A model generated the notes under the pieces. The model searched no databases. It saw nothing but the letters and a program-made list of their open reading frames with translations, and had not been told where the DNA came from. Shown one piece after another: positions 1-64,000 of a DNA stretch of 64,000 nt. The DNA comes from Thermoflexus hugenholtzii (GTDB lineage Bacteria; Chloroflexota; Anaerolineae; Thermoflexales; Thermoflexaceae): positions 3,252,679-3,316,678 of the forward strand of contig NZ_CP076326.1 of assembly GCF_018771565.1 (NCBI RefSeq). Reading direction: 5' to 3'. Position 1 is the first letter of the stretch. Each line of letters begins with the position of its first letter. A program made the translations under genes and the position numbers.

Positions 1-66
1 AAAGGCGCAAGGCAAATCGGGATCGCCTCGCGATCTTTCCAGGGCCGGGCGTGCAGGAGGCGCATA

Positions 67-360
67 ATGGGACGCTTCATGAGCTTGCGGGTGATCGCAT
101 GGGCGTTGCGGGCGGCGGGCCTGCTGATGGGGATCGGGGTCGGGCTCGCCCTCTGCTCGGCGCTGATCCCCGGAGGCCTCGGCTTCTTCCGAATGCCCTC
201 TCCGCTGGAAGGAGTTTTCTTGCTGGGGGCGGGGCTCCTCTACGCGTTGCTCCTCTACGGAGCCGGGGAGCTGATCGAGCTGCTCCTGGCCATCGAGGAT
301 CACGTCCGGACGATGGCCGAACATTTCCGACGTCAGGGAACCCCGCCCGCGGCCTCCTGA
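67..360 (+). CDS. Small two-helix membrane protein, unknown function
   Basis: I do not recognise a family. The 97-residue product has two strongly hydrophobic stretches, at about residues 9-35 and 48-70, separated by a short Pro-rich loop, and a basic/acidic C-terminal tail (about 78-97). It is therefore probably a small inner-membrane protein. The start at this ATG is supported by an AGGAGG Shine-Dalgarno at 56-61; an overlapping frame starting at 51 has no such signal. The gene ends 90 bp before the large DHH/nucleotidyltransferase gene and may be cotranscribed with it, but nothing links them functionally. Confidence 0.6.
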   Translation: MGRFMSLRVIAWALRAAGLLMGIGVGLALCSALIPGGLGFFRMPSPLEGVFLLGAGLLYALLLYGAGELIELLLAIEDHVRTMAEHFRRQGTPPAAS

Positions 361-449
361 AGGCGGGGAGCCCGCGGGATGCGCCCTCCGGATGAGGCGG
401 TCCCATCGCCGGGATCGGCACAACGTCTTGCGGGTGAGCATAAACGGTT

Positions 450-3080
450 ATGGAAACGGGCTTGACGCTGGTCCTCACCCATGAGAACGCGGATTTCGAC
501 GCCGTGGCCGCCCAGCTGGCGGCGGCCCGGCTTTACCCGCGGGCCATCCCGGTGCTCCCCCGACGGGTGAACCGGAACGTGCGGGCTTTCCTGAACCTCT
601 ACGGGGACCAGCTGCCGTTCATGCTCCCGGATGAGCTGATCCGCCGCCCGGTGGATATGGTGATCCTGGTGGACACCCAGACGATGGCCACGGTGCGGGG
701 GATGGGGCCGCAGACCCGGGTGCAGATCATCGACCACCATCCCCTGGCCCGGGATCTGCCTCCGGGCTGGACCTATCACGGGGAGCCGGTGGGGGCGACC
801 ACCACGCTCCTGGTGGAGGGGCTGGCTGAACGGGGGATCGCCCTGAGCTGGGTGGAGGCCACTTTTTTGCTGTTAGGGATCTACGAGGACACCGGATCCC
901 TCACCTATCCTTCCACCACGCCGCGGGATCTGCGGGCGGCGGCCTGGCTGATGGAGCGGGGGGCGGATCTCGCCGTGGTCAGCGAGTTCCTGCACCATCC
1001 TCTCTCCGAGGCCCAGCGCCGCCTGTATGATCGCCTGCTGGAGTCCGCGCAGACCCTGGAGCTGGAGGGGCACACGGTGATCATCGCCGCCGCGCGGGCG
1101 GATGGTTTCCTGGAGGAAGTCTCCAGCGTGGCCCATCGCCTGCGCGACCTCTTCGAGCCCTCCGCCCTCTTCGTGCTGGTGGAGTTCGACGGGCACGTCC
1201 AGCTGGTATGCCGCACCACTACCGACGACATCGACGCCGGCGGCGTCGCCGCCCACTTCGGGGGCGGGGGCCACGCCCGCGCGGCCGCCGCGGTGATCCG
1301 GGGCCGCTCCCTGGAGGAGATCCGGGAGGAGCTGGTGCGGATCCTGCCCCGACACATCCGGCCGGCGGTCACGGTGGCTGAGATCATGTCCCGCGGTGTG
1401 CGGGTGTTCCCGCCGGATCTCCCCATCCGGGAGGCGGCGAAGGAGATGCAGCGCACCGGCCACGAGGGCTTCCCGGTGGTGCGCGAGGGGCGGGTGGTGG
1501 GCTTGCTGACCCGGCGGGCGGTGGATCGGGCCATGCAGCACGGGCTGGGCGGCCAGCCGGTGGAGCGGGTGATGGAGAAAGGGGAGGTGTTCGTCCTGCC
1601 CACCGACCCGGTGGAGAAGGTCCAGCGCCTGATGATCGAAACCGGCTGGGGGCAGATCCCGGTGGTGGAGGACGGCGAGGTCGTCGGCATCGTCACCCGC
1701 ACCGACCTGATCCAGCTGTGGGGGGAACGTCGGAAGGTCCGCCCGCGCTTCAGCGTGACCTCGGCGATGGAGGCCGCCTTCCCGCCCCCCTGGCTGGCCC
1801 TGGTGCGGGAGATCGGGGCCACGGCCCAGGCCATGGGCTTCACCGCTTACTTCGTCGGCGGGCTGGTGCGCGACCTCATCCTCAACCACCCCATCGTGGA
1901 CGTGGATATCGTGGTCGAGGGGGATGCCATCGCCCTGGCGGACGCGATGCGGGCGCGTTACGGCGGACGCGTGGTCGCCCACCGGCGGTTCGGGACGGCC
2001 AAATGGTTGCTGGAGGGGACTGTGATCACCACCCCGGCCGGGCCGGTGGAGGGGTTGAAGGCCATCGACTTCGTCACCGCCCGCCGGGAGTTCTACGCCC
2101 ACCCGACGGCGCTCCCCCAGGTGGAGCCCAGCTCCATCAAGCAGGACCTGCACCGCCGCGATTTCACCATCAACACCCTGGCGGTCTGCCTGAACCCCGA
2201 TCGCTTCGGGGAGCTGCTCGATTTCTATGGGGGCCTGCAGGACCTGCAACGAGGCCTCATCCGCGTCCTCCATTCCCTGAGCTTCGTGGAGGACCCTACC
2301 CGGATCCTGCGGGCGGCCCGCCTGGAAGCCCGCCTGGGCTTCCGGGTGGAACCCCGGACGGAGGAGCTCATCCAGCATGCGGTGGATCTGCTGGCCCGGG
2401 TGAGCGGCGAGCGGATCCGGCACGAGATGGAGCTGATCCTGGCCGAGCCGGAGCCGGAGCGGATCCTGGCCCGGCTGGAGGAATGGAAGGCCCTGACGTT
2501 CGTGATGCCGGGCCTCCGGGCGGATGATTGGTTGCGGGAGCGCTTTCGCGCGATGCGCGTGGCCCTGGAGGATGGGGAGTGGCAGGCCCGGGAGGGGACT
2601 CCGTTGGATCGCTGGCGGGTTCTGGCCGGGTGGGGGCTGATGGCCTATCGGCTGACCCCGGCCCAGCTGGAGCAGGGGATCCGCCGCCTGCGCTTCCCGG
2701 GCCGGGAGGCCGAGGCGTTGCGGGCCGTGCTGGAGGTTCGGGGGAAGCTCGAGCGCCTCGCGGAGCCTCTCAAGCCCAGCACCGTCGCCGAGCATCTGGA
2801 TCCGTATCCCCTGATCGCCCTCTTTGTGGTATGGGTGGCCGCGCCGCCCGGCCGGGCCCGCGATAACCTGTTCCGGTATGCGCATGTCTGGCGGGGAGTC
2901 CGGCCGCTGCTGCGGGGGGACGACCTGCGCCGGTTGGGCGTGCCGGAGGGCCCAGCCATCGGGGAGATGCTGCGGGCCCTCCGGGCTGCTCGCCTGGATG
3001 GGGAGGTGCAAACTCGGGAGGACGAGATCGCTTTCGTGAAAGCCCGCATGGGCGCCGCATCCGGACAGGGCTCCCGGTAG
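450..3080 (+). CDS. DHH phosphoesterase / CBS pair / CCA-adding-type tRNA nucleotidyltransferase fusion
   Basis: An 876-residue three-module protein. Residues about 1-300 are a DHH/DHHA1 phosphoesterase: an early HENADFDA motif, the DHH triad at residues 95-97, and the Gly-rich GGGGHARAA RNA-binding loop of DHHA1. Residues about 311-427 are two CBS domains. Residues about 445-876 are a class II poly(A)/CCA nucleotidyltransferase: the GGLVRD motif at 470-475, catalytic Asp484 and Asp486, then RRDFTINTLA and the DPTRILRAARLEARLGF head-to-neck helix. The family repairs or adds the tRNA 3' CCA end; in some deep-branching bacteria such fusions are A-adding or CC-adding partners of a second enzyme. 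Which activity this one has cannot be read from sequence. The tRNA-Lys gene in this window has no encoded CCA, so such activity is needed. Confidence 0.9.
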   Translation: METGLTLVLTHENADFDAVAAQLAAARLYPRAIPVLPRRVNRNVRAFLNLYGDQLPFMLPDELIRRPVDMVILVDTQTMATVRGMGPQTRVQIIDHHPLARDLPPGWTYHGEPVGATTTLLVEGLAERGIALSWVEATFLLLGIYEDTGSLTYPSTTPRDLRAAAWLMERGADLAVVSEFLHHPLSEAQRRLYDRLLESAQTLELEGHTVIIAAARADGFLEEVSSVAHRLRDLFEPSALFVLVEFDGHVQLVCRTTTDDIDAGGVAAHFGGGGHARAAAAVIRGRSLEEIREELVRILPRHIRPAVTVAEIMSRGVRVFPPDLPIREAAKEMQRTGHEGFPVVREGRVVGLLTRRAVDRAMQHGLGGQPVERVMEKGEVFVLPTDPVEKVQRLMIETGWGQIPVVEDGEVVGIVTRTDLIQLWGERRKVRPRFSVTSAMEAAFPPPWLALVREIGATAQAMGFTAYFVGGLVRDLILNHPIVDVDIVVEGDAIALADAMRARYGGRVVAHRRFGTAKWLLEGTVITTPAGPVEGLKAIDFVTARREFYAHPTALPQVEPSSIKQDLHRRDFTINTLAVCLNPDRFGELLDFYGGLQDLQRGLIRVLHSLSFVEDPTRILRAARLEARLGFRVEPRTEELIQHAVDLLARVSGERIRHEMELILAEPEPERILARLEEWKALTFVMPGLRADDWLRERFRAMRVALEDGEWQAREGTPLDRWRVLAGWGLMAYRLTPAQLEQGIRRLRFPGREAEALRAVLEVRGKLERLAEPLKPSTVAEHLDPYPLIALFVVWVAAPPGRARDNLFRYAHVWRGVRPLLRGDDLRRLGVPEGPAIGEMLRALRAARLDGEVQTREDEIAFVKARMGAASGQGSR

Positions 3081-3183
3081 ATCCCTTCCGGGTTGGCGCG
3101 TAGAAAACCGGAGTTCTCCCTTAGAGACCAGCGCTATACTCAAGATAGCCATATGGCCGGCAGGTGGAAAGGAGTGTAAAGCG

Positions 3184-4539
3184 ATGTCCGATCATGGGCG
3201 GTTGCGCATCGAAATCGAGAACTTCGGCCCGATCGCCTCGGGATCCTTCGAGCTGCGCCCTCTGACGCTCTTCATCGGGCCTAACAACACGGGGAAATCC
3301 TACGCCGCCACGCTGGCGCATTCTATTGTTCGAACAGTTCCAAACATGATGGTCCTTGACAAAAGGAAGATATCGCTCCCAATTCAAGAAATGCTATTTC
3401 AGTTTCTATCAGAATACCTGAAAGAAGAGATGCTTGATCGCCTTTATGTCTACTTCAATTGCAAGAATCTTCGGGATTTGATTTCCCGATTTGCTTCGGA
3501 AGAGAAGGCCCATGTTTATGTCTACAGTCGCGATTCGGAGAATTGGTGGGCCTCTCTTAAAGGGAATGGATCTCGCTGGTCAGTTGAGGTGAACGCCTCG
3601 GGGTTGGCTAAGATCGAGTTGCAGTATGAAGAAGAGGTGCTTACAGGCAAACTACCGATTGTCCGGTTTCCCGTGACCAAAGCGATTGGCTTGCCGAATT
3701 TCTCTTACTACCTCCCAGCGGCCCGTTCGGGGGTGTTGCAGGGATGGCGAGCTCTAACCGCTGAGGCTGTGCGCCGGGTCTCCCGTTGGGCCGGCATTGA
3801 GGAGATCCGCGTGCCGGCGCTGCCCGGCCTGATCGGAGAGTTCCTGGAGGAGCTCATCCACGCATCCGAGGGCCTGGCATCCGAGGGCCTGAGGCGACGG
3901 TCCCGGGTGGGCGAAGGCGCCTCTCCTTTCCAAAGCGCCCTGGAGGTGCTGGAAGGGGATCTTCTGAAGGGCACGGTGGATTTCTCCTATCCAGATGGGG
4001 TGCCTGTCCCTGAGATCGTTTATCGAACCCGGGTAAAACGGAAGAAACTTGAGATCCCGATCCAACGCGCCTCCTCCACGGTCGGGGAGCTCGCCCCCCT
4101 GGTCCTCTGGATCAAGTATCTGCTCCGGCCGGGAGGGATGCTGGTCATCGAGGAGCCCGAGGCCCATCTGCACCCGGAGAACCAGCGTCGGGTCGCCCGG
4201 GCCCTGGTGCGGCTGGTGCGGGCCGGCGTGACGGTCCTCTGCACCACCCATAGCCCCCTGATCCTTCATCAAGTCAGCAATCACATCCTGGCCTCCCGGG
4301 CGGACCCCGCGCGCCGGAAGGAGCTGGGGTTCACCGAAAAGGATCTGCTCCGCGAGGAGGAGGTGGGGGCCTACCTGTTCCGGATGCGGGAGGACGGACG
4401 CGGGAGCGAGATCCAACCTCTCCGCATCGAGCCCGACTTCGGCATCCCGGAGGATGAATTCGTGCGCGTCTCCGAGGCCATCGGTGAGGAAACCTATCGC
4501 CTGACCGGCCCCCTGACCGTAGAGCTGGGGGAGGGATAG
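3184..4539 (+). CDS. AAA/SMC-like ATPase (AAA_15/OLD-like), possible defence module subunit
   Basis: A 451-residue ABC/SMC-type ATPase. Walker A is GPNNTGKS at residues 32-39; Walker B is MLVIEEPEAHLHP at about 319-331; the His switch lies in CTTHSPLIL near 354-362. There is no TOPRIM domain after the ATPase head, so it is not a complete OLD nuclease. The start has a good ribosome site (GGAAAGGAG). The interior (about 3310-3720) is clearly richer in A and T than the flanking genes, while both ends are GC-rich like the genome, which suggests acquisition or recombination. It is followed after 17 bp by a small nuclease-like gene. A TATACT hexamer at 3135-3140 could be its -10, with a poor -35. 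A RecF/SMC-like housekeeping role is the alternative. Confidence 0.75.
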   Translation: MSDHGRLRIEIENFGPIASGSFELRPLTLFIGPNNTGKSYAATLAHSIVRTVPNMMVLDKRKISLPIQEMLFQFLSEYLKEEMLDRLYVYFNCKNLRDLISRFASEEKAHVYVYSRDSENWWASLKGNGSRWSVEVNASGLAKIELQYEEEVLTGKLPIVRFPVTKAIGLPNFSYYLPAARSGVLQGWRALTAEAVRRVSRWAGIEEIRVPALPGLIGEFLEELIHASEGLASEGLRRRSRVGEGASPFQSALEVLEGDLLKGTVDFSYPDGVPVPEIVYRTRVKRKKLEIPIQRASSTVGELAPLVLWIKYLLRPGGMLVIEEPEAHLHPENQRRVARALVRLVRAGVTVLCTTHSPLILHQVSNHILASRADPARRKELGFTEKDLLREEEVGAYLFRMREDGRGSEIQPLRIEPDFGIPEDEFVRVSEAIGEETYRLTGPLTVELGEG

Positions 4540-4556
4540 CGTGCGAGGGGCTCGGC

Positions 4557-5066
4557 ATGCATCCTTTCCTGAACTGGCTGCTGACGCACCACGATGCCCA
4601 CGGTTGTTTAACAGCTACTCCCCGACGATGGAACATTAAGTGCTCCATCCAGTGGCCGAAGGACTCGGCTTTTCGTATCCTGGATTGCGATCAATGCCCA
4701 GACTTCCGGCAGGGGCAGGGCGGCAAGAGACCAGACTTTCTCCTTTTCTGGGAACGTCCGGGACAGCTGCTGATTGTCGTGTTGGAGCTCACCCGGGGAG
4801 CGGTGGAGCCCCATAAGCGGGATCAGATCGCGGCGGGCCTTCGGATCCTGGAGGGATATCTCGCTCAGTTTAACAGAGGACCCCGTGCTTACGTCCATGC
4901 CCTTATCCTCCATAGTGGGCATATGCGTAGCGCGAATGTGCATCATCTCCAGCAGCCGTTGCCCTTCCGGGGAAAGCGGCTCTGGCTTATTGTGAATCGT
5001 TGCGGGGACAAATTGAAAGAGATCTTGGAGGACTGGGCCTCAGGCCACGTTCCCCCGACGGGATAA
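4557..5066 (+). CDS. Hypothetical protein with PD-(D/E)xK-like core, partner of the upstream ATPase
   Basis: The 169-residue product has no family I can name with certainty. It contains a Pro-Asp at residues 59-60, a hydrophobic strand, then Glu77-Leu-Thr79, and a Lys87/Gln90-containing helix. This spacing resembles the PD...ExK core of restriction-endonuclease-like folds, but with Thr in place of the catalytic Lys, so activity is uncertain. Several His and Cys residues near the N-terminus could bind metal. The gene starts 17 bp after the AAA ATPase stop, so the two are probably one transcription unit and may act together, as in known ATPase-plus-effector defence pairs. That role is inferred only from arrangement and motif resemblance. 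Confidence 0.55.
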   Translation: MHPFLNWLLTHHDAHGCLTATPRRWNIKCSIQWPKDSAFRILDCDQCPDFRQGQGGKRPDFLLFWERPGQLLIVVLELTRGAVEPHKRDQIAAGLRILEGYLAQFNRGPRAYVHALILHSGHMRSANVHHLQQPLPFRGKRLWLIVNRCGDKLKEILEDWASGHVPPTG

Positions 5067-5092
5067 GGAGCCGGGAGGAGCTTCCCGGCTCC
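5067..5092. terminator. Convergent hairpin between the ATPase module and the deaminase
   Basis: A perfect 10-bp inverted repeat (GGAGCCGGGA / TCCCGGCTCC, loop of 6) sits in the 58-bp gap between two convergent genes. There is no U-tract on either strand, so it is a weak candidate for a bidirectional terminator or a transcript-end stabiliser. Confidence 0.4.
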
Positions 5093-5124
5093 CGAAGGCA
5101 AGTGCGCGTATCGCTCGGGCATCC

Positions 5125-6477
5125 CTACTCTCCCCGCACGATGCGCCGGGCGATGCGGTTGTGCTGTTCGATCAGGCGGCCTTCTTCTACGGGGAGCAGG
5201 TGCCCCTCCTGAACGATCACCCGGCCCTGGACCACCACCCAATCGGCCGGGCGGGGCTGACAGAGCACCAGGGCGGCGACCGGGTCGTGCAGGGCCCCCG
5301 CGTAATCCAGACGATCCAGCCGCCACGCGGCGAAGTCGGCGGCCTTCCCCGGCGCGAGCTGCCCGATGTCATCCCGCCCCAGCACCGCCGCGCCGCCCCG
5401 GGTGGCCAGCCACAGGGCCTCCTCCGCGGTCAGGGCGTCGGGCCGCTCCAGGGCCACCCGCTGGAGGAGCATCGCCTGCCGGACCTCCGCCAGCATATGA
5501 GAGGAATCGTTGCTGGCGCTGCCATCCACCCCCAGCCCGACCTTCACCCCCTGGTCCAGCATCGCCCGGATTGGGGCGACGCCGGAGGCCAGCCGCATGT
5601 TGGAGGTGGGGCAGTGGGCGACGCCCACCCCCGTGCGGGCCAGGGCGGCGATCTCCTCCCGATTCACGTGCACCATGTGGGCGAACCACACATCGGGCCC
5701 TTCCCAGCCCAAATCGGCGGCGAAGGCCACGGGGCGCTTGCCGAACCGGGCCAGACAGTATTCCTCCTCGTCCCGGGTCTCCGCCAGGTGCGTGTGGAGC
5801 ATCACCCCGTAATGGCGGGCCATGGCCGCGGCCTCCCGCATGAGATCCGGGGTGACGGAGAAGGGGGAGCACGGGGCCAGGGCCACCCGGCACATCGCGT
5901 AGGGCTTCGGGTCGTGATAGGCCTCGATGACCCGTTGCATGTCTTTCAGGATCGCCTCCTCATCCTCCACCACGGAGTCCGGCGGGAGGCCGCCCCGGGA
6001 TTCCCCCAGCGACATGGCCCCACGGGTGGCATGGAAGCGGATCCCGATCTCCTGCGCCGCGCGGATCTCGTCGTCCAGCTTCGCCCCGTTGGGGAACAGA
6101 TACAGGTGATCGCTGGTGGTGGTGCAGCCGGAGCGGAGGAGCTCCGCCATCCCCACCAGGGCGCTGACGTAGACCGCCTCGGCGTCCATGCGGGCCCAAA
6201 TCGGATACAGGGTGCGCAGCCAGTCGAAGAGCTTGGCGTTCTGGGCGATGACCCGGGTGAGGGTCTGATAGAGATGATGATGGGTGTTGACCATGCCCGG
6301 GATCACCACCATCCCCCGGGCGTCCAGGACGAGGTCCGCCTCCCGAGGCAGCTCCTCCGTCCGCCCCACCTGTTCGATCACGCCGTCCCGGGCGAAGAGG
6401 CCCCCGTCCGGGATCCGCCGCCGGGCGTCGTCCATGGTCACCAGCACCTCCGCGTGGCGCACCAGCAGGGTCGTCAT
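5125..6477 (-). CDS. Amidohydrolase, 8-oxoguanine deaminase-like
   Basis: A 450-residue metal-dependent amidohydrolase of the cytosine/8-oxoguanine/atrazine-chlorohydrolase group. The N-terminal metal motif is NTHHHLYQT (about residues 64-72). Further metal and catalytic residues are seen in HTHLAETRDE, FAHMVHV and LGVDGSASND. The overall pattern (QTLTRV, WLRTLYPIW, CTTTSDHLYLFP) fits 8-oxoguanine deaminases, which salvage oxidised guanine by converting it to urate. Related hydroxyatrazine and guanine deaminases share these motifs, so the substrate is not certain. The gene is monocistronic, convergent with the ATPase module and divergent from the DUF429 gene. Confidence 0.8.
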   Translation of the reverse strand: MTTLLVRHAEVLVTMDDARRRIPDGGLFARDGVIEQVGRTEELPREADLVLDARGMVVIPGMVNTHHHLYQTLTRVIAQNAKLFDWLRTLYPIWARMDAEAVYVSALVGMAELLRSGCTTTSDHLYLFPNGAKLDDEIRAAQEIGIRFHATRGAMSLGESRGGLPPDSVVEDEEAILKDMQRVIEAYHDPKPYAMCRVALAPCSPFSVTPDLMREAAAMARHYGVMLHTHLAETRDEEEYCLARFGKRPVAFAADLGWEGPDVWFAHMVHVNREEIAALARTGVGVAHCPTSNMRLASGVAPIRAMLDQGVKVGLGVDGSASNDSSHMLAEVRQAMLLQRVALERPDALTAEEALWLATRGGAAVLGRDDIGQLAPGKAADFAAWRLDRLDYAGALHDPVAALVLCQPRPADWVVVQGRVIVQEGHLLPVEEGRLIEQHNRIARRIVRGE

Positions 6478-6599
6478 CGGTCGCCTCCCCGGGCGCAGGA
6501 TTCGAAGCTCCGATGGAGTTCATTTTACCCGGGCCGTGAAGGTAGAGTAGGAGCAGGTCCAGACAGCGGGCGTGGCGATCCCCCGGGAGGGTCGCGGCG

Positions 6600-7340
6600 A
6601 TGTGGGCTATCGGGCTGGATTTAGCGTGGTCGCCCCGGAACCCGAGCGCCGGGGTGGTGTTGGGATGGGCGGAGGATCACTGGGAGGTGGTGGCCTGGGA
6701 GGCGCAGCTGGGCGCCGATGCGGAGATCCTGGCCTTCCTGGAGCCTTATCTGGACGCCCCCTGTGTGATCGGGATCGACGCGCCCCTCATCGTCCCCAAC
6801 GAGACGGGTTCCCGGCCCTGCGATCGGATCCTGGCCTCCCGCTTCGGCCGCCATCACGCGGGTGGCTACCTGGTCAACCGTCGCTGGCTGCGATCCTTCG
6901 GAGGGCTGCGAGGGGAGGCCCTGAGGCAAGCCTTATGCGCCCGGGGGTTGATCCTGGAGCCTCCCGAAGCCCCCCGCCTCCCGGTCCGCGCAGTCCTGGA
7001 GGTGTTCCCCCATCCGGCCGCCGTGGTCCTGTTTGGCCTGCGACGGATCCTCCGGTATAAACGGTTGGGCCGGGATCAATGGGCGCAGGCGTTGCGACGG
7101 TGGCATCAGCGGCTGCTGACCCTCGAGGCCTTCCGGCCTCCAGTGCGCTGGCCGGAGCCCTGGCGCGAGCCGCCCCGCGGGGGGACCCGACGGATGTGGA
7201 AGGCGTGGGAGGATCAGCTGGATGCGGCTTTCTGCGCCTACATCGCGGGCTACGTCTGGTTCCACGGCCCGGCGGGCTATGAGCGGATCGGAGATCTGGA
7301 GACCGGCTTGGTGATCGTCCCCCGTCGGATCGATGGATAG
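6600..7340 (+). CDS. DUF429 domain protein
   Basis: A 246-residue protein of the DUF429 family, which has an RNase-H-like fold in its characterised relatives but no established activity. Family signatures are the N-terminal GLDLAWSP strand with a conserved Asp at residue 7, VIGIDAPLIVPN near residues 56-67 with a second acidic residue, and LEVFPHPA near 130-137. A GGGAGGG ribosome site precedes the ATG by about nine bases. It is followed after 33 bp by a DUF309 gene, and the two may be cotranscribed. Confidence 0.75.
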   Translation: MWAIGLDLAWSPRNPSAGVVLGWAEDHWEVVAWEAQLGADAEILAFLEPYLDAPCVIGIDAPLIVPNETGSRPCDRILASRFGRHHAGGYLVNRRWLRSFGGLRGEALRQALCARGLILEPPEAPRLPVRAVLEVFPHPAAVVLFGLRRILRYKRLGRDQWAQALRRWHQRLLTLEAFRPPVRWPEPWREPPRGGTRRMWKAWEDQLDAAFCAYIAGYVWFHGPAGYERIGDLETGLVIVPRRIDG

Positions 7341-7373
7341 GGCAAGGATCCAGACTCCGGTGCAGGGGGGAAG

Positions 7374-7769
7374 ATGAGCGGGGAGTGGGCGTGCTGCGAG
7401 GAGCCGCTGCCGGAGATGGTGCGGCATGGCCTGGAGCGGTTTAACGCCGGAGAATACTTCGAACAACATGAGATCCTGGAGCATGTGTGGCGGGCGGAGC
7501 GCCGGCCGGTGCGGGAGATCTATCAGGGCATCCTGCAGATCGGCGTGGCCTGCTATCAGATCCAGCGGGGCAATTACGCTGGGGCGCTGAAGATGCTGCG
7601 GCGGGGGCTGGCCCATCTGCGCCGGGCCCCGGATCGCTGCCAGGGGATCGACATCGCCCGCCTGCGGGAGGACGCCCAGCGCCTGCTCCACGAGCTGGAG
7701 CGCCGGGGTCCCGCAGGCTCCTCCGAGCCGGATCCCCGCTGGTTCCTTCGGGTGTTTTTCGAGGGTTGA
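7374..7769 (+). CDS. DUF309 domain protein
   Basis: A 131-residue all-helical protein matching DUF309: the motif FNAGEYFEQHEILEHVWR at about residues 24-41, with conserved His and Glu, followed by YQGILQIGVACYQIQRGNYAGALKMLRRG. The function of the family is unknown; the conserved His/Glu cluster suggests a metal or ligand site, but this is speculative. A GGGGGGAAG ribosome site directly precedes the ATG. It lies between DUF429 and a zinc alcohol dehydrogenase, from which it is separated by a dispersed palindromic repeat. Confidence 0.8.
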   Translation: MSGEWACCEEPLPEMVRHGLERFNAGEYFEQHEILEHVWRAERRPVREIYQGILQIGVACYQIQRGNYAGALKMLRRGLAHLRRAPDRCQGIDIARLREDAQRLLHELERRGPAGSSEPDPRWFLRVFFEG

Positions 7770-7774
7770 TGTGG

Positions 7775-7792
7775 ACCGAAATGAATTTCGGT
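7775..7792 (+). repeat. Dispersed palindromic repeat, copy 1
   Basis: An 8-bp inverted repeat ACCGAAAT / ATTTCGGT with a 2-base GA loop. The same core (CGAAAT-GA-ATTTCG) recurs at 47619-47636 and, in reverse orientation, at 56361-56380. All copies lie between genes. This copy sits just upstream of the ribosome site of the alcohol dehydrogenase gene. Confidence 0.65.
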
Positions 7793-7833
7793 TTACCTCA
7801 CAGCATCGCATCTATTCGTTCTGAGGAGGTCCG

Positions 7834-8868
7834 ATGAAAGCGGTGGTGATGCGACGGCGGGGAGGTCCGGAGGTGCTGCAGGTGGAGGAAGTGCCCACCC
7901 CGGTCCCGGGGCCGGGGGAGGTGCTGGTGCGGGTTTACGCGTGCGGTCTGAACCATCTGGATCTTTACACCCGGGCCGGGGCCCAGGGGCGGAAGGCGAA
8001 GCTTCCCCATATATTGGGCCTGGAGCCGGCGGGGGAGATCGTCGCCCTGGGGGAGGGGGTGACCGGATGGCGGGTCGGGGATCGGGTGCTGGTAGGGGCC
8101 TTCATCGTGTGCGGGACGTGCGAGTTCTGCCGGGCCGGCATGGACAACCTGTGCCGGCAGCGCAAGATCATCGGGGTGGATCGCTGGGGCGGTTACGCGG
8201 AGTATGTGGTGGCCCCGGCCGCCAACCTGATGCGTCTGGCCCCCCACATCTCCTACGAGGCTGCGGCGGCGGTCCAGGCGGCCTTCGGCACCGCCTGGCA
8301 CATGCTGGTGTCCCGGGCGCGGATCCGGCCCGGGGAGACGGTGCTGGTGCTGGCGGCCGGCAGCGGCATCGGCACCGCCGCCATCCAGATCGCGCGGCAC
8401 TTCGGGTGCCGGGTGATCGCCACCGCCAGCAGCGAGGAGAAGCTGGAGAAAGCGCGGGCCCTGGGGGCGGACGTGCTCATCAACTACCGCCAGCAGCCCC
8501 GCTTCAGCCTGGCGGTGATGGAGGCCACCGGCGGGCGCGGGGCGGACATCGTCTTCGAGCACGTGGGCTCGGACACCTGGAAGGAGAGCGTGGCCTCCCT
8601 GGCCTTCCGAGGACGCCTGGTGTTCTGCGGCTCCACCACCGGCCGCTGGGGCGAGACGGATCTGTGGGGGGTGTTTTATAAAGAGGCGGAGATCCTGGGC
8701 TCCTTCGGGGCCACGCGGGCGGATTTCCAGGCGGTGATGGAGCGGGTGGAGCAGGGGATCTTCCAGCCGGTCATCGACCGCGTGTTCCCTCTGGAGGAGG
8801 CCGCGCAAGCCCATCGCGACCTGGAGGACCGGCGGGTCTTCGGCAAGGTGGTGCTCCGAATCCCCTGA
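7834..8868 (+). CDS. Zinc-binding alcohol dehydrogenase / quinone oxidoreductase family protein
   Basis: A 344-residue medium-chain dehydrogenase/reductase. The GroES-like catalytic half carries the first metal-site region (ACGLNHLDLY near residues 29-38, Asn-His in place of the usual Cys-His pair) and the Cys-rich structural zinc lobe CGTCEFCRAGMDNLC near 92-106. The Rossmann half begins about residue 165 with VLVLAAGSGIGTAAIQIA, an NAD(P)-binding glycine motif. ALGADVLINYR follows. Lack of the standard catalytic Cys makes a quinone-oxidoreductase or enoyl-reductase-like role possible. Substrate is unknown. A GAGGAGG ribosome site precedes the ATG. Confidence 0.85.
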   Translation: MKAVVMRRRGGPEVLQVEEVPTPVPGPGEVLVRVYACGLNHLDLYTRAGAQGRKAKLPHILGLEPAGEIVALGEGVTGWRVGDRVLVGAFIVCGTCEFCRAGMDNLCRQRKIIGVDRWGGYAEYVVAPAANLMRLAPHISYEAAAAVQAAFGTAWHMLVSRARIRPGETVLVLAAGSGIGTAAIQIARHFGCRVIATASSEEKLEKARALGADVLINYRQQPRFSLAVMEATGGRGADIVFEHVGSDTWKESVASLAFRGRLVFCGSTTGRWGETDLWGVFYKEAEILGSFGATRADFQAVMERVEQGIFQPVIDRVFPLEEAAQAHRDLEDRRVFGKVVLRIP

Positions 8869-8947
8869 GGGTTTGGTCTCCTATGCCCTCGGGTTGCGCT
8901 TCAAAGGACATCCCGGGATGAAGGGGATGCCCTCCTCAGGGCTCTCC

Positions 8948-9376
8948 TCAGCCCTCGGGCGGCCCCTTCCCGGGCTCCCCATACACATCGGGCCGCGCTG
9001 CCCGGACCCATTCGGCGGGGATGCCGCACAGGAACCGCAGGGGCTCCTGCCCGGTGTTGCGGTACTGATGCGTTACGTGGGGTGGCACGAACACCACATC
9101 CCCAGCCCGAATCGGATACACCTGATCGCCGATCTGCACCTCCCCCTCCCCGCTGAGGACGAAGTTTTCGTGCTCGAACCAGTGGGCATGGAGAGGGGTG
9201 TGGCCGCCCGGCTCCAGCTCGATGACCCGCAGGCGGTAGGTCGGGGCGCCGTGTCGGGTGTCGATGATCCACCGGATGGAGGCGCCCCGGGCGCCCGCAT
9301 CGGTCACCGGCTGCCGCTCGCACGCGGTGAAGGGAGAAGGACGTCGGGGGTCGAACTCGCCCATCGGCTTCCTCAT
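8948..9376 (-). CDS. Cupin domain protein
   Basis: A 142-residue single-cupin protein. Cupin motif 1 is PLHAHWFEHENFVLSGEG (two His, one Glu) and motif 2 is GDVVFVPPHVTHQYRN (third His), so it should bind a divalent metal. No substrate can be assigned. It is the last gene of the minus-strand rpsB-to-tmk cluster, 24 bp downstream of tmk, and may be cotranscribed with it. It converges on the alcohol dehydrogenase gene. Confidence 0.8.
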   Translation of the reverse strand: MRKPMGEFDPRRPSPFTACERQPVTDAGARGASIRWIIDTRHGAPTYRLRVIELEPGGHTPLHAHWFEHENFVLSGEGEVQIGDQVYPIRAGDVVFVPPHVTHQYRNTGQEPLRFLCGIPAEWVRAARPDVYGEPGKGPPEG

Positions 9377-9399
9377 GGGGAAAGGGATTCGCCTTCATT

Positions 9400-10035
9400 C
9401 TACTCGATGCGGAGGCCCAGGCGGTCGGCCAGGTGGGCGCGGATCGCCGCCTGCACCGCCTCCATGGGCTGGGAGGCGTCGATCACCACCCATCGGGCGG
9501 GCTCGGCGGCGGCCAGGGCGAGATAGCCCTCCCGCACCCGTTGATGGAAGGCCAGGTCCATGGCGTCCAGGCGGGTCCAGGCCTCGCCGGAGGCCCGGCG
9601 GCGGGCCAGGCCCTGTTCCACCTCTACGTCCAGCAGGAAGGTGAGGTCCGGCTGCAGGCCGCCGGTGGCGAACCGGTTCAGGCGGCGCAGCTCCTCCAGA
9701 TCCAGTCCCCGGCCGTAGCCCTGATAGGCCAGGGTGGAATCCGCGTAGCGATCGCTGATGACGATGCCTCCCGCCATCAGGAAGGGGCGGATGACCCGCT
9801 CCACCAGCTGGGCCCGGGCGGCGCAGAAGAGCAAGGCCTCCGCCCGGGCGGTCATATCCGCCTGCTCATGGGCGTGGAGCAGCTCCCGGATCGCCTCCCC
9901 CACGGGGGTCCCGCCGGGCTCCCGGGTGAGCAGCACCCGAAGCCCTTTCTCCTGCAGGACGCCGGCCAGCCAGCGGGCCATGGTGGTCTTCCCGCATCCC
10001 TCCGGCCCTTCAAAGGTGATCAGGAGGCCGCGCAT
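9400..10035 (-). CDS. tmk: Thymidylate kinase
   Basis: A 211-residue P-loop kinase that phosphorylates dTMP to dTDP. The P-loop is FEGPEGCGKTT at the N-terminus, the DR(Y) region is SDRYADSTLAYQGYGRGL, the substrate loop is TREPGGTPVGEAIRELL, and a short Arg-rich LID (ARRRASGEAW) follows. I place the start at the ATG before RGLLITFEGP (10035); an upstream in-frame ATG would extend nine residues into the cdsA stop region without conserved sequence. It lies one base after the cdsA stop, consistent with translational coupling. Confidence 0.93.
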   Translation of the reverse strand: MRGLLITFEGPEGCGKTTMARWLAGVLQEKGLRVLLTREPGGTPVGEAIRELLHAHEQADMTARAEALLFCAARAQLVERVIRPFLMAGGIVISDRYADSTLAYQGYGRGLDLEELRRLNRFATGGLQPDLTFLLDVEVEQGLARRRASGEAWTRLDAMDLAFHQRVREGYLALAAAEPARWVVIDASQPMEAVQAAIRAHLADRLGLRIE

Positions 10036-10036
10036 C

Positions 10037-10840
10037 TTAAAACCCCTGGATCCAGTGAGCATATAGGTATGCGATCATCGCATTCCAGAGCAGGCTGTCC
10101 AGCCGGTCCAGCACGCCCCCGTGCCCGGGGAAGAGGTTCCCGGAGTCTTTCACCCCGGCCCGGCGCTTCAGGACCGAGATCGAGAGATCCCCCAGGGTCC
10201 CCAGGCTGCCGGCCAGCAGGCCGAGGAGGGCGCCGGGCCCGGCTCCGATCCCGATCAGAAGGCCCAGGAGAGCGCCCACCACGAGGCCGGCTATACAGCC
10301 GCCGAGGAACCCCTCCCAGGTTTTGCCCGGGCTCAGACGAGGCGCTAGGCGATGTCGCCCCCACCGCTGGCCGACGAAGTAGGCGGCGGTGTCGGCCCCC
10401 CAGGTGACGAAGAGGACGAAGACCACCCATCCGCGGCCGTAGGGCTCCGGGAGGTTCCGGAGCCAGACGAAGGAGCGCCCCAGCCAGCCCAGATACAGCC
10501 CGCCGGCGGCGGTGAAGGCCCAGTCGATCAGGGGATGCTCTGTGCGCCGGATCCACCAGAACCACACGAGGGCGAAGGGCGGCGCGAGGGTCAGGGTGAG
10601 CTCCGCCAGCCGGGGGCTGGCTGCGGAGAACATCCCGTCTATCAGGAAGCCCAGGATCATCAACCCGACCCAGCCCGGGGAGGGGGAGAAGCCGATGCGC
10701 CGGATCAGGCCGGTGTATTCCCAGGCGGCCAGCCCCAGGGCGAGGGCCACCGTCGCCGCCCAGATCCACCCGCCTTGGTGGATGAGGGCCGCGAGCAGGG
10801 GGATGGCGATGAGGGCGACGAGGAGGCGCTGGCGCAGCAC
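10037..10840 (-). CDS. cdsA: Phosphatidate cytidylyltransferase
   Basis: A 267-residue integral membrane enzyme that makes CDP-diacylglycerol from CTP and phosphatidate for phospholipid synthesis. There are about seven hydrophobic helices. The C-terminal signature is complete: LSPGKTWEGFLGG, GDLSISVLKRRAGVKDSG and PGHGGVLDRLDSLL. The start is a GTG. It follows uppS by 16 bp and precedes tmk, the usual arrangement downstream of frr. Confidence 0.93.
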   Translation of the reverse strand: MLRQRLLVALIAIPLLAALIHQGGWIWAATVALALGLAAWEYTGLIRRIGFSPSPGWVGLMILGFLIDGMFSAASPRLAELTLTLAPPFALVWFWWIRRTEHPLIDWAFTAAGGLYLGWLGRSFVWLRNLPEPYGRGWVVFVLFVTWGADTAAYFVGQRWGRHRLAPRLSPGKTWEGFLGGCIAGLVVGALLGLLIGIGAGPGALLGLLAGSLGTLGDLSISVLKRRAGVKDSGNLFPGHGGVLDRLDSLLWNAMIAYLYAHWIQGF

Positions 10841-10856
10841 GGCGGGATCAGGAAGG

Positions 10857-11603
10857 TTATCCGGGGGGAGCCAGTTGCTCGCTGATCTGTCCGAACCGAC
10901 GCTCCCGGCGGCTGTAGGCCTCGATGGCCTTCAGCAGCTCTTCCCGGTCGAAGTCGGGCCAGTAGACGGGCGTTACGTAAAACTCCGCATAGGCGGCCTG
11001 CCAGAGCAGGAAGTTGCTCAGTCGCATCTCCCCGCTGGTGCGGATGATCAGATCCGGATCCGGCAGCCCGGCGGTATACAGGTAGCGGGAGATCAGCTCC
11101 TCGTTGACCGCCTCCGGGGGGACGCCGTCGGCGATGATGCGGCGGACGGCCTCCACGATCTCCTGGCGGCCTCCGTAGTTGAAGGCGACGCAGAGGATGA
11201 GCCGGGAGTTCCCCTTCGTCCGCTCGATGGCCATGCGGATCTTCCGCTGGAGCCGTTCGGGCACCCCCTCCAGGCTGCCCAGATGGCGGATCTGCACCCC
11301 ATTGCGGTCCAGGTTGTCCAGCTCCCGATCGATCATCTGCTCCAGCAACCCGAAGAGGCCGTAGACCTCCTCCGGGGGGCGGCGCCAGTTCTCGGTGGAG
11401 AAGGCATAGATGGTGAGGATGCGGACCCCGAGGTCGGCGCAGGCCTCGATCACCCGGCGCAGGTTCTCCGTGCCGGCCCGATGCCCGGCCAGGCGAGGGA
11501 GACCGCGGGCCTTGGCCCAGCGGCCGTTGCCGTCCATGATGATGGCGATATGGGTGGGGATTTTCAGCGCGATCTCTGCGACCTGACCGTTCTGCTGCCT
11601 CAC
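10857..11603 (-). CDS. uppS: Isoprenyl transferase (undecaprenyl diphosphate synthase)
   Basis: A 248-residue cis-prenyltransferase that builds the C55 lipid carrier for cell-wall glycans. Signatures are [15 protein letters not shown] with the catalytic Asp, [24 protein letters not shown], and the C-terminal [15 protein letters not shown] and [13 protein letters not shown] choose the GTG at 11603 because GGAAGGAGG lies just upstream; an in-frame ATG 20 codons earlier would overlap the region next to the frr stop and lacks a ribosome site. It sits in the frr-uppS-cdsA order common to many bacteria. Confidence 0.92.
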
Positions 11604-11666
11604 GGACTCCTCCTTCCGGGCCCTCTCCGAATCCGGGCGGGGATCTCTCCCCCTCCCGGCCATGAT

Positions 11667-12227
11667 TCAGAAGGACATGATCTCCTTCTCTTTGGCCTGG
11701 GCGACCTTCTCCGCCTCCTCGATGTAGCGGTCGGTGAGCTTCTGAACCTCCTCCTTGGCCTCCTCCAGCTCATCGTCAGACATCTCTTTGTTCTTGTGGC
11801 GGGCCCGCAGCTCCTCCAGGGCATCCCGCCGGATGTTGCGGATGGCGACGCGGGTCTCCTCGAGCCGCTTGTGCACCAGCTTCACCAGCTCCTGACGGCG
11901 CTGTTCGGTGAGCCGGGGCAGCACCAGTCGGATGATCCGGCCGTCGTTGCTGGGAGTTAGCCCCAGGTCGGACTTGAGGATGGCCCGTTCGATCTCCGGC
12001 AGGGCCTTCGGGTCATAGGGCTGGATGGTCAGCAGGTTCGGCTCCGGAGCCCGGATGATGGCCAGCTGCTCCAGCGGGACCTGGGTCCCGTAGTATTCCA
12101 CCGGGATCCGCTCCACCAGGGCGGGGGAAGCGCGCCCCGTGCGGATGCCCTTGAGCTCGTCCTCGAACACCCGAATGGCCTTGCGCATGCGCTCTTCGGC
12201 GTCGCGGAAGACCTGTTTCGGGATCAT
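11667..12227 (-). CDS. frr: Ribosome recycling factor
   Basis: A 186-residue RRF of standard length. It splits post-termination ribosomes together with EF-G. Recognisable blocks are [59 protein letters not shown] and [16 protein letters not shown], and the C-terminal helix ends EKEIMSF. A GGAGGTG ribosome site lies nine bases before the ATG. It is located between pyrH and uppS. Confidence 0.96.
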
Positions 12228-12273
12228 CGCGCCTTTTCACCTCCGCCAGGTTCAAGCGGCGGGCGGATGCGGC

Positions 12274-13084
<811 letters not shown>

Positions 13085-13091
13085 CTCTTCA

Positions 13092-13694
13092 TCATTCCAC
13101 CGTCTCCCCCAGTTCGTATCGTGCGAACCGACGGACCACGATGTTCTCCCCGACGCGGGCGATGACCTCCATGATCCGCTCGTTGACCGTGCGGTTCTCA
13201 TCCCGGATGAAGGGCTGCTCCAGCAGGCAGACCTCCTGGATGAAGCGGGCCAGCCGGTTCTCCGCGATCTTCTCAGCGATGTGCGGGGGCTTGCCCTCGT
13301 TGAGGGCTTCTTTTAGATAGATCTGCCGCTCGTGCTCCAGGACCTCCGCCGGGATGTCCTCGCGGCGGATGTAGCGAGGGTTGGTGGCGGCGATCTGGAG
13401 CAGCAGGTCGTGGGCCAGCTGCTGGAACTCCGGGGTGCGGGCGACGAAATCCGTCTCGCAGTTCAGCTCCAGCAGCACGCCCACCCGATTGCCGGGGTGC
13501 ACGTAGGCCACCACCAGGCCCTCCCGGGCGGTTCGCTCCAGCTTGCGGGCCGCCCGGGCCAGCCCCTTCTCCCGCAGGTAATCGATCGCCTTCTCGAAAT
13601 CCCCACCGGTCTCCTCCAGGGCTTTCCGGCAATCCAGGATCCCGGCGCCGGTCATCTCCCGCAGGCGCTTGACCATATCGACGGTGATGTTCAA
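13092..13694 (-). CDS. tsf: Elongation factor Ts
   Basis: A 200-residue EF-Ts of the short form, the nucleotide exchange factor for EF-Tu. The N-terminal UBA-like domain has [21 protein letters not shown] and the Ts core has [20 protein letters not shown] choose a TTG start at 13694, giving an N-terminus reading [10 protein letters not shown], because GGAGGGA lies six bases upstream. The ATG at 13709 would overlap that ribosome site and adds five residues; it cannot be fully excluded. It follows rpsB by 51 bp. Confidence 0.94.
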
Positions 13695-13745
13695 GGGTCT
13701 TCCCTCCATCGAAGGATGTTCGAAAAGGCCCGGGCAGGGGCCGGC

Positions 13746-14585
13746 TCAGGGGAGCTCCTCCAGCTCCTCCCCGATCTCCTCCTCGATCTCTTCCTCGGCC
13801 TCTTCCTCCTCCGCCTCGAAGACGCGGCGGGGCTCCAGAGCCGGCACGGCCTCCTCGATTTCCTCCTCCTCAGTCGGGACTTCCGCCACGCCGATCTTCT
13901 CCCGCAGCTGCAGGCCCTCCAGGACGGCGTCCGCCATCAACCGGGTGATGAGCTTGATGGAGCGGATGGCGTCATCGTTGGCCGGGATGATGTAGTCGAT
14001 GGGATCGGGGTCGCAGTTGGTGTCGACCATGGCGATGACGGGGATGTTCAGGGCGTTCGCCTCGCGGATCGCCGTGGCCTCCCGCATGGTGTCCACCACG
14101 AACAGCATGTCGGGGAGGCGCTTGAGGGGCCGGAGCCCCTCGAACTTGAGGCGCATCTTCTCGTATTTGCGACGGAGCCGGATGGCCTCCTTCTTGGGCA
14201 TCGTCTCCAGCCCGCCGTTGCGGATCATCTCGTCCAGCTGGATGTAGTAGCGGATGCGCTCCCGGATGGTCCGCCAGTTGGTGAGGGTGCCGCCCAGCCA
14301 GCGGTAGTTCACATAGGGCATCTGGCAGCGCTGGGCTTCCGCGGCGATGGTCTCCTGGGCCTGCCGCTTGGTCCCCACGAACAGGATCACGCCGCCCTGG
14401 GCCACCTTGTCCCGGACCAGCTCATAAGTGCTGTCGATGGCGCGGATGGTTTGCTGGAGGTCGATGATGTGGACGCCGTTGCGTTCCGTGAAGATATAGG
14501 GTTTCATCTTGGGGTGCCAGCGGTTGGTCTTGTGGCCGAAGTGCACCCCGGCTTCCAGCAGCTCCTTCATCGTCACACGCGGCAT
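13746..14585 (-). CDS. rpsB: 30S ribosomal protein S2
   Basis: A 279-residue S2. The N-terminus [22 protein letters not shown], the block IIDLQQT, and [24 protein letters not shown] are diagnostic. After about residue 235 there is a highly acidic, Glu-rich extension of about 45 residues beyond the S2 core, as seen in several Chloroflexota and actinobacterial S2 proteins. The start at 14585 has GGAGGAGC upstream; an in-frame start 38 codons earlier is not supported. It is the first gene of the cluster. A TATACT hexamer on the minus strand at about 14700-14705 is a possible -10. Confidence 0.95.
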
Positions 14586-14835
14586 AGGCGCTCCTCCGAA
14601 TGCGTTTTTCTCCTCCACCCCTTCCTCCCGGCCGGGAGCCGGGCCGCGCCCGGCACGCCCCTCCGGTCCAGGGTGTGTGGGATGGGATACCGGCTGCACA
14701 GTATAACACGAGATCCGGCGATCGGCCAGTCCTCCCCGGAACCCCGTAACCTTTTGCCGTCCACCGCCGACATGATGGGCGGATCACGGCGCGCCGCTCG
14801 ATCCGCTCCGTTCAAACCGTCAGGGAGGTGCTTCC

Positions 14836-16752
14836 ATGCAAAAGATCTTTCGTTTGGGGATCCTCGGGCTTGGGCTGGCGCTCCTCGCGCTGACCGCCTG
14901 CACGACCGCTCCCGCCGCCGGGGATGGGCAGACGATCCGCTGGCAGGGGACGGTGGAGGCGGTCCTCCCCGATGGCCTCCAGGTCTCCGGCCAACGGGTC
15001 CGCTGGACCGGCGACACGCAGATCCTGGGGTCGGTGCAGGTGGGCTCGCAGGTGGAGATCGAGGGGACGCAGGCGGACGGAGCGCTGAGCGCGATGGTGA
15101 TCCGGGTCCGCTCCTCCGCTGAGTCGACGGCGATGGGCCCCGGGGCCGCCGGGACCTTCGTCTCCCCGCTTCCCACGCCGATCCCGCGCATGGAGTTCCG
15201 AGGCGTGGTGGAGGAGATCCTTCCCAACGGCTACCGGGTCGCCGGCCAGACGGTGATCGTGACGACCACCACTCGAGTGGAAGGCGCGGTCGAGGTGGGC
15301 GTCTTCGTGAAGGTGAAGGGAATCCTGCAGGCCGACGGCTCCGTCCTCGCGCTTCAGATCGAGGTGGAGGCCCCGCCCGCCGAGGTGGAGTTCAAGGGCG
15401 TCGTGGAGGCGATCCTGCCGGACGGCTATCAGATCGCCGGGCGGACCGTCATCGTGACCGCCACCACACGGATCGATGGCCCCATCGCGGTGGGGACGTT
15501 CGTGGAGGTGAAGGGGACTCTCCAGCCCGATGGAACGATCCTGGCCTCGCGGATCCATCGGGAGGAGGAGGGACAACCCCGGGTTGAGTTCGAGGGGATG
15601 GTGGAGGAGATCCTTCCCAACGGCTACCGGGTCGCCGGCCAGACGGTGATCGTGACGACCACCACGCGCATCGAGGGTCCGATCGCCGTGGGGGATTTCG
15701 TCAAGGTCGAGGGGATCCCCCAGCCGGATGGGACGATCCTGGCGACCCGCATCCGCCTGCGGGAGGAAGTGAAGTTCACGGGCTTGGTGGAGGAAATCCT
15801 CCCGGACGGCTATCGGGTCAGCGGCCGCACCGTCGTGGTGACGGACTTCACGAAGGTGAAGGGCCCCATCGCCGTCGGAGACTGGGTGGAGGTGAAGGGG
15901 TTCCTTCAGGCCGATGGCCGCATCCTGGCCCGCGAGATCAAGGTGAAGAAGGCTCCCGGGCCGGTTCGGATGGAGTTCAAGGGGGTGGTGGAAGAGGTCC
16001 TTCCCAACGGCTACCGGATCGCCGGGATCACGGTGGTGGTGACTGCGACCACTCGTATCGATGGCCCGATCGCGGTGGGGGACCTGGTGGAGGTGAAGGG
16101 GGTCCTCCAGGCGGATGGCACGGTCCTGGCCTTCCGCATCCACGTGGAGAAGCCCGAGCGAAAGGGCGCTGAGATCGAGTTCAAGGGGGTGGTGGAGGAG
16201 GTCCTCCCGAACGGCTATCGGGTGAGCGGGCGCACGGTGGTGGTAACCGCGACCACCCGCATCGATGGCCCCATTGCGGTGGGGGACCTGGTGGAGGTGA
16301 AGGGGGTCCTCCAGGCGGACGGCACGATCCTGGCCTCGCGAATCCACGTGGAGGAGGCGGAGCGGAAGGGCGCTGAGATCGAGTTCAAGGGCGTGGTGGA
16401 GGAGGTCCTCCCGAACGGCTATCAGATCGCCGGGCAGACCGTCATCGTGACCGCGACCACCCGCATCGATGGCCCCATTGCGGTGGGAGACCTGGTGGAG
16501 GTGAAGGGGGTCCTCCAGGCGGACGGCACGATCCTGGCCTCGCGGATCCATCGGGAGGACCGCTCCGGGAAGGATTCCGGCAGCCTTCAGGCCGGACGTG
16601 ACGAGGGGAAGAAGGGCGGTGATCCGTCCGGGAAGGACCGTAAAGGAAGCGGCGAGGAACGGAAGGGGGAGAAGTCCGGGAAGGGCGATAAGGGGAAAGG
16701 CGAGGACAAGCAGGAGGATCGGTCCGGAAAGGACAAGGATGATGACGATTAA
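14836..16752 (+). CDS. Lipoprotein with eight DUF5666 repeats and charged C-terminal tail
   Basis: A 638-residue secreted lipoprotein. The signal peptide ends in a lipobox LTAC with Cys22. It is followed by eight tandem copies of a 65-68-residue beta-rich module typical of DUF5666 (each with the pattern F-G-V-V-E-x-LP-x-GY, TVxVT-x-x-T, GPIAVG-x-V-V-GxLQ-DG-ILA-I). Copies start near residues 36, 119, 184, 250, 312, 379, 447 and 515; the last three are almost identical. The final 65 residues are a Lys/Asp/Glu/Gly-rich low-complexity tail. Function is unknown; position beside a sigma factor and another DUF5666 protein suggests a shared envelope role. Divergent from rpsB. Confidence 0.85.
   Translation: MQKIFRLGILGLGLALLALTACTTAPAAGDGQTIRWQGTVEAVLPDGLQVSGQRVRWTGDTQILGSVQVGSQVEIEGTQADGALSAMVIRVRSSAESTAMGPGAAGTFVSPLPTPIPRMEFRGVVEEILPNGYRVAGQTVIVTTTTRVEGAVEVGVFVKVKGILQADGSVLALQIEVEAPPAEVEFKGVVEAILPDGYQIAGRTVIVTATTRIDGPIAVGTFVEVKGTLQPDGTILASRIHREEEGQPRVEFEGMVEEILPNGYRVAGQTVIVTTTTRIEGPIAVGDFVKVEGIPQPDGTILATRIRLREEVKFTGLVEEILPDGYRVSGRTVVVTDFTKVKGPIAVGDWVEVKGFLQADGRILAREIKVKKAPGPVRMEFKGVVEEVLPNGYRIAGITVVVTATTRIDGPIAVGDLVEVKGVLQADGTVLAFRIHVEKPERKGAEIEFKGVVEEVLPNGYRVSGRTVVVTATTRIDGPIAVGDLVEVKGVLQADGTILASRIHVEEAERKGAEIEFKGVVEEVLPNGYQIAGQTVIVTATTRIDGPIAVGDLVEVKGVLQADGTILASRIHREDRSGKDSGSLQAGRDEGKKGGDPSGKDRKGSGEERKGEKSGKGDKGKGEDKQEDRSGKDKDDDD
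15190..16560 (+). repeat. Tandem 195-204 bp repeats encoding DUF5666 modules
   Basis: Seven consecutive units start at 15190, 15385, 15583, 15769, 15970, 16174 and 16378, inside the lipoprotein gene; an eighth, more divergent unit precedes them. The last two units are nearly identical over a 204-bp period at DNA level, which implies recent duplication or gene conversion. The spacing and coding frame are kept, so this is a protein repeat and not a CRISPR or satellite array. Confidence 0.85.
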
Positions 16753-16983
16753 GGATGGCGGCTCGCATCCGGAGGGCGATCCCAACAATGGGGTGACACG
16801 ATCCGGGGGACGCGCGGCCCTCCCGAATCGTGGGACCGGGAAGAGGGTGGGGCGGAGGACCGGCCGCGCACAATGGTCCTCTGCCCAGCCTTTTTCAGCC
16901 GGGGACCCGATGGCATCCTTCCCCCAGAGCGGATACGATGGGGTCGATCGACGGTGGAAACTTTTCTTGAGCGATCCGGAACG

Positions 16984-17529
16984 GTGACGGACGAACAGGC
17001 TCTGCTGGCCCGCGCGCGGTCCCTGGATCCGGAGGCCCTGGCCGAGCTGCACGAGCGGTATTACCGAATGCTGTATTTCTACGTGCTCGGCCGGGTCGGG
17101 GAACGGATGGCGGCGGAGGACCTCACCGCCGAGGTCTTCACGCGCCTCCTGGAGGCTTTCCATCGGGGGCGGGGGCCGGAGCGGCACCTGACGGCCTGGC
17201 TGTTTCGGACCGCGGATCACCTGGTGGCCGATCACCACCGCGCCCGCTACCGGCGCCCGGAGGTCGCGCTGGAGGAGGCGTGGGCAGCCGCGAGGGAGGA
17301 GGAGCGGAGCGATGTGGTGGTCCAGGAGCGGGTGCGAGAGGCTCTGGAGCACCTCACGCCCGATCAGCGGGCGGTGATCCTGATGCGGTTCTGGATGGAT
17401 CTCCCCCTGGCGCAGATCGCCCGGGAGCTGGGGAAAAGCGTGGGGGCGGTGAAGTTGTTGCAGCATCGGGCCCTGGCCGCCCTCGCCAAACGATTACAGG
17501 ACCTCAGGAGCGACCATGGCGCAGCGTGA
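16984..17529 (+). CDS. RNA polymerase sigma factor, ECF/sigma-70 family
   Basis: A 181-residue sigma factor. Region 2 is seen in DPEALAELHERYYRMLYFYVLGRVG followed by AEDLTAEVFTRLLEAFHRG; region 4 is seen in LEHLTPDQRAVILMRFWMDLPLAQIARELGKSVGAVKLLQHRALAALAKRL, a helix-turn-helix that binds -35 elements. The start is probably the GTG at 16984 (sequence VTDEQALLARAR), where homology begins; the frame stays open upstream and the ribosome site is weak, so a longer form is possible. Its stop overlaps the start of the next gene by 14 bp, implying coupled expression with a membrane protein that could be its regulator. Confidence 0.85.
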   Translation: MTDEQALLARARSLDPEALAELHERYYRMLYFYVLGRVGERMAAEDLTAEVFTRLLEAFHRGRGPERHLTAWLFRTADHLVADHHRARYRRPEVALEEAWAAAREEERSDVVVQERVREALEHLTPDQRAVILMRFWMDLPLAQIARELGKSVGAVKLLQHRALAALAKRLQDLRSDHGAA

Positions 17530-18622
17530 GGAGGAGCTGGAAGAAGCCCTGCGGTTGCTCCGGGAAGGAGCTCCGCTCGAAGCGGTGGCGGCCCGCTATC
17601 CGGAGCTGGCTCCGGCCCTGCGCGCCGCCCATCTCCTGGAGCGGGCGCGCCCCCCGGGGCCGTCCCTGCGCGCGGAACTGGCCTCCCGGGCCGCCTTCCT
17701 CCGGCGCGCGGAGGAGCTTCGGGCCGCTCGCCGTCCCTGGGCCGGGATCCTGTTCGGATGGCTCCGGTATGCTCGGGCCGGCGCCGTCCTCGCGGGCATC
17801 CTGCTGATCGCCGGGATGCTGCATCTCCTGGCCCAGCAGAGCCTTCCGGGGGATCCCCTCTACGGGTTGAAGCGGGCGGAGGAGCAGGTCTGGCTGGCGC
17901 TGACGCTGGACCCGGTGGAGCGGCGTCTGGTGGAGGAGACCCTGGCCGCCCGCCGCTGGGAGGAATACCGAGCCCTCGCGCAGCGCCGGGGCTCGGGGAC
18001 GGTGACCTGGGAGGGCCGGATTGAGGGGATCGAGGGGACCACCTGGCGCATCGGGGGGATCCCGGTGGAGGTCTTCCCCGAGACGGAGATCGTGGGGCCG
18101 GTGGCCCTGGACCAGCGGGCGATGGTGACCGCCTTTCTGGGGCCGGAAGGACGGTGGATCGCCCTGCGGATCCAGGCGATCCCGGAGACCCCAACGTGGA
18201 CTCCGGAGCCCACCCGGACGCCGGAGGAGATCCAGGAGACCTCCACGCCCACATCAACCCCGACGCGGACCCGTCCGCCGACGCGGACCCCCGGGCCGAC
18301 GGCGACGCCGATCCCTGCGCCCGCTCCCACGGCCACCCCGTCGCCGACCGCGCCGGAGACGTCCACCCCCACGCCTCGGCCGACCGAGACGCCGCGGCCC
18401 ACGCCGACGCCGGAGGATCACGACAAGGGAGATACCGTGGAATGGAAGGGGATCCTCCAGGCGATCGCCGGATCCACCTGGGTGATCGACGGCCGCGCGG
18501 TGCAGGTCACGAGCGATACCCGGATCCGCGGCAGTCCCCGGGTTGGCGATCGCGTGGAGGTCAAGGCGCGGCGCCAGCCGGATGGAACGCTCGTCGCTCT
18601 GGAGATCGAGCGAAAGGATTAG
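17516..18622 (+). CDS. Membrane protein with DUF5667-like N-terminus and C-terminal DUF5666 domain (candidate anti-sigma)
   Basis: A 368-residue protein. Residues 1-80 form a cytoplasmic helical region with repeated EALRLLREG/ELAPALRAA patterns. One transmembrane helix lies at about 86-108. Residues 115-145 (LPGDPLYGLKRAEEQVWLALT) match the DUF5667 module found in ECF-linked membrane proteins. A beta-rich module, a Thr/Pro linker of about 70 residues (TPTPTRT-like, typical of surface spacer), and a C-terminal DUF5666 domain (about 305-366) follow. The gene overlaps the sigma factor gene by 14 bp, so an anti-sigma role is plausible but inferred from context alone. The DUF5666 domain matches those of the lipoprotein upstream. 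Confidence 0.75.
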   Translation: MAQREEELEEALRLLREGAPLEAVAARYPELAPALRAAHLLERARPPGPSLRAELASRAAFLRRAEELRAARRPWAGILFGWLRYARAGAVLAGILLIAGMLHLLAQQSLPGDPLYGLKRAEEQVWLALTLDPVERRLVEETLAARRWEEYRALAQRRGSGTVTWEGRIEGIEGTTWRIGGIPVEVFPETEIVGPVALDQRAMVTAFLGPEGRWIALRIQAIPETPTWTPEPTRTPEEIQETSTPTSTPTRTRPPTRTPGPTATPIPAPAPTATPSPTAPETSTPTPRPTETPRPTPTPEDHDKGDTVEWKGILQAIAGSTWVIDGRAVQVTSDTRIRGSPRVGDRVEVKARRQPDGTLVALEIERKD

Positions 18623-18665
18623 CCCGATCGGAGCCGGAAGCCCAAAGGGAGCTTTTCGTCTTAGC

Positions 18666-19031
18666 GTGGACTACCGGCCGTTCTGGGTGGGGTGGGGGCA
18701 GCTGGGCCTGTATTTGCTGGCGCTGGTGACGCTCTCTTTCTATGTCCGGCGGCGCATCGGTCATGCGACGTGGCGGCGGATCCATTACCTGAGCTTTGTG
18801 GTCTTCCTGATGGTCACAGTCCACGGGCTGATGAGCGGCACGGATACGGCCAGGGCCGGCGTTCGGGTCATGTATCAAACGGCGGGGTGGAGTGTGCTGG
18901 GGCTTGGGATTTATCGAGCCCTCGCGGTTTGGGTGTTCCCAGCCTTCCGGAAATGGACTTCCGCGCTCTTCGGGAAGGGTTCGGCGTTTTCGAATGAACG
19001 CTCCCGCCCGCTGCAGGGGCGATCGCCCTGA
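18666..19031 (+). CDS. Ferric-reductase-like transmembrane fragment, N-terminus missing
   Basis: The 121-residue product has three hydrophobic segments. The order YRPFWVGWGQLGLYLLALVTLSFYVRRRIG then WRRIHYLSFVVFLMVTVHGLMSGTDT resembles the second half of ferric-reductase-like/cytochrome b-type membrane domains, including two His residues that bind haem in that family. The usual first helices with the partner His residues are absent, and upstream DNA is occupied by the DUF5666 membrane protein gene, so this is a truncated copy or a reduced form. Start at GTG 18666 is tentative; a ribosome site is poor. It may be a decaying gene. Confidence 0.5.
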   Translation: MDYRPFWVGWGQLGLYLLALVTLSFYVRRRIGHATWRRIHYLSFVVFLMVTVHGLMSGTDTARAGVRVMYQTAGWSVLGLGIYRALAVWVFPAFRKWTSALFGKGSAFSNERSRPLQGRSP

Positions 19032-19078
19032 AGCGGCTCTCGCCGGCGCATGGATGTCCGGAAGCCATGAAGGCTCCC

Positions 19079-19525
19079 CTATCCGGGCTCGCGTCCGCCC
19101 CGAGGAAGGACGACTCGCACCTCCCGGAACAGGATCGCCCCTTCCTCGATGCGATCCCGAAGGGAGCGGATCCAGCGCAACAACCGGCGATCCGTCCGGG
19201 ACGCGGCGCTCATCTCCTCCTGTAGCTCTTCCTCCAGCTCGCGCTCCGCCTCCTGGAGGCGCCTTCGGAGCTTCTCCTGACGATCCGCCCATTCCTGCTG
19301 CAATCGCTCCCGCGCTTCCGGCCGCAAAAACCGGACCCGCACGGGCTCCGGGGAGCCCCGGCTCCGCTCCAGGACATCAAAGTCTTCCCAGCGGATCAAA
19401 ACCGGGAGGCTTTCGTTGGCCAGCAGCGCTTCCAGCTCCCGGGCCATCCGCCACGAGCTCCCATAGCACCACCCGCTCCATTCGTCCCCTTCTTCCGGAT
19501 GAAGGGCGAAGAGGTTGGTTCCCAT
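19079..19525 (-). CDS. Hypothetical protein with long charged coiled coil
   Basis: No family recognised. The 148-residue product starts with about 60 residues of mixed sequence (ALHPEEGDEWSGWCYGSS), followed by a charged helical stretch of about 65 residues (ERLQQEWADRQEKLRRRLQEAE...) predicted to form a coiled coil. The start at 19525 is preceded by GGAGGAG; the frame is open further upstream but overlaps the propeller gene. It lies 43 bp downstream of the beta-propeller lipoprotein gene on the same strand and could be cotranscribed with it and the kinase. Confidence 0.6.
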   Translation of the reverse strand: MGTNLFALHPEEGDEWSGWCYGSSWRMARELEALLANESLPVLIRWEDFDVLERSRGSPEPVRVRFLRPEARERLQQEWADRQEKLRRRLQEAERELEEELQEEMSAASRTDRRLLRWIRSLRDRIEEGAILFREVRVVLPRGGREPG

Positions 19526-19568
19526 AGGCTTCTCCTCCGGCGAGCGTTGCGAGATCGGGCAAGGGCGC

Positions 19569-22208
19569 TCACGGGCGCCAGTCGACCGGTCGGGCTCCGG
19601 GGGGCCAGGGCGCCTCCCAGAGCCGCCACGTCCCGGGCTCCACCAGGCGGACGCTCCACAGGCCATCCCAGCGTGGACGGAGAGCGAGCAGAAGAGGCTC
19701 TCGGGGGCTCCAGGCGATCTCCTTCACGTCCGCAAAAAGATGCCGCCCCTCCTTCCCGTCCGCTCGGAGCACCCAAACATCCCCATACCTTGGATCCGGA
19801 GAGGGAGCCAAGAAGGCGAGCCATTGTCCATCCGCGCTCCACGTGATCCCGGAGGGGATCGGAGGATAAGGCTCCGGCCGCGTCCAGAGCGGCAGCACCT
19901 GGGCCCGGCGTGTCCTCAGGTCCGTGATCACGATGGCGGATTGACTCTCGCGCTCTCGCCGCGCATACACCGACCATGCCAGGCGGCGGCCATCCGGCGC
20001 CCAGGCCGGATGGGAGACGGAAACCCGCTGCCATCCATCCCAACGGGATGGAAACCAGTCCAGGAGAATCGGGCCTTTCTCCCAGACATATAGCGCGGGA
20101 ACCTCACCTCGCACATAGGCGATCGCTTGTCCGTCCGGGCCGGGGGCAGCCGGACCGATCCCGCCCGCATCAGGATCCAGGATCCGGTAATCGGTGCCAT
20201 CCCGACGGATGGCCGCGAGGGCGACACGGGGAGGTAAGGCGCTTGGGGACATCACCTCCAGGATCAGCCACTCCGGGCGGGCCGGCCATTCATATGCAGC
20301 CAGCACGAGCTCCGGAACCTCCCAGGTGAGGTTCCGGACGACGTTCCCCTGGAGATCCCACTGATAGAGATCCGTATCCCGGATGCTCTCCATGAAACGA
20401 CCGTCGGGGGAAAGCCGGATAGGCCGGAAGGGATCGATGGGGGGATCCGGCGGCCGGGCGAGGGGGCGCGCCCGGCCATCCAGATCGATCCGCCACAGCG
20501 CTCCCCCGCTCCAGTAAATCAGGCCCGCCGGGAGGCGCGCGGCGGTGAACGTCAGGCCCTCCCGCATCAGGAGAAAGGCGCTCCCCAGGTCCACGGCGCC
20601 GCGATCGGTATACCCCAGGCCGATCCCATGGAGGCCCGCGGCGATCCACGTTTCCTCCGCCGGTTCCCCGTCCCGCCGAACGTGAAGCGCCGGAAGCCCG
20701 CTGGCCGACGTCGGAAGGGTCGTGCGCGGAGCCTCGCGGCGCGGGGCCCACTCCTCCAGAGTGCCGGTGATCGGGAAGCGATAGAGGATGCAGTCGATCC
20801 CCGGCGCCTCGCCGGGGGGCTGGCTCGCATAAAGAGGCGGGATGAACCGAACGCGACGGCGCGCGTGTTCGTCCGGCGGAAGCTCCCGGGGGATCCAGCC
20901 CGGGGGATAGCGCACGGAGAGCGAGGCCTCCGGGATGTGGAGGACCGGCCAGGCCATGGGGTTCTCCCCCAGGAGGCCGGCGAACCCTGCGAAACTGCCT
21001 CCCGGCACGGTGAGCCAGATCAGCCGGCCCAGACGTTGCCACGGCTCCTCGCCCCCGCCCTCCCATCCGATGAGGACGCGATCGCTCCGGCCGGAGGCCT
21101 CCGATCGCCATGCCAGCGGAAGCCAGACCGCGGTCTCAGCGAGCCACAACCGGGTGGAGAAGAATATCCTATCCTCCCACCCCAGAAGCGGATCCCACCA
21201 GGGAAGCGAAGGCCCCTCTGCGCTGAAGACCGGCCGCGATCGATCCATCAGGTCGATGCGCAGCCATCCGCCGGGCCCCTTCCCGTGATCCCCGGGCCGC
21301 ATCAGGAGCAGGCGCCGGCCGTCCGGAGCCCAGATCGCCTCGCGCGGCCGCGGCGAGGGCACGAACAGCCAGAAGGCCCCAGCCTCCAGGTCCAGAAGAT
21401 GGAGCCCCGACCGATCCTCATCGGCCTCCGCATCCATCAGGATCGCCAGATCCCGTCCGGTAGGCGAGGGAAGGAGGCGGATCCGAACCCTCTCCGGCGA
21501 GCGGGACTCCACCGGCAGGGACGACGAGCGGATCTGTTCCGTGATCGGATCCAGCTGATGGAGGGTCCACCGGCCGTCGACGTCATGCGCGACAAAGGCG
21601 AGGCGCCCATCCGGCATCATCGTCAGGCTGTGGATCGCCCGGACCCGGCTGGCCGGATCGAAGCAGAGATCGGAGTCCCGCCCTCCGGATTCCGGATCCA
21701 GGCGGGCCAGACAGAAGGGACGTTCCGCCGGGACGAACCACAGCCGGAGGGATCCCATCGCCCGTGCCCACGCCATCCCGCCCGCGCGCGTGAGCCGGAG
21801 CTCCGGGAAGCGGCGGCGCTCTCCTGCCAGGGGGAAGAGCAAATCGAGCAGGAGATGCTCCGGCCGGGCCGGATCCGGCCGGACCAGGGCCAGGAACCGC
21901 TGATCGGGCGACCATAAGCCCGTGATGGCCTCTCGATCGACCCGCCACAGGGTCTCCCCTTCCGGATCCGTCACCCAGAGGCCATCGGTGCGGGGCCAGA
22001 CAATGGGCCCAAGAGGAGAGGGCAGCGGTTCTGTGAGGCGGAGGAACGGAGCGGGCAGGGTGGACGGGCTTGACATAGGGAGCGGCGCGGCGGGTGGAGC
22101 GGTGGGGGTAGGGATCGATGACAGGGGAGAGGACCTGCTCCGGCACAGGCTCAGGAGGAGCAGGCCCGCAAGCCCCAGAGGAACCCATGCGAGCCGCGCG
22201 GGTTTCAT
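19569..22208 (-). CDS. TolB/WD40-like beta-propeller lipoprotein
   Basis: An 879-residue exported protein. The signal sequence (residues 1-21) ends at Cys22 in SLC, an imperfect lipobox with Leu at -1. Many repeats with the pattern SPDGR/APDGRRL...W, WSPRE and WSADGQWLAF are typical of TolB-like propeller blades, spread over about 80-430 and 600-860; a middle section (about 430-570) appears to be a separate domain. The protein probably binds a ligand or partner in the cell envelope. The start overlaps the stop of the histidine kinase gene by 4 bp (ATGA), so the two are translationally coupled and may work together as sensor and accessory protein. Confidence 0.75.
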   Translation of the reverse strand: MKPARLAWVPLGLAGLLLLSLCRSRSSPLSSIPTPTAPPAAPLPMSSPSTLPAPFLRLTEPLPSPLGPIVWPRTDGLWVTDPEGETLWRVDREAITGLWSPDQRFLALVRPDPARPEHLLLDLLFPLAGERRRFPELRLTRAGGMAWARAMGSLRLWFVPAERPFCLARLDPESGGRDSDLCFDPASRVRAIHSLTMMPDGRLAFVAHDVDGRWTLHQLDPITEQIRSSSLPVESRSPERVRIRLLPSPTGRDLAILMDAEADEDRSGLHLLDLEAGAFWLFVPSPRPREAIWAPDGRRLLLMRPGDHGKGPGGWLRIDLMDRSRPVFSAEGPSLPWWDPLLGWEDRIFFSTRLWLAETAVWLPLAWRSEASGRSDRVLIGWEGGGEEPWQRLGRLIWLTVPGGSFAGFAGLLGENPMAWPVLHIPEASLSVRYPPGWIPRELPPDEHARRRVRFIPPLYASQPPGEAPGIDCILYRFPITGTLEEWAPRREAPRTTLPTSASGLPALHVRRDGEPAEETWIAAGLHGIGLGYTDRGAVDLGSAFLLMREGLTFTAARLPAGLIYWSGGALWRIDLDGRARPLARPPDPPIDPFRPIRLSPDGRFMESIRDTDLYQWDLQGNVVRNLTWEVPELVLAAYEWPARPEWLILEVMSPSALPPRVALAAIRRDGTDYRILDPDAGGIGPAAPGPDGQAIAYVRGEVPALYVWEKGPILLDWFPSRWDGWQRVSVSHPAWAPDGRRLAWSVYARRERESQSAIVITDLRTRRAQVLPLWTRPEPYPPIPSGITWSADGQWLAFLAPSPDPRYGDVWVLRADGKEGRHLFADVKEIAWSPREPLLLALRPRWDGLWSVRLVEPGTWRLWEAPWPPGARPVDWRP

Positions 22209-25006
22209 CCGTAGGACCCTTCTCCGCTCCGGAGAGGAGGGAGTCCCGGCTGCTGTGCGGAATCCGCCGCGGGCAGGGTGAACCAGAAGGTGCTGCCACG
22301 CCCGGGTGTGCTCTCCACGCCCACCTCCCCGCCCAGTTTCTCGACGATCATCCGCACGATGGAGAGCCCCAGGCCATGGCTTCCGGGCCGTCGATCCCGA
22401 ACCCCGAAGGGAGCGAAGAGCCGGGCCTGCTCCTCCGGCGGGATCCCCGGCCCGTTATCTTTCACCCAGAACCGGAGCGCGCCGTTCGGAAGGCGATCGG
22501 CCCCCAGAACCACCCGGGGAGACCGCCCGCCGTATCGCAGGGCATTGCTCAGGTAATTCGCCCACACTTCTTCAAGCCATGGACCATACCCGAGGACGGT
22601 TGGCCAGGATTCCGGCAGATCGATGTGGGCGCCGGTCTCGGTGATCAGGGGGGCCAGCCGCTCCAGGACCGCCTCCACAATCGTCCCCATGGCCACCGGC
22701 TCGCGAGGGACCTCCGTGTAACGGACGCGGGCCAGCAGCAGGAGCTCTTCGATCATCCGATGCATTTTCTTACCCACCCGGCGGATCCAGCGCAGATGCT
22801 CCCGGAGCTCTTCCACGGATAGCGTCTCCAGATCCTTCTCCAGGAACTCTGTTGCTCCCAGGATCACGCCCAGGGGCTGTTTAAGGTCATGAGCCACCGT
22901 ATGGGCGAAGGCCTCCAGGTCCTGGTTCAGCCGGCTCAGCTCCTCCCGGTGCCGTCGTTCCTCCTCCAGCCATCGCGCCCGCTCCAGCGCGACGGCCACC
23001 GAGTTCACAAAGGGCATGACCAATCGGAGATGGTCCTCATGGAAAAAGCCGGGCTGGTAGCTGTCCAGCGCCAGCATCCCGATCACTCGGTCCTGAGCGA
23101 TGAGAGGGATCCCCATCCACGATCGGATGGGAGCGTGCGGAGGCTCCCGGAAGATCGGATACTCCGCTGGCGCGTCCGGAAGGATCAGGGGCTTTCGCTC
23201 AAGGACGACCCGCGTGTTCGGGTTGTCCCCGGGGATCGGGAATCGGAAGCCCAGGACGGACTCCGGGAGGCCGCTCTGCCCGACGATCTCGAGATATCCC
23301 TCTCGAAGCCACTGGACCGAAGCGCTGTCATAGGGGATGAGGGTGCGGAGTTGTTCCAGGATGCGCCGGAGCATCACGGTCAGGGTGGGGGCCTCCACCA
23401 CCGCGGCGATCGCCCGTCGGAGGGTGTCTGCTTCCCGCCAGCGGGCCTGGGCCTCCTCCAGGGAGCGCGCTTTGGCGATCGCCAGGGCAACGATGCGCGC
23501 CATGATCTCCCCCCGGGCGATCTCCTCGCTGGTGAACCGATGAGGGGTGTTGTAGGCGATCAGGAGGGCCCCCAGCCACTTCCCTCCGGCGATGAGGGGG
23601 AGGGCCAGCAGGGATCGGGTGGGGAACTGCGCCGCGATGCGGGGGCTGAGGTAAGGAGTGTTGGACACATCCTCGATGGGAAGGGGCCGGCCGGCCCGTA
23701 AGGCGGATTCCGTAGCGGTGACTTCCCCGGGCTGGGCCCGCAAGGTGGGGTAGATCTCCCGCAAGGGGCCATAGGCCGCCATGGGAATCGGTTGGCCGGA
23801 CCGCTCGTCCCACTGCGTGATGAAGCAACCGTCGGCCCCGATGATGGCTCCCAGGCGATCGGCCAGCACCTGAAGCATGGACGGAAGATCTGGCGACTCC
23901 AGAGCAGTCCCGAGGATCTCATAAAGGGAGCGCAGGAACCGCTCCCGATCCTCCAGGATGAGCTCCATCTCCCGACGGCGGGTGAGGTCCCGGAGGGTGA
24001 GGGCCCAGCCGATCATCCGGCCCCGTCGATCCCGCACCGGTGAAATCTGCAGCTCATAGAAACGCCGTGCTTCCCCTTCCCCCAGGACCATCTCCTCCCG
24101 CGTCTCGGTCGCTTCTCGGAGACGGGTTGCCAGGTCCGGCCAGAGGGCGAGGATCTCCCGGGCAGGGCGTCCCAGCGCTCGATCCCGATCCAGCCCCAGC
24201 ATGCGGGCGGCGCTCGGGTTGAGGTCGACGAGGCGGTGGGAGGCGTCCAGGACGATCAACCCATCCGCCATGTTCTCGATGATGGTTTCATATGCGATCG
24301 GTGTGATGTCTAAGAGCCTGAACCGGTAAGCCCCCCAGGCCAGGGCGAGCCCGCCCACGACGAAGCCGTAAGGGGTGAAATCGAACGTCACGGTGGGGAA
24401 GGGGTTCAGGAGAGCGGTCAACCCGTTGGCGGCCCAGGGCGCCAGGAGGCCGAGCATCATCATCCCGGCCTGACCCCGATAGAGGGAGGGGCGACGGAGC
24501 AAGAAGCGCAGGAACAGGATGGTGGCCAGGAGCATGAGGCTGTAGGCGTATGCGACATGGATGTAAAACCAGGTCCCGTGGATAACGGCCATGCGGGGGA
24601 AGGGGCCTTGCACGTCTAAGGCGATGGACGACCAGATCCACCCGTGTCGCTCGTTCGTCCAGGCCAGCCCCAGCGTCAGCAGGGGCTCCAGGACCAGCCA
24701 TCCCAGGCGCCGGGGAGAGGTCCAGCGCTCGTGGCCTGTGTAGTGAAGGGCAACGATCAACCATACGGTGGGAATGAAAGCGATCCCGAGGTATTGGACT
24801 TTGGCCCAGAAAACTTTCTCCGTCAGGCTGGCCCGGGAAAGCTCGAAGGCGTAGCTGGAGGTCCACAGGGCGATCAGCAGATTCATGACGCAGAGAGCTG
24901 CCGCGCCGGGAGCTGACCGGGTTTTCCAGGTATATCCAGCCAGCCCCAGGGCGATGAGGGCCGCTCCGAACAGGGAGAATATGAATAACGCACCTGGCCC
25001 AGGCAT
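22205..25006 (-). CDS. Hybrid-input sensor histidine kinase (7TM-PAS-GAF-GAF-HisKA-HATPase)
   Basis: A 933-residue membrane histidine kinase. Residues 1-225 contain about seven hydrophobic helices of the N-terminal 7TM sensor type. A PAS domain follows (about 235-345, with NMADGLIVLDASHRLVDLNPSA), then two GAF domains (about 360-510 and 535-690), a coiled linker and HisKA with phosphoacceptor His706 in AHDLKQPLG. The ATPase domain has the N box LSNALRYGG, G1 DNGPGIP and G2 GSHGLGLSIV. No response regulator lies next to it, so it must signal to a distant partner. It overlaps the downstream propeller lipoprotein gene by 4 bp. The stimulus is not predictable. Confidence 0.9.
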   Translation of the reverse strand: MPGPGALFIFSLFGAALIALGLAGYTWKTRSAPGAAALCVMNLLIALWTSSYAFELSRASLTEKVFWAKVQYLGIAFIPTVWLIVALHYTGHERWTSPRRLGWLVLEPLLTLGLAWTNERHGWIWSSIALDVQGPFPRMAVIHGTWFYIHVAYAYSLMLLATILFLRFLLRRPSLYRGQAGMMMLGLLAPWAANGLTALLNPFPTVTFDFTPYGFVVGGLALAWGAYRFRLLDITPIAYETIIENMADGLIVLDASHRLVDLNPSAARMLGLDRDRALGRPAREILALWPDLATRLREATETREEMVLGEGEARRFYELQISPVRDRRGRMIGWALTLRDLTRRREMELILEDRERFLRSLYEILGTALESPDLPSMLQVLADRLGAIIGADGCFITQWDERSGQPIPMAAYGPLREIYPTLRAQPGEVTATESALRAGRPLPIEDVSNTPYLSPRIAAQFPTRSLLALPLIAGGKWLGALLIAYNTPHRFTSEEIARGEIMARIVALAIAKARSLEEAQARWREADTLRRAIAAVVEAPTLTVMLRRILEQLRTLIPYDSASVQWLREGYLEIVGQSGLPESVLGFRFPIPGDNPNTRVVLERKPLILPDAPAEYPIFREPPHAPIRSWMGIPLIAQDRVIGMLALDSYQPGFFHEDHLRLVMPFVNSVAVALERARWLEEERRHREELSRLNQDLEAFAHTVAHDLKQPLGVILGATEFLEKDLETLSVEELREHLRWIRRVGKKMHRMIEELLLLARVRYTEVPREPVAMGTIVEAVLERLAPLITETGAHIDLPESWPTVLGYGPWLEEVWANYLSNALRYGGRSPRVVLGADRLPNGALRFWVKDNGPGIPPEEQARLFAPFGVRDRRPGSHGLGLSIVRMIVEKLGGEVGVESTPGRGSTFWFTLPAADSAQQPGLPPLRSGEGSYG

Positions 25007-25298
25007 GAGCGAGATCCCTTTCGCTTCCAGAGGGGTAGCCGCCCACCCGGCTGCTCGCAGCTCGTTTAGGCGCCTTCGCGCCGTGCCTCTATCGGCCTGG
25101 ACGCAGTTGCCCGACCGGTCGGTGAAGATCGATGGCTGATCACTTCATCGGCAAGAAACGGAACAGCGTCTTTCAGGGTATACGGGATCGCAAGGGAATT
25201 CCAATCATGTCGTTCCGGTTCTATTGTAACCCTGCTTCCATGGGGTGGAATTTTGAGCCTCCGGCTGTGAACCCCTTTCCGAACCCGGATCCGCCCGG
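25007..25298. other. Gene-free stretch upstream of the histidine kinase
   Basis: About 290 bp between the kinase start and the tRNA terminator. No convincing open frame, promoter pair or repeat was seen, although a promoter for the kinase must lie here if it is not read from elsewhere. Confidence 0.4.
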
Positions 25299-25299
25299 A

Positions 25300-25337
25300 T
25301 AAAAAACCGCGCCCCGGGGTTGCCCCCCGGGGCGCGG
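25300..25337 (-). terminator. Intrinsic terminator of tRNA-Lys
   Basis: A perfect 13-bp GC stem (arms 25307-25319 and 25325-25337, 5-base loop) followed on the minus strand by six T residues (25301-25306). It starts five bases after the tRNA 3' end. Confidence 0.9.
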
Positions 25338-25342
25338 TGAGG

Positions 25343-25415
25343 TGGGCCGTGCAGGACTCGAACCTGCAACCTTGGGATTAAGAGTCCCCTGCTCTACCAG
25401 TTGAGCTAACGGCCC
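25343..25415 (-). tRNA. tRNA-Lys (anticodon CTT)
   Basis: A 73-base tRNA with 7-bp acceptor stem (GGGCCGT/ACGGCCC), D arm GCTC...GAGC, anticodon loop CTCTTAA giving anticodon CTT, and T arm GCAGG-TTCGAGT-CCTGC. The anticodon stem has one mismatch at its outer pair. The 3' CCA is not encoded; the genome reads CCT after the discriminator A, so CCA must be added. Confidence 0.95.
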
Positions 25416-25429
25416 ACGTCCACTTCTAA

Positions 25430-25458
25430 AGTATAGCCAGGGCTCCATGGGCTGTCAA
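25430..25458 (-). promoter_or_regulatory. Promoter of tRNA-Lys
   Basis: On the minus strand TTGACA (25458-25453), a 17-bp spacer and TATACT (25435-25430), 14 bases before the mature tRNA 5' end. This is a near-consensus housekeeping promoter. Confidence 0.85.
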
Positions 25459-25518
25459 GGCGGAGCGCTCCGAGCGGCCTCCGGGCGGAGGCAGAACCTT
25501 GAACGGGGGCGGCTATCC

Positions 25519-25524
25519 CCTAAA
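25519..25524 (+). repeat. Left target-site duplication of the tnpB cassette
   Basis: CCTAAA directly outside the left inverted repeat; the same six bases occur directly outside the right one at 26829-26834. Confidence 0.55.
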
Positions 25525-26828
25525 TAGGACTTACGCCGTTTTCTGCGTATTCCGGTCGTGGCCTTGGGTTTTATCCCGAGGCCAGAGGACCGGCCACCGG
25601 GGTCGCCCACCGACCCCTGCCTCGAAGGCCGGAGCCCTCGAGGAATTCCACCCCCCTGCGGGCGATGTTCACCGCCGCCGCCTCGTGACGGCCCATCCTC
25701 ACCCCGCAAGGGCACGCCAGGGCGTGTCCCCTTAGCCGGTCTACCACCCTGCCGCATACCGGACACGCCCGGGACGTGTTCTGCGGATCCACCCAAATCA
25801 CCGGAACCCCATAAAACCTCGCCTTGTGAACCAGAATCCGATGGAAAGTCATAATGCTCCAGAAGTTGAGCAAACGCTGCCGCATCCTCCTGGACTTCCC
25901 CTTCCCGATCCGCTCCTTCATCCCCTTCAGGTCCTCCAGCACCAGGGCTGCTTTCATTCCAAGCGCCCACGCAATCAGCGCCAGGGCCAGATGATGCCAG
26001 AAGTTCTCCGTCTTCTCCCGGCGGATCATTCGGTGCTTGGAGGCGATCTTCTTCTTCGCCTTCGGGTTGTGCTTCCCTCTTGTCCCTTTGATCTCGCGCC
26101 GCAGATGGTCCCGGTTGACCTTCCCCACATATCCCGTGTCGATCTCCCGGATCTCACCGGTGGAGGTCACGAAAGCCGTCAGATTCCCCTCATTGCTGTC
26201 GATCCCGATCACCCCCTCCGGCTCATAGGGGATGGGATCGGGGAACTTCAAGGGGATGGAGAGGGAATGGGCCGTGAGCGTCGGCTCCCCCATCCGCGCC
26301 CGCCCCGCCTTCCACTCGTCCAGCAGCCGGCGATACTTGTGGTGAGGGCGAAAGGTGAGGACGATGGGCTCCGGATCCCGGGGGGAGACCGGGATCGTGA
26401 CGGTCAGGGTCTCGCCGTCCCATTCGATCTTCACCGTCTGCTGGACCAGGTAGACCGATGGACGCCGGATCTCCGGCCGGTCCGCCCGGGTCTTCCCTCT
26501 CCGCTGCCGGTTTCGGAAGCCGTGGACGATCCGGGCGCCGGATCGGATCGCCCCGTAGATGAGACTGGAGTGGAGATCCGGATGCTGCGCGCGCAGGGAG
26601 GGGTAGAGGGCTTTGATGAGGGTGAAGGTGGCGGTTTTGCCGTTTTCCAGGGCGTAGTCGACGGCCTGCCGCTGGATGTCGGCGCAGGCCTCCATCAAAG
26701 CGCGGATTTTGGGATGCTCCTCGAATCGGAACCGCAGACAGACCGTCGGCATCGTCGCCGCCTCCATCCATAATGATAGCCCCGTCCGCCGCGTGAAGAG
26801 AAGGGCACAGCCAACTGCGTAACTCCTA
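25525..26828 (-). mobile_element. 1.3-kb cassette carrying tnpB, bounded by inverted repeats
   Basis: Outer ends are inverted: left TAGGACTTACGCCGTT (25525-25540) and the right end read inward TAGGAGTTACGCAGTT (26828-26813), 14 of 16 identical, with partial identity continuing to about 23 bp. A 6-bp direct repeat CCTAAA flanks both ends. The only gene inside is tnpB; there is no DDE or Y1 transposase, so the element would be non-autonomous. A small hairpin (TACGC/GCGTA, 25532-25549) lies within the left end. IS200/IS605 elements normally have hairpins but no inverted terminal repeats or duplications, so the structure is unusual. Confidence 0.65.
25571..26752 (-). CDS. tnpB: RNA-guided nuclease-family protein TnpB (IS200/IS605 OrfB), RuvC-III Asp replaced by His
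   Basis: A 393-residue TnpB-like protein. RuvC-I Asp185 is in IGIDSNEGNL, RuvC-II Glu273 in LVLEDLKGM. The zinc-finger region has CPVCG (about 330-334) and later CPC at about 347-349, so the second Cys pair has one residue between cysteines instead of two. At the RuvC-III position, where family members read DRDxNAAxNI, this protein reads GRHEAAAVNI; His356 replaces the catalytic Asp. Thus cleavage may be lost or altered. The start has GGAGG upstream. A guide RNA would be expected at the 3' end of the gene, reaching past the left cassette end. Confidence 0.85.
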   Translation of the reverse strand: MPTVCLRFRFEEHPKIRALMEACADIQRQAVDYALENGKTATFTLIKALYPSLRAQHPDLHSSLIYGAIRSGARIVHGFRNRQRRGKTRADRPEIRRPSVYLVQQTVKIEWDGETLTVTIPVSPRDPEPIVLTFRPHHKYRRLLDEWKAGRARMGEPTLTAHSLSIPLKFPDPIPYEPEGVIGIDSNEGNLTAFVTSTGEIREIDTGYVGKVNRDHLRREIKGTRGKHNPKAKKKIASKHRMIRREKTENFWHHLALALIAWALGMKAALVLEDLKGMKERIGKGKSRRMRQRLLNFWSIMTFHRILVHKARFYGVPVIWVDPQNTSRACPVCGRVVDRLRGHALACPCGVRMGRHEAAAVNIARRGVEFLEGSGLRGRGRWATPVAGPLASG

Positions 26829-26834
26829 CCTAAA
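26829..26834 (+). repeat. Right target-site duplication of the tnpB cassette
   Basis: CCTAAA directly after the right inverted repeat, matching 25519-25524. It lies 39 bp before the YbaK gene start, in that gene's likely promoter region. Confidence 0.55.
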
Positions 26835-26873
26835 ATGAAACGCAGAGGTCGAGCCTGACAGGGAGGAGGATCG

Positions 26874-27395
26874 ATGTCCGGACGAGGTCCTCAGGATGTG
26901 CAGGCGTTCCTGGATCAACATCTCCCCGGAACCGCGGTGCGGGTGCTGGAGCAGAGCACGGCGACGGCCCCGGAGGCCGCGGCGGCGGTCGGATGCCCCC
27001 TGGGCGCCATCGTGAAGTCCCTCCTCTTCCTGGCCGATGGGGACCCACGGCTGGTGCTGGTGGCCGGGGATCGAAAAGCTGATCAGCGCCTCCTGGCGGG
27101 GCTGTGGGGGATCTCCCGCAAGCGCATCCGCATCGCGGACCCCGAGACGGTGCAACAGGTGACCGGATTCGAGGTGGGCGCGGTGCCTCCCGTCGCCCAC
27201 GCCACGCCCCTCCCGGTCTGGATCGACGCCTCCCTCGCTCGTTACGAGATCCTGTGGGCGGCCGCCGGAGCGCGCAACGCCCTTTTCCCCATCACCTTCA
27301 CGGACCTGGTCCGGATCACCGGCGGGACGGTCGCCGCGTTCACGGTAGAGGATCGCCCGGTGGAGCAGGGGCCCGATGCGGATCCTGGCCATTGA
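26874..27395 (+). CDS. YbaK/EbsC-type aminoacyl-tRNA deacylase
   Basis: A 173-residue protein of the YbaK/ProX fold, which hydrolyses mischarged aminoacyl-tRNAs in trans. Signatures are AAAAVGCPLGAIVKSLLFLADGDPRLVLVAGDRKAD with the conserved Lys, and the C-terminal VYVDxSL-type block, here LPVWIDASLARYEILWAAAGARNALFPITFTDLVRITGG. GGAGGAGG precedes the ATG. Its last 20 bp overlap the start of tsaD, so the two tRNA-quality genes are probably translated together. Confidence 0.88.
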   Translation: MSGRGPQDVQAFLDQHLPGTAVRVLEQSTATAPEAAAAVGCPLGAIVKSLLFLADGDPRLVLVAGDRKADQRLLAGLWGISRKRIRIADPETVQQVTGFEVGAVPPVAHATPLPVWIDASLARYEILWAAAGARNALFPITFTDLVRITGGTVAAFTVEDRPVEQGPDADPGH

Positions 27396-28419
27396 GACCT
27401 CGTGCGATGAGACGGCGGCGGCGGTGGTGGAGGACGGCCGGGCCCTGCGCAGCCACGTGGTGGCCTCCCAGGCCGCCTTCCACGCCAAATACGGCGGCAT
27501 CTTCCCGGAGCTTGCCGCCCGGATGCATGTCGAGGCCATCGTCCCGGTCACCCGCGAGGCCCTCTCTCAGGCCGGCCTCTCATGGGAGGCCATCGACGCC
27601 ATCGCCGTGACTTACGGGCCCGGCCTGCCCGGCTCGCTGGTGGTCGGGGTGAGTTTCGCGAAAGCCCTGGCCTTCGCCCGTCGCAAACCCCTCATCGCCG
27701 TCAATCACCTGGAAGGCCACCTCTACGCCCACCGCCTCCGGGTGGAGGGGAACCCCCCGGAGGACCTCCCCACGCCGTTCCTGGCCCTCATCGTCTCCGG
27801 CGGCCACACCGAGCTCATCTGGGTCCGGGATCTCCTGGATCACCGCCGGGTGGGCTGGACCATCGACGATGCGGCGGGGGAGGCCTTCGACAAGGTCGCC
27901 CGGCTCCTGGGCCTGGGGTTCCCCGGCGGGCCCGCCATCGAGCGGATCGCCCGGGAAGGGGATCCCCAAGCTTTCCCCTTCCCCGCTTTGCCGAAGGTCG
28001 ACGATCCCCTCTGGTTCAGCTTCAGCGGGCTGAAGACCGCAGTCCTGCGCACCGTGGAGCGGTTCCAGGGACGGCCCCTCCCGGTGGCCGATCTGGCAGC
28101 TTCCTTCCAGGCGGCGGTGGTCGAGCAGCTGGTGACGAAGACGCTGGAGGCCCTGCGCCGCTACGAAGCCCGGGCGATCCTGATCTCCGGCGGAGTCTCC
28201 GCCAACCGGCTGCTCCGATCCGAGATGGCCCGCCGCGCCCCCGTCCCGGTGGTGGCTCCTCCACCCTGGTTGTGCACGGACAACGCGGCGATGATCGGCG
28301 CCGCCGCGGCGCTCCACGCCCGGGCCGGTCACTTCGCCTCCCTCGACCTGGAGGTGGACCCCGATGCGAAGATCGGATCGGCCCCTTGGGATCCCGGGCG
28401 CAGCCGCCTTCGGGATTGA
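27376..28419 (+). CDS. tsaD: tRNA N6-adenosine threonylcarbamoyltransferase
   Basis: A 347-residue TsaD (Kae1/Gcp). It transfers threonylcarbamoyl to A37 of ANN-decoding tRNAs with TsaB and TsaE. The N-terminal ETSCDETAAAVVE, the metal-binding HLEGHLYAH (His spaced as HxxxH), VSGGHTEL, and GGVSANRLLR blocks are all present. Length is normal. It overlaps the YbaK gene by 20 bp and is followed by moeA after 81 bp, where a TATAAT hexamer occurs at 28443-28448. Confidence 0.96.
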   Translation: MRILAIETSCDETAAAVVEDGRALRSHVVASQAAFHAKYGGIFPELAARMHVEAIVPVTREALSQAGLSWEAIDAIAVTYGPGLPGSLVVGVSFAKALAFARRKPLIAVNHLEGHLYAHRLRVEGNPPEDLPTPFLALIVSGGHTELIWVRDLLDHRRVGWTIDDAAGEAFDKVARLLGLGFPGGPAIERIAREGDPQAFPFPALPKVDDPLWFSFSGLKTAVLRTVERFQGRPLPVADLAASFQAAVVEQLVTKTLEALRRYEARAILISGGVSANRLLRSEMARRAPVPVVAPPPWLCTDNAAMIGAAAALHARAGHFASLDLEVDPDAKIGSAPWDPGRSRLRD

Positions 28420-28442
28420 AGCCCCGCGCCCCAAACCCGGGG

Positions 28443-28448
28443 TATAAT
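28443..28448 (+). promoter_or_regulatory. Possible -10 element of moeA
   Basis: A perfect TATAAT lies 52 bp before moeA in a gap of 81 bp. No clear -35 is seen at 16-18 bp; TTGAAG lies 21 bp upstream. It may let moeA be transcribed apart from tsaD. Confidence 0.4.
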
Positions 28449-28500
28449 CCCGGGGGAGGCCGGAGGGAATGGCAGCCCCCGGGCGGGAGAAACAGCGAAG

Positions 28501-29781
28501 ATGCTTCAGACCCAGGAATGGGTGTCGGTCGAGGAGGCCCGCCGGCTGATCCTGGCGGAGTTTCATCCGCTGCCGTCGGAGTCGGTGCCCCTTTCCCGGG
28601 CCCTCGGGCGCATCCTGGCGGAGGACATCCGGGCGGAGAGGGATCTGCCTCCTTTCCCGAACTCCGCCATGGACGGCTACGCGGTCCGCGCGGAGGACGT
28701 CCGGACGGCGAGCCGGGAGCGGCCGGTCCGATTGCGGGTGCGGGGGGAGGCCGCGGCGGGCCGTCCGTTCCCCGGCGTGGTGGAGCCCGGGACGGCGGTG
28801 CGCATCGCCACCGGGGCCCTGCTTCCCAACGGGGCGGATGCGGTGATCCCGGTGGAGGACACGGATGATGCGGGCGGGCCGGGCCGTCCTCTTCCTCCGG
28901 AGATCGCCGTGTTCCGGCCGGCGCAGCCCGGACAGTTCATCCGCCCGGCCGGGGAGGATGTGGCCCGGGGGACGGTGGCGCTGGAGCAGGGGACGATCCT
29001 GACTCCGGGGGCCCTGGCCCTTCTGGCCGCCCTGGGACGCCTGGAGGTGCCCGTCCACCGCCGGCCGCGGGTGGCGGTGCTGGCCATCGGCGACGAGCTG
29101 ATCGAGCCGGGCCGTCCGCTTCCCCCGGGCTGCATTTACGAGACCAACCGGACGGCCCTGGCGGCCCAGGCGGTGGAGGCCGGGGCGGAGCCCTTGCTGC
29201 TGGGGATCGCCCGGGACGATCCGGAGGATCTGCAGCGGTTGCTGGACGAAGCGGCTGCTCACCATCCGGATCTCATCCTCTCCTCCGCGGGCGCCTCCGT
29301 GGGCGCTTACGATTGGGTGAAGGAAGTGGTCCGCCGGCACGGGGAGCTCCGGCTCTGGAAGGTGCGCATCCGCCCGGGGAAGCCCTTCGCCTTCGGCCAC
29401 TACCGGGGCATCCCCTTCTTCGGCCTGCCCGGGAACCCGGTCTCCGCGATGATCACCTTCGACCAGTTCGTCCGGCCGGTCCTGCGCCGGATGAGCGGCT
29501 ATCCCCGCTGGGAGCGGCCCCGCATCCCGGTGCACCTGGCCGAGCCGATCTCCAGCGACGGTCGGGAGACGTATTTCCGCGCGCGCATTTTCTATGAGGA
29601 TGGCCGGTTCTGGGCCCGCCTCAGTGGGCTGCAGGGCTCTCATATCCTGAGCGCGATGGCCCGAGCGAACGGCCTGGTCATCCTCCCCGAGGGAGTGCCG
29701 GCGCTCCCGGAGGGGGCGACGGCGATGGCCGAGGTGTGGGTAGACCTCCAGGATCTGATGAGCGCATCCGGAACCCCGTAA
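28501..29781 (+). CDS. moeA: Molybdopterin molybdenumtransferase
   Basis: A 426-residue MoeA that inserts molybdate into molybdopterin. Blocks seen are LSRALGRILAEDIRAERDLPPFPNSAMDGYAV, RIATGALLPNGADAVIPVED, VLAIGDELIEPGRPLPPG, SSAGASVGAYDWVKEVV and GLPGNPVSAMITFDQFVRPVL, covering domains I-IV in order. It is the only molybdenum-cofactor gene in the window. It is followed after 12 bp by a DsbA-like gene, probably only by position. Confidence 0.94.
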   Translation: MLQTQEWVSVEEARRLILAEFHPLPSESVPLSRALGRILAEDIRAERDLPPFPNSAMDGYAVRAEDVRTASRERPVRLRVRGEAAAGRPFPGVVEPGTAVRIATGALLPNGADAVIPVEDTDDAGGPGRPLPPEIAVFRPAQPGQFIRPAGEDVARGTVALEQGTILTPGALALLAALGRLEVPVHRRPRVAVLAIGDELIEPGRPLPPGCIYETNRTALAAQAVEAGAEPLLLGIARDDPEDLQRLLDEAAAHHPDLILSSAGASVGAYDWVKEVVRRHGELRLWKVRIRPGKPFAFGHYRGIPFFGLPGNPVSAMITFDQFVRPVLRRMSGYPRWERPRIPVHLAEPISSDGRETYFRARIFYEDGRFWARLSGLQGSHILSAMARANGLVILPEGVPALPEGATAMAEVWVDLQDLMSASGTP

Positions 29782-29793
29782 GGAGAGGCTTCG

Positions 29794-30489
29794 ATGAGCA
29801 AGCGCACGGCCCGTTCCACCCCGACCCGGCGACCCATCGGCCTGCCGATCCTGATTGTGGCGGCGGCGCTGGTGGGGGTGCTGGCCCTGATCGGCTATCA
29901 GTGGTGGGCCAGCCGCCCTTCGGAGCGCGTTGCCGCGGTGGACTACCCGAGCGGCCTGACCCCGGACGGTTATCCCTACAAGGGGAACCCGGAGGCGAAG
30001 ATCGTGATCGAGGAGTATTCGGATTTCCAGTGCCCGGTCTGCGCCCGCTACACCCGGGAGGTCGCCCCACGGCTGGACGCGAAATACGTGAAGGCCGGGA
30101 AAGTGTATTATATTTTCCGGTATTTCCCCTTCCTGGGGCCGGAGTCCTTCCGGGCGGCGGAGGCGGCGGCTTGCGCGGCGGAACAGGGCCGGTTCTGGGA
30201 ATATGAGCACGTCGTCTTCGCCAACCAGCGGGGGGAGAACCTGGGCTGGTTTTCCGATGACCGGCTGATCGGGTTCGCCGCGCGGGTGGGGCTGGATCGA
30301 GGGCGGTTCGAGAACTGCCTGCTCTCCGGCAAATACCGGGATTTCATCCGCCAGGCGGCCGAGGCCGGGCGCCAGCGAGGCGTCCGCGCGACGCCGACGA
30401 TCTTCATCAACGGGGAGAAGATCGAGGGGCTATACGATGTGACGTTTTATGAGACCTACCTAGACACCCTGCTGCAGAAGGGCCCGTGA
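29794..30489 (+). CDS. Membrane-anchored DsbA-like thiol-disulfide oxidoreductase
   Basis: A 231-residue protein with a basic N-terminus, one transmembrane helix (about 19-37), and a DsbA/BdbD-like thioredoxin domain (about 55-228). The active site is CPVC in YSDFQCPVCARYTREVAP; the cis-Pro loop is RATPTIFINGEKIEG. It should introduce or shuffle disulfides in exported proteins. The VKOR-family gene, 12 bp downstream, is the expected electron acceptor partner that would reoxidise it. Confidence 0.88.
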   Translation: MSKRTARSTPTRRPIGLPILIVAAALVGVLALIGYQWWASRPSERVAAVDYPSGLTPDGYPYKGNPEAKIVIEEYSDFQCPVCARYTREVAPRLDAKYVKAGKVYYIFRYFPFLGPESFRAAEAAACAAEQGRFWEYEHVVFANQRGENLGWFSDDRLIGFAARVGLDRGRFENCLLSGKYRDFIRQAAEAGRQRGVRATPTIFINGEKIEGLYDVTFYETYLDTLLQKGP

Positions 30490-30501
30490 GAGGGAAGGCG
30501 G

Positions 30502-30963
30502 ATGGCGCAGGCAAGGGTGGCGGCGGCGAAAGATCGGCTCGCCCTGGCCCAGAGCGGGCTGGCCCTGATGGGGGCGGGCGTGGCTGCTTACCTGACGTGG
30601 GCCAAGCTCCAGGGCGAGGGTCTGGTCTGCATCGGGTTCCGGGGCTGCGACGTGGTGAACAACAGCCCCTACGCGGAACTGCTCGGGATCCCGGTGGCCG
30701 CCTGGGGGCTGGGCGCCTATCTGGCCCTGGCCCTCCTCGGCGGCCTCTCATGGGTCGACCGCGCCTCCCTCCGGCCGTGGACGGTGACCCTCTCCTTCGC
30801 CCTCGCCCTGGGAGGATGGCTGTTCTCGATGTATCTCACGGCCATCGAGGCCTTCGTCCTCCACGCCTGGTGCAGCTGGTGCGTGACCTCCGCCATCCTC
30901 ATCACCCTGTTGCTGGGAGTGTGCGGCCTTCGCTTCTATCAGACGTTCCGGGAGGAAGGGTAA
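30502..30963 (+). CDS. Vitamin K epoxide reductase (VKOR) family membrane protein
   Basis: A 153-residue four-helix membrane protein. The family's loop cysteines are seen in EGLVCIGFRGCDVVNNSPYAELLGIPVAAWG and the active-site CSWC near residue 123. In bacteria VKOR proteins reoxidise DsbA-like proteins and pass electrons to quinone; the gene next door encodes such a DsbA-like protein. Menaquinone use fits with menG elsewhere in the window. Confidence 0.88.
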   Translation: MAQARVAAAKDRLALAQSGLALMGAGVAAYLTWAKLQGEGLVCIGFRGCDVVNNSPYAELLGIPVAAWGLGAYLALALLGGLSWVDRASLRPWTVTLSFALALGGWLFSMYLTAIEAFVLHAWCSWCVTSAILITLLLGVCGLRFYQTFREEG

Positions 30964-31036
30964 ACGCAATTAAGGAAGCATGACGTCGCCTCCGAGATCT
31001 TCCTCAATCTTTTAACATTCCGTCAGGAGGGATCCC

Positions 31037-31270
31037 ATGCCGCGCATTCGCTGCCATTATGTGGATTGTGTCTACCTGGAGGCCGGCATGTGCACGGCCG
31101 ATGAGATCGAGCTGGACCCCGAGATGGGTTGCCTGACCTACACCCAGGCCGAGGAGGAGGAGTGGGAGGAGGAAGAGGTGGTCCCGGAGGAAGAGGAGGA
31201 GCTGGAGCTGGACGACGAGGAGTGGGAGGAGATCGACCTCGAGGAGGACGAAGAGGACGAGGAATGGTGA
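31037..31270 (+). CDS. Small acidic protein with four-Cys N-terminus
   Basis: A 77-residue protein. The first 40 residues have four Cys (C6, C11, C19, C35) and resemble DUF1540-like small metal-binding modules. The rest is almost wholly Glu and Asp (EEEEWEEEEV, EEEEELELDDEEW). The ATG has AGGAGG seven bases upstream. A zinc or iron-sulfur site is conceivable, but no function is known. A strong hairpin follows. Confidence 0.65.
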   Translation: MPRIRCHYVDCVYLEAGMCTADEIELDPEMGCLTYTQAEEEEWEEEEVVPEEEEELELDDEEWEEIDLEEDEEDEEW

Positions 31271-31297
31271 GCCGCCCCTCTCGGCCTCCGAAGGACT

Positions 31298-31344
31298 CCG
31301 GGCGGGGCGGGGAGCCGTATGAAAGGCTGCCCCGCCCCGCCCGG
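31298..31344. terminator. Strong convergent hairpin
   Basis: A long GC inverted repeat (arms 31298-31316 and 31325-31344, essentially perfect apart from one extra base) lies between two convergent genes. No U-tract is present on either side; it is a candidate bidirectional terminator. Confidence 0.5.
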
Positions 31345-31375
31345 GTGGAGCCCGCTGTGGCTGCGCCTCCGGGAT

Positions 31376-32536
31376 CTACCCGTAGCGCTTCAGGAAGCGG
31401 GCGATGCGCTCCAGGGCCTCCTCGATCTTCTCGTAGGCGGTGGCATACGAGCAGCGGACGTGCCCTTCGCCCCCCAGCCCGAAGGCGCTCCCCGGGACCA
31501 CGGCCACCTTCTCCTCCATGAGCAGACGCTCGCTGAACTCCGTGTCGCTCATGCCGGTGCGGGCGATGGAGGGGAAGGCGTAGAAGGCGCCCTTCGGCTC
31601 GAAGCAGGTCAGGCCCAGCTCGTTGAGCCCCTTCACGATCAGCCGCCGGCGCCGGTCGTATTCCTGGCGCATCTGTTCCACGTATTCCTCCCCGATGCGC
31701 AGGGCGGCCAGGGCAGCATACTGGGAAGGGGTGGGAGCGGACATGATGGTGTATTGATGGATCTTGCGCATGGCCGCCAGGATCTCCCGGGGCGCCGCCG
31801 CATAGCCGATCCGCCACCCCGTCATGGCGTAATCCTTGGAGAAGCCGCCGAGGAGGATGGTTCGCTCCCGGGCCCCCGGCAACGCCGCGAAACACGTGTG
31901 CGTCCCGTCGTAGACCAGGCGGTCGTAGATCTCGTCGGAGATCACGAGGAGATCGTATTTCTCCGCCAGGGCGGCGATGGCCATCAGTTTCTCCCGGGGC
32001 ATCACCGCCCCCGTGGGGTTATTGGGGTAGCCGATCAGGATGGCCTTGGTGCGCGGGGTGATGCGGGCCTCGACGTCGGTGGGGTTGACCTGGAAATCCT
32101 CCTCCGCCCGCGTGGCGAAGGTCACCGGCACGCCCCCTGCCAGGGTCACCTCCGGCGCGTAGGAGACGAAACACGGCTGGGGGATGATCACCTCATCGCC
32201 CGGATCCAGGATGGCGTTCACCGCCAGATAAAGGGCCTCGGAAACCCCCACCGTGATCAGGATCTCCGACTCCGGGTCATAGGAGACGCCGTAGAGCCGG
32301 TAGAGATGCTCGGCCAGCGCCTCCCGCAATTCGATCAGCCCGGAGTTGCTGGTGTAATGGGTCTCCCCTCGCAGCAGGGACTCCACGCCGGCTTTGAGGA
32401 TCGGCTCCGGCGTCACGAAATCCGGCTCGCCGATGCTCAGGCTGATCACGTCTTTCATCGTCGCCGCGATATCAAAGAAGCGGCGGATCCCGGACGGAGG
32501 GATGGAAGCTACGCGCTGGGCGATGAAGTTCCGCAT
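31376..32536 (-). CDS. Pyridoxal-phosphate aminotransferase, class I/II
   Basis: A 386-residue fold-type I aminotransferase of the AspC/AlaT/PatA-like group. Seen are ISLSIGEPDF, YTSNSGLIELREALAEHL, the Asn-rich YPNNPTGAVM loop, ISDEIYDRLVYDG, and the PLP lysine motif GGFSKDYAMTGWRIGYAA. Substrate specificity cannot be decided. The start at 32536 is chosen because GGGAGG lies eight bases upstream; an in-frame start 19 codons earlier lacks a good ribosome site and overlaps the NUDIX gene stop. Confidence 0.9.
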   Translation of the reverse strand: MRNFIAQRVASIPPSGIRRFFDIAATMKDVISLSIGEPDFVTPEPILKAGVESLLRGETHYTSNSGLIELREALAEHLYRLYGVSYDPESEILITVGVSEALYLAVNAILDPGDEVIIPQPCFVSYAPEVTLAGGVPVTFATRAEEDFQVNPTDVEARITPRTKAILIGYPNNPTGAVMPREKLMAIAALAEKYDLLVISDEIYDRLVYDGTHTCFAALPGARERTILLGGFSKDYAMTGWRIGYAAAPREILAAMRKIHQYTIMSAPTPSQYAALAALRIGEEYVEQMRQEYDRRRRLIVKGLNELGLTCFEPKGAFYAFPSIARTGMSDTEFSERLLMEEKVAVVPGSAFGLGGEGHVRCSYATAYEKIEEALERIARFLKRYG

Positions 32537-32589
32537 CGCTGCAACCTCCCGGTCAGATCGTCCGATCAGAGGCAAATCGGAGGTGCCCT

Positions 32590-33357
32590 TCACGTTGTCC
32601 TTTCCTCCCGCTGGGGATTCTCCCCCAGCCCCGCCGGATCGACAAGGCCTCCGGATGGACGCGCGAGATCCCGGGCGCCGGCGTGGGATCCCCTGAGGGG
32701 GTCAAGGGCCTCGCGCGCCACAGCCCGGAACTCCGCCAGGATCATCGCCGTGGCCCCCCAGATGACGTGCCCCCCCAGCCGGAACACCGGGATCCGCCAC
32801 CGCGCGCCGTGAAGCTCCCATTCCTCCTCACCCTGATGGCGCGGATCCAGCAGCCAGGAGAGGGTGGCCTCCAGCACCTCCGCCACCTCCAGGGGGGCGG
32901 GATGGAACACGGGGCGCTCCGGGAGATAGCCCACCACCGGATATACCAGAAAGCCGCTGGGGGGGACATAGAGGGGGGTGAGATGGCCCAGGAGGCCCAC
33001 TGCGCTTGTCAGAAAGCCCAGCTCCTCCTCGGTTTCCCGCAGAGCAGCCGCCTCCGGGGATTCGCCCGGCTCGCATGCGCCCCCGGGCAGGGAGATCTGC
33101 CCCTTGTGATGGGCCACATGATCCGTCCGTCGGGTGAGCGGGAAGGCGAGGTCACGGCCCCGGGGATACAAGAGGATCAGCACGGCCGCCGGCCGGGCCT
33201 CCGGAGGAAGCCCCCCGGTCTGCTCCAGGAGGGCCCGACGATAGGGCGGGGCCATCTCCCACTGGGCAGAAGGCCCGGGGAGCGGCCGGGCCAGCGCCTC
33301 CCGAAGCCGTTGGATCATCGCTTCCGGCGTCGGCTCCGTGCGGATGGAGGAAGTCAT
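32590..33357 (-). CDS. NUDIX hydrolase, CoA pyrophosphatase-like
   Basis: A 255-residue NUDIX protein. The NUDIX box is GGACEPGESPEAAALRETEEELGF. The preceding PLTRRTDHVAHHKGQISLPGG and UPF0035-like pattern place it near NudL/CoA diphosphatases. Its start overlaps the stop of the phosphoribosyltransferase gene by 4 bp (ATGA), so the two are coupled. Confidence 0.88.
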   Translation of the reverse strand: MTSSIRTEPTPEAMIQRLREALARPLPGPSAQWEMAPPYRRALLEQTGGLPPEARPAAVLILLYPRGRDLAFPLTRRTDHVAHHKGQISLPGGACEPGESPEAAALRETEEELGFLTSAVGLLGHLTPLYVPPSGFLVYPVVGYLPERPVFHPAPLEVAEVLEATLSWLLDPRHQGEEEWELHGARWRIPVFRLGGHVIWGATAMILAEFRAVAREALDPLRGSHAGARDLARPSGGLVDPAGLGENPQREERTT

Positions 33358-34016
33358 GAGCGCGCCCCCCAGGCCATGGCTTCTTCTAACAGCGCGATCA
33401 CCTCCTCATCGGAGACCTGCTCGAACTGCTCGTAGAAGGCCCCGACGGCCCAGAACAGGGCAGGGGTGTAAAGCACCACCACCGCGTCGGCTTCCGCTTC
33501 CACCCGGGGGAGCATCTCCGGCGGCGCCACCGGGGCGGCGGCGATCCGCCGCTTCGCGCCCCGATGGCGCAGCGAGCGCAGGCTCACCCGCATCGTCGCC
33601 CCCGTGGCGATCCCATCGTCCACCACCACCACGGTTCGCCCTTCCACCGGAACCGGCGGGCGGAGCCCGCGAAAGCGGGCAGCCCGTCGCCGCAGCTCCT
33701 CCTGCTGGCGGCGGGTCTCTTCCTCAATGTAATCGGGGGGGATCTCCAGCTCCGCGACCGCGAGGGGATCGATCCAGAGGGTTCCATCCTCGGCCACCGC
33801 CCCGATCGCCAGCTCCGGGTTGCCCGGGGCGCCCAGCTTGTGGGCCAGCACCACATCCAGGGGAGCCCCCAGCGCCCGGGCGACCTCGTAGGCCACCACC
33901 ACGCCCCCCCGGGGGATCCCCAGCACCACCACCTGTCCGGCCCGGGCCTCCGGCTCCAGGTCCCGCAACGCCTCCGCCAGCCGCTGTCCGGCCTCCCGCC
34001 GATCCCGGAACCGCAT
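33354..34016 (-). CDS. Phosphoribosyltransferase-domain protein
   Basis: A 220-residue type I PRTase-like protein. The PRPP loop is VVVVDDGIATGATM near residues 130-143; the N-terminal block VLGIPRGGVVVAYEVARALGAPLDVVLAHKLGAPGNPELAIGAV is typical of the stand-alone PRTase family often found near dienelactone-hydrolase or stress genes. Substrate is unknown. It is coupled to the NUDIX gene by a 4-bp overlap and lies 111 bp downstream of gyrA. Confidence 0.85.
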   Translation of the reverse strand: MRFRDRREAGQRLAEALRDLEPEARAGQVVVLGIPRGGVVVAYEVARALGAPLDVVLAHKLGAPGNPELAIGAVAEDGTLWIDPLAVAELEIPPDYIEEETRRQQEELRRRAARFRGLRPPVPVEGRTVVVVDDGIATGATMRVSLRSLRHRGAKRRIAAAPVAPPEMLPRVEAEADAVVVLYTPALFWAVGAFYEQFEQVSDEEVIALLEEAMAWGARS

Positions 34017-34126
34017 GAATGCCTCCGTTCCTGCACAACTGCCAGGTTGATCTTAACGCAGATCTCGATGGGATGGGTTCCCCGGCTCCTGAGGAACCGG
34101 GAACGCGGGAGGCCGGCGAAGCCGGC

Positions 34127-36607
34127 TCATCCCCCGGTCGGATGCGGGGCGCTCTCCGGGCGGATCCGGGCGATGGAGGCCAGCCGGTCGGTTTCCGCCA
34201 GGGCGATCAGGCGGCTGCCGCGGGCCGCCCGGCCGGCCTGGGGGACCTCCCGGACGGGGATCCGGATGGCCATCCCGCTGACCGTCAGCAGCACGAGGTC
34301 GTCCTCCGGACGCACCGTCCGCGCCGCCACGATCTCCCCGATCTCCTCCAGTCGATCCGCCACCGTCCGCACGCCCCCCGTGGCCCGGCCCTTCTGGGGA
34401 TACTGGGCGAAGGGGGTGCGCTTCCCGAAACCTCCCGCCGTCACCACCAGGAGCTCTCCCTCTGGATCCACCCGATCCAGGGCGACCACCTGATCGCCTT
34501 CCTCCAGCCGGATGCCCCGCACGCCGGCCGCCGCCCGGCCCATCGGGCGCACCTCCGCCTCCTCGAAGCGCAGCGCCTGACCCCGCGCTGTCACCAGCAC
34601 CAGGTCCCCACGGCCGTCGCTGAGGCAAACGTCCTGCAGCACATCCCCTTCCTCCAGCAGGATCGCCACCAGGCCGGAGGAGCGAACGGTGAGGAACTCG
34701 CTCAGGGGGACCCGCTTGATCTTCCCCAGGCGGGTGGCCATCACCAGGTAACGGTCCGCCCCATCGCCGGCCCCTTCCATCCAGGCGGGCGGGACCGCCA
34801 CCAGGGCGGTGATGCGCTCTCCCTCCGCCAGGTTGATCAGGTTCACAATGGGGAGGCCCCGGGCCGCCCGATCCGCGTCCGGCACCTCGTAGACCCGGAT
34901 CCGATAGGCCCGGCCCTGATCTGTGAAAAGGAAGAGATAGTCCAGGGCTCGACAGGCCAGCCCCCGGGCGACCGCGTCCTCCTCGTCGGTGGTCATCCCG
35001 GTGACCCCGCGCCCTCCGCGGCCCTGGGGCCGGTAGGCGGCCACCGGGACCCGCTTGATGTAGCCCCGCTGGCTCAGGAGCACCAGCACCGGCTCGTCGG
35101 GGATGAGGTCCTCCACGGTGAACTCCGCCGTGGCCTCGGGGAGGATGCGGGTGCGGCGGGGATCGCCGTATTTCTCCTTGAGCTCCTGCAGCTCCCCGCG
35201 GATCACCATCCGGATTTTGTGGGGATCGGCCAGCAGGGCCTCCAGCTCGGCGATGCGGGCCTGCAGGCTTTGATACTCCTCCTCCAGCCGCTGGCGCTCC
35301 AGCGCCGCCAGACGCCGCAACGGCATGTCCAGGATGGCCTGGGCCTGGACCTCCGTGAGCCCGAAGCGGGCCATCAGGTGTGTCTTCGCGGTCTCCGCAT
35401 CGGGGGCGTTGCGGATGAGGGCGATCACCTCGTCCAGGAACTGGAGGGCGATCCGTAGCCCCTCCAGGATATGGGCCCGCGCCTTCGCCTTCTCCAGGTC
35501 GTAGCGCGTCCGCCGGGTCACCACCTGGATCCGGTGCTCGACGAACAGCTGCAGCATCCGCTTAAGGGAGAGGACCCGAGGCTGGCCGTCCACCAGGGCC
35601 AGCATCTGGACCCCGAAGGTGGTCTGAAGGGGGGTGAACTTCAGGAGCTGGTTGAGCACCGTCTGGGGCCGGGCGCCGCGCTTGAGCTCGATGACGATGC
35701 TCATCCCGTGGCGGTCGGACTCGTCGCGCAGGTCGGCGATGTCCTCGATGCGCCCTTCGCGGACCAGCTCGGCGATCCGCTCGATGAGGGCCGCCTTGTT
35801 CACCTGATAGGGCAGCTCCGTCACCACGATGCGCCAGCGCCCGCCCTTCATCTCCTCGATGCGGGTCACCGCCCGCACCACCAGCCGCCCGTGCCCGGTG
35901 GCGTAGGCGGCTTTGATCCCCTCCTGGCCCAGGATCAGCCCGCCGGTGGGGAAGTCCGGGCCCGGGATGAAGCGCATGAGATCCTCCACCGTGATCTCAT
36001 CCCGCTCCTCCCAGCGGTCGATGAGATGGATCAGGGCATCGCAGACTTCCTGGAGGTTGTGGGGGGGGATGTTGGTGGCCATCCCCACGGCGATCCCCGA
36101 AGCCCCGTTGATCAGCAGCTGGGGCGCCTTCGCCGGCAGCACCACCGGCTCCCGCAGCGAACCATCAAAATTGTCCACCCACTCCACCGTCTCCTTCTCC
36201 AGATCCGCCAGCAGCTCCTCCGCCATCGGCGTCAGCCGCGCCTCGGTATACCGCATCGCCGCCGGCGGATCCCCATCCACCGACCCGAAGTTCCCCTGCC
36301 CGTCCACCAGGGGATAGCGCATGGTGAAGTCCTGGGCCATCCGGGCCAGGGCCTCATACACCGCCATATCCCCGTGGGGGTGGAACTTGCCCAGCACCTC
36401 CCCCACGATGCGGGCCGACTTCTTGTAAGGGGCGTTCGGATGCAGCCCCATCTCGTGCATCACATACAGAATGCGCCGCTGCACCGGCTTCAGCCCGTCC
36501 CGCACGTCCGGCAGCGCCCGCGCCACAATCACACTCATCGCGTAGTCCAGATAAGCCGCTTTGAGCTGCTCCTCGATCTCCACCTGGATCACGTTGGACG
36601 TCGCCAT
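34127..36607 (-). CDS. gyrA: DNA gyrase subunit A
   Basis: An 826-residue type IIA topoisomerase A subunit. The breakage-reunion region has [79 protein letters not shown] with the catalytic Tyr in RYTEARL. The C-terminal pinwheel has the GyrA box QGRGGRG (in [14 protein letters not shown]), which separates gyrase from topoisomerase IV. gyrB is not adjacent. A GGAGAGGGAGG ribosome site precedes the ATG. Divergent from the permease operon. Confidence 0.96.
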
Positions 36608-36801
36608 GGATCCTCCCTCTCCTGCCGCGGAAATCCGCCATCCGCCTCCGGCGATCCCACCACCCTTCCCGCAGGAACCGGAGGGCGGAGACGAAACGGG
36701 GAGCCCGTTGAGGGATCCCGAAGGCGGTGTTCCTCATTCTACCGGGTTCCGGGAGGGCCCGCCAGCCTGGGAAGAGGCGCTCCACCGGCGGGGGCTTCTT
36801 T

Positions 36802-36830
36802 TTGACAGGGAATGTCCCGATTCATACAAT
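36802..36830 (+). promoter_or_regulatory. Promoter of the permease operon
   Basis: TTGACA (36802-36807), a 17-bp spacer and TACAAT (36825-36830), 64 bp before the permease ATG. This is a strong sigma-A type promoter. The spacer includes a short inverted repeat (GGGA-ATG-TCCC), a possible operator. Confidence 0.8.
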
Positions 36831-36894
36831 TAGGATCTGTTGAGAGGGGATTGCAGCGCTCAAGCGATCCAATCGCTTTGCGATGGAGTGCCCG

Positions 36895-38439
36895 ATGGCC
36901 TCTGAGGCGGTTGCTCGACGGGAGCATGTCGGCTTACGGCGAGAGGTCACCGTCTGGGGTTCCTTCACCTGGGGTTATGCCGATGTGGGGGCGGACGTCT
37001 ACGTCGCCCTCGGCCTGGTGATGGCGGCGGCTCAAGGGGCCACCCCCCTGGCCTTCCTGATCGCCGGGATCGTTTACATCATGGTCGGCCTGGCTTATAC
37101 CGAAATGGCCGCGGCCTATCCCTCAGCGGGGGGAGGTCACTATTTCACCCTGCGCGGGCTGGGGGATTTCTGGGGCCTGGTGGCCGGGGCCGCCCTGATG
37201 CTCGATTACACGGTGGACGTCGCCCTCTTCGCCATGGCCTCCGCGGGTTATATCAACTTCTTCTTCCCGGCCTTCCGGGAGTTTCGGACCACGGTGGGGC
37301 CCTTCCACGACGTCAACCTGATCTGGCTGGCCGAGACGCTGGTCCTCATCCTGCTGCTGGCCTTGCTGAACGTGAAGGGCATCCGGGAGTCCTCCCTCTT
37401 CAACTCGGTCCTGGGGGCCCTGGACCTGGTGATGGAGTCCAGCATCATCGTGATCGGCTTCGCCTTCGCCTGGCAACCGGAGCTCTTCCTCCATCAGTGG
37501 CGGACCCAGTTCCCCCCCACCGAGCAGCTGCTCTATGCAGTCTCCATCGCGGTGATCTCGTATGTGGGGTTGGAGTCGGTCTCCCAGGCGACCCAGGAGA
37601 CCATCCGGCCGGCGACGGTGATCCCCCGCACCTCCCTGGCCCTCATCGTCATCGTCCTCCTCTTCGCCCTGGCCTTCCCCACGGTGTCCCTGGGCATCCT
37701 GCCCTGGCAGGAGATCGCCGCCCGGGAGGGAGACCCGGTGGCCCGCCTGGCCAGCCAGCTCCCCATGGTGGGGTTCCTGGCCGGCCCCATGGCGGCCGTG
37801 CTGGCGGCCACCATCGTCCTGATCTCCGCCAACACCGGGGTGATGGGGGCCAGCCGCCTGGCCTACAGCATGGCCGAGCTGGGCCTGATCGGCGAGGGGC
37901 TCTCCTGGGTCCACCCCCGCTTCCGCACCCCGGTCCGTGCCGTCCTGGTCTTTTCCGGAGTGGCCGCGGCGGAGGCGGTCTTCGCTTTCCTGAGCGGGCG
38001 CCGGGCTCTGGAGACCATGGCCAACATGTATGCCTTCGGGGCGATGCTGGCTTACTTCCTGAGCACCATCGCCCTGGTGGCCCTGCGGATCAAAGAGCCC
38101 CACGTCCCGCGCCCGTATCGGGTTCCCTTAAATCTGCGCTGGCGTGATGTGGAGATCCCCATCCCGGGGGTCCTGGGGGTGATCGGCACCGGGCTGATGG
38201 TCCTCATCGTGCTCTACACCCACGACATCGCCCGCATCACCGGTCCGATCTGGGTGGGCCTGTGGGTGCTCTACTACGCGTGGTATCGCCGGCGCACCGG
38301 CAGGCCGGTGTGGGGGAGCCTCCCTCGCGATTGGGACGCCCAGCAGCTGAAGATCCTGGAGGACACCGGGGAATACGAGCTGCTGGAGCGCTTCCGCATC
38401 GAGCGGATGCGCCGACAGCAGGAGCGGGGACGGGCATGA
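36895..38439 (+). CDS. APC-superfamily permease
   Basis: A 514-residue transporter with about twelve membrane helices (about 25-450) and a charged C-terminal tail. The N-terminal SFTWGYADVGADVYVALGLV and GLAYTEMAAAYPSAGGGHYFTLRGLG match amino-acid/polyamine/organocation permeases. The substrate is not readable; the operon's NIL and two TrkA/RCK proteins leave open a potassium-linked role, since some APC-superfamily members import potassium. The start at 36895 is preferred because GGAG lies six bases upstream; an in-frame ATG at 36883 has no ribosome site. The stop overlaps the next start (ATGA). Confidence 0.85.
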   Translation: MASEAVARREHVGLRREVTVWGSFTWGYADVGADVYVALGLVMAAAQGATPLAFLIAGIVYIMVGLAYTEMAAAYPSAGGGHYFTLRGLGDFWGLVAGAALMLDYTVDVALFAMASAGYINFFFPAFREFRTTVGPFHDVNLIWLAETLVLILLLALLNVKGIRESSLFNSVLGALDLVMESSIIVIGFAFAWQPELFLHQWRTQFPPTEQLLYAVSIAVISYVGLESVSQATQETIRPATVIPRTSLALIVIVLLFALAFPTVSLGILPWQEIAAREGDPVARLASQLPMVGFLAGPMAAVLAATIVLISANTGVMGASRLAYSMAELGLIGEGLSWVHPRFRTPVRAVLVFSGVAAAEAVFAFLSGRRALETMANMYAFGAMLAYFLSTIALVALRIKEPHVPRPYRVPLNLRWRDVEIPIPGVLGVIGTGLMVLIVLYTHDIARITGPIWVGLWVLYYAWYRRRTGRPVWGSLPRDWDAQQLKILEDTGEYELLERFRIERMRRQQERGRA

Positions 38440-38639
38440 CGAGCTTCCGGCTGGCAAGCGGGACGATCCTGATGATCCTGGGGGCGCTCCTCATCGGTCG
38501 CAGCCTGTGGGTCGTCCTGGAGCGAGGCATGGGGTGGAGCACGCTGATGCTTCCCATCCTGGTGGGAGGGCTGATGATCGGGATGGGGGTCCAGCGCTGG
38601 CGGGCCTGGTGGGCCATGCGAAAAGGGCAGATCCTCTAA
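38436..38639 (+). CDS. Small two-helix membrane protein of the permease operon
   Basis: A 67-residue protein with two hydrophobic segments (about 8-26 and 35-52) and a basic end. Its ATG overlaps the permease TGA, which implies translational coupling and a possible small-subunit role. No family is recognised. Confidence 0.7.
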   Translation: MTSFRLASGTILMILGALLIGRSLWVVLERGMGWSTLMLPILVGGLMIGMGVQRWRAWWAMRKGQIL

Positions 38640-38666
38640 TTCAGGATCTCGGAGGCATCGCATCCG

Positions 38667-39221
38667 ATGGGACATCCGTTGGGCGTTGCGCTGGCGCTGG
38701 TGTTCCTGGTGATCGTCTCGGCGACCCTGTTCTGGATGCTGCGGGTGCCCCGACCGGTCCCGGCGGAGGTGGCCCGGGCGGTCTACTCGGTGGAGGCCGC
38801 CCGCTGCATCGTGGTTCCCATCGTGGAGGGGATCTATTCCGAGCGGGCGGTGGAGCTGGCCTGTCGGCTGGGGGAACCCCAGCACGCCCGCCTGGTCCTG
38901 GTCCACGTCCTGGAGGTTCCCTACACGGTGCCCCTGGACACCCCCCTCCCGGAGCTGGAGGCGCGGGGCCAGCGGGCCCTGGAGACCGCCCGCTTCATCG
39001 CCATGCAGCACGGGATGAAGCCGGAGATCTATTTGATCCGGCATCGCTCCGCTCCGGAGGGGATCCTCAGCGTGGCCCGGCAGGTCGGGGCGGATCAGAT
39101 CATCATGGGGATCGGGCTGAAGCACCGACCCTCCGGCGACGGCCTGGGGCGGACGGTGCAGGAGGTGATGCGCCGGGCAGCCTGCGAGGTGATCGTGGCC
39201 AAGGCGCCCATGCGGGAATGA
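38667..39221 (+). CDS. Membrane-anchored universal stress protein
   Basis: A 184-residue protein. An N-terminal hydrophobic helix (about 4-24) is followed by a Usp domain (about 42-182): IVVPIVEGIYSERAVELACRLG, LVLVHVLEVPYTVPLD and the C-terminal IIMGIGLKHRPSGDGLGRTVQEVMRRAACEVIVAKAP, which resembles the nucleotide-binding GxGx9G(S/T) loop. Anchoring of Usp to the membrane next to a permease suggests regulation of transport. Confidence 0.82.
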   Translation: MGHPLGVALALVFLVIVSATLFWMLRVPRPVPAEVARAVYSVEAARCIVVPIVEGIYSERAVELACRLGEPQHARLVLVHVLEVPYTVPLDTPLPELEARGQRALETARFIAMQHGMKPEIYLIRHRSAPEGILSVARQVGADQIIMGIGLKHRPSGDGLGRTVQEVMRRAACEVIVAKAPMRE

Positions 39222-39267
39222 GAGTGGGGATGGACTTCCGCTTCGGATCCACGAAGGGGAGGCTCCC

Positions 39268-39507
39268 ATGGACCAGACGACCCTGCGGCGGGTGAAGCTG
39301 GTGTATCCCCCGGCGTTGATCGATGAGCCGCTGCTCTACCGGCTCATCCAGCGGTTCGGCCTGCTGGTCAACATCCGTCGGGCCCATGTGGAGGCCACCG
39401 AGGCCTGGCTGGTGGTCGATCTGGAGGGCCCGCCCGATCGCGTGGAGGAGGGGCTGGCCTGGATCCAGAAGCAGGGGGTGCTGGTGGAGCCGGTGGAGCC
39501 GCTGTGA
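39268..39507 (+). CDS. NIL domain protein
   Basis: A 79-residue ferredoxin-like NIL domain alone, with LVYPPALIDEPLLYRLIQRFGLLVNIRRAHVE and DLEGPPDRVEEGLAWIQKQGVLVEPV. In ABC transporters NIL domains bind the transported ligand and regulate activity; as a free protein in this operon it could sense a ligand for the permease. GGGGAGG precedes the start. Confidence 0.8.
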   Translation: MDQTTLRRVKLVYPPALIDEPLLYRLIQRFGLLVNIRRAHVEATEAWLVVDLEGPPDRVEEGLAWIQKQGVLVEPVEPL

Positions 39508-39550
39508 TCCGGGCCGTGGGACGGCGGAAGCATCGGGAGGAACAAACGCC

Positions 39551-39949
39551 ATGCGCATCGTGATCCTGGGTTGCGGTCGTCTGGGGGCGTATCTGGCTCG
39601 TCAGTTCGCGCGGGAGGGCCATGCGGTGACGGTGATCGATCGGGAGCGGGAGGCCCTGGAAGCCCTGGGGCCGGACTTCCCGGGGGAGACGGTGGTCGGG
39701 ATGGGCATCGACGCGGAGGTGCTGCGCCGGGCCGGGATCGAACAGGCGGATGTCTTCATCGCCGTCACCGGCTACGACAACACCAACATCATGGCCGCCG
39801 AGGTCGCCCGGGAGATCTTCGGCGTGCCCCGGGTGATCACCCGGCTGAACGATCCGCTGCGGGCGGAGATCTTCCAGGAGCTGGGGCTGAAGACCATCTC
39901 CCCCACCGCCCTGGCGGCGGAGGCCATCCGCAAGTGCCTGGAGGATTAG
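39551..39949 (+). CDS. TrkA-N (RCK_N) protein, nucleotide-binding domain only
   Basis: A 132-residue Rossmann protein with the NAD-binding glycine motif GCGRLGAYLARQF and later VIDRE, VTGYDNTNIMAAEVAREIFGVPRVITRLNDPLRAEIF. It ends after the N-domain and lacks a TrkA-C ligand domain. It should form a ring subunit with the next gene's product. GGGAGG lies ten bases upstream. The next gene begins 3 bp after its stop. Confidence 0.85.
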   Translation: MRIVILGCGRLGAYLARQFAREGHAVTVIDREREALEALGPDFPGETVVGMGIDAEVLRRAGIEQADVFIAVTGYDNTNIMAAEVAREIFGVPRVITRLNDPLRAEIFQELGLKTISPTALAAEAIRKCLED

Positions 39950-39952
39950 AGG

Positions 39953-40615
39953 ATGTATCTCATCATCGTCGGCGGCGGCAAGGTCGGCTATTACCTGAGC
40001 AAGTCCCTGCTGGCGGAGGGGCACGAGGTGCTTCTGATCGAGAAGAACCCCCGCCGCGCGGCCTTCCTGATCGACGAGCTGGGGACGGACCACGTCTGGG
40101 TGGGGGACGGCTGCGATTCCAGCACCTTCGCCCAGGTGGGGATGAACCGGGCCGACGCGGTGATTGCGGTGACAGGGGACGACGAGGACAACCTGGTGGT
40201 GTGTTTGCTCGCCAAGCGCAAATTCAACGTCCCCCGGACCATCGCCCGCATCAACAACCCGCGCAACGCGGAGATCTTCGCCCGCCTGGGGATCGACGTG
40301 ACGGTCTCCACCACAGAGGTCATCCAGGCCCAGATCGAGCGGGCCCTGCCCCTGCGCTCCCTGGTGCACCTGCTGGCCCTGCGCCGCGGGGGCATCCAGC
40401 TGGTGGAAGGGAAGGTCGCCCCCGGGGCGCCTGCCGACGGGCGGCCCATCCGGGAGCTGGGCATCCCGGCGGACGCCCTGGTGGTGATGGTGGTGCGCGG
40501 GGACCAGACCTTCATCCCCTCTGGGGACACCGTCCTGCAGGCCGAGGACGAGCTCCTCGCCGTGACCACCCCGCAGAGCGAGCCGATCCTGCGGCGCCTG
40601 TTGCTGGGCGCCTGA
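39953..40615 (+). CDS. TrkA-family protein with RCK_N and RCK_C domains
   Basis: A 220-residue regulator with RCK_N (GGGKVGYYLSKSLL, VTGDDEDNLVVCLLAKRKFNVPRTIARINNPRNAEIFARLGID) and RCK_C from about 140 to 220 (IRELGIPADALVVMVVRGDQTFIPSGDTVLQAEDELLAVT). Such proteins gate potassium uptake systems in response to NAD(H) or nucleotides. No TrkH/KtrB pore is found nearby; the permease in the same operon is the obvious candidate target. Confidence 0.87.
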   Translation: MYLIIVGGGKVGYYLSKSLLAEGHEVLLIEKNPRRAAFLIDELGTDHVWVGDGCDSSTFAQVGMNRADAVIAVTGDDEDNLVVCLLAKRKFNVPRTIARINNPRNAEIFARLGIDVTVSTTEVIQAQIERALPLRSLVHLLALRRGGIQLVEGKVAPGAPADGRPIRELGIPADALVVMVVRGDQTFIPSGDTVLQAEDELLAVTTPQSEPILRRLLLGA

Positions 40616-40663
40616 GCGCCGCGACGACCCCGTCCCCCCACATCCGCCGGACCGTCCCCGCCC

Positions 40664-40689
40664 GGGGCCGGGTTCGGGCGCCCGGCCCC
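40664..40689 (+). terminator. Possible terminator after the RCK gene
   Basis: A perfect 9-bp stem (GGGGCCGGG / CCCGGCCCC, 8-base loop) 48 bp after the stop codon, followed by ACTTTCC. The U-tract is poor. Confidence 0.4.
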
Positions 40690-40784
40690 ACTTTCCTCCG
40701 TCGGAACCGGCCGGAGGCTCCGGGAGGCCTTCGGCCAAAAGTTGATTCCCTTATCCAGAAATTCGGCCGGAAAGAGGCTTTTCC

Positions 40785-40813
40785 TTGACAATTTCGATGA
40801 TTGATCACATTAT
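40785..40813 (+). promoter_or_regulatory. Promoter of the cytochrome oxidase operon
   Basis: TTGACA at 40785-40790, a 17-bp spacer and CATTAT at 40808-40813, about 100 bp before coxB. The region is the most AT-rich of the intergenic stretch. Confidence 0.7.
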
Positions 40814-40910
40814 TATTAAGGCCCCTTCTTCAGGAACGGGCGATGGGGTGTGGTCCTCCTGAAGGAGCGGATTGATCCCTTAGGAGTCTGTGAAGCGGGA
40901 GGAGCATCGG

Positions 40911-41930
40911 ATGCCATCCGCATGCGATCGACGGAAGGGATGGGCCCTCGATCGAAGGGTCGTGATGGGGGTGATGCTGGGCCTCCTGACCGGATGCGCC
41001 GCCCAGAGCCCCTCCATCCTGCGCCCGGTCTCCCCCAAAGGGCGCGCCGAGGCGGATCTGTTCGGCTTCATTTTGGCGATCACCGCCTTCGTCTTCATCG
41101 TGGTGGAAGCCCTGCTGCTCTACGCCGTCGTCCGCTTCCGGGCCCGGGATCCCCGGGCGATCCCCCCTCAGATCCATGGGAACCGCGCGCTGGAGGTCTC
41201 CTGGACCACGGTGACCGCCCTGGGGCTGGCGGTGATCTTCGCCATGACCTGGCGGACGATGGCGGCGACCTCCACGCCGCCGGCGGATGCGCTGCCGGTG
41301 AAGGTCATCGGCCACCAGTGGTGGTGGGAGTTTCAATATCCCACCCTGGGGATCACCACCGCCAATGAGCTGGTGATCCCGGTCGGCCAGCCCCTTCGGG
41401 TCACCGTCACCTCCGCCGACGTCATCCACAGCTTCTGGGTCCCCCAGCTGGGCGGCAAGATGGATGCCATCCCCGGCCGGGAGAACGTCCTGTGGCTGCA
41501 GGCCGATGCGGAGGGGACCTACTACGGGCAGTGCGCGGAGCTGTGCGGCGCCTCCCACGCCAACATGCGGCTGCGGGTGCATGCGGTCTCCCGGGAGGCC
41601 TTCGACCGATGGGTGGAAGCCCAGCGGGCGCCCGCGGCTTCTCCGACGGAGCCCCTGGCGCAGCAGGGCTATCAGGTCTTTATGAGCAAGGCCTGCGTGG
41701 GCTGCCACACCATCAACGGCACGCCCGCCCAGGGGAAGGTCGGGCCGAACCTCACCCACGTGGGCAGCCGGACGACGATCGCGGCGGGCCTTCTGGAGAA
41801 CACTCCGGAGAACCTGGCCCGCTGGCTCGATAATCCCCCGGCCATCAAGCCGGGCTCGTTAATGCCCCGCCTGGGCCTGACCCCGCAGGAGATCCAGGCC
41901 CTGGTGGCGTATCTCTCGTCCCTGAAGTGA
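40911..41930 (+). CDS. coxB: Cytochrome c oxidase subunit II with fused cytochrome c
   Basis: A 339-residue caa3-type subunit II. A lipobox (LLTGC) in the first helix, two more transmembrane helices (to about 115), then the CuA domain with VIHSFWVPQLGGKMDAIPG and CAELCGASHANM ligands, then a C-terminal cytochrome c with haem motif CVGCH and a likely Met ligand in SLMPRLGL. The fused haem domain lets it take electrons directly. GGGAGGAG precedes this ATG; an in-frame ATG seven codons earlier is inferior. Confidence 0.94.
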   Translation: MPSACDRRKGWALDRRVVMGVMLGLLTGCAAQSPSILRPVSPKGRAEADLFGFILAITAFVFIVVEALLLYAVVRFRARDPRAIPPQIHGNRALEVSWTTVTALGLAVIFAMTWRTMAATSTPPADALPVKVIGHQWWWEFQYPTLGITTANELVIPVGQPLRVTVTSADVIHSFWVPQLGGKMDAIPGRENVLWLQADAEGTYYGQCAELCGASHANMRLRVHAVSREAFDRWVEAQRAPAASPTEPLAQQGYQVFMSKACVGCHTINGTPAQGKVGPNLTHVGSRTTIAAGLLENTPENLARWLDNPPAIKPGSLMPRLGLTPQEIQALVAYLSSLK

Positions 41931-41944
41931 TGAAGGAGGCGGCG

Positions 41945-43825
41945 ATGGCCAGCTCGACGGTCGCGCTCCCCCGCGTGTATGCCGAACGCGGGTTGCTCTC
42001 GTGGTTGACCACAGTCGACCACAAGCGCATCGGCATCCTTTACATCCTGGGCGCCGGGTTCTTTGCCCTGATCGGCGGCCTGGAGGCCCTGCTCATCCGC
42101 ACCCAGCTGGCGATCCCGAACCACCGGGTGCTGGTGGGGGAGGCTTACAACCAGGTCCTGACCATGCACGGCACGACCATGGTCTTCCTGGTGGTGATGC
42201 CGGTGCTGGCGGGCCTGGGGAACTATGTGGTCCCCCTGATGATCGGGGCCCGGGACATGGCCTACCCCCGCCTCAACGCCTTCGGCGTGTGGATGTTCCT
42301 GCTCGGCGGGATCTTCCTGAACCTGAGCTTCCTCCTGGGCGGGGCGCCGGACGCGGGGTGGTTCGGCTACGCGCCGCTGACGGCGAAAACCTTCTCCAAA
42401 GGCGCCGGCATCGACTTCTGGATCCTGGGCCTGCAGCTGTTGGGGATCTCCTCCATCACCTCCTCCATCAACTTTGTCTCTACCATCCTGCTGTTGCGGG
42501 CGCCCGGTCTCACTCTGAACCGGCTGCCGCTTTTCGCCTGGACCACGCTGGTGACCGCCTTCCTCATTCTCTTTGCGATGCCCAGCATCTCGGCGGCCCT
42601 GTTCCTCCTGTTCCTGGACCGCCATCTGGGGACCCATTTCTTCAACCCGGCGGCGGGCGGCGACCCGTTGCTGTGGCAGCACCTCTTCTGGTTCTTCGGC
42701 CACCCGGAGGTCTACATCATGATCCTGCCGGCCATGGGGATCGTCTCGGAGGTGCTGCCGGTTTTCTCCCGCAAGCCCATCTTCGGCTACACGGCGGTGG
42801 CCTACTCCAGCGTGGCCATCGGCTTCATCGGGTTCACCGTCTGGGCTCACCACATGTTCGCCGTGGGGCTGCCGGATGTGGTGAACGCCTTCTTCTCGGC
42901 CGCCAGCATGCTGGTGGCGGTGCCCACGGCCATCAAGGTCTTCAACTGGATCGCCACCATCTGGGGCGGGTCGGTGCGGTATCGGGCGCCCTTCCTCTTC
43001 GCCGCCGCCTTCGTCGCCCTCTTCGTCATCGGCGGGTTGAGCGGCCTGTTCCTGGCCTCGGTCCCGGTGGACTGGCAGGTGACGGACACCTATTTCGTGG
43101 TCGCCCACTTCCATTACACGCTCTTCGGCGGCTCCATGTTCGCCATCGTGGCCGGGATCTACTACTGGTTCCCCAAGATCACCGGCCGCTTCCTGGACGA
43201 GCGGCTGGGCCGCCTGCACTTCGCCCTGCAGTTCATCGGCTTCAACCTCACGTTCTTCCCGATGCATTTCCTGGGCCTGATGGGCATGCCCCGGCGGGTT
43301 TACACTTACGCGGCGGGCCTGGGCTGGGAGAGCCTGAACCTGCTGGCCACCATCGGCGCCTTCATCCTGGCCCTGGGCTTCGTGGTCTTCTTCGTCAACA
43401 TCGCCCGCAGCCTGGTCGCCGGGGAGCGGGCCCCGGACGATCCGTGGGACGGCCACACCCTGGAGTGGCTGACTTCCTCGCCTCCGCCGCCCTATAACTT
43501 CGCCCGCGTCCCGGTGGTTCACAGCCGCCGGCCGGCCTGGGACCGCAAATACACCGGGAACCCCCATCCGCGTCCGGTGGCGGAGGCCCCGACGGCGCAG
43601 GCCCCCGGTGGGGATGGGCCCGAAGGGGATTCGGAGGCGGAGCTCATCCATCTGCCCGCGCCGAGCCTCTGGCCGCTGATCCTGGCGGCCGGGCTGACGG
43701 TCTTCGCCCTGGGGCTGGTGACCCACTGGATCTTCATCCCCCTGGGGCTCCTCCTGTTCGCCCTGGGGCTGGCCCGCTGGGTCCAGCAGCCCCTGTTCCC
43801 GGAAACCCACGAGGCCTCATCGTAA
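41945..43825 (+). CDS. ctaD: Cytochrome c oxidase subunit I
   Basis: A 626-residue haem-copper oxidase subunit I with at least twelve helices. Haem a ligand His is in TMHGTTMVFLVVMP, CuB/cross-link motif HPEVYIMILPAMG, CuB pair WAHHMFAVG, and haem ligands in VVAHFHYTLFGG. The HPEVY/YSSVAIGF pattern fits A-type oxidases. The C-terminus has about 100 extra residues with one or two helices. AAGGAGGCG precedes this ATG; 15 bp separate it from coxB. Confidence 0.96.
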   Translation: MASSTVALPRVYAERGLLSWLTTVDHKRIGILYILGAGFFALIGGLEALLIRTQLAIPNHRVLVGEAYNQVLTMHGTTMVFLVVMPVLAGLGNYVVPLMIGARDMAYPRLNAFGVWMFLLGGIFLNLSFLLGGAPDAGWFGYAPLTAKTFSKGAGIDFWILGLQLLGISSITSSINFVSTILLLRAPGLTLNRLPLFAWTTLVTAFLILFAMPSISAALFLLFLDRHLGTHFFNPAAGGDPLLWQHLFWFFGHPEVYIMILPAMGIVSEVLPVFSRKPIFGYTAVAYSSVAIGFIGFTVWAHHMFAVGLPDVVNAFFSAASMLVAVPTAIKVFNWIATIWGGSVRYRAPFLFAAAFVALFVIGGLSGLFLASVPVDWQVTDTYFVVAHFHYTLFGGSMFAIVAGIYYWFPKITGRFLDERLGRLHFALQFIGFNLTFFPMHFLGLMGMPRRVYTYAAGLGWESLNLLATIGAFILALGFVVFFVNIARSLVAGERAPDDPWDGHTLEWLTSSPPPPYNFARVPVVHSRRPAWDRKYTGNPHPRPVAEAPTAQAPGGDGPEGDSEAELIHLPAPSLWPLILAAGLTVFALGLVTHWIFIPLGLLLFALGLARWVQQPLFPETHEASS

Positions 43826-43876
43826 GGGCCCGGGGGTCCCGCGCCCTTTCCATCCGCAACGGCGGAGGAGTGAGAG

Positions 43877-44458
43877 ATGGCCAGCCATCATCCGGCGGTC
43901 GGATCCGAGATCGCGGTGGACAGCCGCAAGCTGGGGGTCTGGGTCTTCCTGGCCTCCGAGGTGATCTTTTTCGCCTCCCTGATCGTCTCCTACCTGGTGC
44001 TGCACAACCGGGTCACCAGCGGTCCCACCGCCCATGAGGCCCTCACCCTGACCATCCCCACCATCAACACGATGATCCTGCTCACCAGCAGCGTGGCCAT
44101 GGTGCTGGCCCTGGCCCACTTGCGGGACGGCAACCGGCGGGCCTCCATCGCCTGGCTGCTCACCACCGCCTGGCTGGGGATCTGCTTCCTGATCCTGAAG
44201 GCGGTGGAATACAGCCAGCATCTTCATGAAGGCCTCACCCCCAGCGTCAACGTCTTCGGCTCCGCCTACTACACGGTCACCGGCTTCCATGCCGCCCACG
44301 TGGCGGTGGGGGTGATCTGGATCCTGAGCGTGGCCCTGGGGCTGCGCCGCCGCCTCTCGCCGCAAAACGATGTCCTGGTGGAGACGGTGGGGCTTTACTG
44401 GCACTTCGTGGACCTGGTGTGGGTAGCGATCTTCATGGTGGTGTATCTGTTGCGCTGA
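43877..44458 (+). CDS. ctaE: Cytochrome c oxidase subunit III
   Basis: A 193-residue subunit III with five helices. Signatures are KLGVWVFLASEVIFFASLIVSYL, LTSSVAMVLALAHLRDGN, VTGFHAAHVAVGVIWIL and TVGLYWHFVDLVWVAIFMVVYL. The GGAGGAG ribosome site and 51-bp gap from subunit I place it in the operon. Confidence 0.94.
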   Translation: MASHHPAVGSEIAVDSRKLGVWVFLASEVIFFASLIVSYLVLHNRVTSGPTAHEALTLTIPTINTMILLTSSVAMVLALAHLRDGNRRASIAWLLTTAWLGICFLILKAVEYSQHLHEGLTPSVNVFGSAYYTVTGFHAAHVAVGVIWILSVALGLRRRLSPQNDVLVETVGLYWHFVDLVWVAIFMVVYLLR

Positions 44459-44496
44459 GGGAAGCTTCCGCCACCCTGGACCGTCCGGGAGGGAAG

Positions 44497-44772
44497 ATGG
44501 AGGCGAAAGCCCACAAGCATCCGAACTACGTCCTGGTGGGGATCGTCCTGATCCTCCTCACCATCCTGGAGGTGAGCGTCATCCGTCTGCCGGTGCCCCA
44601 GCTGCCCTTCCTGCTGGGGTTCGCCATCGCCAAGGGGCTCCTCATCCTGATGTATTTCATGCACCTGAAGTTCGACTCGCGGCTCTACGCGGTGCTCTTC
44701 GCCTATCCCTGGCCCCTGGCGCTTTTGCTGGTGGGGATGCTGATCTGGCTGTATTTCGGGTTCCGGGCGTAG
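44497..44772 (+). CDS. Cytochrome c oxidase subunit IV, prokaryotic type
   Basis: A 91-residue protein with three hydrophobic helices. KHPNYVLVGIVLILLTILEV and KGLLILMYFMHLKFDSRLY match the prokaryotic COX IV family (ctaF/coxD-type). The ATG at 44497 has GGGAGGG immediately upstream. It is the last gene of the oxidase operon, before a strong terminator. Confidence 0.9.
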   Translation: MEAKAHKHPNYVLVGIVLILLTILEVSVIRLPVPQLPFLLGFAIAKGLLILMYFMHLKFDSRLYAVLFAYPWPLALLLVGMLIWLYFGFRA

Positions 44773-44828
44773 GGGAGCAGATCGCGGAGTGCTCTGGATA
44801 GAGGCCTCTTCGGAGCCTGCGAAATATA

Positions 44829-44862
44829 CCGGGGGGCGCCGTTGGGCGCCCCCCGGTTCTTT
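44829..44862 (+). terminator. Terminator of the oxidase operon
   Basis: A perfect 12-bp GC stem (44829-44840 / 44845-44856) with a 4-base loop, then TTCTTT. On the minus strand the hairpin is followed by TATATTT, so it may also stop cstA transcription. Confidence 0.85.
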
Positions 44863-44881
44863 CCCTGCGGAAGTGAGGGGA

Positions 44882-46741
44882 TCACTCCCCGCCGCCGGCC
44901 GGGGCCGGGCGCGCCGGTGCCACCCGCCAGCGGTTGAAAGCCTGCCAGCCCTCGTAGGCGATGAACGCCGCAGCGAGGAAGAGCAAGGCGGCCAGGATCA
45001 GCATGGTGATGGCCCCGATGATGGCCACGATGTTCCCCTTGGCCAGGGCCGCGTTCAGCGCCGGGATCTGGTTATAGAGGGTGACCAGGATAGCGGCCAT
45101 GGTCGTCACATACATGAAGACCCCCGGCAGCCCCGCGTACCAGGCCGGCCGCCGCTCCGAGACCAGCCAGACGGTGACGATGAGCAGGGCCAGGCCGGCC
45201 ATCAGCTGGTTGGCCGCGCCGAACAGCTGCCAGAGGTAGATCCAGGTCCCGGTGAGCACCAGGAAGGCCGCCAGCGCCATCGAGATCAGGCTGGCTACAT
45301 GCATGTTCTTAAAGATCGGCTGGGTCTCTCCGACCCACTCCCCCAGGGTGACCCGCATTAGCCGGAAGACCAGCTGGACCACGGTGATGACGATGACCAC
45401 GAAGGCCGCGAAGCCCAGGGCCTTGCCATACAGGAAGAATCCCTCGCCGAACAACTGGGAGAGCAGGATGCCCACGCCAGAGGCGAAGCGCTCCTGGGCG
45501 GTAGCCCCAGGGGCGTTCAGGGAGATTGCAATCAAGGAGAGCAACCCCAGGGTGTTCTCACCGAAGAGCATGGCCCCACCGCCCACCGGCAGGGCATCGG
45601 TCTCATACTCCAGCTGCCGGGCGGTGCCCACCGAGCCAAAGAGGGCGTGCCACCCGGAGATGGCGCCGCAGGCGATGGTCACGAATAGCATCGGCCACAG
45701 GGGTTGAATGCCGACGGCGGCGGGCTGGAATCCTCGCACCGCAGGGAGCTTGAAAGACACCGCCTGCGGGTTGGTGAAGAAACCCACGATGCCACCGATA
45801 TAGCTCAGGAGGATGACCAGCGCGGTCACCCAGAAACCGAGGTAGTTAACGGGTTGGGCGAAGCGCCAAATGGGGAGGTTAGCTCCCAGATAACAGAACA
45901 CGAAGGTGAAGAGCATCCAGAACACGAACGAGAGGCGAACCGGGCGATCCAAACCCAACAAACGGCCCGTCTTGGGGTCTGGGTTGGCCGTAGGATCAAA
46001 GTAGGTGTAGAGCGGTTTGCCGCCGACCAGGCTGTCGATGGCCGCATTGAAGCGGGCGAAGACCTGGCCCACCGGCCCCTGGATGGTCTTGACCTGATCC
46101 CCCTCCTTCACCTGCTGCAACCCGACCGGGCCGATCCCCATAGCCAGTAACGTGATGATTAAGGTGATAGCGGTGACCGTTACCAGATCCATCTTCCACC
46201 GATAGAGCATCTGCCCCATCAGGAGGCCCATCACCGCCAGGGCAATGATACCCAGGGGAACCGTTGGGTCCGTGAGAACGGCGGCGATCAGGTTCACGAA
46301 GGCTCCGGCGATCAGCAGCAGGTAGAAGAAGATGAACACGAAGAGGAGGGTGCGGGTGCGGGGGCTGATCAGGCGGTAAGCCACGGCGCTCAGGGAGTTC
46401 CCATCGTTGCGCACGGAGAGCATGATGGCGCTGTAGTCGCTGGCCCACCCGATGAAGGACACCCCCAGGATCAGCCAGAGGAGGGCGGGGAGCCAGCCCC
46501 ACAGCCCGGCCGCCGTGATCGGCCCCACGATGGGCCCCGCCGCGGCGATGGACTTGAAGTGATAGCCGATCAGGATGTTGCGGCTGGTGGGGACGAAATC
46601 CACGCCGTCCATATACATGCGGGCTGGGGTCGCCCGCTTCGGGTCGGACTGGATGATCTCCCGGTCGACCCGCTTGGCGTAGAGGTTCCAGATGAGCAGC
46701 TGGACCAGGATGCCGATGATAATGACCCAGAAGGCGCTCAT
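44882..46741 (-). CDS. cstA: Carbon starvation protein CstA family transporter
   Basis: A 619-residue membrane protein with about 16 helices. DPKRATPARMYMDGVDFVPTSRNILIGYHFKSIAAAGPIVGPI is the CstA signature, and DYSAIMLSVRNDGNSLS and GATAQERFASGVGILLSQLFG are typical. CstA-type proteins import pyruvate or peptides. GGAGGG lies just before the start at 46741; 18 upstream residues in the open frame are unsupported. It converges on the oxidase operon. Confidence 0.9.
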   Translation of the reverse strand: MSAFWVIIIGILVQLLIWNLYAKRVDREIIQSDPKRATPARMYMDGVDFVPTSRNILIGYHFKSIAAAGPIVGPITAAGLWGWLPALLWLILGVSFIGWASDYSAIMLSVRNDGNSLSAVAYRLISPRTRTLLFVFIFFYLLLIAGAFVNLIAAVLTDPTVPLGIIALAVMGLLMGQMLYRWKMDLVTVTAITLIITLLAMGIGPVGLQQVKEGDQVKTIQGPVGQVFARFNAAIDSLVGGKPLYTYFDPTANPDPKTGRLLGLDRPVRLSFVFWMLFTFVFCYLGANLPIWRFAQPVNYLGFWVTALVILLSYIGGIVGFFTNPQAVSFKLPAVRGFQPAAVGIQPLWPMLFVTIACGAISGWHALFGSVGTARQLEYETDALPVGGGAMLFGENTLGLLSLIAISLNAPGATAQERFASGVGILLSQLFGEGFFLYGKALGFAAFVVIVITVVQLVFRLMRVTLGEWVGETQPIFKNMHVASLISMALAAFLVLTGTWIYLWQLFGAANQLMAGLALLIVTVWLVSERRPAWYAGLPGVFMYVTTMAAILVTLYNQIPALNAALAKGNIVAIIGAITMLILAALLFLAAAFIAYEGWQAFNRWRVAPARPAPAGGGE

Positions 46742-46896
46742 GGCGTTCCCTCCGGAATGGGATCTGAAGAGAGGTCCCCGCACAAATCCTGGCACGCGCC
46801 GGAGGGCGCGGCGTCCCGCAAGCGTCCGTTCGGCTTCCCCCGCTCTTCCCCTGTTGCACCTCCTTCCGCAGGATCGGGAACGCGCCGCCTGCTCTG

Positions 46897-46939
46897 AAAA
46901 ACCGCAGGCGACAGCCGGGGTTCAGGCTGTCGCCTGCGG
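46897..46939 (-). terminator. Intrinsic terminator overlapping the end of the thioredoxin-like gene
   Basis: A perfect 15-bp stem (46902-46916 / 46925-46939) with an 8-base loop, then TTTTT on the minus strand. The proximal arm encodes the last residues and the stop codon falls in the loop. Confidence 0.85.
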
Positions 46940-47305
46940 GGCGCTCAGATGCCGGGCGATGGCCGCCTCCGCCCCCGCGAGGTCCCCGCCCGCAAACACC
47001 TGGCCCTCCACGATCACGGCCGGGTAGCGGCGGGCACCGTAGCGCAGGGACTTCCACCACCCCTCCAGGGAGACGGCATCGATCACCTTCACCGCGATCC
47101 GATCGCAGTAGGTCGCCATCAGCCGGGCGATCCACGCCGCCAGATCGCGGTAAGCTTGCTGCAGATCTTCGGGGAGGCCGGAGGCCAGCTGCTCCGCATG
47201 CAGGGCCGAACCCACGCCGGCCTGCTGCCAGACCAGCTCGCAGTGGAGACAGTGGTAAAACGCCGTGGGCGCGTAGGCGATCACTTCCACCCGCAGGGGC
47301 CGCAT
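46922..47305 (-). CDS. Thioredoxin-like small protein, unknown role
   Basis: A 127-residue protein. An N-terminal strand RVEVIAYAPTAFYHCLHCELVW carries a CLHC motif like a thioredoxin active site, followed later by KVIDAVSLEGWWKSLRYGARRYPAVIVEGQVFAGGD with the cis-Pro position of the fold. No family name is certain. The start has GGGAGGGAGGG upstream. It has its own strong promoter and terminator and is monocistronic. Confidence 0.75.
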   Translation of the reverse strand: MRPLRVEVIAYAPTAFYHCLHCELVWQQAGVGSALHAEQLASGLPEDLQQAYRDLAAWIARLMATYCDRIAVKVIDAVSLEGWWKSLRYGARRYPAVIVEGQVFAGGDLAGAEAAIARHLSAPQATA

Positions 47306-47370
47306 CCAGGCCCTCCCTCCCAACTGTCCCGCTTCAGGCTCCTGCGCCCACCGAAACAATGATCGCCCAT

Positions 47371-47399
47371 ATTGTAATCGGGAGAAATCTTCATGTCAA
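47371..47399 (-). promoter_or_regulatory. Promoter of the thioredoxin-like gene
   Basis: On the minus strand TTGACA (47399-47394), a 17-bp spacer and TACAAT (47376-47371), 65 bases before the ATG. Confidence 0.8.
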
Positions 47400-47479
47400 G
47401 GACGGCAACGCCCACCTTCCGACACAATTTGTTCTATATATCACAATATTGTTGCGTATGGAACAGAGCGGGGAGGCCG

Positions 47480-47720
47480 ATAGGGGGTGCGGAGGGCTGA
47501 GATGAATTCCGGCCTGCAGCCGGCCGCAAGGGCTTCTGATCTGCCCCTCCGTCTCTCGAGCTCGGAGGCCCAGGTCGCGGCGAAAGCCACAGGTCGCGGC
47601 TCCTACATTGGAATGGATGCCGAAATGAATTTCGGCTTACATAGGGGCTTCTACCCTGAACCCCTGTCTTCGATCCCACGGCAGGTCACGGCGAAAGCTG
47701 CTCTGACGTGGGGGGGTGGA
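47480..47720 (+). repeat. Cluster of degenerate repeats in a 570-bp gene-free region
   Basis: The gap 47306-47875 has no credible gene. CAGGTCGCGGCGAAAGCC at 47571-47588 recurs as CAGGTCACGGCGAAAGCT at 47682-47699 (2 mismatches), and its first 11 bases recur at 47590-47600. A decayed form of the palindromic repeat (GAGATGAATTCCGG) lies near 47499. The stretch looks like remnants of a dispersed repeat family. Confidence 0.5.
47619..47636 (+). repeat. Dispersed palindromic repeat, copy 2
   Basis: Arms GCCGAAAT / ATTTCGGC with GA loop, same core and orientation as 7775-7792, also followed by TTAC. Confidence 0.65.
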
Positions 47721-47875
47721 ATCGGCGGGATTCGCTCCTTTTGGGAGGCTGGACCCCCCTGAGAGGGAACGGCCGCCTCGCCCGGGCGAGGATGGGTTCC
47801 GAACTTGCTGGTCTCCCGGAGTGCGGCGATCCTTAAAGGCGCGCGTATGGATCCTGAGCGGATGGGGGAACAGGG

Positions 47876-48736
47876 ATGCAGGAGCCCTCCAAGGCGGCGA
47901 AACCCGGCGATCTGGCCCTGCTCCTGGACGCCCGGGGGAAGCCGTTCCTGGTCCGACTGGAGCCGGGCGGACGCCTGCACACCCATCGGGGGGTGGTGGC
48001 TCATGAGGATTGCATCGGCCGGCCCTGGGGGAGCGTGGTGCGTTCCCACCGGGGGGAGCCCTTCTACCTGCTGGAGCCCTCCACGGAGGAGCTGATCCGT
48101 TACCTCCCCCGACAGACCCAGATCCTCTACCCCAAGGACATCGGCTACATCCTGCTGAAGCTGGCGGTCCGCCCCGGCCGTCTGGTTCTGGAGGCGGGCA
48201 CCGGGAGCGGAGGGCTGACCCTGGCCCTGGCCCAGGCGGTCTGGCCCCTGGGCCGGGTGGTCACCTATGAGGTGCGCCCCGAGATGCAGGCCCTGGCCCG
48301 CCGCAACCTGGAGCGAGTGGGCCTGGCGGAGATGGTCACCTGGCGCCTGCGGGACATCGCAGAGGGCTTCGAGGAGACCGAGGCCGATGCCCTGTTCCTG
48401 GATCTGCCGGAGCCGTGGGCATATCTCCCCCAGGCGGCCGCCGCCCTGCGGAGCGGCGGCTTCTTCGGCGCGATCCTCCCCACCGCCAACCAGGTCATCC
48501 GCCTCCTGGAGGCCCTTCCGGCGCACGGCTTCGGCTTCATCGAGACGGTGGAGGTCCTCCTGCGCCCCTACCACGCCGTGGGCTGGCGTTTCCGCCCCGC
48601 CGACCGCATGGTCGCCCACACCGGCTTCCTGATCTTCGCCCGCCGCCTCCTGGAACCACCGGCTCCGGAGGAGGGCACGTTCCCCGCTGCTCCCGAAGAA
48701 GAGTCGCTGGAAATCCCCTCCGGTATCCAGCCGTAG
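47876..48736 (+). CDS. trmI: tRNA (adenine-58-N1)-methyltransferase
   Basis: A 286-residue class I methyltransferase of the TrmI family that methylates A58 in the T-loop, stabilising tRNA. An N-terminal beta domain is followed by the SAM-binding motif VLEAGTGSGGLTLALAQAV, VTYEVRPEMQALARRNLE, and DALFLDLPEPWAYLPQAAAALRSGGFFGAI. The linker RQTQILYPKDIGYILLKL is diagnostic. It is common in thermophiles. A small repeat-rich gap precedes it. Confidence 0.93.
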   Translation: MQEPSKAAKPGDLALLLDARGKPFLVRLEPGGRLHTHRGVVAHEDCIGRPWGSVVRSHRGEPFYLLEPSTEELIRYLPRQTQILYPKDIGYILLKLAVRPGRLVLEAGTGSGGLTLALAQAVWPLGRVVTYEVRPEMQALARRNLERVGLAEMVTWRLRDIAEGFEETEADALFLDLPEPWAYLPQAAAALRSGGFFGAILPTANQVIRLLEALPAHGFGFIETVEVLLRPYHAVGWRFRPADRMVAHTGFLIFARRLLEPPAPEEGTFPAAPEEESLEIPSGIQP

Positions 48737-48816
48737 GCCCAGGAGTCGATCCCCTGAGTCCCGTAAGACTCCCGACGGTTCTTCGTTGCTTCCCGAAAAC
48801 GAGCGGAGGAGGCTCC

Positions 48817-49584
48817 ATGATGGACTTCGAGTGCTCAATGGGAACACTGTGGGTGCTCTCTCCACATCCGGATGACGCCGTCCTCTCCTGCGGGGGGACC
48901 CTCTACCGGACGGCCCGGGCCGGCATACCGGTTCGGGTGATCACGGTCTTCGCCGGGGATCCCAGGGATCCCATCCCTCCCTTCGCCCAGGCGTTGCACA
49001 CCCTGTGGGGCGGCGGGGAACAGGCCATGGCCATGCGGCGCGCGGAGGATCGGGAGGCGCTGGACATGCTCGGCGCCCAGGCCATTCACTGGGACCTCCC
49101 GGATGTCATCTATCGCCGGGACGCTCAGGGCCAGCCCCTCTGTCAGGGTCGAGAGGATCTCTTCCGCCCCATCCATCCGGACGAGGCGCTCTGGATCGAG
49201 CGGATCCGGGAGGCCCTGGACGCCCTCCCCTGGGAGGAGGGAGATCTCCTCCTGGCCCCTCTGGCCCTGGGCGGGCATGTGGATCACCGTCTGGTCCGGG
49301 CCGCTGTGGAAGGCCTTTCCCGGACTGGAATCCGGCTGGGGTTCTATGAGGATTTCCCCTACGCGGAGACCGAGCCCTTCGCCGACCTCCCCGGGTGGCA
49401 GCCATGCCGGGTGGCGCTGGGCGAGGAGGACCTCCGGATGAAAGCGGCGGCGATCCGCGCTTATCGTTCCCAGTGGCCCATCTTTTTCCTCAATGAGGAA
49501 GAAATCCTGGAACGGATCCGCGCCTATGCCCTTCGGGTCGGCGAGGGGACCCCGGCGGAGCGGTTCTGGTTCCCGCCCGCGTGA
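48817..49584 (+). CDS. PIG-L family deacetylase
   Basis: A 255-residue LmbE/PIG-L zinc hydrolase. The metal site AHPDD appears as SPHPDDAVLSCGGTL, with the later His in GGHVDHRLVRAAV. Members deacetylate GlcNAc-linked compounds; the substrate is not clear here. GGAGGAGG precedes the start. Its last 61 bp overlap the 3' end of the convergent menG gene. Confidence 0.87.
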   Translation: MMDFECSMGTLWVLSPHPDDAVLSCGGTLYRTARAGIPVRVITVFAGDPRDPIPPFAQALHTLWGGGEQAMAMRRAEDREALDMLGAQAIHWDLPDVIYRRDAQGQPLCQGREDLFRPIHPDEALWIERIREALDALPWEEGDLLLAPLALGGHVDHRLVRAAVEGLSRTGIRLGFYEDFPYAETEPFADLPGWQPCRVALGEEDLRMKAAAIRAYRSQWPIFFLNEEEILERIRAYALRVGEGTPAERFWFPPA

Positions 49585-50282
49585 GACGGTGAGGGCTTGC
49601 GCCCGATCACCAGGGCCACCGTCCCCAGCATGAACGTGTGGGCAGCCTCCACGATCAGGCCGGCCTGGCGCATCGCCTCCGCCAGCTCCTCCAGGCGGAG
49701 GAAGCCCGCCACGGATTGGGGCAGGTACGTGTAGGCGGCGCGGTCTCCCGCCACCAGCGCCCCCAGCAGCGGGACCAGGCGGTGGAAGTAGAACCGGTAA
49801 AGCGGGGTCCACCAGCGCTCCGGCGGCCGCACGGCCTCCAGGCAGACGACCCGCCCGCCCGGGCGGACGACGCGGGCCTGCTCCCGGAAGGCGAGGTGGA
49901 GGTCGGCCACGTTGCGCATCACGAAGCCGGAGACCGCCGCATCGAAGCAATCATCCGGGAAGGGAAGGCGCAGCGCATCCCCGCCCACCCAGTGGATCCG
50001 CTGGCGCCCGGGTCGGGTCCGTCCCTGGCGCATCATCGGGAGGGTGAAATCGCAGCCCACCGCCAGCGCCTCCGGATGCTGCCGCAACACCTCGGCGGCC
50101 AGATCACCGGTCCCGGTCCCCACATCCAGCACCCGGGCGCGGCCGGACAGCGCGCAGGCCCGGATGGCTTCGCGGCGCCAGCGCAGATCCAGGCCGCCGG
50201 TCATCAGGCGGTTCATCAGGTCGTAGCGATGGGCGATGCGGGCGAACATCGCCCGGACCTGCTGGGGTCGATCCGTGGTCAT
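49524..50282 (-). CDS. menG: Demethylmenaquinone methyltransferase
   Basis: A 252-residue SAM-dependent methyltransferase of the UbiE/MenG family, the last step of menaquinone synthesis. Motifs are VRAMFARIAHRYDLMNRLMTGGLDLRWRREAI, VLDVGTGTGDLAAEVL, and GDALRLPFPDDCFDAAVSGFVMRNVADLHLAFRE. About 25 C-terminal residues are extra and fall in the overlap with the PIG-L gene; their reality is uncertain. Divergent from the esterase gene. Confidence 0.9.
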   Translation of the reverse strand: MTTDRPQQVRAMFARIAHRYDLMNRLMTGGLDLRWRREAIRACALSGRARVLDVGTGTGDLAAEVLRQHPEALAVGCDFTLPMMRQGRTRPGRQRIHWVGGDALRLPFPDDCFDAAVSGFVMRNVADLHLAFREQARVVRPGGRVVCLEAVRPPERWWTPLYRFYFHRLVPLLGALVAGDRAAYTYLPQSVAGFLRLEELAEAMRQAGLIVEAAHTFMLGTVALVIGRKPSPSHAGGNQNRSAGVPSPTRRA

Positions 50283-50361
50283 CCAAGCGCCTCCTCAGGT
50301 TCATGATAAGCTGGAAAACGATGGAGATCGGATCCGGCTGCGCTTCGTGCGCGGAGGCTCG

Positions 50362-51195
50362 ATGGCTCCCTTTGGTGTAGAGGAAATTCAAGGATGGCTG
50401 GATCTCTGGGCGCCGCGGCCCGGGGAAGGGCCCCTGCGACCGGGCGGAGAGCCCTTCGCTTTCGCCGGCGGCCCAATCGGCGTGTTGCTGGTCCATGGGT
50501 TCACCGGAGCCCCTCAGGAGATGCGCGGGCTGGGCCGATTTCTGGCCGAGAATGGGATGACCGTGCTGGGGATCCGGCTCCCCGGCCATGGGACCCGGCC
50601 GGAGGACCTGGAACGGGTGACGTGGCGGGACTGGGTGGAGGCGGTGGCGCGGGGGGCGGACCTCCTGCGGGAACGTTGCGCCCGGGTGTTTTTATGCGGC
50701 CTCTCCCTGGGCGGCCTCCTGGTCTTATATGAGGCCACCCGGCGTCCGCCCGACGGCCTCATCGTGATGGCCTCGCCCTATCGGATCCGGGACGTCCGTC
50801 TGCGTTTCCTCTGGCTGCTCAAGCGCCTGTTCCCATATGCCGGCAAGGGCCCTTCGGATCTCCGAGATCCGGAAGTCCAGAGGGAGCACGTCTCCTACTC
50901 CCGATATCCGCTCTCGGCCGTTGAGGAGCTGCTCCGGGTCCTCCGCGCGGCCACGTCCGGCCTGCCGCAGGTGCGTTGCCCGACGCTGCTCATTTACTCC
51001 TACGCGGACCGCACGGTCCCGCCGGATCAGGGATGGATGATCTACCACCGGCTGGGGAGCGCGGACAAGACCATCCACTGGTTGATCCGGAGCGGCCACG
51101 TGATCCCGGAGGATGTGGAGCGCGAGGAGGCCTTTGAGCAGATCGCCCGCTTCATCCGGCGGGTGGCCGGCGCGGAGCGCCTCCCCCGGGCTTGA
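50362..51195 (+). CDS. Alpha/beta hydrolase, carboxylesterase type
   Basis: A 277-residue esterase. The oxyanion region is VLLVHGFTGAPQEM, the nucleophile Ser is in LCGLSLGGLLVL, the acid is probably in IYSYADRTVPPDQ, and the His in IRSGHVIPED, so the triad is complete. The monoacylglycerol/carboxylesterase (Est30-like) group fits. The ATG at 50362 has GGAGG five bases upstream; the longer frame from 50236 would overlap menG's start. Confidence 0.88.
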   Translation: MAPFGVEEIQGWLDLWAPRPGEGPLRPGGEPFAFAGGPIGVLLVHGFTGAPQEMRGLGRFLAENGMTVLGIRLPGHGTRPEDLERVTWRDWVEAVARGADLLRERCARVFLCGLSLGGLLVLYEATRRPPDGLIVMASPYRIRDVRLRFLWLLKRLFPYAGKGPSDLRDPEVQREHVSYSRYPLSAVEELLRVLRAATSGLPQVRCPTLLIYSYADRTVPPDQGWMIYHRLGSADKTIHWLIRSGHVIPEDVEREEAFEQIARFIRRVAGAERLPRA

Positions 51196-51211
51196 GGAAC
51201 CGGAGATCCCT

Positions 51212-51814
51212 ATGCGGACGATGACCGTCGGCCTGATCGCGGACACCCACGTGCCGCAGCGCCTGCCCGCCCTGCCGCCACAGGTGGCGGAGGTTTTTCG
51301 GGGGGTGCATCTGATCCTGCACGCCGGGGATCTGAACCGCTGGCCGGTGCTGGAGGCGCTGGCCCGTCTGGCTCCGGTGGTCGCCGTCCGGGGGAACGCC
51401 GACCTGGGGCTGGCCCTGCCATGGCGGGAGGTGGTGGAGGTCAACGGCGTCCGCATCGGCCTGGTCCACGGCCATGGGGGGTGGGCGGTTTACCTGCGGA
51501 ACAAGATCCGGGAATCCACCCTGGGCTTCGAGCCCCTCCGTTACCTGCGCTACGCCCGCTCCGCCTTCCCCGAGCCGGTCCATCTCATTGTCTCCGGGCA
51601 CACCCATCGGCCCCACCTGGTTCGGGTGAACGGGGTCTGGCTGCTGAACCCGGGCCCGGTGGCGCCGGATTACTACGTCCAGCCGGGGCCGGCGGTGGGC
51701 CTCCTCCACGTGCGGCCCGGGGAGGCGCGCTATGAATGGATCGACCTGACCTCCGGGAACGCCCGGTCTTATGCGCTTCCCCTGGAGCCCTCCCCGGATG
51801 AGTTCGGGGCCTGA
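51212..51814 (+). CDS. Metallophosphoesterase (YfcE/MJ0936 type)
   Basis: A 200-residue calcineurin-like phosphoesterase. Metal motifs are GLIADTHVPQRL (D-x-H), ILHAGDLN (GD), VRGNADLG (GNxD), LVHGHGG and VSGHTHRPHL (GHTH). Substrate is unknown; family members cleave phosphodiesters. The gene starts 16 bp after the esterase stop, so they are probably one operon. The MITE-like element follows it. Confidence 0.9.
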   Translation: MRTMTVGLIADTHVPQRLPALPPQVAEVFRGVHLILHAGDLNRWPVLEALARLAPVVAVRGNADLGLALPWREVVEVNGVRIGLVHGHGGWAVYLRNKIRESTLGFEPLRYLRYARSAFPEPVHLIVSGHTHRPHLVRVNGVWLLNPGPVAPDYYVQPGPAVGLLHVRPGEARYEWIDLTSGNARSYALPLEPSPDEFGA

Positions 51815-51832
51815 GGGGCGATCGATCCGCAG

Positions 51833-51928
51833 AGGCCGGCGGGTGTGTCCCAAAATCATAGGACAACTGCTCGCAGTTGTCCTACAAAGCGGCCAGGCCC
51901 GACAAAATTGGGACACACCCAGGCCGGC
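51833..51928. mobile_element. MITE-like 80-bp palindromic element with 8-bp target duplication
   Basis: The element spans 51841-51920. Its ends are 13-bp perfect inverted repeats (GGGTGTGTCCCAA / TTGGGACACACCC), and it contains an inner perfect 11-bp hairpin (51860-51870 / 51873-51883, loop TC). AGGCCGGC flanks it on both sides (51833-51840 and 51921-51928), an exact 8-bp direct repeat as left by many DDE transposases. It has no coding capacity. Its right end lies 18 bp from the -35 of rpoB. Confidence 0.8.
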
Positions 51929-51945
51929 GGAGGCCGGCCCTGGAT

Positions 51946-51974
51946 TTGACAGATCCGTCCTCTGCCGGTAAACT
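51946..51974 (+). promoter_or_regulatory. Promoter of rpoB
   Basis: TTGACA at 51946-51951, a 17-bp spacer and TAAACT at 51969-51974. Transcription would start near 51981, leaving a leader of about 280 bases before rpoB. Confidence 0.8.
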
Positions 51975-51980
51975 CTACGT

Positions 51981-52260
51981 TTGCGATCTCTGGAACACCG
52001 GAGCGGCCCTTCGGGGCCGCGGGAGGTGGTGTGGAATCCGGCAACGCCCTTCGGGAAGGGCAGACGGTGGTCCTCCGGATGAGGGGCTGCGCGCCTGTCC
52101 GCCCTGAGACCGCCAGAGGGATCAGGTTCTGAGGCGTCGGGGAGATCCCCGACGCGTTCGATGCGCCTCGATCGGAGCCTCAGGCGCTGCGTCCCGGCGC
52201 CCGACGCACCTCAACCCGGCCCCCGAATCCCGGGGAAACCTGAAGGAGGGAATGATCCTG
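51981..52260 (+). promoter_or_regulatory. Structured 5' leader of rpoB
   Basis: The stretch has no open frame of note and contains three perfect hairpins: 52003-52009/52014-52020 (UUCG loop), 52046-52052/52055-52061, and 52134-52142/52147-52155 (9 bp). No T-run follows any of them. It could control rpoB expression, but no known riboswitch or ribosomal-protein leader was recognised. Confidence 0.5.
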
Positions 52261-55200
52261 ATGATCCGGACAAGCGGCGAGAAGCGCTACGCGCATATCC
52301 CGGAGATCCTGGAGCCGCCGAACCTCATCGAGATCCAGCACCGCTCGTTCCAGTGGTTCATCGAGGAGGGCCTCAAGGAGCTCTTCGATGAGATCTCGCC
52401 CATCGAGAGCCTCAACGGCCAGATGCGCCTGTATTTCCCGGGCGACAACCCGGTGGCCCGCCAGCTCAAGCTGCGCTACTGGTTCGACGAGCCGAAATAC
52501 AGCGAGCTGGAGTGCCTGGAGCGGGACCTCACCTACGGCCGCGGGATGTGGGTCCAGGTGGCCCTGATCGTGGCCGGGCGGGAGCCCATGGTGAAGGACG
52601 TGTTCTTCGGGGAGATCCCGTGGATGACCCGCAACGGGACGTTCATTTACAACGGCACCGAGCGGGTGGTGGTCTCCCAGCTGATCCGCTCCCCGGGGGT
52701 CTACTTCGATATGGAGGAGGACCCCTTCCTGGGCCGCCCTCTGGCCATGGCCAAGCTGATCCCGGACCGCGGGGTGTGGCTGGAGTTCGAGACGCGCCGG
52801 AACGATTTGATCATCCTCCGCTTCAACCGTCGCCGCACGGTGCCGGTCACCCTCTTCCTGCGAGCCCTGGCGGCGACCGACGATGGGATCAGCCGCGTCC
52901 TGACGGAGGGGACGGATGAGGAGCTGCTGGAGCTCTTCAAGGACGTGGACACCCATCCGGATCACCCCTACATCCTGAGCACCATCCGGCAGGAGGGCCG
53001 CCTGGAGCCCCGAGAGGGACGCACTCTGGCTCAGGAGGCCCTGATCGAGTTCTTCCGCCGGATGCGCCCGGGCGACCCGCCCACCCTGGAGAACGCCCAG
53101 TCCTTCGTGGTCTCTCAGCTTTTCGACCCGCACCGATACGATCTGCACCGGGTGGGCCGTTACAAGCTCAACCGCCGGCTGGATCTCTCCATCCCCATCT
53201 CCCATCGCACCATCACCAAGCAGGACATCATCGCCATCCTGAAGGAGATCATCCGCATCAACAACGGGCTGCGCCCGCCGGACGACATGGATCACCTGGG
53301 CAACCGCCGGGTGCGCACGGTCGGGGAGCTGATCCAGGCCAAGATGCGGGTGGGGCTGCGCCGGATGGAGCGGGTGATCCAGGAGCGGATGAGCATCGCG
53401 GACCCGGCCACGGTCACCCCGCTGCAGCTGATCAACATCCGTCCGGTGGTGGCCGCCCTGCGGGAGTTCTTCGGCTCCAGCCAGCTCTCCCAGTTCATGG
53501 ATCAGACCAACCCCCTGGCGGAGCTCACCCACAAGCGCACCCTCTCCGCCCTCGGCCCCGGCGGGCTGCGGCGGGAGCGGGCGGGCTTTGAGGTCCGCGA
53601 CGTCCATCTGAGCCACTACGGGCGGATCTGCCCCATCGAGACGCCCGAGGGGCCCAACATCGGCCTGATCGGCCGCCTGGCCATCTACAGCCGGGTGAAC
53701 GAGTACGGCTTCATCGAAACCCCTTACCGGAAGGTGGTTCGGGTGGTCCCCAACCGGCCCGAGGCGCTGGTGGGGCGGATCCTGCGGGAGGATGTGGTGG
53801 ATCCGGCCACCGGCCAGGTGATCGCCCCCGCCGGGACGGAGGTGGACGCCGCCCTGGCGAAGCGGATCGCCCGTCTCCCCCTCCAGGAGATCAAAGTCCG
53901 CCCCTTCGTGACCGGGGAGATCGTCTACCTCACGGCGGACGAGGAGGAGCGCTACGTCATCGCCCAGGCCAACGTGGAGCTGGACGAGAAGGGGCATTTC
54001 CTGCAGGCCCGCGTCCCCGTCCGCCATATGGGCAAATTCCTGATGGAGATCCCCGAGCGGGTGGATTACATGGACGTGGCGCCGCGGCAGATCGTGGGCG
54101 TCTCCGCCTCCCTGATCCCCTTCCTGGAGCACGATGACGCCAACCGGGCCCTGATGGGCTCCAACATGCAGCGCCAGGCGGTGCCCCTGCTGCGGCCGGA
54201 GGCGCCCATCGTGGCCACCGGGATGGAGCGGGTGGCCGCGCGGGACTCCGGGCACGTCCTCCTCTCCGAGGTCGACGGGGAGGTGGTCCAGGCCACCGCC
54301 GATGAGATCGTGATCCGGGGGACCAACCGGAAGCTGTATCGCTATCCGTTGCGGCGATTCCAGCGCTCCAATCAGAGCACCTGCATCCATCAGCGCCCGC
54401 TGGTCTTCAAGGGCCAGAAGGTGAAGAAGGGCCAGGTGATCGCCGACTCCAGCAGCACCGATCAGGGGATGCTGGCCCTGGGCCGCAACCTGGTGGTGGC
54501 CTTTCTCTCATGGGAGGGCCAGGTCTTCGAGGACGCCATCGTGATCAGCGAGCGCCTGGTCCGGGAGGATATTTACTCCTCGATCCACATCGAAAAGCAT
54601 GAGGCGGAGGCCCGGGAGACCAAGCTGGGGCCGGAGGAGATCACCCGCGACATCCCCAACGTCGGCGAGGAGCAGCTGCGGGATCTGGACGAGAAGGGCA
54701 TCGTCCGCATCGGCGCGGTGGTGGGCCCCGGCGACATCCTGGTGGGCAAGGTCACGCCCAAAGGGGAGCGGGAGATGACCCCCGAGGAGCGGCTGCTGCG
54801 GGCCATCTTCGGGGAGAAGGCCCACGATGTGAAGGACTCCTCCCTCCGCATGCCCCATGGGGAGCACGGCAAGGTGGTGGACGTGAAGGTCTTCTCCCGG
54901 GACGAATACCGGGAGCTCCCCGCCGGGGTGAACACGGTGGTGCGGGTCTCGGTGGCCCAGTGGCGCAAGATCACCGAGGGCGACAAGATGGCCGGCCGTC
55001 ACGGCAACAAGGGCGTGATCTCTAAAGTGGTCCCCATCGAGGATATGCCTTTCCTGCCTGACGGCACGCCGGTGGACATCATCCTCAACCCCCTGGGGGT
55101 GCCCAGCCGGATGAACATCGGGCAGCTGCTGGAGACTCATCTGGGCTGGGCCGCCTCGCGCCTGGGCTTCCGGGCCATCACCCCGGTGTTCGACGGGGCC

Positions 55201-56175
55201 GACGAGCAGGAAATCGAGGCGGAGCTGGCCCGGGCCTGGATGATCGACACCGCCTGGGAGGACGCGCGCCGGCAGTGCTGGAGCTGGCTGCAAGCCCAGG
55301 GGTATAACCTCTCGGAGCTCCGCGACGACGACGAGGCGCGCCTCCTCTACCTCTCGGCGATCCTGGGCGCCCGCGGCTACGACGTGGATCGCCTGGCCAC
55401 CGATGAGGTTTACGCCCGCCGCAGCTGCCTGCGGGAGTGGCTGCGCGACCGGGGCTACGATCCCGACGCCCTCCTGGTCTTCGAGGATGATCCCCGCCCG
55501 CCGGAGGAGCGCCGCAAAGCCGACGAGCGGGCCATCCTGGTGGGGCTGCGGCTGTGGATGGAGCGCCTGGGCGTGGACACCCGGGACATCCCCGATTCGG
55601 AGGTCCGCCGGCGGGCGACCGAGGTGATGCTCGAGACCGGCCAGCCGATGCCCATCCTGGGCAAGATGATCCTCTACGACGGCAAGACCGGGGAGCCCTT
55701 CGACCGGCCGGTGACGGTGGGCGTCATCTACATGATGAAGCTGGCCCACCTGGTGGAGGACAAGGTGCACGCCCGGTCCACCGGCCCCTACTCCCTGATC
55801 ACCCAGCAGCCTCTGGGCGGCAAGGCGCAGTTCGGCGGGCAGCGCTTCGGCGAGATGGAGGTCTGGGCCCTGGAGGCCTACGGCGCGGCTTACACCCTCC
55901 AGGAGATGCTCACGGTGAAGTCCGACGACGTCCAGGGCCGCGTCAAGACCTACGAGGCCATCGTGAAGGGCCAGAAGATCGAGGAGCCCGGCCTGCCGGC
56001 CTCCTTCAAGGTCCTGGTCAAGGAGCTCCAGTCCCTGGCCGTGGCCGTGGAGGCCATCACCGACTCCGGCGAGGTCATCCGCTTCGGCCGGGAGGAGGAG
56101 AAGCCGAAGCTGCCCCGCCTGCCTCTGGGCCTGCTGGACCTGGCCCCCGAGGGGGATGGGGAAACCCCGGCGTGA
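52261..56175 (+). CDS. rpoB: DNA-directed RNA polymerase subunit beta
   Basis: About 1304 residues. Diagnostic blocks are [12 protein letters not shown], the rifampicin region [66 protein letters not shown] and the C-terminal [29 protein letters not shown] lineage-specific insertion of about 120-150 residues, rich in Asp, Arg and Glu, lies between PVFDGA and [18 protein letters not shown] 52261 is preferred over 52252, as the AAGGAGGG would sit too close to the first. rpoC does not follow; a strong terminator does. Confidence 0.96.
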
Positions 56176-56221
56176 GCCGGTGGCCCGGTCTCCACGCGTT
56201 CTTCGCGAGGAGGCGTTCCGA

Positions 56222-56260
56222 CGCGGGACAGGCGACGATGGGCCTGTCCCGCGGTTTTTT
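56222..56260 (+). terminator. Intrinsic terminator of rpoB
   Basis: A perfect 12-bp stem (56222-56233 / 56242-56253) with an 8-base loop, followed by G and six T residues (56255-56260). It ends the rpoB transcript 47 bp after the stop codon. Confidence 0.9.
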
Positions 56261-56360
56261 ATGGCCTCCGGATCATCGACCCCCGACGCCCGGACAGTCG
56301 GATCTCGCCGGAATCGGGACAGCGCGGGGTGAAAAGCCCGGCCTCTGAGCCGGAGGTATA

Positions 56361-56380
56361 GGTCGAAATTCATTTCGACC
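56361..56380 (-). repeat. Dispersed palindromic repeat, copy 3
   Basis: Arms GGTCGAAAT / ATTTCGACC with loop TC on the plus strand, that is GA on the minus strand; same core as copies 1 and 2 but inverted. It lies in the 384-bp gap between rpoB and polX, which otherwise holds only the terminator. Confidence 0.65.
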
Positions 56381-56559
56381 GCTATCCGTCCACAGGTATC
56401 CGGTCGATTTTTAAAGCCCATCCGCCGCTCCTATCGGGAGCGGCCCATCCGGGGTGGATGCCTCCGGGGCCGGCGTGGGCGGCCTGCGCGCTTTTTGGTT
56501 AAGATGTGGGAAGGAGAGGCGCATGCGCTGTCCCCGTGGGATCGCAGGAGGAAGGGGAG

Positions 56560-58323
56560 ATGGCCCGACGGTTCACCAATCAGGAGATCGCGGAGATCTT
56601 CGAGCACATCGCCGACATGCTGGAGATCCAGGGGGAGATCCCTTACAAGGTGATGGCCTACCGGAGGGCGGCGGAGAACATCGCCGCCCTGGGACGGGAC
56701 ATCTACGATCTCTGGCAGGAAGGGGCGTTGCGCACCATCCCCGGCGTGGGCGAGGCCATCGAGGAGAAGATCGACCAGCTGCTCCGCACCGGCCGCCTCG
56801 AGCTCTACGAACGCCTGAAGGCGGAGATCCCTCCCGGCCTGCTGGAGATGCGTCAGATCCCCGACATGGGGCCCAAGCGCATCAAAGCGGTCTGGGAGAA
56901 GCTGGGGATCACCACGGTGGAGGAGCTGGAGCAGGCCGCCCGGGCGGGGAAGCTGCGGGATCTGCCCGGCTTCGGGGCCAAGCTGGAGAGCAAGATCCTC
57001 GCCGGCATCGAGGCGGTCAGGCGTCGCAAGATCGCCGGGCGGGTGCCCCTGGGCGCCGCCTGGCCCCTGGCCCAGGAGATCCTCCGGGCCCTCCACGAGG
57101 TCCCGGGGGTGCAGCGCCTGGCGGCCGCTGGTTCCTTCCGCCGCATGAAGGAGACCATCGGCGACCTGGACTTCCTGGTCGCGGCGGAGGACCCCGAGGC
57201 GGTGATGGAGCGCTTCACCACGTTGCCCATCGTGGAGACGGTGCTCCTCAAAGGCTCCACCAAATCCAGTGTCCGCCTGCGGAACGGGCTGCAAGCCGAT
57301 CTGCGGGTGATCGAGGCGGCCCGCTGGGGCACGGCGCTGCAGTATTTCACGGGGAGCCAGCAGCACAACATCCAGCTGCGGGAGCACGCGCTCCGGCGGG
57401 GCTACAGCCTCAGCGAATACGCCCTCACCCGGGTGGAGAGCGGGGAGGAGATCCTCTGCGCCGCCGAGGAGGAAGTCTACGAGCGCCTGGGCCTCGCCTA
57501 CATCCCGCCGGAGCTGCGGGAGGGCCGGGGGGAGATCGAGGCCGCCCTGGAGGGCCGCCTCCCCCGCCTGGTGACGGTCGAGGACCTGCAGGGGGATCTG
57601 CAGGTGCACAGCACCTGGAGCGATGGGCAGGCTTCCATCCGCGATATGGCCCGGGCGGCGAAGGCGAAGGGCTACCGCTACATGCTGCTCACGGATCACT
57701 CCCAGAGCCTGGGGGTGGCCCGGGGGTTGACCCCGGAGCGGTTGCGGGAGCAGCGTCGGGAGGTGGAGTCGGTCAACGCCGAGCTGGGGGACGGCTTCCG
57801 CATCCTCCACGGGGCTGAGGTGGAGATCCGGGCCGACGGCAGCCTGGACTACCCGGACGAGGTGCTCGCCTCCCTGGACCTGGTGGTGGCCTCCGTCCAC
57901 ACCGGCCTGCGGCAGGACCGGGAGCGGGTGACCGCCCGTTTCCTGGCGGCGATCCGCCATCCCCACGTGCACATCATCGCCCATCCCACCGGCCGGCTGC
58001 TGGGGGAGCGGGAGGGGGCGGACGCGGATTGGGAGGCCATCCTGCGGGCAGCGGCGGAGACGGGGACCCTGCTGGAGATCAACGCCAACCCCGCCCGATT
58101 GGATCTGCCGGACGCGCTGGCGCGGCGGGCCCTGGAGCTGGGCTGTTATCTGGTCATCAGCACAGATGCCCACAGCCCGGGGGAGCTGGACCTGATCCAC
58201 TTCGGCGTGGCGGTGGCCCGGCGGGCCTGGGCTACGCCGGATCGCATCGCCAACACCTGGCCCCTGGAGCGGCTGCTGCGCTGGGCCCATGAGAAACCCG
58301 GGCGGGTGCGACGGAGGTCCTGA
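56560..58323 (+). CDS. polX: DNA polymerase/3'-5' exonuclease PolX
   Basis: A 587-residue family X polymerase. The N-terminal Pol beta part has helix-hairpin-helix segments (RTIPGVGEAIEEKI, DLPGFGAKLESKI) and the nucleotidyltransferase motif GSFRRMKETIGDLDFLV with acidic metal ligands. From about residue 345 a PHP domain follows: DLQVHSTWSDG, LTDHSQSLGV, HIIAHPTGRL, and VISTDAHSPGEL, giving the exonuclease activity. It functions in base-excision and gap repair. GGAGGAAGGGG precedes the ATG at 56560. A TAAGAT hexamer near 56501 could be its -10. Confidence 0.94.
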   Translation: MARRFTNQEIAEIFEHIADMLEIQGEIPYKVMAYRRAAENIAALGRDIYDLWQEGALRTIPGVGEAIEEKIDQLLRTGRLELYERLKAEIPPGLLEMRQIPDMGPKRIKAVWEKLGITTVEELEQAARAGKLRDLPGFGAKLESKILAGIEAVRRRKIAGRVPLGAAWPLAQEILRALHEVPGVQRLAAAGSFRRMKETIGDLDFLVAAEDPEAVMERFTTLPIVETVLLKGSTKSSVRLRNGLQADLRVIEAARWGTALQYFTGSQQHNIQLREHALRRGYSLSEYALTRVESGEEILCAAEEEVYERLGLAYIPPELREGRGEIEAALEGRLPRLVTVEDLQGDLQVHSTWSDGQASIRDMARAAKAKGYRYMLLTDHSQSLGVARGLTPERLREQRREVESVNAELGDGFRILHGAEVEIRADGSLDYPDEVLASLDLVVASVHTGLRQDRERVTARFLAAIRHPHVHIIAHPTGRLLGEREGADADWEAILRAAAETGTLLEINANPARLDLPDALARRALELGCYLVISTDAHSPGELDLIHFGVAVARRAWATPDRIANTWPLERLLRWAHEKPGRVRRRS

Positions 58324-58340
58324 GCCCCCCGCCTCTTTCC

Positions 58341-59267
58341 TCATTCCGGCCCTTCGCGAACAGCGCCCAGGATTTTCAGGATCCCCGGGGTGAGGTCCAG
58401 GAGGGAGGTCGCCTCCCGGAAGACGGCGGCCCCAGGCCCGGCGACAAGGAGGGGGACCGGGTTCTCGGTATGCAGCCGTGTGGTCAGGTCTTCCATGTTG
58501 CCGTGATCGCTGGTCACGATGAGGGTGGCCTCGGGCGGCCGGCCGGCGAGCAACGCGCTCAGGAAACGATCCAGCACCTCGAGAACCGGCTCGGGGGGCA
58601 GGTGCCGGTGGCCCACGAGATCCGTGAGGAAGCTTTCGAAGAGCACGAGATCCGCCTCCCCGAGCAGGCTCAGCAGGCGGCGCGCCGCCTCCTCCGGCTC
58701 GACGGGCGGAAGCTCCGGGAACGGACGGCGATGGCGGCGCGCCCATTCCCCGGCGAAGGTATGGGTGATGTCCCAGAGCAGCGCCCGCCCTGCCATCAGG
58801 TCCTCGAAGGTCCGGAAAGGGAGGCCCGCCAGCCGGTTCATCCAGGTGGTCACGGAGGGCCGGAGCCGCCGCTGGGCGACCAGCTCCCAGTAGAGCTCGG
58901 AGTAGGCGTTGGCGAAGGTGGGGCGGAAACCGGCGGCGCGCGCCCGGACGAACAGGCTGTGCTCCTTCAGCATCGCGATGAGATCAGAAGAAGGGTAGCC
59001 GGTCCGGTGCCCGCCGATGCGGGCCGGGGCGTTCAGGCCGGTGAAGAGGGCGGTCTGCCCGGTGGCGCTCTGGGGGAGCCCCGGCACGCCCAGGGTGGCA
59101 TCCAGCTCGCGGCACAGGAGGTCTCCGTCCTCCCCTGCGCAGCCGCGCACCAGCGCCCGGCCCAGCCGGGCGCGCAGCCGGGGCAGGCCCGGGTCGAAAA
59201 GGGGATTCCGACCGTCCGCCTCCCCCAGCCCCACGCCGTCCAGGAAAACCAGCACCACGGATCCCAT
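58341..59267 (-). CDS. Alkaline-phosphatase-superfamily metalloenzyme (iPGM-like)
   Basis: A 308-residue protein of the metalloenzyme superfamily related to phosphoglycerate mutase and phosphopentomutase. The N-terminal metal Asp is in LVFLDGVGLGEAD, the likely nucleophile region is LPQSATGQTALFTGLNAP, and the C-terminal metal site is IVTSDHGNMEDLTTRLHTENPVPLLV. It is much shorter than iPGM (about 500 residues), lacking the inserted transferase domain, so it is probably a phosphatase or other hydrolase. Convergent with polX. Confidence 0.82.
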   Translation of the reverse strand: MGSVVLVFLDGVGLGEADGRNPLFDPGLPRLRARLGRALVRGCAGEDGDLLCRELDATLGVPGLPQSATGQTALFTGLNAPARIGGHRTGYPSSDLIAMLKEHSLFVRARAAGFRPTFANAYSELYWELVAQRRLRPSVTTWMNRLAGLPFRTFEDLMAGRALLWDITHTFAGEWARRHRRPFPELPPVEPEEAARRLLSLLGEADLVLFESFLTDLVGHRHLPPEPVLEVLDRFLSALLAGRPPEATLIVTSDHGNMEDLTTRLHTENPVPLLVAGPGAAVFREATSLLDLTPGILKILGAVREGPE

Positions 59268-59338
59268 CTTCGCCGACCCCGATCATCGGGGGTCCGGGGG
59301 AGGGTCCCCCGCCGCCCCGGCCCTTCCCCCGTTGCGCC

Positions 59339-59830
59339 TTACATCTTGTAGCCGATGCGGCGCAGGAACTCCTTGCGGTGGGCCACGTCGGCCTCCGTCT
59401 CGATCCCGCGGGTGGCCACCCCATCGATCACTCCCAGGATCCCGCGGCCCTGTTCGGTCTCGGCGACGATGACCTGCATGGGGTTGGCGGAGGCGGCGTA
59501 GATGTGACAGACCTCGGGGACCATCTTGATGGCGTTGAGGACGTTGATGGGGTAGTAGCCCTTGCCCAGCACCACGATGAAGAAGTGTCCGGCGCCGACA
59601 GCCAGGGCGTTCTTCTTGGCGATCTCCACCAGCTCCGGATCGGTCCCGCTGGCGCGGACGAGGGCCGGCCCGGAGGACTCGCAGAAAGCCAGGCCGAACC
59701 GGATCCCCGGGACGGTGTTGACCAGGGCCTCGTGGATGTCCTCCACGGTCTTGATGAAGTGGCTCTGGCCCAGGATGACGTTGAGCTCCTCCGGCTTCTC
59801 GATGGGCACCACCTTGAGCTCGAGCGCCAT
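59339..59830 (-). CDS. Adenosine-specific kinase family protein
   Basis: A 163-residue protein of the small adenosine-specific kinase family, which is largely archaeal and thermophilic. Signatures are PEELNVILGQSHFIKTVEDI, IRFGLAFCESSGPALVRASG, VGAGHFFIVVLGKGYYPINVLNAIK and the C-terminal IEEEADVAHRKEFLRRIGYK-like block. The exact activity rests on family naming. AGGAGGTG precedes the ATG. Confidence 0.85.
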   Translation of the reverse strand: MALELKVVPIEKPEELNVILGQSHFIKTVEDIHEALVNTVPGIRFGLAFCESSGPALVRASGTDPELVEIAKKNALAVGAGHFFIVVLGKGYYPINVLNAIKMVPEVCHIYAASANPMQVIVAETEQGRGILGVIDGVATRGIETEADVAHRKEFLRRIGYKM

Positions 59831-59902
59831 GGGGCACCTCCTGCGCGATGGGATGAGATCCTGAGTTTCCCGCCTTCAGGGCGCCGGGGCGGGCCTTTCC
59901 GG

Positions 59903-60919
59903 TCACCCCGCCGCGCGGTCGCGCGCGATCCGGATTCGGTGAAGGGGCACCTCCCGGGCCCCGAAGCGGAATTTATAGGGCTCGTCGCCCCGCAGGAAAT
60001 CGAAGACCCGCTTGCCCTGCTCGATGGCCTGGCGGATCAGGTAGGCCAGCAGGACCACGCCCGGGCTCAGCGCGGCGTAACGAGGGTTGAGCCCGGCATT
60101 ATACAGCCATATCCGATCCCGATCCTCGAAGTCCAGGTAAGTGGCGGCCTTCTCCCCCTCGATCTCCAGAAACGAGAGACGGGCCCAGCCCTCCCGTAGC
60201 CCCTGACGGATCACCCGGCGGAAGAACGCCCGCATCCGTTCGTGCAGGAAGGCGGCTTTCTCCGGGTTGCTCGCCGCCATCAGCTCCAGGAACGCCTCGA
60301 TGGCGCCGTCCGCTTCCGGGCCGTCCTCCCGCAGGAGATACCAGCGAACGTTCCCCACGGCCTCCAGGCGGCGGATCTTGCGCCGCAGCTCATGGCGGTC
60401 CTTGCGATCCAGCATCTGCAGGTAGGCGTCCCAGGTCGGAGGCAACGGGAGCATCGGGCAGATGGTCAGCCGCTCGATGTGGACCGTCAGGCCATGGGCG
60501 GCAGCGGCTCCGGGCCACAGGGGGAAGAGGGTCGAATCCTCCCGAATGTTCCAGAGGAGGAGGGTGTCCCATCCGGGTGCCTCCGGCCGGGTCAACCAGG
60601 CCAGGAGAGCGTGGATCACCGTTTCCTCCCACCCGGGCTCCACCAGCGGGTCCAGGTAATCGGTGACCTCCTCGCCGAAGGTCTCCAGGATCCACCGGCC
60701 GTCCCGAGCGATCCGTCGCAGCGGGATCAGGCCTACCAGCCGGCCTTCCGCTTCGAACGTGACCAGGTATAGCTCCCCCTCCCCGAAGTGATCCCACCAG
60801 GTCCGCAGCCAGGTCGGGCGCATGAAAGGGGAAGCCCCGGGCGATCGCCCGAGCAGATCCTGCCACGGATGGGCCAGCTCCTCGAAGGCTGCGATGTCGT
60901 GGAAGATGCACATTTGCAT
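59903..60919 (-). CDS. GNAT acetyltransferase, BioF2/CelD-like
   Basis: A 338-residue protein with two GNAT-like halves. Seen are LEWLAHPWQDLLGRS-like N-terminal sequence, PTWLRTWWDHFGEGELYLVTFEAEGRLVGLIPL, DRHELRRKIRRLE and LSPGVVLLAYLIRQAIEQGKRVFDFLRGDEPYKFRFG, which matches the CelD/FemAB-like GNAT group linked with polysaccharide or wall modification. Substrate is unknown. It follows the next gene by 7 bp on the minus strand, so the two GNAT genes are an operon. Confidence 0.85.
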   Translation of the reverse strand: MQMCIFHDIAAFEELAHPWQDLLGRSPGASPFMRPTWLRTWWDHFGEGELYLVTFEAEGRLVGLIPLRRIARDGRWILETFGEEVTDYLDPLVEPGWEETVIHALLAWLTRPEAPGWDTLLLWNIREDSTLFPLWPGAAAAHGLTVHIERLTICPMLPLPPTWDAYLQMLDRKDRHELRRKIRRLEAVGNVRWYLLREDGPEADGAIEAFLELMAASNPEKAAFLHERMRAFFRRVIRQGLREGWARLSFLEIEGEKAATYLDFEDRDRIWLYNAGLNPRYAALSPGVVLLAYLIRQAIEQGKRVFDFLRGDEPYKFRFGAREVPLHRIRIARDRAAG

Positions 60920-60926
60920 GCGTTTC

Positions 60927-61859
60927 TCACTCCGCGTCCCGAAGGTCGACGAGGTCCCGGGCGAAGATGCTCCAGGGCTCCGTCCCCGTCAGGTGCGCCC
61001 GGACCAGGGCGTAGAAGCTGCGGGGGGGTCCGCCGGGCTCCTGCTCGCGGACGAAGTCCACCACCAGGTAGCCGAGGGCGAAGGCGGTCTCGAAGAGCTC
61101 CCGGGTGTGGAAGCGCCAGGCGCGGGCCAGGCCGGGATCCTGACGCTTGACTTCCTGGAATCGGTGAGGGATCTCCACCAGCCAGAAGGCGACGTCGGGG
61201 GTCTGGAAGGTCTCCGGGGGGATGGGGAGCCCGCGATCATCGAAGCGACACGGGTTGACCAGGACCGCGCCGGCTTGCTCGAAGAGGGCCCGCGAGAGGG
61301 CGTAGTGGCCCTGGCGGAGCCGGGTGGCCACCCGCCGGCTGGCGATATACCAGTCCACCTGGAAGCGGTCTGTGGGCAGGCCCCGGTTCAGGGCATCATG
61401 CAGCTCGCCGTAGACGTTGCGCAGGTAGGTGTTGCACACCGCGCCCAGCTTGGCGATGTTGAAGTAGGCGTTGCGGCTCTCCAGGGGATCATAGGTCCAG
61501 GTGATCAGGCGGAGGCCCTGGTTGCGGACTGCTTCTCGCTGCGCCAGCTTGAGCTGGTAGCCGACGCCTTTGTCCTGCCATTCGGGGAGCACCCCCAGCT
61601 GATGCGAGCAGTGCTTGAGCTTGACAGCGGCGGGGGCCTCCCGGCCGCGACGCTCGTCGGTCCCCAGGAAGCCGAAGACGAAGCCCACCAGCTGCCCCCC
61701 GGCGAAGGCGCCCAGGAGCACCCCGCCGTTGTGCGCGGCCGTGATCAGCACGTGGGCGGGCACCACGTCCAGATCCTCTGAGCCCCAGATCCGGCGCTGG
61801 AGCTCGATGCAGGCCTCGATCTCCTCCAGCGTGCGCAGCGGTCGGATCTCGATCTCCAT
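60927..61859 (-). CDS. GNAT superfamily acetyltransferase (COG3375-like)
   Basis: A 310-residue protein. The N-terminal part is GNAT-like (EIRPLRTLEEIEACIELQRRIWG, GGVLLGAFAGGQLVGFVFGF, HSHQLGVLPEWQDKGVGYQLKLAQREAV), and the C-terminal half has LITWTYDPLESRNAYFNIAKLGAVCNTYLRNVYG, typical of the COG3375 predicted acetyltransferases. GGAGGGG precedes the ATG. A TTACAAT hexamer on the minus strand near 61905 is a possible -10. Confidence 0.82.
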   Translation of the reverse strand: MEIEIRPLRTLEEIEACIELQRRIWGSEDLDVVPAHVLITAAHNGGVLLGAFAGGQLVGFVFGFLGTDERRGREAPAAVKLKHCSHQLGVLPEWQDKGVGYQLKLAQREAVRNQGLRLITWTYDPLESRNAYFNIAKLGAVCNTYLRNVYGELHDALNRGLPTDRFQVDWYIASRRVATRLRQGHYALSRALFEQAGAVLVNPCRFDDRGLPIPPETFQTPDVAFWLVEIPHRFQEVKRQDPGLARAWRFHTRELFETAFALGYLVVDFVREQEPGGPPRSFYALVRAHLTGTEPWSIFARDLVDLRDAE

Positions 61860-61950
61860 CCGATCGCCCCTCCGTCGGGCAGCGAAGCGCGATTACCTCA
61901 TTCCAGATTGTAACACGCAGGAGTTTGGGGTCGGGACGGATGCGGAAGGA

Positions 61951-62220
61951 TCAGTCCGGGAGGACGGAGAGCCAGAGGGCCAGCCCCTCCATCTCCTCCC
62001 GGGAGGCCGGCGCGGTCCCTTCGGCGCGCTCCGAGGGCCACAGGAGCGGGCCTCCGCAGAAGGGGCAGAGGGGGGAGATCCCGCTCTCGACGAAACCGGG
62101 GGCTTCCTCCGTGGCTCCCACGACCCATTCCTCCGGGCGCGTCCGGCGCACCCGCATCCCTTCGTGGGCCCGGCAAGCGATCCGTTCGCAGAACAGCACG
62201 GTCTCTTCGGACATCGACAT
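61951..62220 (-). CDS. Small Cys-containing hypothetical protein
   Basis: An 89-residue protein with Cys11, Cys16 and a CPFC pair (residues 52-55), suggesting a metal-binding knuckle. No family recognised. GAGGAG lies just upstream; ATG 62214 two codons later is also possible. It is divergent from the LexA-box gene. Confidence 0.55.
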   Translation of the reverse strand: MSMSEETVLFCERIACRAHEGMRVRRTRPEEWVVGATEEAPGFVESGISPLCPFCGGPLLWPSERAEGTAPASREEMEGLALWLSVLPD

Positions 62221-62344
62221 GGGCTCCTCGCTTCACAGCGTCGGGCGATCCATGGCCATAAGAGGCGCAGCGGCGCTGCGCTCCTCCATTGTCCCGCGGA
62301 TCGCCGCCGCTGTCGAACCCGGGGGAGCGGCCGGGGTCGGGGTC

Positions 62345-62373
62345 TTGACGCCTCGCGTGGGGAGCGTTAAGAT
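62345..62373 (+). promoter_or_regulatory. Promoter upstream of the 62414 membrane protein
   Basis: TTGACG at 62345-62350, a 17-bp spacer and TAAGAT at 62368-62373, about 40 bp before the ATG. Confidence 0.7.
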
Positions 62374-62385
62374 GAAAGCGGCGAT

Positions 62386-62401
62386 TAGAACAAATGTTCT
62401 A
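62386..62401 (+). promoter_or_regulatory. LexA-like operator (GAAC-N4-GTTC)
   Basis: TAGAACA-AA-TGTTCTA, a perfect 7-bp inverted repeat with an AA centre, fitting the Gram-positive-type SOS box GAACN4GTTC. It lies just after the -10 and directly before the ribosome site AAAGGAGGT, where a repressor would block transcription. Confidence 0.65.
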
Positions 62402-62413
62402 AAGGAGGTCTCC

Positions 62414-63145
62414 ATGGCCTGGCATCGGTGGGTGAGCGTTCTGCCGGAGCGCCAGGGTCTTTCGCCGGGTCGTGAGGAGGCGGGGAAGGCGGCGGCTCCG
62501 GAAGGGATGGAAGAGCCGATGGGGATCGGGCTGGGGGTGCCGCTCGTGGTCGGGCTGATGATGGCCGGGGGCTGGCTGGCCCTGGAGTGGTTCAACTACT
62601 CCGCCTCCCAGTATGCCCTTACGGTCTTCTTCGGGAACCTGATGGCCGATGGGTTGTCCTGGGCGGTGTTGCTGGCGCTGGGGCTGTGGCTGGTGGATCT
62701 CTCGGGCCTGCTCTACCTCTCGCTCCCCAGCGAGCGGGAGAAGCCGGGGTTCTGGTATGTGCTGGTGGCCTGGTTGCTCGCCTCGGGGGCCAACGCCCTC
62801 CTGAAGTGGTGGGCGGTGACCCTGGCCCTGATGGCCTCGCCCTTGGCCCAGCCCGGCGCGGGAGGGACGTCCCGCGTGGCCTCCCTCTTTCAGTCCGTGG
62901 GGCCCTACATCCCGACGGCCATCGCCTTCCTGGTCTGGACCGGTCGGGTGCTGCTGGTCAGCACGATGATGGGCCTCCTGTTGCCCGTGCTGCGCCAGCT
63001 CGGCCTCCGCTTGCAGACCTGGGCGGAGCAGGAAACGAGCCAGGCGGCCGGGGAGGCGGCCTCGACGGCCAGCATGGGGCCGCGCCTGGTGGAGTCCGGT
63101 CCGCGAGCGCGGCACGAGTGGAGCTCCCGAATGAAGCATCCGTGA
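62414..63145 (+). CDS. Polytopic membrane protein, unknown function, possibly SOS-controlled
   Basis: A 243-residue protein. After a charged N-terminus of about 40 residues come about five hydrophobic helices (near 43-62, 75-95, 105-125, 130-150, 170-200). The C-terminal tail is hydrophilic. No family is recognised; general resemblance to membrane subunits of secretion or conjugation systems is only a guess, suggested by the lytic transglycosylase 13 bp downstream. It has a sigma-A promoter with an adjacent LexA-like operator. Confidence 0.65.
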   Translation: MAWHRWVSVLPERQGLSPGREEAGKAAAPEGMEEPMGIGLGVPLVVGLMMAGGWLALEWFNYSASQYALTVFFGNLMADGLSWAVLLALGLWLVDLSGLLYLSLPSEREKPGFWYVLVAWLLASGANALLKWWAVTLALMASPLAQPGAGGTSRVASLFQSVGPYIPTAIAFLVWTGRVLLVSTMMGLLLPVLRQLGLRLQTWAEQETSQAAGEAASTASMGPRLVESGPRARHEWSSRMKHP

Positions 63146-63158
63146 GGGGAGCGCGCGG

Positions 63159-63830
63159 ATGCTGGCGATTCGGGCGCAGCGTTGGGTGAGCCAGGGGCTG
63201 CCGCTGGGGGTGGCGATCCTGGCGGCTTCTTTGCTGCTGCCCCTCGCCGGGGTGGTGGCCCTTTCGCTCCATCCCGAGGAGACCGCCGCCGTCCTGGAGC
63301 GCGCCGCGCGGGCTCCTGCCCCGGCTCCGGAGGCCCCGGAGGGCCTGGCGCCCCTCTTCACGCCGGAGGTGCAGCGCTGGTCGGATCGCATCCGGGTTTG
63401 GGCCCGGGCTTACGGTCTGGATCCCAATCTGGTGGCCACGGTGATGCAGATCGAGTCCTGTGGGGATCCGCAGGCCCGCTCCCGCAGCGGGGCCCTGGGC
63501 CTCTTCCAGGTGATGCCCTTCCACTTCGGGGTCGGGGAGGACCCCCTGGATCCGGAGACCAATGCCCGGGCCGGCCTCGCCTACCTGGCGGAGGCGTTGC
63601 GAAAGGCCAATGGGGATGTGGCCCAGGCCCTGGCTGGCTACAACGGGGGGCATTCGGTGATCGGCCAGCCGGGGCGATGGAGCGCGGAGACCCGCCGCTA
63701 CGTTTACTGGGGCCTCGGCATCTATGAGGACGCCCGCCGGGGTCAGGCCCAGAGCGCCCGGCTCCAGGAGTGGCTGGAGGCCGGCGGGCGCAGCCTGTGC
63801 GAACAGGCTGCCCAACGCCCCCTTCGATGA
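63159..63830 (+). CDS. Lytic transglycosylase, SLT domain
   Basis: A 223-residue exported muramidase. An N-terminal signal anchor (about 10-35) is followed by a linker and the SLT domain (about 80-190): YGLDPNLVATVMQIESCGDPQARSRSGALGLFQVMPFHFG with the catalytic Glu in QIESCG, then ARAGLAYLAEALRKANGDVAQALAGYNGGHSVI. It cleaves peptidoglycan and, with the membrane protein upstream, may serve an envelope-spanning machine. No gene is seen from 63831 to the window end (170 bp). Confidence 0.88.
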   Translation: MLAIRAQRWVSQGLPLGVAILAASLLLPLAGVVALSLHPEETAAVLERAARAPAPAPEAPEGLAPLFTPEVQRWSDRIRVWARAYGLDPNLVATVMQIESCGDPQARSRSGALGLFQVMPFHFGVGEDPLDPETNARAGLAYLAEALRKANGDVAQALAGYNGGHSVIGQPGRWSAETRRYVYWGLGIYEDARRGQAQSARLQEWLEAGGRSLCEQAAQRPLR

Positions 63831-64000
63831 GCTCCTCCCCGGGGAAGCGAGGGAAGCGGGCCGCTCGCCCTCCGATTCCGCCCGGATTCTTCCCGGCGAA
63901 CCGGCTTCCGCATATAGTTAAAGGCGGAACAGTTCGCGAATGAGCGGCCTCGAGATCCATAGGCATCGCCGCGGAGAGGGACGGGCAGGAGGTGAGGAGG

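What the first reader, a model, noticed from the sequence alone, without database searches (positions are those of the whole stretch)
25519..26834. TnpB gene carried in a cassette with inverted repeats and a 6-bp target duplication
The ends TAGGACTTACGCCGTT and TAGGAGTTACGCAGTT are inverted, and CCTAAA flanks both. These are marks of DDE transposition, while tnpB normally sits in IS200/IS605/IS607 elements that have neither inverted ends nor duplications. The cassette has no transposase, so a DDE enzyme elsewhere may be mobilising a TnpB gene. This would be a different life style for an RNA-guided nuclease-family protein.
Basis: partly seen in the sequence, partly recalled or inferred. Interest (0 to 1): 0.75.

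Follow-up and report, generated by a model that had tools for sequence, protein, structure and literature searches.

The report
TnpB gene riding IS701 transposon ends
In a hot-spring bacterium a gene for an RNA-guided DNA-cutting protein (TnpB) and its guide RNA sit in small cassettes that borrow the ends of an ordinary cut-and-paste insertion sequence, and every copy lies beside the short motif the protein would need to recognise the same site when it is empty, which suggests that it helps the cassettes persist.

Summary
The cassette (25525-26828, flanked by CCTAAA) is one of 12 copies in its genome (genus Thermoflexus), 90-96% identical, all with intact 398-aa tnpB and the same 16-bp inverted ends. 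Nine of 11 simple copies have a 5-6 bp target duplication; seven have empty counterparts in sister species. The ends are those of an IS701-family DDE insertion sequence, near-complete in a sister species; here only fragments of its transposase remain. A guide RNA (omegaRNA) structure, supported by covariation, ends at the cassette's 3' end, so the guide would start with the target duplication. Immediately 5' of the duplication all 11 copies have YAT, on that side only. Related MITEs without the RNA show YAT in 4 of 50 flanks. I infer that TnpB-omegaRNA recognises TAM+target in uninserted copies of the site, so only insertions next to a TAM persist. TnpB is under purifying selection, but its third RuvC catalytic Asp is His in all relatives found, so cleavage is unproven. 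MITEs carrying only the omegaRNA also occur. I found no published bacterial counterpart; Fanzor1 in eukaryotic DDE transposons is the nearest parallel.

The parts
25519..25524 (.). target-site duplication, left copy (CCTAAA)
   Evidence: read directly; single copy in the empty site of a sister species
25525..25540 (+). terminal inverted repeat at the tnpB 3' end (TAGGACTTACGCCGTT)
   Evidence: boundary shared by 12 genomic copies; same kind of ends on IS701-family element L090
25525..25650 (-). omegaRNA (guide RNA) scaffold, overlapping the tnpB 3' end and ending at the element end
   Evidence: RNAalifold on 18 sequences: 36 pairs, 8 with changes on both sides; 0/500 shuffles reach this, slid controls 0-1; the same ~124 nt retained in omegaRNA-only MITEs
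25509..25524 (-). predicted guide: target duplication plus 3' flank (TTTAGGGGATAGCCGC...)
   Evidence: inference from ISDra2 TnpB geometry (guide follows the right end; PMC10097598) and from the conserved motif abutting this sequence in the empty site
25571..26767 (-). tnpB, 398 aa, RuvC D190, E278 and H361 (canonical third Asp replaced by His; codon 25685-25687)
   Evidence: PF07282 E 6.3e-13; TnpB/Cas12f fold, pLDDT 80.7; median dN/dS 0.156 across copies
26813..26828 (-). terminal inverted repeat at the tnpB 5' end (TAGGAGTTACGCAGTT)
   Evidence: identical 16 bp at both ends of the IS701 element L090
26829..26834 (.). target-site duplication, right copy (CCTAAA)
26835..26837 (-). TAM-like motif CAT immediately 5' of the target duplication (tnpB strand)
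   Evidence: YAT in 11/11 copies versus 4/50 flanks of omegaRNA-less MITEs; already present in empty sites

Best explanation
A bacterial TnpB and its omegaRNA form a non-autonomous transposon mobilised in trans by an IS701-family DDE transposase that recognises the TAGGANTTACGCNGTT ends and makes 5-6 bp duplications (ends, duplications, empty sites and partner shown; the transposition reaction inferred). The omegaRNA ends at the cassette's 3' end, so its guide starts with the variable target duplication and runs into the flank (boundary shown, guide inferred by analogy to ISDra2). In an uninserted copy of the site this sequence is preceded by YAT, the presumed TAM; in the inserted site it is preceded by the element's own CTA, so the host copy is spared. 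TnpB-omegaRNA would therefore recognise, and probably cut, sister or incoming chromosomes lacking the insertion, and repair would copy the cassette in. Insertions beside a TAM are retained and others lost, which explains the one-sided motif. Whether the Asp-Glu-His site cuts, nicks or only binds is open.
For: 12 copies, common ends, 5-6 bp duplications. Seven occupied sites have an empty counterpart in sister species. IS701 element with identical 16-bp ends in the same genus; one TnpB composite carries 137 bp of IS701 end. YAT next to the duplication in 11/11 copies (background 1.6%), other side unconserved, motif one base further out in the copy with a 6-bp duplication. Control MITEs with the same ends but no omegaRNA: 4/50 flanks, Fisher 8e-10 (that test counted the composite copy too, 12/12). 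omegaRNA covariation. Purifying selection: dN/dS median 0.156, about 0.17 summed over terminal branches, 12/12 ORFs intact. omegaRNA-only MITEs with strong promoter-like sequence. Nearly full-length TnpB/Cas12f fold.
Against: RuvC third Asp is His, so cleavage may be reduced or lost. No intact partner transposase in this genome, and the L090 IS701 copy itself lacks a clear duplication. The control MITEs come mainly from another Thermoflexus species, whose transposase could have a different target taste; own-species MITE controls number only four. In relatives the motif is looser: TAT in L060, GAT in L061, L070 and L122, absent beside L062 and L079. No expression or cleavage data.
Confidence: 0.72

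Rival explanations
1. Same cassette, but TnpB is nuclease-dead and acts as an RNA-guided binder (TldR-like), for example silencing or shielding its own empty site or a host promoter.
For: Third catalytic Asp replaced by His in all 13 copies and in relatives at about 51% identity, while the other TnpBs aligned from the phylum keep Asp.
Against: D190 and E278 are invariant, and His is kept while its neighbours vary (GRHE, GRHA, NRHV, NRHI), as expected of a functional residue; His replaces Asp as a metal ligand in some RNase H-fold nucleases (own knowledge, not tested). Each guide would match its own insertion site, not a shared regulatory target.
Confidence: 0.2
2. The YAT motif is simply a target preference of the DDE transposase; TnpB is a captured passenger with no role in retention.
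For: DDE elements do have target tastes, and the control set is mostly from another species.
Against: A symmetric integration complex should give a symmetric preference; the motif is on one side only, always the 5' side of tnpB, and lies 6 nt out when the duplication is 6 bp. MITEs with the same asymmetric C/G ends lack it. Purifying selection and RNA covariation.
Confidence: 0.12
3. The inverted ends are chance and the cassettes are ordinary non-autonomous IS200/IS605 derivatives.
For: tnpB normally lives there, and four unlinked loci match the Y1 transposase family in this genome.
Against: Identical ends in 12 copies, variable 5-6 bp duplications, empty sites with one target copy, and the motif separated from the element by the duplication, whereas IS200/IS605 elements insert next to a fixed motif without duplication.
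Confidence: 0.02

Closest known systems
Fanzor1/Fanzor2 in eukaryotic and viral DDE-type transposons, e.g. the non-autonomous SfAV Fanzor1 element (PMC10711439)
   Same: TnpB-family protein in an element with terminal inverted repeats and target duplications, no transposase inside, guide RNA running out of one end
   Different: Here bacterial, with a known partner family (IS701). In Fanzor1 the duplication is predicted to be part of the RNA scaffold; here it would be the start of the guide, with the TAM outside it. Canonical glutamate position, but His for the third Asp
IS200/IS605 and IS607 tnpB elements (ISDra2; PMC10097598)
   Same: TnpB fold, omegaRNA overlapping the tnpB 3' end and ending at the element end, TAM next to the target in the empty site
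   Different: No Y1 or serine transposase and no fixed insertion motif abutting the end; inverted ends and duplications instead
IS701-family insertion sequences and their MITEs
   Same: Identical 16-bp ends and 5-6 bp duplications
   Different: Cargo is tnpB plus omegaRNA, or omegaRNA alone; insertions marked by a one-sided YAT
TldR, TnpB-derived RNA-guided transcription factors (named in PMC13418256)
   Same: Loss of a RuvC catalytic Asp
   Different: Two of three catalytic residues kept; multicopy, mobile, self-derived guides

Membership tests
TnpB (RNA-guided nuclease family) | TnpB/Cas12f fold with WED/REC, RuvC and zinc-finger TNB domain | tested here: met
   PF07282; fold match over nearly the full length, Z 17.4 to TnpB and 21.6 to Cas12f
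TnpB (RNA-guided nuclease family) | RuvC catalytic triad Asp-Glu-Asp | tested here: not met
   D190 and E278 present, third residue His361 in all copies
TnpB (RNA-guided nuclease family) | omegaRNA from the tnpB 3' end and element end | tested here: met
   structure with covariation ending at the element end; transcription not testable
TnpB (RNA-guided nuclease family) | RNA-guided DNA cleavage | not testable with these tools
   needs a biochemical assay
IS200/IS605 or IS607 element | Y1 or serine transposase in the element | tested here: not met
   only tnpB in the cassette; Y1 hits are unlinked
IS200/IS605 or IS607 element | no inverted repeats and no target duplication | tested here: not met
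   both present
Non-autonomous IS701-family element | ends shared with an IS701-family transposase gene | tested here: met
   L090 identical 16-bp ends, NF049921 E 5.8e-113
Non-autonomous IS701-family element | short target duplications and precise empty sites | tested here: met
   5-6 bp; empty sites
Non-autonomous IS701-family element | mobilisation in trans by that transposase | not testable with these tools
   needs a transposition assay
TldR | loss of RuvC catalytic residues and a guide matching a host promoter | tested here: inconclusive
   one of three residues changed; guides self-derived, off-site targets not searched

The most novel reading that the evidence does not exclude
A bacterial DDE transposon family that persists by RNA-guided self-targeting: random IS701 insertions are filtered by TnpB, which acts on uninserted copies of the very same site with a guide that begins in the target duplication, using an unusual Asp-Glu-His active site, with satellite MITEs that carry only the guide RNA and borrow the nuclease.
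Probability: 0.5. Interest if true: 0.87.

Novelty: new variant of a known kind. Interest (0 to 1): 0.75.

Why it matters
TnpB is usually tied to two transposase types (IS200/IS605 and IS607). A bacterial TnpB living on DDE ends shows that the RNA-guided module can be passed between unrelated transposition systems, as already known for eukaryotic Fanzors. Because the TAM lies outside a variable duplication, the retention idea becomes testable from insertion statistics alone: the one-sided motif reads as a record of selection by the nuclease after insertion. The conserved Asp-Glu-His site and the guide-only satellites are testable biochemical novelties.

Tried and rejected
The profile scan of genome contigs found relatives only in Thermoflexus and one unnamed bacterial MAG, the viral scan none. 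Phylum-wide search found many distant TnpBs; of those with a readable ORF none had inverted ends plus a duplication, and neither did shuffled controls, so the life style was seen only in this genus. Rfam has no match for the omegaRNA. Paper searches for TnpB with DDE, IS701, MITE or retention terms gave eukaryotic Fanzors but no bacterial DDE-borne TnpB; the library holds open-access papers only. Considered and dropped: chance ends; IS200/IS605 derivative; YAT as start codons of downstream genes (in the window the ATG opens only a 7-codon frame, and TAT variants occur).

Full report
Observation. The cassette is real. The window lies in a closed 3.3 Mb genome whose nearest named relatives are Thermoflexus. 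BLAST of 25480-26860 gives 12 full-length copies, 90-100% identical, whose alignments stop at the same two ends although the flanks differ (one copy, L009, is interrupted near its 5' end by a 114-bp MITE). Every copy encodes an intact 398-aa TnpB. In tnpB orientation the ends are TAGGAGTTACGCAGTT at the 5' end and AACNGCGTAAGTCCTA at the 3' end. Duplications: 5 bp in eight copies, 6 bp in the window copy, none in two. Joined flanks with one CCTAAA match G006 C31 at 90% over all 441 bases. In total seven sites (L001, L002, L003, L004, L006, L007, L012) have an empty counterpart in sister species; six of them show the same target letters or one letter changed, L002 has small indels there, and the counterpart of L011 lacks the target itself.

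Partner. The same ends flank short MITEs and decayed DDE genes in the own genome and, in sister genome G001, a 1107-bp element L090 with a 308-aa transposase of the IS701 family (NF049921, 377.5 bits, cut-off 250). The own genome holds only fragments of that gene. In G001 two TnpB cassettes about 51% identical in protein have the same ends and 5-bp duplications (CAGGA, TAGAT), and one begins with 137 bp that are 92% identical to the IS701 right end. This ties the cassettes to IS701 beyond the 16-bp ends.

Guide RNA. The last ~124 nt fold into five helices: 36 pairs, 96.8% of cells paired, 8 pairs with changes on both sides (0 of 500 shuffles reach this; slid controls 0-1). The structure ends 7 nt before the element end, so by analogy with ISDra2, whose omegaRNA comes from the tnpB 3' end and right end (PMC10097598), the guide begins with the first flanking base, that is with the duplication.

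TAM. In tnpB orientation the three bases immediately 5' of the duplication are YAT in 11 of 11 copies (background in the same flanks 1.6%); position -4 is a pyrimidine in 10 of 11. The other side is not conserved. In the window copy the motif stands six, not five, bases from the end, following its 6-bp duplication. It is already present in the empty sites. Twenty-five insertions of MITEs with the same ends but no omegaRNA, from G005 and G002, show YAT in 4 of 50 flanks. So the motif follows the omegaRNA and not the transposon ends. The two copies without a duplication (L005, L010) also have YAT at the right place, as if flanks had been exchanged by recombination. I read this as TnpB filtering after insertion: in the inserted site the guide-matching sequence is preceded by the element's CTA and spared, in the empty site by YAT and recognised.

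Protein. The model (pLDDT 80.7) matches Cas12f and TnpB over nearly its whole length. D190 and E278 are canonical; the third residue, D361 in ISDra2, is H361 in all copies and relatives found, while the TnpBs aligned from the phylum, and the one read of four other TnpBs in this genome, keep Asp. dN/dS is 0.156 (median) at median dS 0.22; terminal branches sum to dN 0.137 and dS 0.81, and neutral drift over those branches would leave all 12 free of stops with probability about 1e-12. Gene conversion and transposition from unseen copies could distort this number, but the protein is clearly maintained. Conserved His with varying neighbours argues for a working residue; cleavage remains unproven.

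Satellites. Four own-genome elements and one in G006 have the same ends and keep the omegaRNA but no tnpB; one has an 11/12 sigma-70-like promoter ahead of it. Their 5' flanks also tend to read NAT before the duplication, where this can be told. They look like guide-only satellites of the TnpB cassettes.

Verdict. Shown: a tnpB cassette with DDE-type ends, duplications, empty sites and an IS701 partner in the genus; covarying omegaRNA; one-sided motif. Inferred: trans-mobilisation, guide extent, TAM function, retention by targeting empty sites. Open: whether the Asp-Glu-His protein cuts. Fanzors in eukaryotic DDE transposons make the association known in eukaryotes; I found no report of it in bacteria in the open-access library.

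Noticed in passing
G000 1476886-1477108, 1792628-1792850, 173493-173820, 1154997-1155226; L083 1448-1671 (G006): MITEs with the same ends that keep only the ~124-nt omegaRNA, one with a strong promoter-like sequence: guide-only satellites.
   Followed up: partly
G000 197741-197854, 210914-211027, 973766-973879, 1477171-1477284: 114-bp MITEs with the same ends but no omegaRNA; one sits inside the 5' end of a tnpB cassette (L009) upstream of its intact frame.
   Followed up: partly
L055 (G000 1476886-1478534): An omegaRNA-only MITE and a tnpB cassette lie head to tail, 3 bp apart, and share one outer duplication (TCTCT), as if they moved as a composite.
   Followed up: partly
L241-L244 (G000 1223888, 167100, 1344942, 2770865): Four further TnpB genes of a different, longer repeated element; the one whose frame was read keeps the canonical Asp.
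   Followed up: partly
G005 (L126-L145): A sister genome with over 500 matches to these ends, mostly 90-190 bp MITEs, but no recognisable IS701_2 transposase; what mobilised them there is unknown.
   Followed up: no
L049 (G000 204450 onward): A decayed IS701-like element with these ends followed by an IS4/5-type (DUF4096) transposase gene.
   Followed up: no
G004 C20 80862-80935: At the window's insertion locus this sister species carries a different insertion or duplication with a TAGGACTTATGCCGTC end.
   Followed up: no
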